Both the position numbers and the translations under genes were made by a program. A model generated the notes under the pieces. The model did not search any database, had not been told where the DNA came from, and saw only the letters and a list, made by a program, of their open reading frames with translations. A stretch of DNA of 46,247 nucleotides, taken from Saccharicrinis sp. Its GTDB lineage: Bacteria > Bacteroidota > Bacteroidia > Bacteroidales > Marinilabiliaceae. The stretch is taken from the NCBI GenBank assembly GCA_024635585.1, contig JAGXIP010000259.1:1-46247 (forward strand), written 5' to 3'. Below are positions 1-46,247 of the stretch, in pieces. Numbering within the stretch: position 1 is the stretch's first letter; every line of letters starts with the position of its first letter.

Positions 1-19
1 AGATGTGTATAAGAGACAG
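1..19 (+). other. Residual Nextera/Tn5 transposase mosaic-end adapter (AGATGTGTATAAGAGACAG)
   Basis: The first 19 nt read agatgtgtataagagacag, the Nextera mosaic-end sequence, at the extreme contig edge. Confidence 0.95.
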
Positions 20-492
20 GTCTCAGGCTTCTGGGCAATGGTAATACCTCCAACTTCTCGTATGCCACAGAGCGCTGCTGCACCATCACCATCATAACCT
101 GAAACTATCACAGCGATTAATTTACCACCCCAGTTTTCGGTAAGGGATTTCATAAAAACAGTAATCACATCGGGCCATCCCCTAGGCTTAGATATCGGCT
201 TTAAGCGGAATTCGCCATTTAAAACGTGCAAATCCCTTTTTTCGGGAATGATAAATACATGGTTGGGCCGGATGTCTAATTTTTCGGTAATCAATTTAAC
301 CGGCATCTCCGTGTGTTGGGGCAAAATTTCATGAAGCAGGGTAGCTACCTGTCGTAGATGATTAACTATTACAACGGCAACATTCATATTAGCGGGCATG
401 TGCTTTAGCAATCGAGTATAAGCATCGAGGCCACCTGCCGAACCGCCCACACAAACTATCGGGAAGTTTTTTATAGTGCTTTTAGGTTTCAT
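20..492 (-). CDS. CheB-type methylesterase domain protein, 3' end truncated by contig edge
   Basis: Manual translation from ATG at 492: MKPKSTIKNFPIVCVGGSAGGLDAYTRLLKHMPANMNVAVVIVNHL...VSGYDGDGAAALCGIREVGGITIAQKPET; CheB G-x-SAGG and SGxxxDG motifs. Confidence 0.85.
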
Positions 493-689
493 GAGTTAGT
501 TTTAATTTAAACATCGGGATAAACAACAATCATGGTATGGCTTGTCAGTTTTATTTAGAGCAATATTATGGCATCAATTATTTCCCTTTTCACTAAAAAA
601 ATTTTTCAAAAAAGCCTGCTGTTGATTGTCTGTCATTTTATCTGTAGCTTGAACTTGAATAAAGATAAGCTAAACATATGCGGTATGCA

Positions 690-729
690 TTACACCATTT
701 GGTATAAGAATTACATAATTCACACATTT
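690..729 (-). promoter_or_regulatory. 40-bp repeated intergenic motif, copy A
   Basis: TTACACCATTTGGTATAAGAATTACATAATTCACACATTT; same length and strongly similar to copies at 4350, 5991 and 8148. Confidence 0.5.
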
Positions 730-798
730 AATAGGTATTTATCGCCTATAAAAAATGCTTCGGAATATATTGAGGAGTAAAAATGCGATTAATCTATA

Positions 799-1362
799 TT
801 AAGGATTGGACTGCGATTTGAACTTCGAAATTTCCACCACCGAAAGAAGACATTTTTGATCATCTTCGGTAACAACTCCTTCCATATACACCGAACATAA
901 AGATTTGTTATTATAACCCAATAGTATTTCGCACGATTCTTTGGCATAACTGGTATAAACTGCCCTGATAAAATTATCAAAGACGGATTTAGAACCTTCC
1001 GAAACATAGAGTTTAAAATTGCTGTCCACCAGACTAAAGCGCCTTTCCTGTAGTAATTCAGCACCCGTAAAATTCAGTTCGCAAATGTTACCTTCCTTAT
1101 CGAGGGTAAAATACGCCAATGGTGACAAATCGTATAGCAGGGTGTACTTTTTCAGTGCTGCTTCTGCTGTTTCATATGCCTCGCGTAGTTCCTCATTCTG
1201 CATCTCTAACTCAATTTGGTGCACCTGCAATTCGTGAAGTAGTTTTTTTGCATCAATATCGACTTCAGGTATGCTCTTTTTTTGCCTATTTTCCTTGAGT
1301 TGCTCTTCTGCTTTTATGCGTAACATATTGGCATCCGAAAAATCATTTTTTTCCATATCCAT
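799..1362 (-). CDS. Stand-alone PAS domain protein
   Basis: MDMEKNDFSDANMLRIKAEEQLKENRQ...LLHELQVHQIELEMQNEELREAYETAEAALKKYTLLYDLSPLAYFTLDKEGNI; closely resembles the N-terminus of the histidine kinase at 6036-7736. Start chosen at the internal ATG to avoid most of the overlap with the upstream gene. Confidence 0.75.
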   Translation of the reverse strand: MDMEKNDFSDANMLRIKAEEQLKENRQKKSIPEVDIDAKKLLHELQVHQIELEMQNEELREAYETAEAALKKYTLLYDLSPLAYFTLDKEGNICELNFTGAELLQERRFSLVDSNFKLYVSEGSKSVFDNFIRAVYTSYAKESCEILLGYNNKSLCSVYMEGVVTEDDQKCLLSVVEISKFKSQSNP

Positions 1363-1366
1363 TTTT

Positions 1367-4291
1367 TTATCTTTTTGTTGTAAGTAGTATCCCCGATGGC
1401 AACTTTTGACAGTTAAAGATAACATTAGCTGTCCATTCTATTTTAATTTCATTAGCTCCAGCTGCCAGTACCTTTGTTTCTATTTTGCGCATATCGGTTT
1501 TTTTAAGAAGTTGGTTTAGCTCTTTTCTGGTTTTGTCCTGTAATGATTTTGGCACAAACAATTCAATATAATTTTGTTCGATAGCTTTACTATGCTTCAT
1601 TTCAAAAAACTCTTCAGCCCCTATATTAAACTCCTGTACTTTCCAATCTGTTGATAATTTAACAATTACATCGTTTGATGAGTTAAAGAGCAAGTGAAAT
1701 AACTGCTTGGCTTCATTCAAATCTTTTTTGACGTTCTCTAAGCCTGTTGTATCGATAAATGTAATCACTAATCCGTCAATTCTATCGTCGAAAGTGCGGT
1801 AGGGCATAATACGTGTGGTAAACCATCTACCATCTTTGGTGGGAATTTGTTTTTCAATAAATATCAATGTCCTCAACACCTCAAGTGCATCATCAGTTAC
1901 TTCGGGGTAGATAAGTTGGGAAACTTGGTCGGTAAAAGGTCGGCCGATGTCGCCTTTTATAAGTTTGAAAATTTTGGTTGCCTGATTGGTAAAACGACGG
2001 ATGTTCAGTTCTTTGTCGAGAAAAAGTGTGGCTATATCGGTGCTGTTAAGCAGGTTTTTCATGTCGTTGTTAACCCGCGAATAATCATCAACTTTCGATT
2101 GTAGCTCGGCATTTACGGTTTGAAGTTCTTCATTAAGACTTTGCATTTCTTCTTTGGAGGTAGTGAGTTCCTCGTTGGCCGATTGCAGCTCCTCATTGGT
2201 CGATTGTAATTCTTCATTGGTCGATTTTAGCTCCTCTTGCGAGGTTTGCATCTCTTCCAATATGTTTTGAACTTCCTCACGAGCGTGCTGTAACTCTTCA
2301 TCCATCTCCTTTTCCCTTTCACCGGCAGCTTTTTGTGGGAGTCCTTTTATTTGGGTTTGGGTTTCGGCATTTTTTGCAACATCTGCAAAAATTATCAAAA
2401 CCTTTCCACGTAAAGCCTCTGGTTTATTAATCCAATGGATGTTAACGTTAAGGGTAATGGTGTTTTCAGTGGTTTTTATATTGACATGATGTAAAATTAT
2501 GAGTTCTTTTTTGGTAACTACTTTTCGAAATGCAATAGCAAAATCGTTTTGAAATCCCGGTCGTAACATCGCAAAAATATTCATATTTGCTTTGCCAACA
2601 GCAGGTTCTAAATATTTTCCGGTGCGCCCGCTAATATATACAATGTCGCCATTTTCGTTGGTTAAAACAGCGGGCGGTGCAAACTGTTGAAGTAATAATT
2701 CATCAACAAGTGTTTGAATGTTCATGATAGGTTTATCAGGTATTTTGGTTTCGTAATGGGTCATTTTTAATCGTGAAAAGGATGAAGGGAAATCGAGTAA
2801 TTCGGCATTTAAGCTGGAATTACCCCGTTTGTAAATTTTTAGACTAGAATTTTCGGTGGTAAAAAGATGACTTTTCGAACCCAACGTTTCTGAACTTCCC
2901 AGTAGCAACATTCCATCCGGATTAAGGCTATAGAAAAACAAGCCAAGCAGCTTTTGCTGTAACTCGGGGTCCAAATAAATAAGCAGATTCCTACACGAAA
3001 TAAAATCAATATTCGTGAAAGGCGGATGCATGATGATGTTGTGTTGTGCAAAAATAATTGTTTCTCTTATTTCGGTGTTTATACGATAACCTTCGTCCGT
3101 TTTGGTAAAAAAACGGCTCAAACGTTTTGGCGACACATCTGCTTCAATGTTTACAGGAAAAACTCCTTTTCTGGCTGTTTCTATGGCTTCGTTATCCAAA
3201 TCGGTTGCAAACAACTGTAAAGTAAATTCACCGTGCGGATTAATTTGGCTCATTACTTCCTTAACTACAATGGCCAAAGAGTACGCTTCTTCACCGGTAG
3301 AGCAACCTGTTATCCATGCCCTTATTGTTGTGTCTATGCGCTGCCTATTAACTATTGCAGGTATTACAGTTTCTTTTAATTTGTCCCACACCAATGAATC
3401 GCGAAAAAAATTGGTTACCCCAATCATCAACTCTTTAAACAGGATATGTACTTCTTTTGGATTTTTTTGCAAAAAGTGAACATAGGAATTAATTTCATCA
3501 ATTTTATGCACGCTCATTCGTCGTTCAATTCTACGATAAACCGTATTCTTTTTGTATAACGAAAAGTCGTTTCCGGTATGTGTGCGCAGTAAAATAATTA
3601 TTTTCTCCAATGCACTTTTATTGTCCTTTTCTATTTTCCGATCTAATTTCACTACCTGCGAATGATTGAGAAACTCAGTCAGTTTTAAATAGATTTCCTG
3701 AGGAGCCGCCACCACATCTACCAATCCTGAATTAATAGCATTACGCGGCATACTGTCGAATTTTGCGGTATCAGGATCTTGTACCATTACAATCCCGTTT
3801 TTTTCTTTAATTGCTCCAATACCCAGGCTGCCATCGGAGCCCATACCCGAAAGAATAATACCTACGGCAAACTCTCTTTGATCGTCGGCCAGGGAACGAA
3901 GGAAAAAATCGATGGGAAGACGCAATCCCCTTGCCTCAATAGGTTCGAATAAATAGAGTGATCCCCTTAATATAGACATGCTTTTGTTGGGAGGAATAAC
4001 ATACACACAGTTGGGTTGCACCTTCATCCTGTCTTTCACCTGCTTAACGCTCATTTTTGAAATACGCTGAAGTAGTTCAGGAAGCATGCCTTTTTGTGTT
4101 GGATCCAAATGTTGAATAACAACATAGGCCATTCCGCTGTTATTCGGTATGTTGGCCAGAAGTTGCTCCAACGCTTCTAAGCCACCGGCCGATGCCCCAA
4201 TTCCAACAATTGGGAAACGAGTGTCATTTGCAGCGGAATCCTTTTTGGCGGATTGTGCGGACTTTGTTGTTTTCTTGGTTTTCACTATCAA
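1367..4291 (-). CDS. CheB-CheR fusion with coiled coil and PAS domains
   Basis: 974 aa: CheB (VGIGASAGGLEALEQLL...SGMGSDGSLG), CheR (FFRDSLVWDKL...ITGCSTGEEAYSLAI...ISCRNLLIYLDPELQ), long EELQSTNEELQSANEEL coiled coil, C-terminal PAS. Confidence 0.93.
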   Translation of the reverse strand: MIVKTKKTTKSAQSAKKDSAANDTRFPIVGIGASAGGLEALEQLLANIPNNSGMAYVVIQHLDPTQKGMLPELLQRISKMSVKQVKDRMKVQPNCVYVIPPNKSMSILRGSLYLFEPIEARGLRLPIDFFLRSLADDQREFAVGIILSGMGSDGSLGIGAIKEKNGIVMVQDPDTAKFDSMPRNAINSGLVDVVAAPQEIYLKLTEFLNHSQVVKLDRKIEKDNKSALEKIIILLRTHTGNDFSLYKKNTVYRRIERRMSVHKIDEINSYVHFLQKNPKEVHILFKELMIGVTNFFRDSLVWDKLKETVIPAIVNRQRIDTTIRAWITGCSTGEEAYSLAIVVKEVMSQINPHGEFTLQLFATDLDNEAIETARKGVFPVNIEADVSPKRLSRFFTKTDEGYRINTEIRETIIFAQHNIIMHPPFTNIDFISCRNLLIYLDPELQQKLLGLFFYSLNPDGMLLLGSSETLGSKSHLFTTENSSLKIYKRGNSSLNAELLDFPSSFSRLKMTHYETKIPDKPIMNIQTLVDELLLQQFAPPAVLTNENGDIVYISGRTGKYLEPAVGKANMNIFAMLRPGFQNDFAIAFRKVVTKKELIILHHVNIKTTENTITLNVNIHWINKPEALRGKVLIIFADVAKNAETQTQIKGLPQKAAGEREKEMDEELQHAREEVQNILEEMQTSQEELKSTNEELQSTNEELQSANEELTTSKEEMQSLNEELQTVNAELQSKVDDYSRVNNDMKNLLNSTDIATLFLDKELNIRRFTNQATKIFKLIKGDIGRPFTDQVSQLIYPEVTDDALEVLRTLIFIEKQIPTKDGRWFTTRIMPYRTFDDRIDGLVITFIDTTGLENVKKDLNEAKQLFHLLFNSSNDVIVKLSTDWKVQEFNIGAEEFFEMKHSKAIEQNYIELFVPKSLQDKTRKELNQLLKKTDMRKIETKVLAAGANEIKIEWTANVIFNCQKLPSGILLTTKR

Positions 4292-4349
4292 TAATTTTAT
4301 AATTGGTTTTTATCAGGTACTAAAATAAGAAGTTAAATATACTGTTCTG

Positions 4350-4389
4350 TTACAAAACGCAAGAAAATATTTGTATAATTCGCACATTT
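4350..4389 (-). promoter_or_regulatory. 40-bp repeated intergenic motif, copy D (divergent)
   Basis: TTACAAAACGCAAGAAAATATTTGTATAATTCGCACATTT, 58 bp upstream of the CheB-CheR start codon. Confidence 0.45.
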
Positions 4390-4513
4390 TTATAAATCTC
4401 GAGCCTAAAATATTTAATTCATTTTAATTTACATTTTCCTATTTTCTCCTATTCATGTTAAACTAAGATTTGATTTTAGTGAATTTATGCTTAGTAAGCT
4501 ATTGTAAACCAGG

Positions 4514-5620
4514 TCACTTTCTAATTAATTTATTCAAAATTGGTTTAAGTCCGCGCGATGCAGGCATCGTATCGCCTAATAAAAATCCCCAAGGTTTCAA
4601 GGTTTCAATGTGGTCGAATACAAGCTTGGCAATAGCCGTAAGCGGTATGGCTATCAACATTCCCTGAATACCCCACAAGGCGGCAAAAACAACTACCGAA
4701 ATGATAGATGTTAAGGCATTGAGTTTTACTTTTGAGCCCACAATTTTAGGGGTGATAAAATTATTGTCAATAAATTGTGTGACAATATAGAGTGCCAAAA
4801 CCAATAAGGCGAACCATGGAGATGATTTTGTTACCACGGCAATTATCATGGGCATTAACGCTGCAATGATGGAGCCCAGATAGGGAATAAGGTTGAGGAA
4901 AGCACCCAGAATACCAAGGATTATGGCGTATTCTATTCCTAATATCAAAAGCCCAACGGAGTACAAAGTAGCAATTATGGCCACCTGTATCAGTAAGCCA
5001 ATAAGATAACTTTGAATGAGCGTTTTAATTAAATTAACCACTTGGCTCACTTTATCGCGGTTGGCTGGGCCAAAAACCCGTCGGAAAAATTCAATTAAAA
5101 GCGGTTGGTAATATAATATCATAAAAACATAAACAGGCATTAGGAACAGTAAGGCCAGCACACTGCCAAAGTCTGCTATGGTTTTCCCAATTTTAAGACT
5201 GCCTATGATTTCATTTTTGGTTTGTGTAATCCATTGTGTAATTTCCCTGTTGCTTAAATTAAAATGGCCTGAAGTCCATATGATTACTTGATTCAGTATT
5301 TCGGTAAACTTATCCACGAGTTTTGGCAGTGATTCGGTAAACCGACTTGCCTGCGAAAATATAAGAACCCCCAAAGATGCGATAATCAGAAAGGTGATAA
5401 ACAAGGTGATGATTATGGCGACAATCCTGTTTAGCTTAATCCGGACAAACAGATTAACCACAGGATGCAAAACAATGGCAATAATGGTTGAAAAAATAAG
5501 AGGGACAACAATGTTTTTGGCAATGTATAAAACGGTAAATAACGCTAGTAAACCCATAAAAACAAGAGGAGCTTTTATACTTATTGGGATTTTAATTTCG
5601 CTGCTTGTCATGATTCGCAA
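4514..5620 (-). CDS. AI-2E family transporter (PerM-like permease)
   Basis: 368 aa multi-TM protein with family-typical segments VLYIAKNIVVPLIFSTIIAIVLHPVV and ILGIEYAIILGILGAFLNLIPYLGSII. Confidence 0.9.
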   Translation of the reverse strand: MRIMTSSEIKIPISIKAPLVFMGLLALFTVLYIAKNIVVPLIFSTIIAIVLHPVVNLFVRIKLNRIVAIIITLFITFLIIASLGVLIFSQASRFTESLPKLVDKFTEILNQVIIWTSGHFNLSNREITQWITQTKNEIIGSLKIGKTIADFGSVLALLFLMPVYVFMILYYQPLLIEFFRRVFGPANRDKVSQVVNLIKTLIQSYLIGLLIQVAIIATLYSVGLLILGIEYAIILGILGAFLNLIPYLGSIIAALMPMIIAVVTKSSPWFALLVLALYIVTQFIDNNFITPKIVGSKVKLNALTSIISVVVFAALWGIQGMLIAIPLTAIAKLVFDHIETLKPWGFLLGDTMPASRGLKPILNKLIRK

Positions 5621-5751
5621 ATTATTTTTATACTACCATATTTACACATATCATCTTAAAGTGCAACTATCTTCCGGTAATTACATGAGGTACAAAATAA
5701 TAAGGAAATAAGCGTTTTTATCCTTTTGTAAAAAACTCCTCCAGGCTAGTT

Positions 5752-5907
5752 CTAAAGTATTCTCCGGCCTTGAATAATCCTGAATATAATTGCAATTACA
5801 GCAATCACGAGCAAAACATGAATAATGCCACCCGCACTGTACCCAATAAATCCAATAGCCCATGCAATAATTAAAACTACTGCAACAATGTAAAGTAAAT
5901 TTCCCAT
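5752..5907 (-). CDS. Small membrane protein, lmo0937-like family
   Basis: Manual translation from ATG at 5907: MGNLLYIVAVVLIIAWAIGFIGYSAGGIIHVLLVIAVIAIIFRIIQGRRIL*; 51 aa, two hydrophobic segments. Not in the ORF track in this frame. Confidence 0.8.
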   Translation of the reverse strand: MGNLLYIVAVVLIIAWAIGFIGYSAGGIIHVLLVIAVIAIIFRIIQGRRIL

Positions 5908-5990
5908 GATTTTTTGTTTTAATTAATGATTAATTGTGCTTTTAAAATGAATGCACATATCAAATGTAATTCAATGTACTTTTAAAATTG

Positions 5991-6030
5991 TTACACAATT
6001 TTAAGTATAGGTTACATCATTCACACATTT
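5991..6030 (-). promoter_or_regulatory. 40-bp repeated intergenic motif, copy B
   Basis: TTACACAATTTTAAGTATAGGTTACATCATTCACACATTT, 83 bp upstream of the lmo0937-like gene. Confidence 0.55.
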
Positions 6031-6035
6031 TTAAA

Positions 6036-7736
6036 TCAATTTAAGTATTTGCTTATCAAAGCTATCAATGCAGCACGCTTTAATGGTTTTGAGATGTAAT
6101 TATCACAACCCGCAACAATTGCTTTTTCACGATCGTCGTGAAGTGCAAACGCGGTTTGTGCGATAATGATAATTTCTTTATTGAATTCGCGAATTTGACG
6201 TGTAGCTTGATACCCGGTTATTCCTGGCATATTGACGTCCATTAGCGCCAGTTTAATGCCAGGGTTTTGTCTGCAAACATCAATGGCCTCCTGACCAGTA
6301 GAGGCTTCATATATTTCACTCCCCAAAGGTCTGAGCATAAGGCTTAATAACATTCGAGTAGTTTCGTCGTCATCAACTATCAAAATTTTTAGATCTGGCT
6401 TAGGTTTGACTTCTTCCTCAGCTACAGCTTGTTGTCCCTCTTTCACTTTCTTATCCTTTACAATAAGATAAGGAAGGGTAAAACGGAATGTTGTACCATG
6501 GCCTTGACCACTCTCCACCCAAATTTTACCACCCAGCAACTCAACATAGGCTTTTGAAATAGATAGACCCAAGCCTGCTCCCTGAACATTTTGCTTTTGC
6601 GGATCGCTACCTTGCTTGAAACGTTCAAAAATGCTTTCTTTTAAATCATCCCGAATGTCAGCGCCACTATTTTTTACATAAAATTCCAGAAACTCATCCT
6701 TGCGTTCGCAGCCCAATTCAATGTTGCCCTCTTGCGTAAACTTAATCGCATTTTTTACCAGGTTTGTGAGTACTCCATACACTTTTTCACGATCTGTCCT
6801 GATGAATTCTTCATTTTTGGGTAAAGTATTTTTAATGGATATATGCAATTTTTTTTGTTTTGCTTCCAGCTTAAAAAAGTGATAAATGTACTCTAACTGT
6901 TCATTCACATTAGTATCTGAAATAGATATTTCCATTTGATGTGATTCTATCTTTGAGATACTTATAATGTCGTTAAGGATGTTGAGCATACGGTTGCCGC
7001 TTTTTTCAATGATATCAAGATATTCTTGTTGACTTTCAACGTTTAGCTTCATGTTTTTTAAAAGATCGGTAAACCCCAAAATACCATTCATGGGTGTGCG
7101 GATTTCGTGGCTCATATTAGCCAGGAATGCTGATTTTAGCCTGTCGTTTTCCTCTGCTTTCTTTCTGGATTTTATCAATTCGCGCTCCAGGTATATATGC
7201 TTTGATATGTCAGTTATGGAAATAAGGCATTTTTTATCAATTTTACTGGTGATACCGTTAACCAGCACATATTTTATGGTGTTGTGTGCAACAGTCAGTT
7301 TAAGCTCACAAGTTTGTTTTATTTTGGTATTATAAATTTTTTGGAGAAAAGTATTGAAATCAGCTCTCGTATCGCTAGACACATAAAAACCGAAACTACT
7401 TTTAATCAGCTCATCATACTCTTTTTCCAACAAACGTACGGCACTAAAATTTAAATCGGTAATTTCACCTGTTGCTGTAAGCGACAGTAAGCCTGAAGGA
7501 GCCCAGGCATACAGTTCGGTATATTTCTTTTCTGCAAGCTCTGCTTTTTCCTTTGCCAGCTTTAATTCCTCATTTTGCATTTCCAGCTCTATTTTATGCA
7601 CTTCGAGCTCGTGGATAAGCTTTAACTTATTGGTTTCTGATAAATCTTCCTTTAAATCTTTCTTCTTTTCTGTATTTAAAAAAGCTTCTGCATTCTTTCG
7701 CAGTTTATTGGTTTCGTCAGTTGTTTGTATTTTCAT
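6036..7736 (-). CDS. PAS domain hybrid histidine kinase/response regulator
   Basis: 566 aa: PAS, HisKA (FLANMSHEIRTPMNGILGF), HATPase (NLVKNAIKFT, GAGLGLSISKAYVELLGGKIWVES), REC (ILIVDDDETTRMLL...ALMDVNMPGITGY...ISKPLK). Confidence 0.95.
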   Translation of the reverse strand: MKIQTTDETNKLRKNAEAFLNTEKKKDLKEDLSETNKLKLIHELEVHKIELEMQNEELKLAKEKAELAEKKYTELYAWAPSGLLSLTATGEITDLNFSAVRLLEKEYDELIKSSFGFYVSSDTRADFNTFLQKIYNTKIKQTCELKLTVAHNTIKYVLVNGITSKIDKKCLISITDISKHIYLERELIKSRKKAEENDRLKSAFLANMSHEIRTPMNGILGFTDLLKNMKLNVESQQEYLDIIEKSGNRMLNILNDIISISKIESHQMEISISDTNVNEQLEYIYHFFKLEAKQKKLHISIKNTLPKNEEFIRTDREKVYGVLTNLVKNAIKFTQEGNIELGCERKDEFLEFYVKNSGADIRDDLKESIFERFKQGSDPQKQNVQGAGLGLSISKAYVELLGGKIWVESGQGHGTTFRFTLPYLIVKDKKVKEGQQAVAEEEVKPKPDLKILIVDDDETTRMLLSLMLRPLGSEIYEASTGQEAIDVCRQNPGIKLALMDVNMPGITGYQATRQIREFNKEIIIIAQTAFALHDDREKAIVAGCDNYISKPLKRAALIALISKYLN

Positions 7737-7889
7737 ATTAAATGGTTCATATTGTTCTAGGGAAACAATTGGTTTCTGCTATTTGTAACAGTAAGCTGCT
7801 TATGGCAGATCGGAACATTAGTTAGCAAATTACACTTTTGCAGTATAAGATAAGGAGAAGATATTTTTGGCAACAGCCAAAGATAAGGT

Positions 7890-8075
7890 CTAAACGGTAA
7901 TGTTTTGTAAACTATCCAGAACACCAAATACTTTTAAAAGCCAGATTACAAGAACAATTACCACTACAGCATTTAGGATACTTTTAATGGTGTGTTGCAT
8001 GGGTATATAGCTGTTTATCAGCCAAAGAACAACTCCAACAACCAAAATTACAATGAGAATAGTCAAAATAGGCAT
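7890..8075 (-). CDS. Small membrane protein, Thivi_2564-like family
   Basis: MPILTILIVILVVGVVLWLINSYIPMQHTIKSILNAVVVIVLVIWLLKVFGVLDSLQNITV; start set at the internal Met. Confidence 0.8.
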   Translation of the reverse strand: MPILTILIVILVVGVVLWLINSYIPMQHTIKSILNAVVVIVLVIWLLKVFGVLDSLQNITV

Positions 8076-8147
8076 AGCTTTAAATTTTAATTTGTTATTG
8101 TAACTCACAATACAGTACAAAGATGATGTATCCTGCAATTTAAACTA

Positions 8148-8187
8148 TTACACAATTTTAGATAAGAGTTACATAATTCACACATTT
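8148..8187 (-). promoter_or_regulatory. 40-bp repeated intergenic motif, copy C
   Basis: TTACACAATTTTAGATAAGAGTTACATAATTCACACATTT, 72 bp upstream of the Thivi_2564-like gene. Confidence 0.55.
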
Positions 8188-8343
8188 AGGCAAGTGTTAT
8201 TTATTATAATATGTAGTATTTTATTAAAATGCTTCAATTACTCAGCAAACACAACCTCTCCGTAATTAAAGGGGAAAATAGTGCCGTTCATTGTTAACAT
8301 GGTGGTAAGAATTATCCAGAAAGAACACAAAGGATACACAAAG

Positions 8344-8404
8344 AATCAAGTTGTTCTCGGATACCGGCAAAAATAATCAGGGCCAAACCAAAACCAATAG
8401 CTGT
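8344..8404 (-). repeat. 61-bp rnfA-derived fragment (matches 10268..10328)
   Basis: 58/61 identical to the internal rnfA segment encoding ...AIGFGLALIIFAGIREQLD; the three mismatches are at 8345, 8348 and 8357. Confidence 0.9.
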
Positions 8405-9351
8405 TCAAATGACAAGGATGCACCGTAAATCATTTCTTCTTGCATTGTTTTGTAGTCGTTTTTCCATTCTCCTAGTATATTATCTGGGGGAATAGGGTTG
8501 AGCGTTTGAGGTTGGTGCAAGTTGTAATCTACATCTGCTATTTTTGTGTATATTTTCCGATGGTTTATTATCTCGTTGTACAGTATCTTATTTTCAAGGG
8601 CTATATCTATAAATTCAGTATGCATTAACATTTCTAAATCGTACAAATGGCGGCTTAATCTACTCACACGTATTTCATCAACAGGTTTCTGAAACTCTTC
8701 GTGTAACAAAAACAGCTTTTCCAAAGATGTTCTTTCGGGATTAACAGTTGGTACACTTATCGGAGTATCTGCAAATGGTCTATCGGGGTAGTGTTCACTC
8801 ACCAATGATGAAAACACACGGTTTGTAAAAGGTTCACGTAAGGAGCGGCTTCCAATTTCAATTTTTACTTCTGGCTTTGTGTAGTTTGATGGTGGTGTAC
8901 ATGTTTCGTATTGGATTATAATTTGAACAGGTTCCAAATTTTCTCCTTCACTTTCGTATAGTTTAACCTTAACATCAATAAAACCTGCCTTACTAAACTT
9001 ATCCTGCATTTCGGGCATAAATGTACTGTAAATATATTTTCGGGTGACCGACCTTAATTTTTTCACTTGTTTCACGGTTGTGCATTCACTAATTCCAAGA
9101 ATTTTTTTGTCGAGTGATAGGTCAATATCTTCCGAAAATCGTTGAATTATACCCCACGCCTTACTCAATGAAGTACCTCCTTTAAACACGATATGCTGCG
9201 CAACTTCCAACTCTTGAATCAAAGTCAGCGTTAGTACTACCCACCAATCTTTCTCCACAGCCGATGCAGGAACACCTGTTTTGTTGCCTATGGCTTCAAA
9301 TATGGCATTCTTTTCTTCCTTTTTCAGTTTGTAAAAGTTAATGCTGCTCAT
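8377..9351 (-). CDS. abiEii: Nucleotidyltransferase toxin, AbiEii/AbiGii family
   Basis: MSSINFYKLKKEEKNAIFEAIGNKTGVPASAVEKDWWVVLTLTLIQ...HIVFKGGTSLSKAWGIIQRFSEDIDLSLD; GGTSLSK and DIDL nucleotidyltransferase motifs; ATGA overlap with the upstream antitoxin gene. Confidence 0.92.
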   Translation of the reverse strand: MSSINFYKLKKEEKNAIFEAIGNKTGVPASAVEKDWWVVLTLTLIQELEVAQHIVFKGGTSLSKAWGIIQRFSEDIDLSLDKKILGISECTTVKQVKKLRSVTRKYIYSTFMPEMQDKFSKAGFIDVKVKLYESEGENLEPVQIIIQYETCTPPSNYTKPEVKIEIGSRSLREPFTNRVFSSLVSEHYPDRPFADTPISVPTVNPERTSLEKLFLLHEEFQKPVDEIRVSRLSRHLYDLEMLMHTEFIDIALENKILYNEIINHRKIYTKIADVDYNLHQPQTLNPIPPDNILGEWKNDYKTMQEEMIYGASLSFEQLLVLVWP

Positions 9352-9950
9352 TCTTTTTCTATTGCTTGTTGCATTATCTCTTTTATCCATGCAGGAGCCA
9401 AGCTTATATCATGTTCGAGGTGTTTGATATTTTCTTGTTTAAGCAAAGATACTATTTTGTTAATCTCTGTTGTTGTTGCTTTACCCTTACCTATTTCCCG
9501 CAAGGCTTGAATTACCAAAGAACTTATTTTACCCTTGGCTAAAAGATTTTTAGGCGTAGTTCGTTTGAGTTTTATGGTGCGCTTGCCTACTTTTATGGTT
9601 CGTGCTGCACCATCGGTTAAAAACACTAGCTTTAAAGGAACTTGAGTACTCAAACCTAAAGCATTTAATGCATACGACCCTGTAGGAACTATCTTTATCT
9701 TATCCCGTTTTGCAATACCTTGAGCAACTTCTTCTGCTGTTGGCATTACTTCTCCAATAAGCTCACTTATTTTAGGACGTGTATAAATGCCATGTGTTAC
9801 ACGTTTTATAAGTCCCTGTTCTCTCAGCCGCTGTAATGCTTTTCGCACAGCAGTAGGTGTACCTAGATGGTTAAAATCGTCGGGAAAGAATAAAGCACCC
9901 CTAAGCTTAGAGTTTATGTATTTTCTTATTCCGCTCTCTGTATCTGTCAT
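9348..9950 (-). CDS. abiEi: AbiEi-like antitoxin (DUF6088 family), winged-helix N-terminus
   Basis: 200 aa, directly upstream of and overlapping AbiEii: FNHLGTPTAVRKALQRLREQGLIKRVTHGIYTRPK winged-helix-like segment. Confidence 0.88.
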   Translation of the reverse strand: MTDTESGIRKYINSKLRGALFFPDDFNHLGTPTAVRKALQRLREQGLIKRVTHGIYTRPKISELIGEVMPTAEEVAQGIAKRDKIKIVPTGSYALNALGLSTQVPLKLVFLTDGAARTIKVGKRTIKLKRTTPKNLLAKGKISSLVIQALREIGKGKATTTEINKIVSLLKQENIKHLEHDISLAPAWIKEIMQQAIEKE

Positions 9951-9958
9951 TTATATCA

Positions 9959-9999
9959 ATTTTACGTCACAAATATAGTAAATATTTGTGACGTAAAAT
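9959..9999 (-). promoter_or_regulatory. Putative abiE operator/promoter: perfect 18-bp inverted repeat with embedded Bacteroidetes -7 box
   Basis: ATTTTACGTCACAAATAT-agtaa-ATATTTGTGACGTAAAAT; minus strand contains TATATTTG (9977..9970), matching TAnnTTTG; it lies 9 bp before the abiEi ATG. Confidence 0.8.
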
Positions 10000-10090
10000 C
10001 TTCTTAATGATCTAGATTTTTTCTATTTCTGGCATATGTAGATATTTGTTTTCTTTGCGAGTCTCACAAAATCCTCGTTAAATAAACAAT

Positions 10091-10115
10091 GAAAAAACCT
10101 AGAGCAAGTCTAGGT
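10091..10115 (-). terminator. Rho-independent terminator of the rnf operon
   Basis: Minus strand ACCTAGA-cttgc-TCTAGGTTTTTTC, downstream of rnfA. Confidence 0.7.
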
Positions 10116-10169
10116 CATCAACTTCTGCTTTTGCAAAATAACGCACAGAATTTTTAATATTTCAGTTCC

Positions 10170-10742
10170 TTACACCAAGCCTGCAAATCCCATAAAAGCC
10201 AGGGCTAATATCCCAGCAACCAACAGGGCGATGGGTGTTCCTTTCATTCCTTTGGGCAGGTCAACCAAGTCGAGTTGTTCGCGGATACCGGCAAAAATAA
10301 TCAGGGCCAAACCAAAACCAATAGCTGTGGCAGTTGAAAAGGCAACAGCTTGCAACAGGTTAAGATCTTTTTGGATGGTCATGATGGCCACACCCAGGAT
10401 GGCACAGTTGGTGGTAATCAACGGTAAAAACACACCCAAAGCCTGATACAATGGAGGGCTTACCTTTTTAAGGATAATCTCTACCAATTGCACTAAAGCG
10501 GCTATCACCAAAATAAACGAGATGGTTTGCAGGTACGCCACGTCAAAAGGATCCAGCACAAATTTTTGAACCAAGTAAGTTACGATGGTGGCAATAACCA
10601 TTACAAAGGTAACAGCCCCTGTCATACCCACACCGGTAGAAATCTTTTTTGAAACGCCCAGGAATGGACATATCCCCAGAAATTGGGCCAATACAATGTT
10701 ATTAACAAATATGGCCGATATAAATATTAAAACGTATTCCAT
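10170..10742 (-). CDS. rnfA: Electron transport complex subunit RsxA/RnfA
   Basis: MEYVLIFISAIFVNNIVLAQFLGICPFLGVSKK..., hallmark RnfA N-terminus; operon position. Confidence 0.97.
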   Translation of the reverse strand: MEYVLIFISAIFVNNIVLAQFLGICPFLGVSKKISTGVGMTGAVTFVMVIATIVTYLVQKFVLDPFDVAYLQTISFILVIAALVQLVEIILKKVSPPLYQALGVFLPLITTNCAILGVAIMTIQKDLNLLQAVAFSTATAIGFGLALIIFAGIREQLDLVDLPKGMKGTPIALLVAGILALAFMGFAGLV

Positions 10743-10745
10743 TTG

Positions 10746-11330
10746 TTAGGCTTTTTTAAGTTTGTTGATAACAGCAATTAAATATCCCAGAGCGATAAAA
10801 GCGCCAGGTGCTAGCACAAACACTAACATACCGTATTGCTCGGGAAAAATTACCAGGTCGAACATTTTTCCACTTCCTAAGAACTCTCGGATGGCTCCCA
10901 ACATGGTGAGTGCCATGGCAAAACCCAAGCCCATACCAGCACCATCGAGGAACGAGTAAAAAACGTTGTTTTTGGAAGCAAAAGCTTCGGCACGTCCTAA
11001 AACGATACAGTTCACAACGATAAGGGGGATGAAAAGACCCAATGATTCGAACAATGCAGGCACGTAGGCTTGCATCAAAAGTTCCACCACTGTAACAAAA
11101 GAGGCGATGATAACAATGAATGCAGGGATGCGCACTTTATCGGGAATGACATCTTTAACCAGTGAAACCACGATGTTGCTCATGATAAGTACAAAGGTGG
11201 TGGCCAAACCCATACCCAAGCCGTTAATTGCTGACGAGGTTACACCCAGTGTGGGACACATACCCAGCAAAAGGGTAAATACGGCGTTCTCCTTAAAAAA
11301 CCCTTTGGTAAAAATGGATAACTTATTCAT
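10746..11330 (-). CDS. rnfE: Electron transport complex subunit RsxE/RnfE
   Basis: FTKGFFKENAVFTLLLGMCPTLGVTSSAINGLGMGLATTFVL; operon context. Confidence 0.97.
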   Translation of the reverse strand: MNKLSIFTKGFFKENAVFTLLLGMCPTLGVTSSAINGLGMGLATTFVLIMSNIVVSLVKDVIPDKVRIPAFIVIIASFVTVVELLMQAYVPALFESLGLFIPLIVVNCIVLGRAEAFASKNNVFYSFLDGAGMGLGFAMALTMLGAIREFLGSGKMFDLVIFPEQYGMLVFVLAPGAFIALGYLIAVINKLKKA

Positions 11331-11952
11331 GGTTTGCTCCTTTCTCTATTGTTGGTGTTGCGCTTTGCACATCCGTATTTTCTTTGTAGGTGTTATAAGC
11401 AATCATAATGGCATCCAGAAAAGCTCTGGAACTGATGGTAGCCGCGGTGATGGCATCAATGTCGCCTCCATCTTTCGAAACGGTCATCTTGGCATTCGCC
11501 GGGTCACGGTTAATGATGGATTGTGAAGCAACCGAGCCACGAAACCAATCGTTCATTTTAGAGCCCAAACCTGGAGTTTCCTTATGCTCCAAGACGGAGT
11601 AATTTAGGATGGTTCCATCAGGTTTTAAGCCCACCATTATTTTTATCTCACCACTAAAGCCTTTATCTGTTTTAGTTGAGATAGCCACACCCAACAGTTC
11701 GTCACCTTTTTTACAAGGGAAAACTTGCAGGGCATATCCTTCTTTCGAGGTCAGTTGGTACATTTCGTCGGTGGGGTTATTATCGAACCCCGGAACCACC
11801 TCTTCTATTGCTTTTTGCTGCTTGGCCAGTTTGGCCATGGCAATGGGCTCTTTGGTTACTTTGTAAACCATGCCTAGGCTTCCTCCTGCAATTACCGTAA
11901 TAATAAGCAGGGCAAGCACCATATTTATTAATGTTGATTCTGTTTTTGCCAT
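11323..11952 (-). CDS. rnfG: Electron transport complex subunit RnfG (FMN-binding)
   Basis: 209 aa with N-terminal TM, ETPGLGSKM and DAITAATISSRAF flavinylation-like motif. Confidence 0.95.
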   Translation of the reverse strand: MAKTESTLINMVLALLIITVIAGGSLGMVYKVTKEPIAMAKLAKQQKAIEEVVPGFDNNPTDEMYQLTSKEGYALQVFPCKKGDELLGVAISTKTDKGFSGEIKIMVGLKPDGTILNYSVLEHKETPGLGSKMNDWFRGSVASQSIINRDPANAKMTVSKDGGDIDAITAATISSRAFLDAIMIAYNTYKENTDVQSATPTIEKGANHE

Positions 11953-11961
11953 GATTTAAAA

Positions 11962-12990
11962 TTATTTAGCAAATGCCGGTTTTTCGCCGAAGCGTTTTGG
12001 TTTTATATACTTATCTATTAGCGGAACAAAGGCGTTCATGATGAGGATGGCGAATGAAATACCCTCGGGATAGGCGCCAAACACCCTGATGGCCACCGTG
12101 ATAACACCAATGCCTATACCAAAAATAATTCCTCCCTTTTTACTCATGGGCGAACTGGAATAATCGGTGGCCATAAACACAGCGCCTAAGAATAAGCCTC
12201 CCGATAATATATGGAACATAGGCGGTGCGTACATCATGGGGTTGGTGTAGTGCAAGATGCCAGTAAAAACAAACACGCTCGCTATAACAGCGGTGGGTAT
12301 ATGCCAGGTGACAATTTTACGAAAAAGCATAAAGCCTAAGCCAAGTAATATAGCAATTCCAGCCATTTCGCCGGCACTACCTCCCTGAAGTCCCAGGAAC
12401 ATATCGCGGTAGCTGGGAATTTGATCCAGTACATTTGTGGGCAATTCGCCGCTGGCAATAGCCTCCTTCATTACCGAAAGGGGAGTGGCGCTGGTTATTA
12501 CGTCGGTATAAGTAAAAGGCAATACATTGGGTGCTGGCCAAGACGTCATTTGAACGGGGAACGAAATTAGCAAGAAAACCCGACCTACCAGAGCGGGGTT
12601 AAAAGGATTGTTACCCAATCCACCAAAAGACATTTTACCAATACCGATGGAAACCAAAGCACCGATAACAATGATAAAGATGGGTAAGTTACTGGGTATG
12701 TTAAAAGCCAACAACAGACCTGTTATCATGGCCGAACCATCCCAAATGGTGGTCTGCTGTTTCATTAAATATACTTGTATCAGATGTTCAAACAACATAC
12801 AAGATATTACGGCGGTGGCTGTTACCACAAAGGCACCCAGACCAAAATTATAGAACGAAATAAGCAAGGCCGGAACAAGGGCAATAACTACTCCGTACAT
12901 ATTTTTTTTCACGCTATCGCCACTGTGTATATGCGGCGACGGTGAAATAGTTAATGTGTTCATATGTTTATAATTGATTTCATTTGCCAT
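11962..12990 (-). CDS. rnfD: Electron transport complex subunit RnfD
   Basis: 342 aa; TISPSPHIHSGDSVKKNMYGVVIALVPALL; GGLGNNPFNPALVGRVFLL; TSATPLSVMKEA flavinylation-like site. Confidence 0.96.
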   Translation of the reverse strand: MANEINYKHMNTLTISPSPHIHSGDSVKKNMYGVVIALVPALLISFYNFGLGAFVVTATAVISCMLFEHLIQVYLMKQQTTIWDGSAMITGLLLAFNIPSNLPIFIIVIGALVSIGIGKMSFGGLGNNPFNPALVGRVFLLISFPVQMTSWPAPNVLPFTYTDVITSATPLSVMKEAIASGELPTNVLDQIPSYRDMFLGLQGGSAGEMAGIAILLGLGFMLFRKIVTWHIPTAVIASVFVFTGILHYTNPMMYAPPMFHILSGGLFLGAVFMATDYSSSPMSKKGGIIFGIGIGVITVAIRVFGAYPEGISFAILIMNAFVPLIDKYIKPKRFGEKPAFAK

Positions 12991-13083
12991 ATGGAACTCG
13001 CCATTACAATCATTCCTCCTTTGTGTGAAGACACTCTCATGGCTCGTTTCATATGAATATGGTTTATCTATATCGTTAGCTAT

Positions 13084-14415
13084 TTATTTGGTGCGGCTCC
13101 GCATTATCTGTCCTACTTTGCCTTTGCCTAAGCGGATATAATCCAATAGCGGACGGCTGGATGGACAGGTGTAACTGCACGATCCACATTCTATGCAGTC
13201 CATTATTCTTCTTTCTTCGGCTATATCGTACATGGCCTTGTCGCTTACTGTCATTAGTAAGTAGGGTTCCAAGCCCATAGGGCACACGGTGATACACTTT
13301 CCGCAACGGATGCAGTTTTGCACTGGTTTACGCTTACTCTCCTCATTTTTAATGATGAGGATGCCAGAACTACCTTTGGTAATGGGGATATCGGTGTTCA
13401 CCAAGGCCTTGCCCATCATGGGGCCTCCGCCAACTATTTTACCCGTATCCTCGGGTAAACCTCCGGCAGCTTCTATCAGGCTGCTGATAGGTGTGCCGAT
13501 GCGCGCCAAGAAATTGGAAGGCTTGGTCATCGATTTTCCGGTAACGGTAACCACACGCTCAAATAGGGGTTTGTTTTTTTGCACTGCCTCATAAACCGCC
13601 ACGGTAGTTCCCACGTTTTGCACCACGGTGCCCACCTCAATAGGTAATTTACCCGATGGAATCTGACGTTTGATACAAGCATCTATCAACTGTTTTTCGC
13701 CGCCTTGTGGGTACTGAACTTTTAGAGGCTCAATGCTTATGCCTGGGTAAGCAGACGACAATGATTGCAAATGTTTGATGGCGTCTTGCTTGTTGTTCTC
13801 AATAGCAATAATGGCTTTGTCCACCTTTAGGGCTTTCATAAATATTTGTGTACCCACCATTATTTCATGGCCTTTTTCCAACATTAATTGGTGGTCGGCC
13901 GTTAAATAAGGTTCGCACTCCACGGCATTTATAATGAGTATGTCACATGTTTTGCCGGGCGGAACCGAGAGTTTTACGTGCGAGGGAAAAGTAGCCCCAC
14001 CAAGACCTACGATACCGGCATTGGCAATGGTTTTTATGATTTCCTCCGAACTGGCAGTAATTTCTTTTTTAAGTTGGGTACTTCTGTCGATGCTCTCTTC
14101 CCATTCGTCGCCTTCTACTTTTATAATTATGGTAGATTTCCTATAACCGCTGGAATCCAATACATCGTCTATTTTAAGTAAGCTGCCCGATACCGGGGAA
14201 TGAATGTTAGTGGAAACAAAACCGACAGACTTGGCAAGTAAAGTACCTACTTTAACTACATCACCTTTTGCTACAACGGGTATAGCAGGTGCACCGATGT
14301 GTTGTGCAATGGGTACGGCCACCTGTGCAGGCACAGGTAATACTTCTATTTTTTTACCGGCCGAAAATTTATTTTCGGGAGGATGGATACCTCCGAGTGA
14401 AAAAGTCTTTAACAC
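13084..14415 (-). CDS. rnfC: Electron transport complex subunit RnfC
   Basis: 443 aa; GIHPPENK, GLGGATFPSHVKL, NAVECEPYLTADHQLML, two CxxCxxCxxxCP clusters. Confidence 0.97.
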   Translation of the reverse strand: MLKTFSLGGIHPPENKFSAGKKIEVLPVPAQVAVPIAQHIGAPAIPVVAKGDVVKVGTLLAKSVGFVSTNIHSPVSGSLLKIDDVLDSSGYRKSTIIIKVEGDEWEESIDRSTQLKKEITASSEEIIKTIANAGIVGLGGATFPSHVKLSVPPGKTCDILIINAVECEPYLTADHQLMLEKGHEIMVGTQIFMKALKVDKAIIAIENNKQDAIKHLQSLSSAYPGISIEPLKVQYPQGGEKQLIDACIKRQIPSGKLPIEVGTVVQNVGTTVAVYEAVQKNKPLFERVVTVTGKSMTKPSNFLARIGTPISSLIEAAGGLPEDTGKIVGGGPMMGKALVNTDIPITKGSSGILIIKNEESKRKPVQNCIRCGKCITVCPMGLEPYLLMTVSDKAMYDIAEERRIMDCIECGSCSYTCPSSRPLLDYIRLGKGKVGQIMRSRTK

Positions 14416-14417
14416 GT

Positions 14418-15461
14418 TTAGTCCTCCTTATTTTTGTCATCCGAAGATGCGTTCATATCTTTTTTTACCTCGTCGTCTAATTTTAAATCTGTAGCATTCT
14501 TAGTTGTCACTTTCTCCGTAACTATTTTTTCACTAAAAGATTTTTCCGCTGTTGGCTTTTCTAATGTAGATGCTTCACCAACCGCTTTTTCGGCAACAGG
14601 TTTTTTAACTGCATTTGTTTCAACCTTTTCTTCTGTTTTTACCTTTGGTGGTGGAAAGTTAATTTCGTGAATGGCGTTGGTAGGACAAACAGGAACACAC
14701 TTGCGACACAATTTGCATTTTTCGTAGTTGATGTAGGCCAGGTTGTTTTCCAATGTAATAGCTTCGAAGGGGCACACCTTTACGCATTTTCCACAACCGA
14801 TACAGGCTACTTCGCATGATTTTTTGGCCACGCCACCTTTGTCCTTGTTAATGCACGAAACAAAAATGCGACGACCTTTAGGCCCAACTTTGCGCAGTTC
14901 GATAATATCTTTGGGGCAAGCATCCACACAGGCACCGCAGGCCACACAATTATCTTTTATAACGGGCAAACCAGTTTTAGGATCCATATACATGGCGTCG
15001 AAGTTACAGGCAGCCACGCAATCACCTTCGCCCAGGCAGCCGTAGGAGCATCCCGTATCGCCTCCGTATAACGAGGCGGCTACTGCACAGGAGCCGGCAC
15101 CGTCGTAATGGTTTGTTTTCGGCCTGTTGTCACAGGTTCCGTAACAACGTACTACGGCAATCAATGGGGCAGCGGTACCAACCTCTTTACCAAGTATCTC
15201 TGCCACTGATTTCATAGTTTCCGCACCTCCAACGGGGCAGTTCAGGGCAGATATGTCGTCGCTTTTCACCAAAGCTTCGGCAAAAGCCCTACAGCCTGGG
15301 AAACTACAGCCTCCGCAGTTGGCAGCGGGCAAGGCCTCTTCTACCAAATCTATCTTCGGATCCTCGAATACTTTAAACTTTTGTGCCACAAAATAGAGCA
15401 CCAGTGCTGCAACCGTTCCGAGTACTGCGAGTGTTAAAATAGTTATGACTACTACGTTCAT
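14418..15461 (-). CDS. rnfB: Electron transport complex subunit RnfB (multi-ferredoxin) with charged C-terminal tail
   Basis: 347 aa; ANCGGCSFPGCRAFAEALV plus several CxxCxxCxxxCP motifs; operon context. Confidence 0.96.
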   Translation of the reverse strand: MNVVVITILTLAVLGTVAALVLYFVAQKFKVFEDPKIDLVEEALPAANCGGCSFPGCRAFAEALVKSDDISALNCPVGGAETMKSVAEILGKEVGTAAPLIAVVRCYGTCDNRPKTNHYDGAGSCAVAASLYGGDTGCSYGCLGEGDCVAACNFDAMYMDPKTGLPVIKDNCVACGACVDACPKDIIELRKVGPKGRRIFVSCINKDKGGVAKKSCEVACIGCGKCVKVCPFEAITLENNLAYINYEKCKLCRKCVPVCPTNAIHEINFPPPKVKTEEKVETNAVKKPVAEKAVGEASTLEKPTAEKSFSEKIVTEKVTTKNATDLKLDDEVKKDMNASSDDKNKED

Positions 15462-15475
15462 ATAGTTAAAATTAT

Positions 15476-15904
15476 TTATTCTATTATTTCTTTTATCGTG
15501 AACACAAATGTTTTTTTGAGCATGGGTGTGTACATCTTAACCACAAAAAAATAAGGGATTAAAATGGCCAATGACGCGATGCCCGCTATGCCTTCGCTTT
15601 TTGTTATTCCGAATACGACAAATAAGGTGATGAATACCAATACAAAAGGATAGATGTAGGCAATTAAAGAGGCTTTTAAACCAAGTGATTTTTGCCCTTG
15701 GATAATTACTCTTTTACCCACGGATAAATCGCTAAAACCAAAAGGGTTAACGTCAATTATTTTTTCTTGCATATCAGCAGCGGTACAAGCGCCCTTCGCA
15801 TGGCACGATGCACAAGCCGATTCGCTTAAAATACGTACTTTAATCTGGCTTTGCTCAACCGCCTCAATATATCCCGTATGCTCTACAAAGTTCAATTCCG
15901 ACAT
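15476..15904 (-). CDS. rseC: SoxR-reducing system protein RseC-like
   Basis: 142 aa, CASCHAKGAC motif, two TM segments, heads the rnf operon. Confidence 0.88.
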   Translation of the reverse strand: MSELNFVEHTGYIEAVEQSQIKVRILSESACASCHAKGACTAADMQEKIIDVNPFGFSDLSVGKRVIIQGQKSLGLKASLIAYIYPFVLVFITLFVVFGITKSEGIAGIASLAILIPYFFVVKMYTPMLKKTFVFTIKEIIE

Positions 15905-16188
15905 AGTATTTTAGAAATTTCAGAACAAATGTAATGATTAGGATAGTATAGAAAAGCGTATTTTGTAATTTGGAATTGGTATAAATAAACAAAACTGCAA
16001 TGTAGACATTGCAAAACCTTGATGGATAGTGTAAAGTAGAGATTGCAATTTAAGGAAAGTAGGTAATTATTTTTTTTCGTTGCCCCATAAAATTACATTG
16101 TGTTATGGGTTGATGTGGTGGGGAGTATAAAGAAATATTTGCAAAATTGAGATGCCGGAAACTTTAAAATGGATAATACAATATTTTT

Positions 16189-16296
16189 ATACGACCACGA
16201 ATGATATAAATAAAGCGAATAAAACTGCTACGCAGTTATGGTTTACCTGCGGTAATCATATTCGCATCATTCGTTTTATTCGTGGTTGAAATAGAG
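16189..16296. repeat. Imperfect palindromic repeat, copy 1
   Basis: atacgaccacgaatgatataaataaagcgaat...catattcgcatcattcgttttattcgtggttgaaatagag; ACCACGAAT...ATTCGTGGT stem; about 93% identical to 16807..16913. Confidence 0.9.
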
Positions 16297-16328
16297 CGAC
16301 AATTTTTAATGTATTATATGGTAAGTGT

Positions 16329-16709
16329 TCAGTATGATTTGATAATCCTTTGGGTATCTAATTCGGGTTTGCCAAAATTAATAAGTATTCCTAAGGTCAG
16401 TTGCGAGGCTTTTAGGTAATTGAATACTTGTGATTGATTAATGACATCTAATTCGCGAACAGCTTTCAGTTCTACGATTATTTTATCGTAGCAAATAAAA
16501 TCGGCATTAAAACCTTTTTTTAGCCGTTCACCTCTATAATTAATTCTTAATGGGGCTTCCCTAATGTGTGGGATGCTGCGATATTTTAACTCGATTTCGA
16601 ATGCTTCTTGGTAAACAGACTCTACAAAACCACATCCTAATTCGTTGTGCACATGGATAGCCGCGCCAACAATAGCATACGACTCTTTCTCAAAAATAAT
16701 TTTAGACAT
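16329..16709 (-). CDS. GxxExxY family protein (PD-(D/E)XK nuclease-like)
   Basis: 126 aa; GCGFVESVYQEAFEIELKYRSI contains GxxExxY; ADFICYDKIIVELKAV resembles a D-x(n)-ExK core. Confidence 0.93.
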   Translation of the reverse strand: MSKIIFEKESYAIVGAAIHVHNELGCGFVESVYQEAFEIELKYRSIPHIREAPLRINYRGERLKKGFNADFICYDKIIVELKAVRELDVINQSQVFNYLKASQLTLGILINFGKPELDTQRIIKSY

Positions 16710-16806
16710 AGACTCAAAGTTTGGATAAAAAAACTCGGATAATACTCTTTATCATGGAAGATAAGGAATTTACATCAGTCAAACCATTTTTTTTTTGACC
16801 ATAAAA

Positions 16807-16913
16807 ATACGACCACGAATGATACGAATAGAGCGAATAGAACTGCTGCGCAGTTATATTTACCTGCGGTAATCATATTCGCATCATTCGTTTTATTCGT
16901 GGTTGAAAAAGAG
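16807..16913. repeat. Imperfect palindromic repeat, copy 2
   Basis: atacgaccacgaatgatacgaatagagcgaat...attcgcatcattcgttttattcgtggttgaaaaagag; same orientation as copy 1. Confidence 0.9.
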
Positions 16914-17000
16914 TGTTCAGCTTATTACTCCGGGTGCGACTCCAAATCAAGCTCGGGGTAAATAACTCATTATCCGCTGCAGTCGCACGGCTCGTGCCAG

Positions 17001-19100
17001 TTAACTGATGAGGCTCCAGTTGAGTTTTTGGCGGGCCAGTTTGGTAAGCTGGCGGTTCAGGATTTGGTTTTCGGGTTTTTCGAGGGTGGGGTCAGCGTCG
17101 AGGATGGCGTTGGCCACGTTGCGGGCATGTTGCAATAGTTGCGTATCGCGGGTGAGGTTGGCTATCTTCAGGTCAAAGGGCAAACCACTCTGTTGGGTGC
17201 CTTCCAGGTCCCCAGGACCGCGCAGCTTCATGTCGGCCTCGGCTATTTCAAAGCCGTCGTTGGTATCCACCATGATGCTCATGCGCTTTTTGCTGTCTTC
17301 GCCCAGCTTGTGACCTGTCATCAGAATGCAGTAACTCTGCTCGGCTCCCCGGCCCACCCGTCCGCGCAACTGATGCAGCTGTGAGAGGCCAAAGCGCTCG
17401 GCACTCTCGATAACCATTACGGAGGCGTTGGGCACGTTAACACCAACTTCAATCACCGTGGTGGCTACCAAAATATTTGCTCTACCGCTGGCAAACTCTA
17501 GCATGGCGGCATCTTTTTCGGCAGGTTTCATTTTGCCATGAACCATGGAGGTTGTGTATTCAGGAAAAGCAGATTGCATATATTGCAATCCTTCGGCCAG
17601 GTTTTTATAATCCATCTTTTCCGATTCCTCTATCAATGGATACACCACATAAATCTGTCGTCCTTTTTCAATCTCGACTCTGATAAACTGATTGAGGTTA
17701 TTGCGGCGATTATGAAAATAATGTCTGGTTTGGATGGGTTTACGCCCCGGAGGAAGCTCATCGATAACCGACACATCGAGGTCGCCATAAACCGTCATGG
17801 CCAAGGTGCGGGGAATAGGTGTAGCTGTCATCACCAACACATGCGGTGGTATGGTATTTTTTTTCCAAAGCCGGGCGCGTTGGGCTACTCCAAAACGGTG
17901 CTGCTCATCTATGATGACTAAACCCAGGTTTTTGAATTTCACCACATCTTCCAGGAGAGCATGTGTGCCGATGAGTATTTGCAATTCACCCGATTGTAGT
18001 TCGGCATGAATTATTTCCCGCTCTTTTTTTTTGCTCGAACCGGTCAGTAGCTTCACATTTAAATCCATCCCTTGTAACAACTCAATGATGGAATCAAAAT
18101 GCTGCGAGGCGAGTATTTCGGTAGGTGCCATCAAACAAGCCTGAAAGCTATTGTCTAAGGCAATGAGCATCACCATTAATGCCACCATGGTTTTGCCACT
18201 GCCCACGTCGCCCTGTAGCAGACGGTTCATCTGCCGTCCTGAACCCACATCGTGCCTTATTTCGCGGATAACACGTTTTTGTGCCCCGGTAAGCTCAAAA
18301 GGCAGGTTATGATGAAAAAAATGGTTGAAGTAATCGCCAACAGTGGCGAAAATATGCCCTTTGATATTTTGGTTTCGCTGGGTTTTTAGTTTGAGTATGC
18401 TGAGCTGAATGTAAAAGAGTTCCTCAAACTTTAAGCGAAACTGAGCCTGTTGCAATACTTGCGAATCGGCCGGAAAATGAACCGTGCGCAATGCCTTGTC
18501 CAGTATCATCAATTTGTACTGCTGAACGATATAGGATGGCAGGCTTTCGGATATGGCGCCCTGAAACGAAAGGAAGATGTTTTGCTGCATCTTTTGTATG
18601 ACCTTAGAGTTCAGGTAGCTATTTTTCATCTTCTCAGTGGTATTGTAAAAAGCTTGCAAGCCAGATGTGATCTTTGGCTTGCTGCTGTCCACCTTTTCCA
18701 TTTCGGGATGAACGATGTTATAGCTTTGGTTGAATTTGCTGGGTTTGCCAAAGATGATGTATTCTGCTTTGGGGTCGAGCCCAGTTTTTATTTGTTTAAT
18801 AAATTTAAACCACACCAGCTCTATCACACCTGTATCGTCGGCAAATTTGGCTACCAAACGTTGCGATCGTCCTTGTCCGACGGTGTTGAGCGCAACCACT
18901 TTGCCCTGCAATTGAATGTGCGACGAGGTGCTGCTTATCTCCCGTATCTTAAAAGTTCGGCTTCTAGCCACATATTTCTAAGGAAAATGGTACAGCAAAT
19001 CCTCGTACGACTGAATTTTGAGTTCATTCTTAAGCAGCTCGGCTCTTTTGGAACCAACACTGGGTAAATAAGTTATATCTTTTGTGGACAGTTCCGACAT
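17001..19100 (-). pseudogene. recG: ATP-dependent DNA helicase RecG interrupted by an in-frame TAG at codon 41 (18978..18980)
   Basis: The 656-aa ORF (RLLQGDVGSGKTMVAL, DEQHRFGVAQR, MTATPIPRT) continues upstream in the same frame as MSELSTKDITYLPSVGSKRAELLKNELKIQSYEDLLYHFP*KYVARSRTFKIREI, which is a RecG-like N-terminus. Confidence 0.85.
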
Positions 19101-19202
19101 AAGGCCATCAATACAAATTGGAGTGTAGGCAATATACTGATGTCTTTTGTAAAAGACATAATTCTACAAGTAATATTTTCAAAGCTCAAAAAAAGGTCAA
19201 CT

Positions 19203-19408
19203 TACACCGTAGGTGTTACCCTATAGTAACCCCCAGTACTACTGGGGGTTAAAAAGCGTGTCTGATAATCAACTCTGTAGGAGTTGACCAAACTCAAAAA
19301 GTCAATTCCTACAGAGTTGTAGTGTCTTTTATCCCTCCCTCCCCCAGTGAAACTGGGAGTTAGGCATAGAATACTCCTACGGAGTAATGTTGTGTGATAT
19401 AACACAAC
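19203..19408. repeat. Cluster of seven short perfect or near-perfect hairpins (REP-like)
   Basis: ACACC-gta-GGTGT, AACCCCCAGT-act-ACTGGGGGTT, CAACTC-tgtag-GAGTTG, CAATTCctacaGAGTTG, CCCAGT-gaa-ACTGGG, ACTCC-tac-GGAGT, GTTGTGT...ACACAAC. Confidence 0.8.
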
Positions 19409-19468
19409 AGTGTAGAAACGCTTGTCGGCGTTACAAGTTTAAAATGGAATTCACGTCGGATATTTGTA

Positions 19469-20665
19469 TCACAAACCAACCATGATAGCTCCACTCGCTC
19501 TGTTTGCTTTTTCTCTGGCTTCCTCAACAGATGCGCCTCTGGCGAGACATACCCCCATCCTTCGTTCGCCTTGTACCTCGGGTTTTCCGAACAACCGCAG
19601 CTGGGTATCGGGTTCGGCTAGGGCTCTTTCTAAGCCGGAGAAGCTCACTTGCTTTGAATTACCTTTTGCCATAATCACGCTACTGGCAGCGGGAGCATGT
19701 TGAACGATGTTGGGGATGGGCAAACCCAATATGGCGCGCACATGCAAAGCAAACTCGCTCAAATCCTGCGAAATCATAGTCACCATACCTGTGTCGTGCG
19801 GACGGGGCGACAGCTCGCTGAAATAAACCTCATCGCCTTTTACAAAAAATTCCACACCAAAAAGGCCTCTTCCCCCTAAAGCTTTTACCACTTTTTCTGC
19901 AATGTCTTGTGCATCGGCCAATGCCTTTGGGCTCATGGCTTGTGGTTGCCACGATTCCTTGTAATCGCCATTCTCTTGTCGGTGGCCTATGGGTGCACAA
20001 AAGGAAACGCCGTTAATATGGCTAACAGTGAGCAGGGTTATTTCGTAATCAAAATCCACAAAACCTTCAATGATAACGCGGTCGCTGGTTGCACGCGCAC
20101 CTTTTAAGGCATAGTCCCAAGCTTGGTCGATATCTGCTTTGCTTTTTACTACGCTTTGGCCTTTGCCTGATGAGCTCATAATGGGTTTCACCACACAAGG
20201 GAAACCTATTTCTGCAATCCCTGCGTCAAATTCCTCTTTTGTTCCGGCAAATTGGTAGGGCGAGGTAAGTACCCCTAGTTCTTCTGCTGCTAAGGTTCTT
20301 ATTCCCTCGCGGTTCATGGTTAGTTGAGTTGCCTTGGCTGTAGGTATCACGTTAAATCCTTCTTTTTCCAATTCCAACAAGGTAGTTGTTGCAATGGCCT
20401 CCACTTCGGGTATAATGTAATGAGGTTTCTCATCGCGGATAATCTCTGCCAAAGCCTTTCCATCTAACATAGATACCTGATAGCTGCGATGTGCTACCTG
20501 CATGGCCGGAGCATTTTTATACTGGTCGATGGCAATTACTTCAACGCCATAACGCTGAAATTCAATAGCCACTTCTTTGCCCAGTTCGCCCGAGCCTAAT
20601 AATACTATTTTGGTTGCGTTAGCCGATAGGGGAGTGCCTATGCTTATATTGGATGATTGGTTCAT
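19469..20665 (-). CDS. purT: Formate-dependent phosphoribosylglycinamide formyltransferase
   Basis: ATP-grasp protein; [49 protein letters not shown]...[27 protein letters not shown]. Confidence 0.95.
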
Positions 20666-20698
20666 GAATGATGTTTTTTGGAGGTGCAAAAATAGGAT

Positions 20699-20742
20699 TA
20701 AAAAAAACAAAAAGCGCAAAGTCTTGTGATAAGTCTTTGCGC
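20699..20742 (-). terminator. Rho-independent terminator downstream of dps
   Basis: Minus strand AGCGCAAAG-N13-CTTTGCGCTTTTTGTTTTTTTT. Confidence 0.75.
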
Positions 20743-20781
20743 TAGTATGTTTTTGTTTTAAGCGCTTCTACGCTGTAACCC

Positions 20782-21249
20782 TTATTTTAAATACGAGTTG
20801 AGCATCCAAAGTGTTTTTTCGGTTTGGGCAATATAGTCACTCATTAAGGATACGGTTCCTTCGTCTTGTGCATCACCTGCTAAAGCCAATATCTCGCGCT
20901 CTAAAGTTATTAGGGTAGCAAAATTTTCCACCACTGCTTTAACCGCTTTGCTTCCGTCGCTTACTCCTTTTGCTTCTTTTATAGTTGCGGTTTTTAAATA
21001 ATCGCTAAAAGTATGCAATGGTTCAGCTTCAAGGGTTAAAATTCGTTCAGCAATTTCATCCACTTTTATCACTGCGTCATCATAAAATTCCTCAAATTTA
21101 ACGTGCAGTTCAAAAAAATCGCGTCCTTTAATGTTCCAGTGGAAACCTCTTAGGTTTTGATAAAAAAGTTGGTAATCGGCCAATAACTCGTTTAGTTTTG
21201 TGGCCAATACTTGTGTTTTCGCTTTGTCTAATCCAATTAAATTCTTCAT
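20782..21249 (-). CDS. dps: Dps family ferritin-like DNA-protection protein
   Basis: 155 aa; ADYQLFYQNLRGFHWNIKGRDFFELHVKFEEFYDDAVIKVDEIAERIL contains Dps ferroxidase residues. Confidence 0.95.
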   Translation of the reverse strand: MKNLIGLDKAKTQVLATKLNELLADYQLFYQNLRGFHWNIKGRDFFELHVKFEEFYDDAVIKVDEIAERILTLEAEPLHTFSDYLKTATIKEAKGVSDGSKAVKAVVENFATLITLEREILALAGDAQDEGTVSLMSDYIAQTEKTLWMLNSYLK

Positions 21250-21418
21250 CTTATTATAAATTTTTAGTTATTATTTTATGCTTGTATTATTTTGTATTAC
21301 AAAGATGCTTACTTTTGACTTATCAATCAAATCGAATGTTTTTATATTGGCATAGATTTTATATATAACATCTGATTGTCATTGGTTTAAGTACGTATGA
21401 TGTCGAAAATTAATTAGG

Positions 21419-22366
21419 ATGATTACTATAACACAGTTAGAATATGTGGTGGCCGTAGACACGTATCGGCATTTTGTTACGGCCAGCGAAAAGTGTTTTG
21501 TGTCGCAGCCTACGTTGAGTATGCAGTTAAAAAAGCTGGAAGATGAGCTTGGGGTGATGATATTCGACCGCAGCAAGCAACCTGTTGTTCCAACGCAAGT
21601 GGGCAAAGCTATTGTGGAGCAGGCGCGTAAGACCTTGGCCGAAAATAAGCGCATCTATAATTTGGTGCAGGAGTTTACAAACCGAATGGATGGAGAGTTG
21701 AGCATTGGCATTATTCCATCGCTGGCACCTTATCTGCTTCCTCTTTTTGTGGGGTCGTTTTCGCGCGAGTACCCAAGGGTTAAAATAAAAATAGTGGAGT
21801 TACTGTCGGAAGATATCATTGATCAGCTGAATAAGGATAGATTAGATGTAGGCCTCTTGGTAACACCGTTAAACGAAAACAGCATCCGGGAGAAAATTAT
21901 ATTTTACGAGCGTATGTTTCTATATGTCAATAACCAGCATCGCTTGGCCGCTTTACCAAAAGTAGATTCCGAAGATATGGCAGGTGAGGGCTTGTGGTTG
22001 TTAAGTCGGGGACATTGTTTTAGAAGTCAGGTAGTTAATCTTTGCTCGTTTCATGATAAGATGAGAGATGAGATTTCTATTGATTACGAAAGTGGTTCCT
22101 TAGAAACGATAAAAAAGCTGGTGGAAATAGAAGGCGGATATACCTTGCTGCCGGAGCTTTCCATTGATGATAACGTACTCAATAATAAGCATGCCCAGAT
22201 TAAGAATATAGGAGATAGCGATCCGTTACGTGAGGTGAGTATGGTATATTCGCGTAATTTTGCCAAGCAACATCTGCTACAGGTTCTGTTCGACTGCATA
22301 CAAAAATCGGTACCCGGGCACTTGCTTAATAAAAACGATGGGCATATTGTGGAATGGCGCAAGTAA
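21419..22366 (+). CDS. oxyR: LysR-family hydrogen-peroxide sensor OxyR
   Basis: MITITQLEYVVAVDTYRHFVTASEKCFVSQPTLSMQLKKLE; redox Cys pair GHCFRSQVVNLC; divergent from dps. Confidence 0.93.
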   Translation: MITITQLEYVVAVDTYRHFVTASEKCFVSQPTLSMQLKKLEDELGVMIFDRSKQPVVPTQVGKAIVEQARKTLAENKRIYNLVQEFTNRMDGELSIGIIPSLAPYLLPLFVGSFSREYPRVKIKIVELLSEDIIDQLNKDRLDVGLLVTPLNENSIREKIIFYERMFLYVNNQHRLAALPKVDSEDMAGEGLWLLSRGHCFRSQVVNLCSFHDKMRDEISIDYESGSLETIKKLVEIEGGYTLLPELSIDDNVLNNKHAQIKNIGDSDPLREVSMVYSRNFAKQHLLQVLFDCIQKSVPGHLLNKNDGHIVEWRK

Positions 22367-22418
22367 ACTTTTGTGGCTCTGTACAATTCCTATATCTTAG
22401 CAAACAAAAAACTTCAGG

Positions 22419-23201
22419 GTGAATTGGTATCTTATAAAAGCATACATAAAATATAGAATAAAGGCAAAATACAGACCATTGAACTCGCCTTTTGTTTCTG
22501 ATTTATTTGATAAGGTTTTTTGGGAAACTTATCCGTATTATGGCTTTGCTACTATTGATAATTTGCGCAATAATTTGCTCAAATCTAAACTTAAAATTAA
22601 GGTTACAGACTTGGGTGCAGGTTCAAAAAAATTTAAAAGTAACCAGCGTTCTGTGCGGCATCTGGTTAAATACAATGCCAGCCCAAAAAAGCAGGGTGAG
22701 TTATTATTTCGTTTGGTATCTTATTTAAAACCTCAAAATATAATTGAGTTGGGCACTTCGCTGGGTTTGGGAACTTTGTATCTGGCCATGCCAAATCCTA
22801 AAGCCCAGGTTTTCACCATTGAGGGATGTCCCGAAATTGCCAAAGTAGCTGAGCAAAACTTTAAATCTGTCCAAGCTAAAAATATTACACAGCAAATTGG
22901 AAGTTTTAAAGTTGAATTACCAAAGCTCATCAATAAGCTTAATAAAGCTGATTTGGTGTATTTTGATGGCCATCACGATTACCAGGCTACCATGGCGTAT
23001 TTTGAGTTGTGCCTTCCAAAAGCTTCAAAATCCGCAGTTTTTATCTTCGACGATATTCATTGGTCCAAAGGAATGACCAAAGCATGGAACCAAATAACAG
23101 CAAATTCAGCCGTATCCGTTTCCTTCGATTTTTTTGATTTTGGAATAGCCATCTTAAATAGTGATACAGAAAAGCTTTATGGAGTTGTAAAATGGATGTG
23201 A
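22419..23201 (+). CDS. Class I SAM-dependent methyltransferase
   Basis: 260 aa; NIIELGTSLGLGTLYLAMPNPKAQVFTIEG SAM-binding motif; GTG start in the ORF track. Confidence 0.85.
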   Translation: MNWYLIKAYIKYRIKAKYRPLNSPFVSDLFDKVFWETYPYYGFATIDNLRNNLLKSKLKIKVTDLGAGSKKFKSNQRSVRHLVKYNASPKKQGELLFRLVSYLKPQNIIELGTSLGLGTLYLAMPNPKAQVFTIEGCPEIAKVAEQNFKSVQAKNITQQIGSFKVELPKLINKLNKADLVYFDGHHDYQATMAYFELCLPKASKSAVFIFDDIHWSKGMTKAWNQITANSAVSVSFDFFDFGIAILNSDTEKLYGVVKWM

Positions 23202-23264
23202 GTGGTTATCAGTTGGAGCCAAGCGACATCCCGTCATTCTGATCTAATTTATTTTTGACGGGAA

Positions 23265-23354
23265 ATCAGTAAACAGTAACCGATTTACTGAACACTGAAC
23301 ACCGAAGCACCAAACACCTATATACTGATTACCGTTTCACGGAACATACTGATT
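23265..23354. repeat. Degenerate 7-8 bp period tandem array (ACTGAAC-like)
   Basis: ...ACAGTAA CCGATTT ACTGAAC ACTGAAC ACCGAAGC ACCAAAC ACCTATAT ACTGATT ACCGTTTC ACGGAAC ATACTGATT. Confidence 0.6.
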
Positions 23355-23438
23355 CTCTTTCCTAAAAATAATCCAATACGGTCTTTATCCCTACACTAAA
23401 AAAATTATCTTTGTTACACCTAAATAAAATGAGTTGTC

Positions 23439-24155
23439 ATGAGCGAAAATATCATTGAAATAAGCGGAATTACCAAGCATTATCAGGTAGGTGTGCAGGC
23501 CGTTAAAGCTTTACAAGGAGTAGATTTAACCATAAAAAAAGGCGAATATGTAGCCATTATGGGACCATCAGGATCAGGAAAATCAACACTCATGAACGTA
23601 ATAGGAGCACTTGATACACCAACAGGAGGTACCTACGTTTTAAATGGTACAGATGTGAGCCGCATGAGCGACGATCAGTTGGCTGAAGTACGAAACAAAG
23701 AGATTGGTTTTGTTTTTCAAACCTTTAATTTGTTGCCACGATACACTGCCTTGGAAAATGTGATGCTTCCACTTATTTATGCTGGGATGTCTAAGCCCGT
23801 GCGATTAAAAAGAGGCAATGAGGTGATTAGTAAAGTAGGATTAGAGGATCGCGCTACACACAAGCCCAATGAGCTTTCCGGTGGACAGCGTCAAAGGGTA
23901 GCGGTGGCCAGAGCTTTGGTCAATGATCCATCCATTATACTGGCTGATGAACCAACAGGAAACCTCGATTCAAAAACATCCGTAGATATTATGCGACTCT
24001 TCGGCGATATACATGCTATGGGTAATACCATTATTTTGGTAACGCACGAAGAAGATATTGCCCAATATGCTCACCGTATTATCCGCTTGCGCGATGGTTT
24101 GATAGAATCGGATACCGTAAATGAAACGGTAACATTAAGCCAACAACAAGTGTAA
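23439..24155 (+). CDS. ABC transporter ATP-binding protein (MacB/LolD type)
   Basis: Walker [10 protein letters not shown], signature [15 protein letters not shown], Walker [12 protein letters not shown]. Confidence 0.95.
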
Positions 24156-24312
24156 AATGGTTTGTAGCCCGTTAATTCAGGAGTTTAGGAAGATTCATTA
24201 AAGTCAGCATTAACTAAGAACATAATCGATGACTGTGCGTTTCAACTAAAATTTTATGTTGTCAGAGGTAAAGATTTGATGCAATGTTTTTCTTAAGGCC
24301 TTGCAAAACCTG

Positions 24313-24347
24313 TCTTGATACTTGAGCCTCGATATTTAACACTTAAA
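24313..24347. repeat. Degenerate heptad array (ACTTGAT-like), five units
   Basis: TCTTGAT ACTTGAG CCTCGAT ATTTAAC ACTTAAA directly before the ATG at 24351. Confidence 0.5.
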
Positions 24348-24350
24348 AAT

Positions 24351-24911
24351 ATGAATAAAAGTTTAGTTTATACTAAAACAGGAGATAAGGGTAAAACCAG
24401 TTTGATTGGCGGAACCCGCGTTCCTAAAAACCACTATCGCTTAGAGGCTTATGGAACGGTAGATGAGCTGAATACATTTATAGGGATGATTCGTTCGTAC
24501 AAGTTGGACGAGAAAAGTGAAAAACAAATTATTAGTATTCAGGACAAGCTTTTTGTGGTGGGTGCGTATTTGGCTACCGATTCTAATGCAACTGATTTAA
24601 GGGACAAATTAAATTACGACGAAAGTATTATTGAGGGTCTCGAGCAGGAGATGGATCGTATGGACAGCGAACTGCCCCCGATAAAAAATTTCGTGTTGCC
24701 TGGAGGTCACCCGGGTGTAAGTTATTGCCATATTTCGCGCACTATCTGCCGCCGGGCCGAACGCCGTGTTTTGGCTATGGCCGAGCATACCGAAGTGAAC
24801 CCATGGGTGGTAAGATACCTTAATAGATTGTCCGATTATTTGTTTGTTTTATCACGCTATTTGGCAAAGCATTTCAATGTAAATGAAATTCCTTGGATTC
24901 CTGACTTGTAA
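24351..24911 (+). CDS. Cob(I)yrinic acid a,c-diamide adenosyltransferase, PduO type
   Basis: MNKSLVYTKTGDKGKTSLIGGTRVPKNHYRLEAYGTVDELNTFIG...RTICRRAERRVLA. Confidence 0.95.
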   Translation: MNKSLVYTKTGDKGKTSLIGGTRVPKNHYRLEAYGTVDELNTFIGMIRSYKLDEKSEKQIISIQDKLFVVGAYLATDSNATDLRDKLNYDESIIEGLEQEMDRMDSELPPIKNFVLPGGHPGVSYCHISRTICRRAERRVLAMAEHTEVNPWVVRYLNRLSDYLFVLSRYLAKHFNVNEIPWIPDL

Positions 24912-24985
24912 GTAATAACTTTTTCTTTATATTCGCACAAAATTAAAAGAATCTATTTAACAATTTATATATAAAAATTCAGGGT

Positions 24986-25207
24986 ATGTATTGGACATTA
25001 GAATTGGCATCAAAATTAGAAGATGCGCCCTGGCCGGCATCCAAGGACGAATTAATCGATTTTGCGATTCGCTCGGGGGCACCGTTAGAGGTCATAGAAA
25101 ATCTTCAGGAAATTGAAGACGAAGGAGATGTTTATGAAAGCATTGAAGATATATGGCCTGATTATCCGAGTAAAGATGATTTTTTCTTTAACGAGGATGA
25201 ATATTAG
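24986..25207 (+). CDS. DUF2795 family protein
   Basis: 73 aa acidic protein; MYWTLELASKLEDAPWPASKDELIDFAIRSGAPLEVIENLQEIEDEG. Confidence 0.85.
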   Translation: MYWTLELASKLEDAPWPASKDELIDFAIRSGAPLEVIENLQEIEDEGDVYESIEDIWPDYPSKDDFFFNEDEY

Positions 25208-25223
25208 CCAGGGTATTAAAAAT

Positions 25224-25262
25224 AAAAAAACGTCATAGATATTTTATCTGTGACGTTTTTTT
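25224..25262. terminator. Bidirectional rho-independent terminator
   Basis: AAAAAAACGTCA-N15-TGACGTTTTTTT, perfect 12-bp stem between convergent genes. Confidence 0.9.
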
Positions 25263-25266
25263 ATGA

Positions 25267-26181
25267 CTAAAATATCGACGATTCTGTTCGTGTAGTAAAT
25301 TGCTCCAAAAACTTCATGCCTCTATATGAATTACCTTTCGCGTTAAGTTTTGGACTCCAAACGGCAATGCTGTACTTGTCGGGGAAAATAGTGATGATAC
25401 CCCCGCCTACGCCACTTTTACCGGGCAACCCAACGGTAAATGAAAATTCGCCCGATTCATCATAAAAACCACAGGTTTGCATTAAAGCATTCATTCGTTT
25501 TGCCTGGCTCATGTTTAATATTCGTTCGCCAATTGTGTTCCTAAAATTGTCGTCGGCAAAAAACAGAAAACTCTGCGCAAGCTCTTGGCAGGTCATTTGG
25601 AGTGAGCACATGGTAAAATAAAAATCGAGCACTCTATCGGGCTTGTTGTAAATGTTGTTGTACGATTTTATAAAGTTACAGATGGCTATGTTTCGGTAAC
25701 CCACCGCTTTTTCCGATTCGGCAATGGATTTATTGTAGTTTATTGCAGTGTCCCCATTGATGTCACGAATAAATTGAAGAAATTCCTTTTCGGGTTCTTT
25801 AAATGCGCTCACCAACATATCGGCAACCACTAACGCCCCGCCATTGATAAATGGATTACGGGGAATGCCGTTGTCCAATTCTAATTGTATTAAAGAATTA
25901 AAGGATGAGCCAGATGGCTCAACGCCCACGCGCTCCCACACTTTTGCTCCCAACAATTTATAAGCAACACAAAGGGATAGCACTTTGGCGATACTCTGAA
26001 TAGAAAATTTAGTAAATCGGTCGCCTGTTCCAAATTCTTGTCTATTGCAAGTAATCATGTGAATGCCAAACTTTTCCGAATCAACCCTGTCAAGCTCTGG
26101 AATATACGAAGCTGCCTGTCCGGAATTATTGCCTGATTTAATTTGCTGGTAAATATCGTTGATGATTTGCTGATAGGACAT
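25267..26181 (-). CDS. glsA: Glutaminase A
   Basis: Serine-dependent glutaminase; SIQSIAKVLSL, NPFINGGALV, GLPGKSGVGGGI. Confidence 0.95.
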   Translation of the reverse strand: MSYQQIINDIYQQIKSGNNSGQAASYIPELDRVDSEKFGIHMITCNRQEFGTGDRFTKFSIQSIAKVLSLCVAYKLLGAKVWERVGVEPSGSSFNSLIQLELDNGIPRNPFINGGALVVADMLVSAFKEPEKEFLQFIRDINGDTAINYNKSIAESEKAVGYRNIAICNFIKSYNNIYNKPDRVLDFYFTMCSLQMTCQELAQSFLFFADDNFRNTIGERILNMSQAKRMNALMQTCGFYDESGEFSFTVGLPGKSGVGGGIITIFPDKYSIAVWSPKLNAKGNSYRGMKFLEQFTTRTESSIF

Positions 26182-26550
26182 AGCATATTTTTGTTTACTA
26201 AATAAGTGAATATCACAAACAAAAAAGATGATTTTTGAGGGGGAAATAAGCAATTGTACAACGAGAAGATAACTGATTATCGCTATCTTATTTGGAGTAA
26301 TATTTTTATGTGTTTGTTAAATTCATCCACTTTTTTAATCAAAGTTTGTTCAATCGAAAGTGTTAATTTAGGATTCATTTTTTCTTCTTTTCTAAAAAGA
26401 TGTGATTTCTAAAACCAAGATAGTATTATTATACAAGACGTGCAATTATTTGACTTTTCGCACGCGTTAAATGATGATTGGTTTTTATCGTCTCTCTCAT
26501 TTATTCACAAAGCATAATTGTCTATCTTCACAGACTGAAATTTCGCGCAT

Positions 26551-28449
26551 TTGGAAAAATACCTGCACATATTAAAAAAATACTGGGGCTTTGACGAGTT
26601 TCGTTCTTTACAGGATCAAATCGTTCAGTCTATTGGCAACGGAAAAGATACGCTAGGCTTAATGCCCACGGGGGGAGGCAAGTCCATCACTTTTCAAGTT
26701 CCGGCTATGGCTATGGATGGTATTTGCCTGGTAGTTACGCCTTTAATAGCCTTAATGAAAGATCAGGTACTTAACTTGAGGCAGAAAGGCATTAAAGCCA
26801 TGGCTATTTATTCCGGACTTACCCGCGAAGAAATAAATGTGGCTTACGACAATTGTATTTTTGGTGATTATAAGTTCCTGTATTTATCGCCTGAGCGTTT
26901 GTCGAGCCCGTTGTTTTTAGAAAAGCTGGTGCATTTTAAAGTGAGCATGATAGTGGTGGATGAGGCGCATTGTATTAGTCAATGGGGTTATGACTTTAGA
27001 CCTTCTTACCTAAAGATAGCTGAGTTACGTACAGAATTGCCCGGCATTCCAGTGCTGGCTCTTACGGCTACAGCTACACCTCTAGTGGCCAACGATATTC
27101 AGGATCGCTTGTTGTTTGAAAAAAATAATTTGCTGCAAAAAAGCTTTGAGCGGAAAAACTTGGCTTATATCGTTCGTACTACCGATGACAAACTTAATCA
27201 GTTAGTTAAAATAGTTAAGTCGATCAATGGCTGTACAGTGGTATTTGTGCGTAATCGAAAAAATACCAAGGAATATGCCGAGCATCTTACCACAAATGGT
27301 ATTTCTGCACATTATTATCATGCCGGATTAACGCACCAATCAAAAGACAAAAAGCAGAAAGAGTGGATGAACGACAGCGTGCAAGTGATGGTTTGCACTA
27401 ATGCGTTTGGTATGGGAATAGACAAGCCCAACGTGCGTTTGGTGGTGCACATGGATGCTCCGGACAGCATGGAGGCGTATTTTCAGGAGGCGGGAAGGGG
27501 AGGCCGTGATGGAAAAAAGGCCTATGCTGTTTTGCTTTGGGCCGCTGCGGATAAATCAAGACTTAAAAAAAATGTGACTGTCACCTTTCCGGAAAAGGAA
27601 GTTGTTTACAGGGTGTACAATGCTTTGGGTAACTTTTTTCAGCTGGCGGCAGGGCATGGCGAGGAGAGCTTGCACGATTTTGATATGATTAAGTTTTGCA
27701 AGGCATATCATTTTAATATGCTCACGGTTTTTAACAGTCTTAAAATATTGCAACGTGCAGGTTATATCGAATACAGCGAGGAAGCCAACCTGCCTTCGAG
27801 GGCTCACTTTATAGTGCAAAAAATTGATTTGTATAATTTTCAGGTGAAAAATGAGCAGTTCGATTCGTTCATTAAATTATTATTGCGCTCTTATACAGGT
27901 TTTTTTACTGAGTATGTGCTTATTAATGAGCAGTTATTGGCACAGCGAGCCTCTGTATCGGTGGATTTGGTTTATCAATATCTCAACAAACTCAATCATC
28001 TTAAAATAATTCATTATATCCCGCATAAAAAAACACCTCTTATTCAGTATATCCGTCCTCGCGAGGAAGTTCGGTACATGCGCTTACCCCACGAGGTGTA
28101 TCGCGATCGAAAAAAACAGTATGAAGAAAGAGTGCAATCTGTAATTGAATATGCCGAATATTCCCATGTATGTAGAAGCCGCTTTTTGTTGCTTTATTTT
28201 GGACAAAGAAACACCCAAGATTGTGGACAATGTGATGTGTGCATCGAAAAAAAGAAGCGAGGATTGAGCAATAGTGAGGCTGATCGAATAGAAGAGCTTC
28301 TTAAGAGAACTTTATCCAAGCCTATGGCATACAGCCAAATCGAAAGTGCAATGAAGCTTTCGGAAAACAAGTGGCTGGATATATTTAATTGGTTGGCGGA
28401 TAATCAAATCATTTATCCCCTCGATGACGAAACATGGCAATGTAAATGA
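26551..28449 (+). CDS. recQ: RecQ family ATP-dependent DNA helicase
   Basis: 632 aa; LMPTGGGKSITFQVPA, VDEAHCISQWGYDFRPSY, QEAGRGGRDG, Zn motif CGQCDVC; TTG start. Confidence 0.94.
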   Translation: MEKYLHILKKYWGFDEFRSLQDQIVQSIGNGKDTLGLMPTGGGKSITFQVPAMAMDGICLVVTPLIALMKDQVLNLRQKGIKAMAIYSGLTREEINVAYDNCIFGDYKFLYLSPERLSSPLFLEKLVHFKVSMIVVDEAHCISQWGYDFRPSYLKIAELRTELPGIPVLALTATATPLVANDIQDRLLFEKNNLLQKSFERKNLAYIVRTTDDKLNQLVKIVKSINGCTVVFVRNRKNTKEYAEHLTTNGISAHYYHAGLTHQSKDKKQKEWMNDSVQVMVCTNAFGMGIDKPNVRLVVHMDAPDSMEAYFQEAGRGGRDGKKAYAVLLWAAADKSRLKKNVTVTFPEKEVVYRVYNALGNFFQLAAGHGEESLHDFDMIKFCKAYHFNMLTVFNSLKILQRAGYIEYSEEANLPSRAHFIVQKIDLYNFQVKNEQFDSFIKLLLRSYTGFFTEYVLINEQLLAQRASVSVDLVYQYLNKLNHLKIIHYIPHKKTPLIQYIRPREEVRYMRLPHEVYRDRKKQYEERVQSVIEYAEYSHVCRSRFLLLYFGQRNTQDCGQCDVCIEKKKRGLSNSEADRIEELLKRTLSKPMAYSQIESAMKLSENKWLDIFNWLADNQIIYPLDDETWQCK

Positions 28450-28462
28450 TATTTAGCGCCGC

Positions 28463-28574
28463 CCACATCCCCACATCCCCACATCCCCACATCTCCACAT
28501 CTCCACATCATCACATCTCCACATCATCACATCATCGCATCATCACATCGTCAAATCCTCAAATCCTCAAATCT
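28463..28574. repeat. 14-unit degenerate 8-bp tandem array (CCACATCN)
   Basis: ccacatcc x3, ccacatct x2, ccacatca, tcacatct, ccacatca, tcacatca, tcgcatca, tcacatcg, tcaaatcc x2, tcaaatct = 112 bp, no indels. Confidence 0.95.
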
Positions 28575-28677
28575 AAATTTACTATTACGCTCAACACCAT
28601 ATATTTCAGTTTTATTTGTTAATTTTGCACTTTAATTTTTTGGTATCTTAGTCGCTGCCTAATATTTAAAGAGGATA

Positions 28678-29310
28678 ATGGAAGAAAATTTACACCCTAT
28701 TGTATATTCAAAAAATGTATTGGAGTTTGTCACAGTAGCAAACGAGTACTGCAATCAGCTTGAAGGGGTTGAAGGCCTTAGTGCAAAAGATTTTTTTTCG
28801 GTGACAACACGTATATTGCCCCTGTTGTATATCAAGGCTTCCATGTTGCCAAAAACAGAGCCTGTTTTGGACGAAAATATTGAGAAAACAGTGCGTGAAG
28901 AAGATTATGTAAGAATACAACATGCGCTGTTGGCTAAAGTGGGGGCGCATGATGATTTTTTGGAGGTGTTTGTACCCAATAATGATTTAGACCAAAAGGA
29001 AGTTGCATCTAGTATTTCCGAAAATCTTACCGATATTTACCAGGATGTAAAAGACTTTTTATTTGCTTATAGAATTGGCGTAGATGAAATAATGAACGAT
29101 GCATTGGCCGAAGTGGTGAGTGCTTTTGAACTGTATTGGGGACAAAAATTGGTGAATGTGTTAAGAGCCTGCCATAACGTTTTGTATGGCGATAATGACT
29201 TGGACGAGGAGGAAGATATTCAATTGGATAGTAACGAAGGTGCAGCAGGTGATAAAAATAACGATTGGTTCAATAAATTTCAGGACCAATGGAATGAAGA
29301 CGAGGATTGA
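28678..29310 (+). CDS. DUF5063 family protein
   Basis: 210 aa, N-terminal VTVANEYCNQLEGVEGLSAKDFF; DUF5063-like, typical neighbour of a 3'-5' exonuclease gene in Bacteroidota. Confidence 0.75.
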   Translation: MEENLHPIVYSKNVLEFVTVANEYCNQLEGVEGLSAKDFFSVTTRILPLLYIKASMLPKTEPVLDENIEKTVREEDYVRIQHALLAKVGAHDDFLEVFVPNNDLDQKEVASSISENLTDIYQDVKDFLFAYRIGVDEIMNDALAEVVSAFELYWGQKLVNVLRACHNVLYGDNDLDEEEDIQLDSNEGAAGDKNNDWFNKFQDQWNEDED

Positions 29311-29948
29311 TGGAAAAAGATGATAATTTGATTAAAAACAAGATAACAACGGAAGCGCTAAGTGATTTGCCCTTAGAGCACTACACCGGAGAAATAGTAC
29401 TTGTAGAAGACCAGCAGGGTGTTTTAAAAGTAATTGAGGAAATTAACGGCGAAAAAGTATTGGGCTTTGATACGGAAACAAAGCCTTCGTTTAAAAAAGG
29501 ACAAAATAATTTTATTTCTCTCATTCAGCTTACTACTAAAAAATCTACTTTTTTAATCCGAACAAATAAAACTGGATTGTCGGAACAATTAGTTCAATTA
29601 CTCAGCGATAAAAACATTAAAAAGGTAGGAGTGGGTATTCGCGATGATATTAGAGGACTTCAAAAAATAAAAGATTTTACTCCAGGTGGATTTGTAGAAT
29701 TGCAAACCATGGCTTTAGATAAAGGCTTAAAAGATTTTTCGCTAAAAAAATTGGCCGGAATATTATTGGAAATTAGGGTTTCAAAACGGCAGCGTTTATC
29801 TAATTGGGAGGCCGATGAATTAAGCGAGGCACAAATGATTTATGCCGCCACCGATTCGTGGATCGCCTTAGAAATATTTAAAGAATTAAACAAACTCGAC
29901 CAAAACCGGGTGATAGATGTCGAAAACTCCGACGAGGCTCAGGCATAA
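29307..29948 (+). CDS. 3'-5' exonuclease (RNase D/WRN-like DnaQ fold)
   Basis: LGFDTETKPSFKKGQNNFISLIQLTT; YAATDSWIALEIFKEL. Confidence 0.9.
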   Translation: MMEKDDNLIKNKITTEALSDLPLEHYTGEIVLVEDQQGVLKVIEEINGEKVLGFDTETKPSFKKGQNNFISLIQLTTKKSTFLIRTNKTGLSEQLVQLLSDKNIKKVGVGIRDDIRGLQKIKDFTPGGFVELQTMALDKGLKDFSLKKLAGILLEIRVSKRQRLSNWEADELSEAQMIYAATDSWIALEIFKELNKLDQNRVIDVENSDEAQA

Positions 29949-29984
29949 CACATATTAATTAGTGTAAAAAAACTTACTATATAC

Positions 29985-31169
29985 ATGTCATACATAAAAG
30001 TTGTTCTTAAATCAGGTAAGGATCAGTCTATGCTCCGTTTTCATCCCTGGGTATTTAGCGGAGCTATAAAAAAGATTTACGGCGATCCAGCCGAAGGTGA
30101 TGTTGTTGAGGTGTTCGACAATAAAGATACATTCTTAGGTTTGGGGCATTACCAAATTGGTTCCATAGCCATTCGCATCGTATCCTTTACACAATTAGAG
30201 GTTACGGATGATTTTTGGTACCAAAAAATTAGTGAAGCTTATCGTTTGCGTAAGTCACTGGGTTTTATCGATAATCCAGAAACTAACGCCTATCGTTTGG
30301 TACATGCCGAGGGAGATAATATGCCGGGACTCATCATTGATATGTATGGCGATACGGCCGTTGTACAAATGCATTCCGTGGGGATGTTTCTGATAAAAGA
30401 TACCATAGATGCTGTACTCAAAAAATTATATGGCGATTCGCTTAAGGCTATCTATAACAAGTCGGAAGGCACCTTGCCCTATAAAGCCGATATAGAACCT
30501 CAAAACGGATATACCTTTGGTAAATCAGATGTCCGCACAGCACTCGAAAACGGTCTTAAATTCAAAGTAGATTGGGAAAAAGGTCAGAAAACGGGTTTCT
30601 TCGTCGATCAACGCGAAAATAGAGCTTTGTTAGAGCATTACAGCAAAGGCCGATCCGTACTCAATATGTTTTGTTATACTGGTGGATTTTCTTTTTATGC
30701 TATGCGCGGAGGTGCAGAATTAGTACACTCTGTAGATAGCTCCGAAAGGGCAATGGATCTTACAAAAGAAAACATTGAAATGAACTTCACGGGCGACAGT
30801 AGGCATGAGGCTATTGCTGCCGATGCTTTTAAATACTTGGATGATATCAAGGATAAGTACGATTTAATTGTACTCGATCCCCCCGCTTTTGCAAAGCATC
30901 ATAATGTGCTTAATAATGCCTTGCAAGGATACAAAAAGTTGAACGCAAAAGCTTTTGAACAGATAAAACCTGGAGGTATCGTATTTACTTTTTCTTGCTC
31001 GCAGGTGGTAAGTAAAGACGCATTTCGTAAAGCGGTTTTTTCGGCAGCAGCGCGTTCCGGTCGAAACGTCAGGATACTTAATCAGTTGACTCAACCAGCC
31101 GATCATCCGGTTAATATCTACCATCCCGAAGGCGAATACCTCAAAGGATTAGTATTGTATGTTGAATAA
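29985..31169 (+). CDS. Class I SAM-dependent rRNA methyltransferase (RlmI/RlmK-like)
   Basis: PUA-like N-terminus (RFHPWVFSGAIKKIYG); FVDQRENRALLEHYSKGRSVLNMFCYTGGFS; VLDPPAFAK. Confidence 0.93.
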   Translation: MSYIKVVLKSGKDQSMLRFHPWVFSGAIKKIYGDPAEGDVVEVFDNKDTFLGLGHYQIGSIAIRIVSFTQLEVTDDFWYQKISEAYRLRKSLGFIDNPETNAYRLVHAEGDNMPGLIIDMYGDTAVVQMHSVGMFLIKDTIDAVLKKLYGDSLKAIYNKSEGTLPYKADIEPQNGYTFGKSDVRTALENGLKFKVDWEKGQKTGFFVDQRENRALLEHYSKGRSVLNMFCYTGGFSFYAMRGGAELVHSVDSSERAMDLTKENIEMNFTGDSRHEAIAADAFKYLDDIKDKYDLIVLDPPAFAKHHNVLNNALQGYKKLNAKAFEQIKPGGIVFTFSCSQVVSKDAFRKAVFSAAARSGRNVRILNQLTQPADHPVNIYHPEGEYLKGLVLYVE

Positions 31170-31278
31170 ATCTTTGCATGACCATTGAGATTAATTTAAA
31201 AAAGATAAAACGCGATGATTGCTTGTAATAAAGACACACGAGATTAATTAAAATCGGTTTAGCGAAAGCAGTTTCTGT

Positions 31279-31291
31279 CTGCCGAAGGCAG
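31279..31291. repeat. Short hairpin CTGCC-GAA-GGCAG
   Basis: Perfect 5-bp stem in intergenic space. Confidence 0.5.
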
Positions 31292-31292
31292 G

Positions 31293-31335
31293 TATTATCT
31301 TTTGTCTCTTATCTATTATCTCACAGTCTCTTATT
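31293..31335. repeat. Degenerate heptad array (TATTATC-like)
   Basis: TATTATC TTTTGTC TCTTATC TATTATC TCACAGTC TCTTATT directly upstream of the DEAD-box gene. Confidence 0.5.
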
Positions 31336-31348
31336 TAATTAAAGACAG

Positions 31349-32596
31349 ATGAAATTTAACGAATTTGATTTTACGCAGGAAGTCCTCGATGGTTTAGATG
31401 CCATGCGATTTGACCAGGCTACGCCGGTTCAAGAAATGGCAATTCCTGTTATAAAAAGCGGTGCCGATTTAATAGCCTGCGCCCAAACAGGAACAGGTAA
31501 AACGGCCGCCTATCTACTTCCCATATTGGATCGTATTGTTAGAGAAGCCAATACCGGAACAACAGCCTTGATTTTAGTGCCCACGCGCGAACTGGCTTTG
31601 CAGATAGATCAACAGGTGGAAGGTTTCAGCTATTTTCTGGATGTAACCTCCGTATCAGTATTTGGAGGCAATGATAAGGGTTTGTGGGATCAGCAAAAAA
31701 TTGGACTCACCAAAGGTGCCGACATTATTGTGGCCACTCCGGGCAGGATGATACAACACCTCACCATGGGCTATGTGGATTTTACAAATATTAAATACCT
31801 TATTTTAGATGAGGCCGACAGGATGCTCGACATGGGTTTCCACGAAGATATTATGATGATTGAAAGTCATCTTCCAAAAGCCAACCGTCAGGGATTGCTA
31901 TTTTCGGCAACCATGCCACCTAAAATCAGGGAACTGGCCAAAAAACTGTTGAACAAGCCACATGAAATTAACATAGCTATTTCAAAACCTGCCGAAGGAA
32001 TCTTGCAAGCGGCCTACTTGGTGCATGAATATCAAAAAATAGATCTTATTGTCGAATTGCTTAGAGATAAAGATCTGCCTAGCATACTTGTGTTTTCGTC
32101 GCGTAAAAGCAAGGTGAACGATATTGTAAAAGCGCTGCGAAAAAATAACTTCAATGCACGCGGTATTCACTCCGATTTAGACCAGAGCGAACGTATAGAA
32201 GTATTGCGTGAATTCAAAAACCGAAATATACAGATTTTGGTAGCTACCGATATCGTGGCACGGGGTATCGACATTGAAAAAATTGACTTGGTTATTAACT
32301 TCGACGTACCTAATGATGCCGAGGATTATGTGCACCGCATAGGTCGTACGGCTCGTGCGCAAACCCAAGGGGTAGGTATCACTTTTATTACCGAAGATAA
32401 GCAATACGATTTCAGTAAAATTGAGGAACTCATCGAAACCGTTGTTTATAAAGTGCCGCTACCTGCCCATTTTGATGAAGCCCCCAAATACGATCCCAAA
32501 GGAAATAGGGGAAAAGGAGGAAGTTGGAAAAAAGGTGGTGGAAAAGGCAAAGGCGACAAAAAATATAAACACAAAAAAAAGGGAGACAAGAAATAG
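31349..32596 (+). CDS. DEAD/DEAH box RNA helicase
   Basis: AQTGTGKTAAYLLP, LDEADRMLDMGF, FSATMP, HRIGRTARA; basic Gly/Lys-rich tail. Confidence 0.96.
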   Translation: MKFNEFDFTQEVLDGLDAMRFDQATPVQEMAIPVIKSGADLIACAQTGTGKTAAYLLPILDRIVREANTGTTALILVPTRELALQIDQQVEGFSYFLDVTSVSVFGGNDKGLWDQQKIGLTKGADIIVATPGRMIQHLTMGYVDFTNIKYLILDEADRMLDMGFHEDIMMIESHLPKANRQGLLFSATMPPKIRELAKKLLNKPHEINIAISKPAEGILQAAYLVHEYQKIDLIVELLRDKDLPSILVFSSRKSKVNDIVKALRKNNFNARGIHSDLDQSERIEVLREFKNRNIQILVATDIVARGIDIEKIDLVINFDVPNDAEDYVHRIGRTARAQTQGVGITFITEDKQYDFSKIEELIETVVYKVPLPAHFDEAPKYDPKGNRGKGGSWKKGGGKGKGDKKYKHKKKGDKK

Positions 32597-32735
32597 TATT
32601 CTATCAAACGACTTTCTATTTCGTGTATGTATTAATTTTTTGGATAAAACCAGATTGCCTTCCAACAAATTATTGGGAGGCATTATTTTTTACACACAGT
32701 AATAGAATCAGTATGTTTGAACTAATGTAATTCAT

Positions 32736-32770
32736 CTTGATACTTGCAACTTGATACTTAATACTTGCTA
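32736..32770. repeat. Heptad array (ACTTGAT-like), five units
   Basis: TCTTGAT ACTTGCA ACTTGAT ACTTAAT ACTTGCT upstream of tex. Confidence 0.65.
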
Positions 32771-32839
32771 TTTTTTTTCCAGTCTCTCGATAATTTAGCC
32801 TAATTCATTCTCACTATATTCGCTTAAAATATACCAATC

Positions 32840-34969
32840 ATGTCATCTCAAATTCATAAAATTATTGCCCAGGAGCTTCAATTGCAGCTTAATCATGTAA
32901 ACAATACCATCGAACTTTTGAATGAAGGGGCTACAGTACCTTTTATCAGCCGCTACCGAAAGGAACGCACGGGCACCATGGACGAGGTGAATGTGGCACT
33001 TGTAAAAGAGCGCTACGAAAAGCTACTTGAAATTCAGAAACGAAAGGAAGCGATATTAAAATCGATGGATGAGCAGGGAGTGCTAACCCCTGAACTCGAA
33101 AAAAAAATTACAGCATCGTATAATGCTACTGAGCTTGAGGATATTTACCTGCCCTATAAACCTAAACGTGTAACACGTGCGGTAAAAGCCAGGGAAAAGG
33201 GACTTGAACCATTAGCCAAGTTGCTGATGAAACAATATGAGCGAGATGTATATTCAAAGGCAGCCGAGTATGTAGGAGATGAAGTTCCTGATGCCGAAGA
33301 TGCATTACAAGGAGCTAGGGACATTATTGCTGAGTGGGTCAACGAAAATACGATAGCTCGCGATATGGTACGTTCCGGTTTTGAAAGAGGTGCTGTTATA
33401 TCTTCAACCTTGGTAAAGGGAAAAGAAGAGGAGGGTATGAAGTACAAAGATTATTTCGATTTTAGCGAATCTTTAAAAAAATGCCCTAGCCATCGTTTGT
33501 TAGCTATCCGCAGAGCAGAAAAAGAGGGCATACTTAAAGTAAATATTTCGCCCGACGAGGAGCAAATATTAGATCGCTTGGATCGGTATTTTGTAAAAGG
33601 AAATACCGAAGCATCTGCACAAGTTGAGTTGGCCACAAAAGATGCTTTTAAGCGACTGTTAAAACCTTCTATCGAAACGGAATTTTCAAATCTGTCCAGG
33701 GATAAAGCCGATGCGGATGCTATACAAGTGTTTGCTAACAACCTGCGTCAGCTTTTGTTGTCGTCGCCGTTAGGCCAAAAAAGGGTACTAGCTATCGATC
33801 CTGGTTTTAAATCGGGTTGTAAGGTGGTTTGCCTGGATGCACAGGGAAATTTGTTGCATAACGAAAATATTTATCCTCATCCACCCCAACGCGAAACGCA
33901 ACAAGCAGCAAAAAAAATATCTACCATGGTGGATGCCTATAAAATTGAGGCTGTGGCCATAGGTAACGGAACGGCCTCGCGCGAAACGGAGTCTTTTATC
34001 CGAAACTTAAAATACAATACGGATATTCAGGTGTTTGTAGTGAGCGAGGATGGTGCTTCGGTTTACTCGGCCAGCAAGGTGGCTCGTGATGAGTTTCCAG
34101 AGTATGACGTTACCGTGCGTGGTGCTGTTAGTATTGGCCGTCGTTTGATAGACCCATTGGCAGAGTTGGTAAAGATTGATCCAAAATCCATTGGAGTTGG
34201 CCAGTATCAGCACGATGTGGATCAGCTCAGGCTCAAATCCTCCCTTGATCAAGTGGTAGAGTCATGTGTTAACAAGGTTGGGGTAGATTTAAATACCGCC
34301 AGCCATCATTTGCTTACCTACGTTTCAGGTTTGGGGCCACAACTAGCAAAAAATATTGTTGAATATCGTTCAGCCAACGGTGCTTTTACCTCGCGCAACG
34401 AATTGAAAAAAGTACCTCGATTGGGTGCCAAAGCTTATGAGCAAGCAGCTGGTTTTTTGCGAATTACCGAGGCTCTTAATCCTTTGGATAATTCAGCGGT
34501 TCATCCCGAATCGTATGCCATCGTCGAAAAAATGGCGAAGGACAATACCTGCAATGTAAAGGATTTGATTGCCGATCGTGAAACCAGATCAAAAGTTAAG
34601 CTTGAATCTTATATCAGCGAGCAAGTGGGCCTGCCCACCTTAAAAGATATCATGGCCGAACTTGAAAAACCTGGAAGAGATCCGCGTCAAACAATTAAGG
34701 TGTTCGAGTTCGATCCCAACGTGCGCTCTATTGATGATTTGATAGTAGGAATGATATTACCTGGCATAGTTACCAATATCACTAACTTTGGTGCTTTTGT
34801 AGATGTGGGTGTAAAACAGGATGGATTGGTGCATATTTCTCATCTCGCCAATAAATTTATCAGTGATCCTAATGATGTTGTTAAGCTACATCAGCATGTA
34901 AAAGTAAAAGTGATGGAAGTAGACAAAGCGCGAAAGCGGATACAGCTGTCGATGAAAGAGGCAGAGTAG
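32840..34969 (+). CDS. tex: Tex family transcription accessory protein (S1 RNA-binding)
   Basis: 709 aa; TVPFISRYRKERTG N-terminus, VLAIDPGFKSGCKVVCLD YqgF fold, C-terminal S1 domain. Confidence 0.96.
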   Translation: MSSQIHKIIAQELQLQLNHVNNTIELLNEGATVPFISRYRKERTGTMDEVNVALVKERYEKLLEIQKRKEAILKSMDEQGVLTPELEKKITASYNATELEDIYLPYKPKRVTRAVKAREKGLEPLAKLLMKQYERDVYSKAAEYVGDEVPDAEDALQGARDIIAEWVNENTIARDMVRSGFERGAVISSTLVKGKEEEGMKYKDYFDFSESLKKCPSHRLLAIRRAEKEGILKVNISPDEEQILDRLDRYFVKGNTEASAQVELATKDAFKRLLKPSIETEFSNLSRDKADADAIQVFANNLRQLLLSSPLGQKRVLAIDPGFKSGCKVVCLDAQGNLLHNENIYPHPPQRETQQAAKKISTMVDAYKIEAVAIGNGTASRETESFIRNLKYNTDIQVFVVSEDGASVYSASKVARDEFPEYDVTVRGAVSIGRRLIDPLAELVKIDPKSIGVGQYQHDVDQLRLKSSLDQVVESCVNKVGVDLNTASHHLLTYVSGLGPQLAKNIVEYRSANGAFTSRNELKKVPRLGAKAYEQAAGFLRITEALNPLDNSAVHPESYAIVEKMAKDNTCNVKDLIADRETRSKVKLESYISEQVGLPTLKDIMAELEKPGRDPRQTIKVFEFDPNVRSIDDLIVGMILPGIVTNITNFGAFVDVGVKQDGLVHISHLANKFISDPNDVVKLHQHVKVKVMEVDKARKRIQLSMKEAE

Positions 34970-35059
34970 AACGCCTGCACCTTTCTGTGGTACATAGGTG
35001 ACTTCACTAAAAATCTCATTTTGGTTTCTTTGTGGTTATCAGTTAAACCAATAATCGGT

Positions 35060-35368
35060 TCACAAATTTTGATTTGAATGTGGCAATATTTTTCCATCTA
35101 TCAACGGCACCGTGAGATAAGGTATGCCAGCATAGATGGGGTTTACTACATTAAAAAAAACTCCAAACACCCAATTTGGTAATGTCGTTCCACGAAAAAA
35201 GGTCGCTAGTGGCGTAAATGTAAAAGGTGCCATCATGCTCAATTATAGTTGGGTAGGTATAATGGGGTTTCTGGTTTGAGGATCGTTGTAATTTTTATCT
35301 GCTACCGTCCATTGTTGCAAGGTAGTGTTGTTGGGGTATTGCCCAAGAATACACTTAGGTTTAACCAT
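35060..35368 (-). pseudogene. Frameshifted remnant of an extracellular sugar-active-like protein (GH43/BNR-like?)
   Basis: MVKPKCILGQYPNNTTLQQWTVADKNYNDPQTRNPIIPTQL* in one frame; the adjacent frame gives KPHYTYPTIIEHDGTFYIYATSDLFSWNDITKLGVWSFFNVVNPIYAGIPYLTVPLIDGKILPHSNQNL*. Confidence 0.5.
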
Positions 35369-35419
35369 AACAAACTAAAAAATACTACATGTTTAAATTT
35401 CATATGTTTATATTTTTTT

Positions 35420-36718
35420 TTACTGAATCGCTTTGGCTGATTCTCTAATAATTTCTAAAGTAGTTGTATCCTTATCATAAACACCGTACCATCCTTGCAA
35501 TTCGTGTGGTGGATCACCGAGGAAAGTATCACCTTTTTGCCAAAATTCGCCGGGGCGCGGTGGACGGCCTTCGCCGGAATAACTCCAGAAATTTAAACCT
35601 TTAACGGGATTGTTGTTCTTTATAGAGTTGACTGCCTTTTCAAAAATATAGGTGTAAAAGCGATTGCGCCAATTGGTTTTTGCATCAATAGCGTAAGAAG
35701 AACTATCGCGGGCAATACCAAACTCTTCCAGTACAATTGGTTTTTGTAGCTTTTTGGCAACTGCAACATGGTCGGCCCAATAATCGTCGGCTTTTTGCAT
35801 GGCTTCCTGAAAAACTTCTTCGCCTTGTGTTGGGTTAAACCATCCCCAATTTTGCGCCCAAATGTGCATGGTAATATAATCAATATCCGGATTGTCGTTG
35901 TCTTTGAGCACATTGATACCAGCTCCAACATTAGGCGTGTTTCCTTCGGTTCCCAGGCATACCATGTGGTTTGTGTCTAATTCCTTGATAAAGGCAGCCG
36001 CTTTGCGTGTCCATGCTCTATATTCTTCGGGCACATCATAGCCACGTGGCTCGTTGGATAATTGCCAAGCCATGATGGTAGGATCGTTTTTGTACAAAGT
36101 ACCCGTAATAGAGTTTTTGCGATTTATTGTTTTGGCAATATGATTGTTCATCATCTCCTGAGCCCTCTCGTTGGTATAAAACTGTTTGGAGTAATCGGTA
36201 AATTCCTGCCAACTGTAACCTTCATCTTGTGGAAAAGGAATATCGCCCTGACCCGCCCATTTTAAATACTGTGGAAAACCACCGCTCCAGGTCCAAAAAT
36301 TACCCATCACCATAACGGCTGTCATATCTCTTTTTGCCATTTCTGATAATAAAAAATCCAGTCCAACCCAAAGGTCTTCGTTGTATTGGCCTGGGGCTGT
36401 TTGCAATGCCGGATGGATGGCATACTTCATATCATGGTCGCCTTCGCTGGCCGCTAAAACTCTTAGATTGCGCACACCAATAGCCTGCAATTGGTCCAGC
36501 TCGCGCATTAAGCGTTGCTGGTCGCCATTTTTGGGTGCACCCAAGTTCATACCCTGCCAATAGTTGGCTCCTATAAAAGTATATTCCTGGTTGTTTTTAA
36601 TAAAAATACCATTCTCCACTTTTATAAAGCTATCTTGGTTTTTGTCCTTGCTCTTATCCGTGCATGAAAGCACGGTTAGGGCTATTACAACGATAATTAA
36701 AACTTGTTTTGCATTCAT
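35420..36718 (-). CDS. GH5 family beta-mannanase-like lipoprotein (mannan endo-1,4-beta-mannosidase)
   Basis: Lipobox ALTVLSC; AWQLSNEPRGYDVPEEYRAW (acid/base NEP) and KPIVLEEFGIARD (nucleophile EEFG). Confidence 0.9.
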   Translation of the reverse strand: MNAKQVLIIVVIALTVLSCTDKSKDKNQDSFIKVENGIFIKNNQEYTFIGANYWQGMNLGAPKNGDQQRLMRELDQLQAIGVRNLRVLAASEGDHDMKYAIHPALQTAPGQYNEDLWVGLDFLLSEMAKRDMTAVMVMGNFWTWSGGFPQYLKWAGQGDIPFPQDEGYSWQEFTDYSKQFYTNERAQEMMNNHIAKTINRKNSITGTLYKNDPTIMAWQLSNEPRGYDVPEEYRAWTRKAAAFIKELDTNHMVCLGTEGNTPNVGAGINVLKDNDNPDIDYITMHIWAQNWGWFNPTQGEEVFQEAMQKADDYWADHVAVAKKLQKPIVLEEFGIARDSSSYAIDAKTNWRNRFYTYIFEKAVNSIKNNNPVKGLNFWSYSGEGRPPRPGEFWQKGDTFLGDPPHELQGWYGVYDKDTTTLEIIRESAKAIQ

Positions 36719-36753
36719 TTTTTGATATTTTAGATTCAATGATCTCATTATGA

Positions 36754-39336
36754 TTATTGGTGATGTTGAATAGTTATATCATTTATATTTAATTTTTCCT
36801 GCGATGACAATTCAATCCATTTAGTTTCACCGGGCAATAAATCGAAATAGTTGTCGGACAGAAATACGCTTTGATTTGGAAAGTTGATGTATAAATCCCT
36901 GACCAATTTATCAGTGGTTACTTTCAAGGATGCTTTGCCGTTATTTTCGGCTATCTCTGTCTTAATTGTTGGTTTTTCTAAAACTAAATCCTTTGGTTTT
37001 TCAAAGTAAAAAAGGTTGCCGGTCGATAAACCTTCCTCAGCTGTAAACTCAACTTTTAAAACAACACTTTTAGAATTAGCATTGCCCAACAGTTCTGTTT
37101 TGTCGATTTCATAAAACATGGTGCTCGCATTTTTAAGCATATTTACTTGCAGCGATTTTGATGAGATTTCTTTCCCGTTAAAATGGAGTAGCAAGAGTTT
37201 TAAGGTTCCGTTTATATCTTTTAATCGATCTGAAATGCCCCGTATAACAATGCTTTTATCTTCGGCTTTAATAGTTATTAAAATGGGTTCATAAGCTTTT
37301 TTTACCGCATAATGCGCCGCTTTCCATTTGTGGTAATAATCGGTAGTGCTCCAACTTGCTACCGGCCAGCAATCGTTAATTTGCCAGTACAAGGTACCCA
37401 TGCAATAGGGCATAGCACCCCGGTTGGCCTCAATAGCCATTTTTAGCGCGCGAGCCTGTAATACCTGACTCATGTATAAAAACTGCTCAAAGTCGTCGGG
37501 CGTATTGTAGTCCCAACCCATATATTCTTTGATGCGGAGGTTTCCTATGCCACTGCGCTGATGCGAGGCCATTACTTCGCTTTCGATATCATAATCTTCG
37601 GGTACGGTGTATTTTTTTACGGTCTCGAAATCAGGGAACGACTGGAATCCATATTCGCTCATGAAACGAGCCTTGTACTTCTCAAAATCCTCAAAAGGGT
37701 GCTGTCCGTGCCATACGCCCCAATAGTGCATGTCACCTGCGGGAGTTTCGTAGCCTGCATGTTTTTGGGGTTCGTAACCTGCCTGTGGCGATGAGGGCCA
37801 ATAATCGTCGCCATCGGTATATTTTTCGACCACGCCGGGCAGTACATCGTGGAAGATATCCAGATATGCTTTTTGTATTTCCTCTTGTTGTTCTGGAGTA
37901 TATAACTCTTTCCAGCCCCAGCCACCATCGGCATAATAATGCCAGGCGGTGTTAATTTCGTTGTTGCCGCACCATAGGGCGATGCTCGGGTGGTTTCGTA
38001 AGCGTTTTACATTATCTATGGCTTCATGTTTAATACTACTTAAAAAAGCATCATCGCCGGGGTACATGGAACAAGCAAACATAAAATCTTGCCACACAAG
38101 AAGGCCATTTTCATCGCAAAGCTGGTAAAAGTAGTCGTCCTCATAAATGCCGCCGCCCCATACACGTAGCATATTCATATTGGCTTCAGCGGCATCTTTA
38201 ATTACTTTTTGGTAATTGTCTTTTGTTACTCTCGGCAAAAAGTTATCGTTGGGTATGTAGTTAGCACCTTTCATAAACACGCGTACCCCGTTCAGTTCAA
38301 ATAAAAAGGATTCTCCTGCATCGTCTTTTTCTCTGATTAGCTTTAAACTTCTTAAGCCTGTAGTTATTTCTTTATTGCAGATGTTATTTTTTTCGTTGTC
38401 TGTAAGTTCCACATTAAACGTGTACATGTCAGGATTTCCCAAGCCTTTGGACCACCATAGCTTTGGGTTCTCGATTGAAAACGGCAAAGTTATTTTTTGA
38501 ACACCTGCTTTAAAATCAACATCCGAAGAGGTGTAAACAGCCTGCGTTTGCGGGTTCGTGATTTTAACACTTCCCGAAAATGGCTCGTCCACTTGCAACT
38601 CTATATCAAAAATAAGTTCTGCTACTTCAGTGGTAATTTTGGGTTGTTTTACAAACACATCATTTATGCGTGTGTCGTTCCAAGCTTGCAGAATGATGGG
38701 TCGCCAAATGCCTGATGTAACCAAACGTGGCCCCCAATCCCAACCGTAATGATAACCCGCTTTTCGGGTAAATATGGATACTTTTTTATCACCTATTTCT
38801 CCATTTTCCGATTGGTCGTTAATGGCAGGGTAGGGGTAAGGAGATGCTGCTAATAATTCCAGTCCTTTTTTAATAGGAGAATGCAACAGTACTTTTAAGT
38901 CGTTATCCCCAATCTTAATGAATGGTTTAATATTGATTTCCCAGGTTCTAAACATGTTATCGGCTTGTAGTATCAAGCTGTCGTTTAAAAACACATCGGC
39001 ATAGGTATCTAATCCTTCAAAAGTTAAAGTAATATTGTTCTTTTCAAATTCAGCGGATGTGATGCCTAGTAGGGTGGAATATTCCCAATCTTTTTTATCT
39101 ATCCATTGTTGTTGTTTTTCGTTGGTACGATAAAAGGGGTCTTGAATAATCCCATTGTTTATCAGGTCGGTATGGATGGTGCCCGGCACAGTTGCTGCAC
39201 CTGAATGAGTACCATTGATTTCCTTGAAAATCCAATTTGTATTAATTTCTTTAGTTGTCATAATAGTTGATGATTTTAGCGGTTGACATGCCAAAAAATA
39301 CGGTAGCACTAAAGCTAGCAATAGTAGTTTCTTCAT
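36754..39336 (-). CDS. GH2 family beta-mannosidase lipoprotein
   Basis: 860 aa; lipobox YFLAC; YHYGWDWGPRLVTSGIWRP, NMLRVWGGGIYEDDYFYQLCDENGLLVWQDFMFACSMYP, WCGNNEINTAW. Confidence 0.95.
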   Translation of the reverse strand: MKKLLLLALVLPYFLACQPLKSSTIMTTKEINTNWIFKEINGTHSGAATVPGTIHTDLINNGIIQDPFYRTNEKQQQWIDKKDWEYSTLLGITSAEFEKNNITLTFEGLDTYADVFLNDSLILQADNMFRTWEINIKPFIKIGDNDLKVLLHSPIKKGLELLAASPYPYPAINDQSENGEIGDKKVSIFTRKAGYHYGWDWGPRLVTSGIWRPIILQAWNDTRINDVFVKQPKITTEVAELIFDIELQVDEPFSGSVKITNPQTQAVYTSSDVDFKAGVQKITLPFSIENPKLWWSKGLGNPDMYTFNVELTDNEKNNICNKEITTGLRSLKLIREKDDAGESFLFELNGVRVFMKGANYIPNDNFLPRVTKDNYQKVIKDAAEANMNMLRVWGGGIYEDDYFYQLCDENGLLVWQDFMFACSMYPGDDAFLSSIKHEAIDNVKRLRNHPSIALWCGNNEINTAWHYYADGGWGWKELYTPEQQEEIQKAYLDIFHDVLPGVVEKYTDGDDYWPSSPQAGYEPQKHAGYETPAGDMHYWGVWHGQHPFEDFEKYKARFMSEYGFQSFPDFETVKKYTVPEDYDIESEVMASHQRSGIGNLRIKEYMGWDYNTPDDFEQFLYMSQVLQARALKMAIEANRGAMPYCMGTLYWQINDCWPVASWSTTDYYHKWKAAHYAVKKAYEPILITIKAEDKSIVIRGISDRLKDINGTLKLLLLHFNGKEISSKSLQVNMLKNASTMFYEIDKTELLGNANSKSVVLKVEFTAEEGLSTGNLFYFEKPKDLVLEKPTIKTEIAENNGKASLKVTTDKLVRDLYINFPNQSVFLSDNYFDLLPGETKWIELSSQEKLNINDITIQHHQ

Positions 39337-41111
39337 GGTTTCTTTGTTATTAGTATTTCCTTTAACTCAATGGATTTTTTTCCGGGAATTTTTAATGCGG
39401 ATATTTTTATTGTTTTTATTCCTTCGGATAAATTTAATGTGCCGATGGATGTTCTTTCCCAATCGGTTTCGGGTGCTTCCTGCTCTCTTGTTACACGGTC
39501 GTAGTTTTTAAATTCGCCATGCTCAAAGGGCTTTAAGGAATCGATGATTATTTTTTGATCATCAATTTCTAAGCGTAATTGAGTTGCGCTGTCGAGGGAA
39601 TCTAAGGCATATTTTAATTCAATTTCAAAAGTGCCTTCTTCCACTACGTTTATATCCCATGTGGCATAGGCTGATGTTTTTGTCCAAAAGTCAATCCAGT
39701 CGTGTGCCCAGCCATATAAACTGTGATAGGCTATGCCGGTATGTTTGCGGTCTTTTCTGAATTCGAAAGGAGGGAACAGGTTGGCTTCGTGTGCTGGTAA
39801 AACTGTTACTGGGTAATCGCAATATCCAAGCGGAATGGGCTTTGTTTTATTTTCTAAGGGCATTGCTGCTAACCATTCTTCATAATCCATTGTCAAGGAA
39901 TCGTAAACTTCAGGATGGTTATTGCGTATGTCGGTAGTTTGTCCCGGATCGATTTCTAAATCAAACAGTTCTTCGTTTATCAGCAAATAATTATTGGATA
40001 GAACACGTTTGTTTCTGCTCCATTCCATAAATAACTTTCTATCTGCAAAATCTTTATTTCCATTTAATAGCGATTTAAAACTACGGCCATCGATGGGTTT
40101 GGGATTTTCATGAGATATGCCCACCAAATCCAATAGGGTGGGTAAAAGATCAATATGAGCCAATGGGGTTTCTATTATGGTACCGCCTGCAATATGACTT
40201 TCCCAATTGAGGATAAAAGGGACTTTAACGCCGCCTTGATCTACCATACCTTTTCGGCCTTTTAAGCCTGCGTTAAATCGGAAGTTCAGTGGGCCATTGT
40301 CCGAAAGATAAATGATGATGGTATTTTCGCGAATATGGAGTGCTTCGAGTTTTTCTAATATTTTGCCCACGTTGTCGTCAATGTTTTCTCCCATTCCATA
40401 AATGGTGGCATTAAAATCGTCGGCTCCCTTGTTTTTGTATTTGTTAAAATACTTATCGGGCACTTGCAAAGGGGTGTGTGGTGTTTGATAGGGGAGGTAA
40501 CAAAAAAATGGTGCGTTTTCGGTTTTACTTTGGGTAATAAAACCGAGTGCTTCGTTGGTCAGCACATTGGGTAAATAGCCTTCTGTTTTAAAGGGCTTAC
40601 CGTTTTTTTCGATTGTGGTATTAAAATAATTAGGCCAATGGCCCGAGGTAAAACCCACAAAGTTATCGAAACCCCTACCCATTGGATGAAAGGGATAATG
40701 TGCGCCATTATGCCATTTGCCAAATATACCGGTACGGTATCCATTTTGTTTTAGGATGTCGGCCAGGGTGGTTTCGTCCAAATTCATATCCTCCCGTCCG
40801 CGCGTAACGCCCGAAACACCTGTGCGTTGATGGTAACGCCCGGTAAGTAAACTTGCCCGGGTAGGCGCACAAACCGGACTCACGTAAAAGTTATTGGCAA
40901 ATACTCCACCTGTGGCCAAGCTATCTAAGATAGGCGTTTCGGCAATAGGGTTTTGGGTGATAGATAAATCGCCATAAGCCTGATCGTCTGTTACAATCAA
41001 CAAGATATTGGGAAGAGTTTCTTGCTCCGTTGCACGTTGGGAGCACGATGAAAATAATAATCCAATGAGGAGTATAGGTAACGTTATTTTGGAGTGAAGA
41101 AGAGGTTTCAT
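39333..41111 (-). CDS. Sulfatase (arylsulfatase-like, S1 type) with C-terminal accessory domain, lipoprotein
   Basis: 592 aa; lipobox LLFSSC; formylglycine motif CAPTRASLLTGRYHQRTGV; about 120-aa beta-rich C-terminal region. Confidence 0.94.
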   Translation of the reverse strand: MKPLLHSKITLPILLIGLLFSSCSQRATEQETLPNILLIVTDDQAYGDLSITQNPIAETPILDSLATGGVFANNFYVSPVCAPTRASLLTGRYHQRTGVSGVTRGREDMNLDETTLADILKQNGYRTGIFGKWHNGAHYPFHPMGRGFDNFVGFTSGHWPNYFNTTIEKNGKPFKTEGYLPNVLTNEALGFITQSKTENAPFFCYLPYQTPHTPLQVPDKYFNKYKNKGADDFNATIYGMGENIDDNVGKILEKLEALHIRENTIIIYLSDNGPLNFRFNAGLKGRKGMVDQGGVKVPFILNWESHIAGGTIIETPLAHIDLLPTLLDLVGISHENPKPIDGRSFKSLLNGNKDFADRKLFMEWSRNKRVLSNNYLLINEELFDLEIDPGQTTDIRNNHPEVYDSLTMDYEEWLAAMPLENKTKPIPLGYCDYPVTVLPAHEANLFPPFEFRKDRKHTGIAYHSLYGWAHDWIDFWTKTSAYATWDINVVEEGTFEIELKYALDSLDSATQLRLEIDDQKIIIDSLKPFEHGEFKNYDRVTREQEAPETDWERTSIGTLNLSEGIKTIKISALKIPGKKSIELKEILITKKP

Positions 41112-41148
41112 GCTTTTTAAATATTGTTATTATTTAGTTTGAATCAAG

Positions 41149-41209
41149 GACGGTATTGCCGTCTGCTTTAACTAACGGTATAAAAGGTAATTAAACTTGG
41201 CTTTAGCCA
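41149..41209 (-). repeat. Double-hairpin REP-like element, left copy
   Basis: GACGG-TATTG-CCGTC then TGGCTTTAGCCA, with an AATTAA/TTTTATA spacer. Confidence 0.6.
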
Positions 41210-41307
41210 CATTTTGAATCACATAAAATAAATGCCTAATTCAATAAATCCAATGTCTATTATTCCAATCTTCCTATCGGCAGATAATAAGGATAAATCA
41301 AACCAAC

Positions 41308-41363
41308 GACCTGTCGATCTATCGACCTATAGATCTACTGACCTATCAACCTACTGATCTAAC
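41308..41363. repeat. Seven-unit degenerate 8-bp tandem array (GAYCTAYY)
   Basis: gacctgtc gatctatc gacctata gatctact gacctatc aacctact gatctaac; runs into the MFS stop codon. Confidence 0.8.
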
Positions 41364-42738
41364 CATCTTTCCTGCGCTTTGCCAAATCTGCAATAATACC
41401 ATCCATAAATTTGTCGCTGAGTTTATAAATAACCAGAATAGCGGCAGAAAGTAGTGCACCTACAGCAGGGAAAATACTAATCATTAAGCGAATACCTTTG
41501 AGCGATTCCATCGTTTGGGCTTCATTGGCTTCAAAGCCATAAGCGGCAAGCAACCAACCTGTAATGGCTCCACCTAAAGTCCAACCCATTTTTTGTGACA
41601 TGGATGAGGATGAGAATACCAAACCAGTGGCTCTTCGTCCTGTTTTCCATTCGGAGTAATCCGCAATGTCGGCATACATGGACCATATTAATGGTAAAAC
41701 AATACCGGCACTTAGGCCAATTACTACGTTTAATGCGAAGATGATTCCAATGTCGTTTGGGTTAACCCAATAAAAAATGGCACTGAATACCGAGGCTATG
41801 ACCATAGCTCCAATAAAGGTGTTTTTCTTACCAAATTTTGAAGAGGCTGGTTTAGCCAACAAAACACCTAAAAGGTTGGTTACAAGCCAAACGGTCATGT
41901 AGGCTCCAGCCAATTTATCCCATTGTACGTTACCAAAAACGGGTAGTACCTGATCTTTTACAAAATATTTGAAGTAATACATGATACTGCCATCCCGTAA
42001 GGAATTGAATATTAAAACGGCAATACCAGCACCCAGCATAATAAACCATTGGCCATTTTTCCCCAAATCTTTTAAATCTTTCTTTATCGAAGTTTCTTCA
42101 GTTAGCGGTTTCACCCTTTCCTTGGTCCATTTATAGGTCATCAAAAAGAAAATAGCTGCAATAACTGCATAAATGGCTACTGTGTATTGATAGCTTTTCG
42201 CATCGTTGGCACCGTTATCTCTAAAAAAATCTAATAAATAGGGTACTGTTGCAGTCATGAAGATACCACCGGAATAGGCTCCAATAAAACGAAACGAGGC
42301 CAGGGATGTTCTCTCCTTTGTATCGCTGGTCATTACACCCATCAACGAGGAGTAAGGAACATTAATAGCGGTATAAACGACCATCATCATGGTATAGGTG
42401 ATGTAGGCGTAAATCAACTTGCCCGAAGGTCCAAAGTCGGGTGATGAGAACGTGATAACGCCTATTACAGCAAATGGAATGGCCATCCACAAAAGGTAGG
42501 GTCGGAACTTTCCTTTACTCGTGGATGTCCTGTCGGCAATGATGCCCATAATAGGATCGTTTAAACCGTCCCAAAGGCGTGTTAGCAAGAACATGGTACC
42601 TACGGAAGCGGGAGAGAGCTCCACCACATCAGTATAATATATCATCAAAAACATGGAGAATAGCTTCCAAAACATGGAAGATGCAAAATCTCCGAATCCA
42701 TAAGCAATTTTTTCTCTGCTTGCTAATTTTTGTGCCAT
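41359..42738 (-). CDS. GPH-family MFS sugar transporter
   Basis: 459 aa; LTRLWDGLNDPIMGIIADRT signature, 12-TM pattern; cluster context suggests a manno-oligosaccharide substrate. Confidence 0.93.
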   Translation of the reverse strand: MAQKLASREKIAYGFGDFASSMFWKLFSMFLMIYYTDVVELSPASVGTMFLLTRLWDGLNDPIMGIIADRTSTSKGKFRPYLLWMAIPFAVIGVITFSSPDFGPSGKLIYAYITYTMMMVVYTAINVPYSSLMGVMTSDTKERTSLASFRFIGAYSGGIFMTATVPYLLDFFRDNGANDAKSYQYTVAIYAVIAAIFFLMTYKWTKERVKPLTEETSIKKDLKDLGKNGQWFIMLGAGIAVLIFNSLRDGSIMYYFKYFVKDQVLPVFGNVQWDKLAGAYMTVWLVTNLLGVLLAKPASSKFGKKNTFIGAMVIASVFSAIFYWVNPNDIGIIFALNVVIGLSAGIVLPLIWSMYADIADYSEWKTGRRATGLVFSSSSMSQKMGWTLGGAITGWLLAAYGFEANEAQTMESLKGIRLMISIFPAVGALLSAAILVIYKLSDKFMDGIIADLAKRRKDG

Positions 42739-42841
42739 TGTTTATGATTTTTAGAGCTGGGTAGTTAGCTGGATATTAATTTTAATCAAAAATATTTAAC
42801 TAATAACCATGATATTTTACAACAAAATTATGTTTAAAGTT

Positions 42842-42930
42842 GGGCTAAAGCCCTATGCTATTCGATACTTCCTAGTTAAGAGAGTTATAAATTAAATTTT
42901 TTATAACTAGGCACGGCATTTATGCTGTGC
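42842..42930 (+). repeat. Multi-hairpin REP-like element, right copy
   Basis: GGGCTAAAGCCC; AGTTATAA-N10-TTATAACT; GCACGGCAT-TT-ATGCTGTGC. Confidence 0.65.
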
Positions 42931-43067
42931 AACATTGCGTCACATGAATCGGTTTTAACCGAAACATAAATTATAAATATACCAAATGTGCTGTTAGTCG
43001 AATCGTTTATTAGGCTCAGTGTGGGTTTTGTCTTTTTCAGTAAGTCTCTTGATACAACTGTATGTGT

Positions 43068-44321
43068 TTATCTACTGACCTCTTCTAAACCTTTTATCCT
43101 CTGAATCAATTCCATCAAAGCACGGGTATTGTGATAAGGGCATTTCCAAAAACCCACTTTGTCATCGGTAGGCAGAGTTTTTCCATATATATCCACGCGC
43201 CAAAACCATTCGCCATTATTGTTGTCTATCAAGTGGGCTTGGATGAATTGCCATAATTTAAAAATGGCTGTCAAATAAGCTTCCTTCGGTTCAATCTGGT
43301 AGGCATCCATTAAACCCACCATGGCTTCGGCCTGTGGCCACCAGTGCTTATCTTTATCGTACTTATTATCGTGATATTCGTTAAATAATGAACCATCGCT
43401 ATCCAGCCCTTCGCGCAAGGTGATGTTTACCAAGTTTAAAGTTATTTTTTGGATGTTCGCAATATACACTTTATCATCAATTACCTCGGCAGCTTCGTGC
43501 AATAGCCAAGCCCCTTCTATATCGTGTCCAAAGGATATGACCGATGATTTTACCTGCCAGTCCAGATCGAAAAACAGATTGAAATGCCCGGTTTTTTTAT
43601 CTATGATGCGATGCTGAAAAATATCTAATAAGGCCTTTATGCTTTTTTTAAGCTTATTGTTAGGCCACACCCGGTATAAATTTGAATAAGCTTCCAGAAC
43701 ATGTAAGTGCGTATTCATTGATTTGGGTGCGTTCAGGTCTTTCTCGCTCAAGCGCATGTCTTCAATTGGGCTCCAGTTTTCTGTAAGCGCTTCAATATAA
43801 CCTATGTTATCATCATCCCAAAACTTGTCTTCTAAAATCTGAAACCATGCTTTGGCACTTTTCAAGCTTTCGGTATTATGGGTAGCCCTAAAATATTCGG
43901 CAAAGGCATATATGGCAAAACTTAGCGCATAAGCCTGTTTTCGCTTGTTGATTGGATTTCCCAAATAATCTACTTCCCAATATACACCATTGTTCTCTGC
44001 ATCTACAAAATAGTTGTTGATGTAATGAAAACTCAAATCTGCCATTTTTTTATAGCCTTCATTCTTTGTTGTGCGGTAAGCGGCCGAAAAAGTCCATAGT
44101 ATCCGGGCATTTAAAATAGCACCCTTTGGTGCTTTGTCGCACTTTTTTCCCAGATAATTTATCTGACCTAAAAACCCGCCATGTTCCGTATCGATGGCCT
44201 CAGTACTCCAAAAATGCAATATGCGCTGCAATTCATCTTGCAGTTCTATAGTTAAGGAGGATAATCCATCGAATTTGACAGAATCCTTTTCTACTTTCTT
44301 CTCTAGTTTCGTTTCCATCAT
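43068..44321 (-). CDS. AGE-family epimerase, probable mannobiose/cellobiose 2-epimerase
   Basis: 417 aa (alpha/alpha)6-barrel features (ILWTFSAAYR, ISFGHDIEGAWLL, HWWPQAEAMVG); adjacent to GH130. Confidence 0.9.
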   Translation of the reverse strand: MMETKLEKKVEKDSVKFDGLSSLTIELQDELQRILHFWSTEAIDTEHGGFLGQINYLGKKCDKAPKGAILNARILWTFSAAYRTTKNEGYKKMADLSFHYINNYFVDAENNGVYWEVDYLGNPINKRKQAYALSFAIYAFAEYFRATHNTESLKSAKAWFQILEDKFWDDDNIGYIEALTENWSPIEDMRLSEKDLNAPKSMNTHLHVLEAYSNLYRVWPNNKLKKSIKALLDIFQHRIIDKKTGHFNLFFDLDWQVKSSVISFGHDIEGAWLLHEAAEVIDDKVYIANIQKITLNLVNITLREGLDSDGSLFNEYHDNKYDKDKHWWPQAEAMVGLMDAYQIEPKEAYLTAIFKLWQFIQAHLIDNNNGEWFWRVDIYGKTLPTDDKVGFWKCPYHNTRALMELIQRIKGLEEVSR

Positions 44322-44345
44322 TTTTTGATTGGATAAGGATCCGTT

Positions 44346-45518
44346 TTAAACCTTCTTGTTCGAATCAATTAATTTATTAATCGTGTCAACCGATAAGTGC
44401 GAGTGTAGGCGATCCTGTGGTGAGTTGATGCAATAATCCAATAACTGATCGATGGTTGAGGTGGCCACGTGCATGCGGGTATCCGACGATGCATAATAGA
44501 TAAACACTTTGTCATTGTCATCTTTAATCCAACCATTTGAAAATACTACATTTGAAACATCGCCCACGCGTTCGTCTTTCAACGGGGCTATAAAATGTCC
44601 GTGCGGCTTGTAGGTGATTTTCCAGGGGCGGTTGATATCGGTCATGAAAACGTACAAAGTATATCTTAATCCTGCAGCGGTATTTCTAACGCCGTGTGCC
44701 AGGTGTAACCAGCCTTTTTGGGTAAGGAGGGGTGCCGGCCCTAAACCGTTTTTAACTTCGTAAATGGTATGATAGGTTTTGGCATCTACAATCTGCTCTT
44801 CCTTAACCTCTGCGTTTTCAATGGTATCAGATAAGCCAAAGCCTACGCCTCCGCCTTTGCCGGTATCGATAAAACCATCCTGTGGGCGTGTGAAAAAGGC
44901 ATACTTGCCCTGGATTAGATGGGGGAATAAAACCACGTTTCGCTGCTGTCCGGTGGTGGAAATTAAATCGGGTAAACGTTCCCAATCCTTTAGGTTTTTG
45001 GTGCGCACAATTCCTGCATTGGCAACAGCCGTAGAGGTATCACCATCGGGGGCTGAGGGGTCCTTTCGCTCAGTACAAAACACGCCATAGATATAACCGT
45101 CGTCGTGTTGTGTCAAACGCATGTCGTACACGTTGGTGTCAAATTTTTCAAGTTGTGGGATGGAAATAGGACGTTCCCAAAATTTAAAATTGTCGATTCC
45201 ATTGGGACTTTCGGCAATGGCAAAAAATGACTTTCGGTCGTTTCCTTCTACCCTTACAGCCAGCAGATATTTATCGTCAATTTTTATGGCACCTGCGTTA
45301 AAAGTGGCATTAAACCCAATCCTCTCCATAAAAAATGGGTTTGTATCTGGGTTGAAATCAAAACGCCAGTTTAATGGGATATGGTCGCGCGTTAAAATAG
45401 GATTCTTGTATCTATTATAGACCCCGTTCACACTAAAAAGAGGATTGTTCTTTTTTGTTATCAACTGCTCGTGTTGTAAGATAATCTCTTTGCTTCGCAG
45501 GCTAAAATTGTTATTCAT
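44346..45518 (-). CDS. GH130 family 4-O-beta-D-mannosyl-D-glucose phosphorylase
   Basis: 390 aa; [44 protein letters not shown]-like [20 protein letters not shown]. Confidence 0.92.
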
Positions 45519-45529
45519 TTGAGTTAAGA

Positions 45530-46247
45530 TTATTTGTTTTGTACTTCGATAAATTCGTTTAGTAAAAGTATTCCGGGTCTGTCTATAAGAGCTTTTGCGT
45601 CGTTGGCTGCACCATGGCCTGGATATGGGAAAAAGAAATGAACTTTTTCATCATTGCGCCAAATCATCACGTAACTTAATTCCTTTGCGATGAGGGAATC
45701 TTGCAAAACCACACCTAACTTATGGGTGAACCAAAGGCTGTCCGTCACGTTTTCCAATCCTGTTTCGGTGAGGGCAGTAAATTTATTTTTCGATTGAGCC
45801 GCTTCGATCACAACATGTAATTTCTGGATAGCGTCCTGTACGCCGTTTTCTTTTTTTAAATCGCCGTAATTATCCATTCCCATGATATCCACATATCCAT
45901 CGCCGGGATACCATGTGTAATACTCTTGTATCGTATTGAATTTATTATCTGGTGAATAGGCACTCAACATATTTTCAACACCCTTTTCATTGCGCAAATA
46001 TTCAATTGTAAACTTAAACAGCGCCTTAAAATCTTCGGACGTGCATTGCTTGCTTCCCCACCAAAACCAGTCGCCGTCCATTTCGTGCCATGGCCTAAAA
46101 ATAAAAGGTATTTGCTGTCCGTCGCCTGTTTTAAGGCTTTTGAAAAAATCGGCAACTTTATCTAAGTGCTTTTTAAATGCCTCATGATGCGATCCGCCGG
46201 GAATGATGTGCCTAACCACGTCGGCATCTTTGGTCCAGGAACTTGCG
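45530..46247 (-). CDS. GH26 family beta-mannanase, 5' end beyond window
   Basis: [19 protein letters not shown] (acid/base), ALTETGLE (nucleophile); open at window edge. Confidence 0.93.

Follow-up and report, generated by a model that had tools for sequence, protein, structure and literature searches.

A stretch of 46,247 nucleotides from Saccharicrinis sp. (contig JAGXIP010000259.1; hereafter "the window", from the genome denoted G000) contains a small GxxExxY gene bracketed by two copies of a palindromic repeat, and thus raises the question of whether the gene and the repeats belong together and, if so, as what kind of element. The preliminary description of the locus proposed a minimal mobile or repeat-maintaining module that is comparable in its logic to RAYT/REP pairs but relies on a different enzyme family. 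The features of the locus are compiled in Table 1.

Table 1. Features of the palindrome-flanked GxxExxY gene and its neighbours (positions in the window).
Feature	Position	Strand	Remarks
Left neighbour, presumably rseC-like	15476..15904	-	Same strand as GxxExxY gene; conserved site anchor
618-bp unit (one palindrome plus gene)	16189..16806		In G000; lacking at this position in G002 and G006
Palindrome copy 1	16189..16296		Downstream of gene; arms 16194-16221 and 16259-16286 with iterated CGAAT cores
Copy 1 inner hairpins	16223-16237; 16243-16255		AACTGC-TAC-GCAGTT; TTACC-TGC-GGTAA
GxxExxY gene	16329..16709	-	126 aa; PD-(D/E)XK nuclease by profile match
Palindrome copy 2	16807..16913		Upstream of gene; arms 16812-16839 and 16876-16903 with CGAAT every 9 bp
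Copy 2 inner hairpin	16841-16855
Right neighbour, recG helicase	17001..18971	-	Same strand as GxxExxY gene; conserved site anchor

The two palindromes, which start with ACCACGAAT and measure 107-108 bp, are present as described and exhibit an identity of 90% in their first 51 nt and of 98% in their last 55 nt, the two blocks being offset by one base. Both are also capable of folding on themselves: the complementarity of the arms amounts to 79% in copy 1 and 82% in copy 2, and the predicted folds of single-stranded DNA are far better than those of dinucleotide shuffles (z = -4.6 and -8.1, respectively; 0/200 shuffles as good). The reported 9-bp periodicity of CGAAT is exact in copy 2, but the left arm of copy 1 retains only a degraded version of its middle unit. 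No gene other than the one for the GxxExxY protein is located between the palindromes, in agreement with the initial reading. The whole genome harbors one further clear palindrome, a solo copy (G000:C79:2379-2477), and three additional GxxExxY genes, whose flanks contain iterated repeats of other cores, namely CACGGATTAACACGGATT at two of the genes and ACCACAGAGTATCGCAGAG at the remaining one. These different cores first indicated that the association concerns the protein family rather than one particular sequence.

Profile searches assigned the window protein to PF13366 (PDDEXK_3; E=5.8e-39, 133.5 bits, cut-off 22) and TIGR04256 (E=6.1e-41, 139.4 bits, cut-off 35), which are its only family matches, and a Y1/HuH transposase was not among them. 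The active site (E30, D70, E80-x-K82, Q94) is intact and invariant across 21 diverse homologues. A sequence search of the PDB retrieved no solved relative, and the structure comparison of an AF2 model (mean pLDDT 96.2) identified SSO0001 (TM 0.6, E 5e-5), which we take to be Cas4-like, as the nearest fold, followed by lambda-type exonucleases. The modelled fold is hence of the Cas4/lambda-exonuclease type with intact catalytic residues, and nuclease activity is predicted. The fold and the active site are shared with Cas4, lambda-exonuclease and RecB-like PD-(D/E)XK nucleases, from which the protein differs by its length of only 126 aa, the lack of an adjoining partner system and the presence of dispersed palindromes. 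None of the PADLOC anti-phage defence models matched (0 families), a phage collection contained no match to the window protein, and GxxExxY genes were detected in only 8 plasmid records and in one viral contig. A GxxExxY protein is also annotated in the algal virus CpV-BQ1 (PMC12085832). In the family to which the window belongs, a single genome contains up to 14 copies. GxxExxY proteins are widespread and multi-copy, without an assigned function, and the open-access papers searched mention their name only twice, in passing.

The preliminary description had proposed a search for enrichment of palindromes around GxxExxY genes in other genomes. In 61 genomes of the same order (draft genomes, with gene starts set by rule), these genes are indeed mostly located between arms. 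A motif-free test, in which the 300 bp upstream were locally aligned with the reverse complement of the 300 bp downstream and the best alignment had to score at least 30, recovered inverted flanking arms for 74/94 GxxExxY genes. The corresponding fractions are 12.5% for 160 control ORFs from the same loci and 12% for mismatched pairs of flanks, a difference with p about 1e-25 (p-values are only indicative because the flank tests reuse related loci). A strict detector, which required exact 5-mer iteration together with an inverted counterpart, recovered just 19 of 92 genes and was dropped; it missed most genes because the cores vary within the arms, and the motif-free test and a degenerate core were used instead. 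Self-matches of flank 5-mers are enriched 3.2, 4.1 and 5.6-fold at lags of 8, 9 and 10, with harmonics near 18-20 and no rise at lags 5-7 or 12-15. Chains of at least three degenerate cores spaced by 9-11 bp occur on 70/188 gene sides, but only in 27/369 windows taken at a distance within the same loci and in 1/72 windows elsewhere in the window contig, and no enrichment is seen for spacings of 12-14 bp (1/188 gene sides) or 6-7 bp. In 60/75 genes (17 expected) one 5-mer core is common to the left and the right arm, and across loci the core is fixed and the four spacer bases between the cores are variable. Two complete palindromes, as in the window, did not prove to be the standard layout, since many elements have a single arm per side. 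A second set of 80 GxGFLE-type loci (about eight of them from genomes of the first set) represents Bacteroidota, Planctomycetota, Acidobacteriota, Chloroflexi, Verrucomicrobia, Spirochaetes, Cloacimonadota, Myxococcota, Ignavibacteria and Lentisphaerae; here, 54/73 testable genes passed the arm test, compared with 19% of mismatched pairs.

CGAAT itself is not a general signal, because the core sequence differs by protein subfamily. We compared the final base of the core (...AT or ...AG) with the type of the protein (GxGFxE or GPGLLE). GxGFLE-type proteins are associated with AT cores (CGAAT, CAGAT) and GPGLLE-type proteins with AG cores (CAAAG, CAGAG); the respective table (35/1/3/41; Fisher p = 5e-18) shows concordance for 76 of 80 callable genes. 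Genome composition is ruled out as the cause, since 0/20000 label shuffles within genomes reached the observed concordance. The three GPGLLE genes with AT cores exhibit a common LES[ST]Y variant and group together on the protein tree. On the tree of the first set the core changes 4 times, versus at least 12 changes in within-genome shuffles, and on that of a larger set of 141 genes 7 times, versus at least 29 in free shuffles. The core classes were picked after inspection of the loci, which is why the second, many-phyla set matters: 68/71 callable genes of its GxGFLE-type proteins have AT cores, as predicted. A third subtype, GNGFQE, occurs at few loci with apparent AGGATT/AGATT cores (L119, L121, L127, L129, L133).

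The flanks of GxxExxY genes are thus inverted arms in which a short word recurs with roughly the pitch of the DNA helix, and each protein subfamily goes with a different word. As judged from these comparisons, the gene and its arms are a single unit, both by sequence and by descent, even across phyla. Their joint change makes them look like one self-contained element, and the most plausible explanation, with a probability of roughly two in three, is a small element of ~450-600 bp whose nuclease recognises its own arms and whose derivatives are the gene-less palindromes. The co-variation of gene and core could in part reflect plain linkage by descent; the protein nevertheless likely reads its own arms, because neutral linked DNA would not keep a protein-matched core across phyla. 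Y1_Tnp genes are present in 51/61 genomes, and the palindromes might belong to such a RAYT system with an incidental GxxExxY association, but the palindromes of the 20 Y1_Tnp genes sampled are of another kind and non-iterated, with iterated chains on 0/39 sides, which leaves this explanation with a probability close to nil. A RAYT origin of the arms was rejected on the basis of the latter count. The REP-like palindromes of the Y1_Tnp genes themselves (L179-L198) are exemplified by GCCTGAAGGC.

The comparison of related genomes provides insight into the occupancy of the sites. Between recG and rseC, the two closest relatives G002 and G006 (RecG fragment with 94% identity) contain one palindrome and no gene. 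Compared with them, G000 has an extra palindrome plus the gene, together 617-618 bp; the breakpoints lie inside direct repeats, which makes the exact phase of the 618-bp unit arbitrary. A GxxExxY gene is also present at this site in G005 and G007, and G004 has neither gene nor palindrome. The second example is the mutA|mutB site, which we surveyed in 50 genomes of the family. It is empty in seven genomes (7-19 bp), occupied in thirteen by a GxxExxY gene with AG-type arms (about 457-486 bp), and reduced to arms in G011 and G062 (121 and 123 bp) and in G004 (92 bp), a comparison that at such distance is unpolarised with respect to gain or loss. The arms-only genomes G011 and G062 are congeneric with the filled genomes G029, G061 and G063. 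Empty sites are confined to other genera, with junctions too diverged to read and no duplication evident. About twenty further genomes carry at mutA|mutB a four-helix-bundle gene of the S23 family in its own arms.

Site occupancy also bears on the idea that the arms are operators or mRNA stems, which control a non-mobile, self-repressing GxxExxY gene. Such a function would be compatible with arms that directly adjoin the gene on both sides and with a core that tracks the protein, but it is distinctly unlikely given that arms also occur alone, without any gene, that they lie on both sides and not upstream only, and that the occupancy of the sites differs between related genomes. Host sites of GxxExxY elements recur in distant lineages. 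The element directly follows the apparent purH stop codon in two phyla (L261, L276; Gemmataceae, Acidobacteria) and the gmd|fcl site is used in two orders (L031, L122), the names purH and gmd|fcl having been read by eye from the translation. In Sphingomonas, the gene between fabD and fabG (L317:1455-1920) has very regular arms, the right one of which overlaps its 3' end.

Gene-less palindromes are numerous in some genomes, with 99 pattern hits in G027, two copies of which align over about 150 bp, documenting that palindromes without a gene multiply. Within 2 kb of a GxxExxY gene we found 4/40 hits in G009 (0.3% expected) and 0/9 in G020, and in repeat-rich genomes the majority of the CGAAT palindromes thus lie away from such a gene. 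Many loci without any enrichment near GxxExxY genes, the finding that would have spoken against the proposed module, were thus seen only in part: solo palindromes abound, but most GxxExxY genes have arms. The solo copies of G016 were considered as a free MITE family, which was rejected because they are passengers of a MITE-like repeat. This dispersed repeat of ~275 bp (L134-L153) has CTAGTGC/GCACTAG ends and the CGAAT palindrome inside. Gene copies within one genome are diverged, and pairs with more than 85% identity are exclusively local duplications, which argues against a bursting transposon and leaves recent transposition unsupported. Recent unlinked transposition was sought among 97 genes and none was found, and target-site duplications were likewise looked for and none was recognised. 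The module postulated in the preliminary description hence holds insofar as the gene is paired with its own palindromes well beyond the window locus, but its mobility is putative.

The orientation of the gene is strongly biased, since 105/112 genes flanked by same-strand genes are co-directional with them (p = 1.5e-23), which may reflect selection for expression or be a sign of action at the RNA level. S23 genes are known from intervening sequences of 23S rRNA, and GxxExxY elements could be RNA-level elements of this kind, in which the arms of the transcript pair around the gene and are cut, so that the insert is tolerated inside operons. The co-direction, the good folding of the strands and the presence of S23-family genes with their own iterated arms at the same mutA|mutB site are consistent with this scenario. 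We regard it as the main rival to the preferred reading, but nevertheless as unlikely: Rfam yielded no match, the predicted fold of copy 1 leaves the spacers between the cores unpaired, variable spacers and a fixed core are more in keeping with a repeated protein site than with a stem, the nearest folds are primarily those of DNA nucleases, and co-direction could also stem from selection for expression or against antisense transcription. S23 (TIGR02436) genes in inverted arms were observed at L399-L428, with mutA|mutB examples at L387 and L359, and in a sample of 25 loci the arms iterate every 7 bp (lags 7, 14, 21). Both systems consist of a small gene inside iterated inverted arms that is able to occupy mutA|mutB; they differ in the unrelated proteins (PD-(D/E)XK versus four-helix bundle) and in the period of the arms (9-10 versus 7 bp).

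A different context is provided by arrays in Marinilabilia (L077, G029:C4:18000-36000; L101, G011:C19) that are located between a polysaccharide-export ABC permease and its ATPase. They comprise 2-5 GxxExxY genes, PIN pairs, HEPN/MNT pairs, zeta-like and GIY-YIG genes, which are separated by palindromes and permuted in their order between genomes. These arrays resemble integron cassettes with small genes between imperfect palindromes, and the palindromes could be generic integron-like recombination sites, with GxxExxY travelling as a passenger alongside toxin-antitoxin genes and further small ones. However, most GxxExxY genes stand alone between host genes, outside arrays, the palindromes consist of iterated cores, and the core sequence follows the GxxExxY protein itself, which makes this alternative highly improbable.

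Among known systems, the population behaviour of the elements is most like that of REP/RAYT. In both cases a low-copy, diverged gene is found with its own cognate palindromes, and gene-less palindromes are dispersed, as for REP/REPIN and RAYT (TnpA-REP). The proposed analogy in logic is supported by the arm test, the periodicity, the match of core and protein, and the sharing of the core between left and right arms. The gene of REP/RAYT systems is a Y1/HuH transposase with a HuH motif, and the foot of the REP hairpin exhibits a GTAG-type tetranucleotide (PMC6006769). The GxxExxY enzyme, in contrast, is an unrelated PD-(D/E)XK protein, the repeat design is different, with 5-mers iterated at 8-10 bp instead of one short hairpin, and the RAYT genes of the same genomes have other repeats. 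Inverted terminal arms around one gene and gene-less internal-deletion derivatives (G011, G062) are reminiscent of MITEs and insertion sequences, but a transposase is lacking, with GxxExxY as the only gene, the terminal arms are iterated and not simple TIRs, and neither a target-site duplication nor unlinked near-identical copies were seen. A description of the GxxExxY-arm pairing was not found in the open-access papers searched under the name, the family or the repeat strings.

With respect to the preferred reading of one small element with a nuclease that recognises its own arms, we infer both this recognition and the movement of the element from the comparison of sequences. The PD-(D/E)XK protein would bind the words repeated in its own arms, with several molecules probably lined up on one face of the DNA or seated on the extruded hairpin, and might then nick or trim the DNA there. 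This would drive a slow spread of the element between genes or its maintenance there, chiefly within operons and in the operon's direction. Recombination between direct copies or internal deletion may have left gene-less palindromes such as the single one in the relatives of G000, which could then multiply alone in a MITE/REPIN-like manner. More tentatively, and with somewhat less than even confidence, the GxxExxY-arm element may exemplify a minimal arm-gene-arm class without a transposase, in which a single small protein co-evolves with arms whose sites are iterated at helical pitch and by means of these arms spreads or persists between operon genes across bacteria, be it a GxxExxY nuclease with 9-10-bp arms or an S23 four-helix bundle with 7-bp arms.

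The cognate arms provide a candidate substrate for each GxxExxY protein, and the specificity is testable by swaps of arms and proteins between subfamilies. Such an element would account for dispersed iterated palindromes across many phyla, and it would establish a link to the S23 genes, whose occurrence in ribosomal intervening sequences has likewise long been puzzling.
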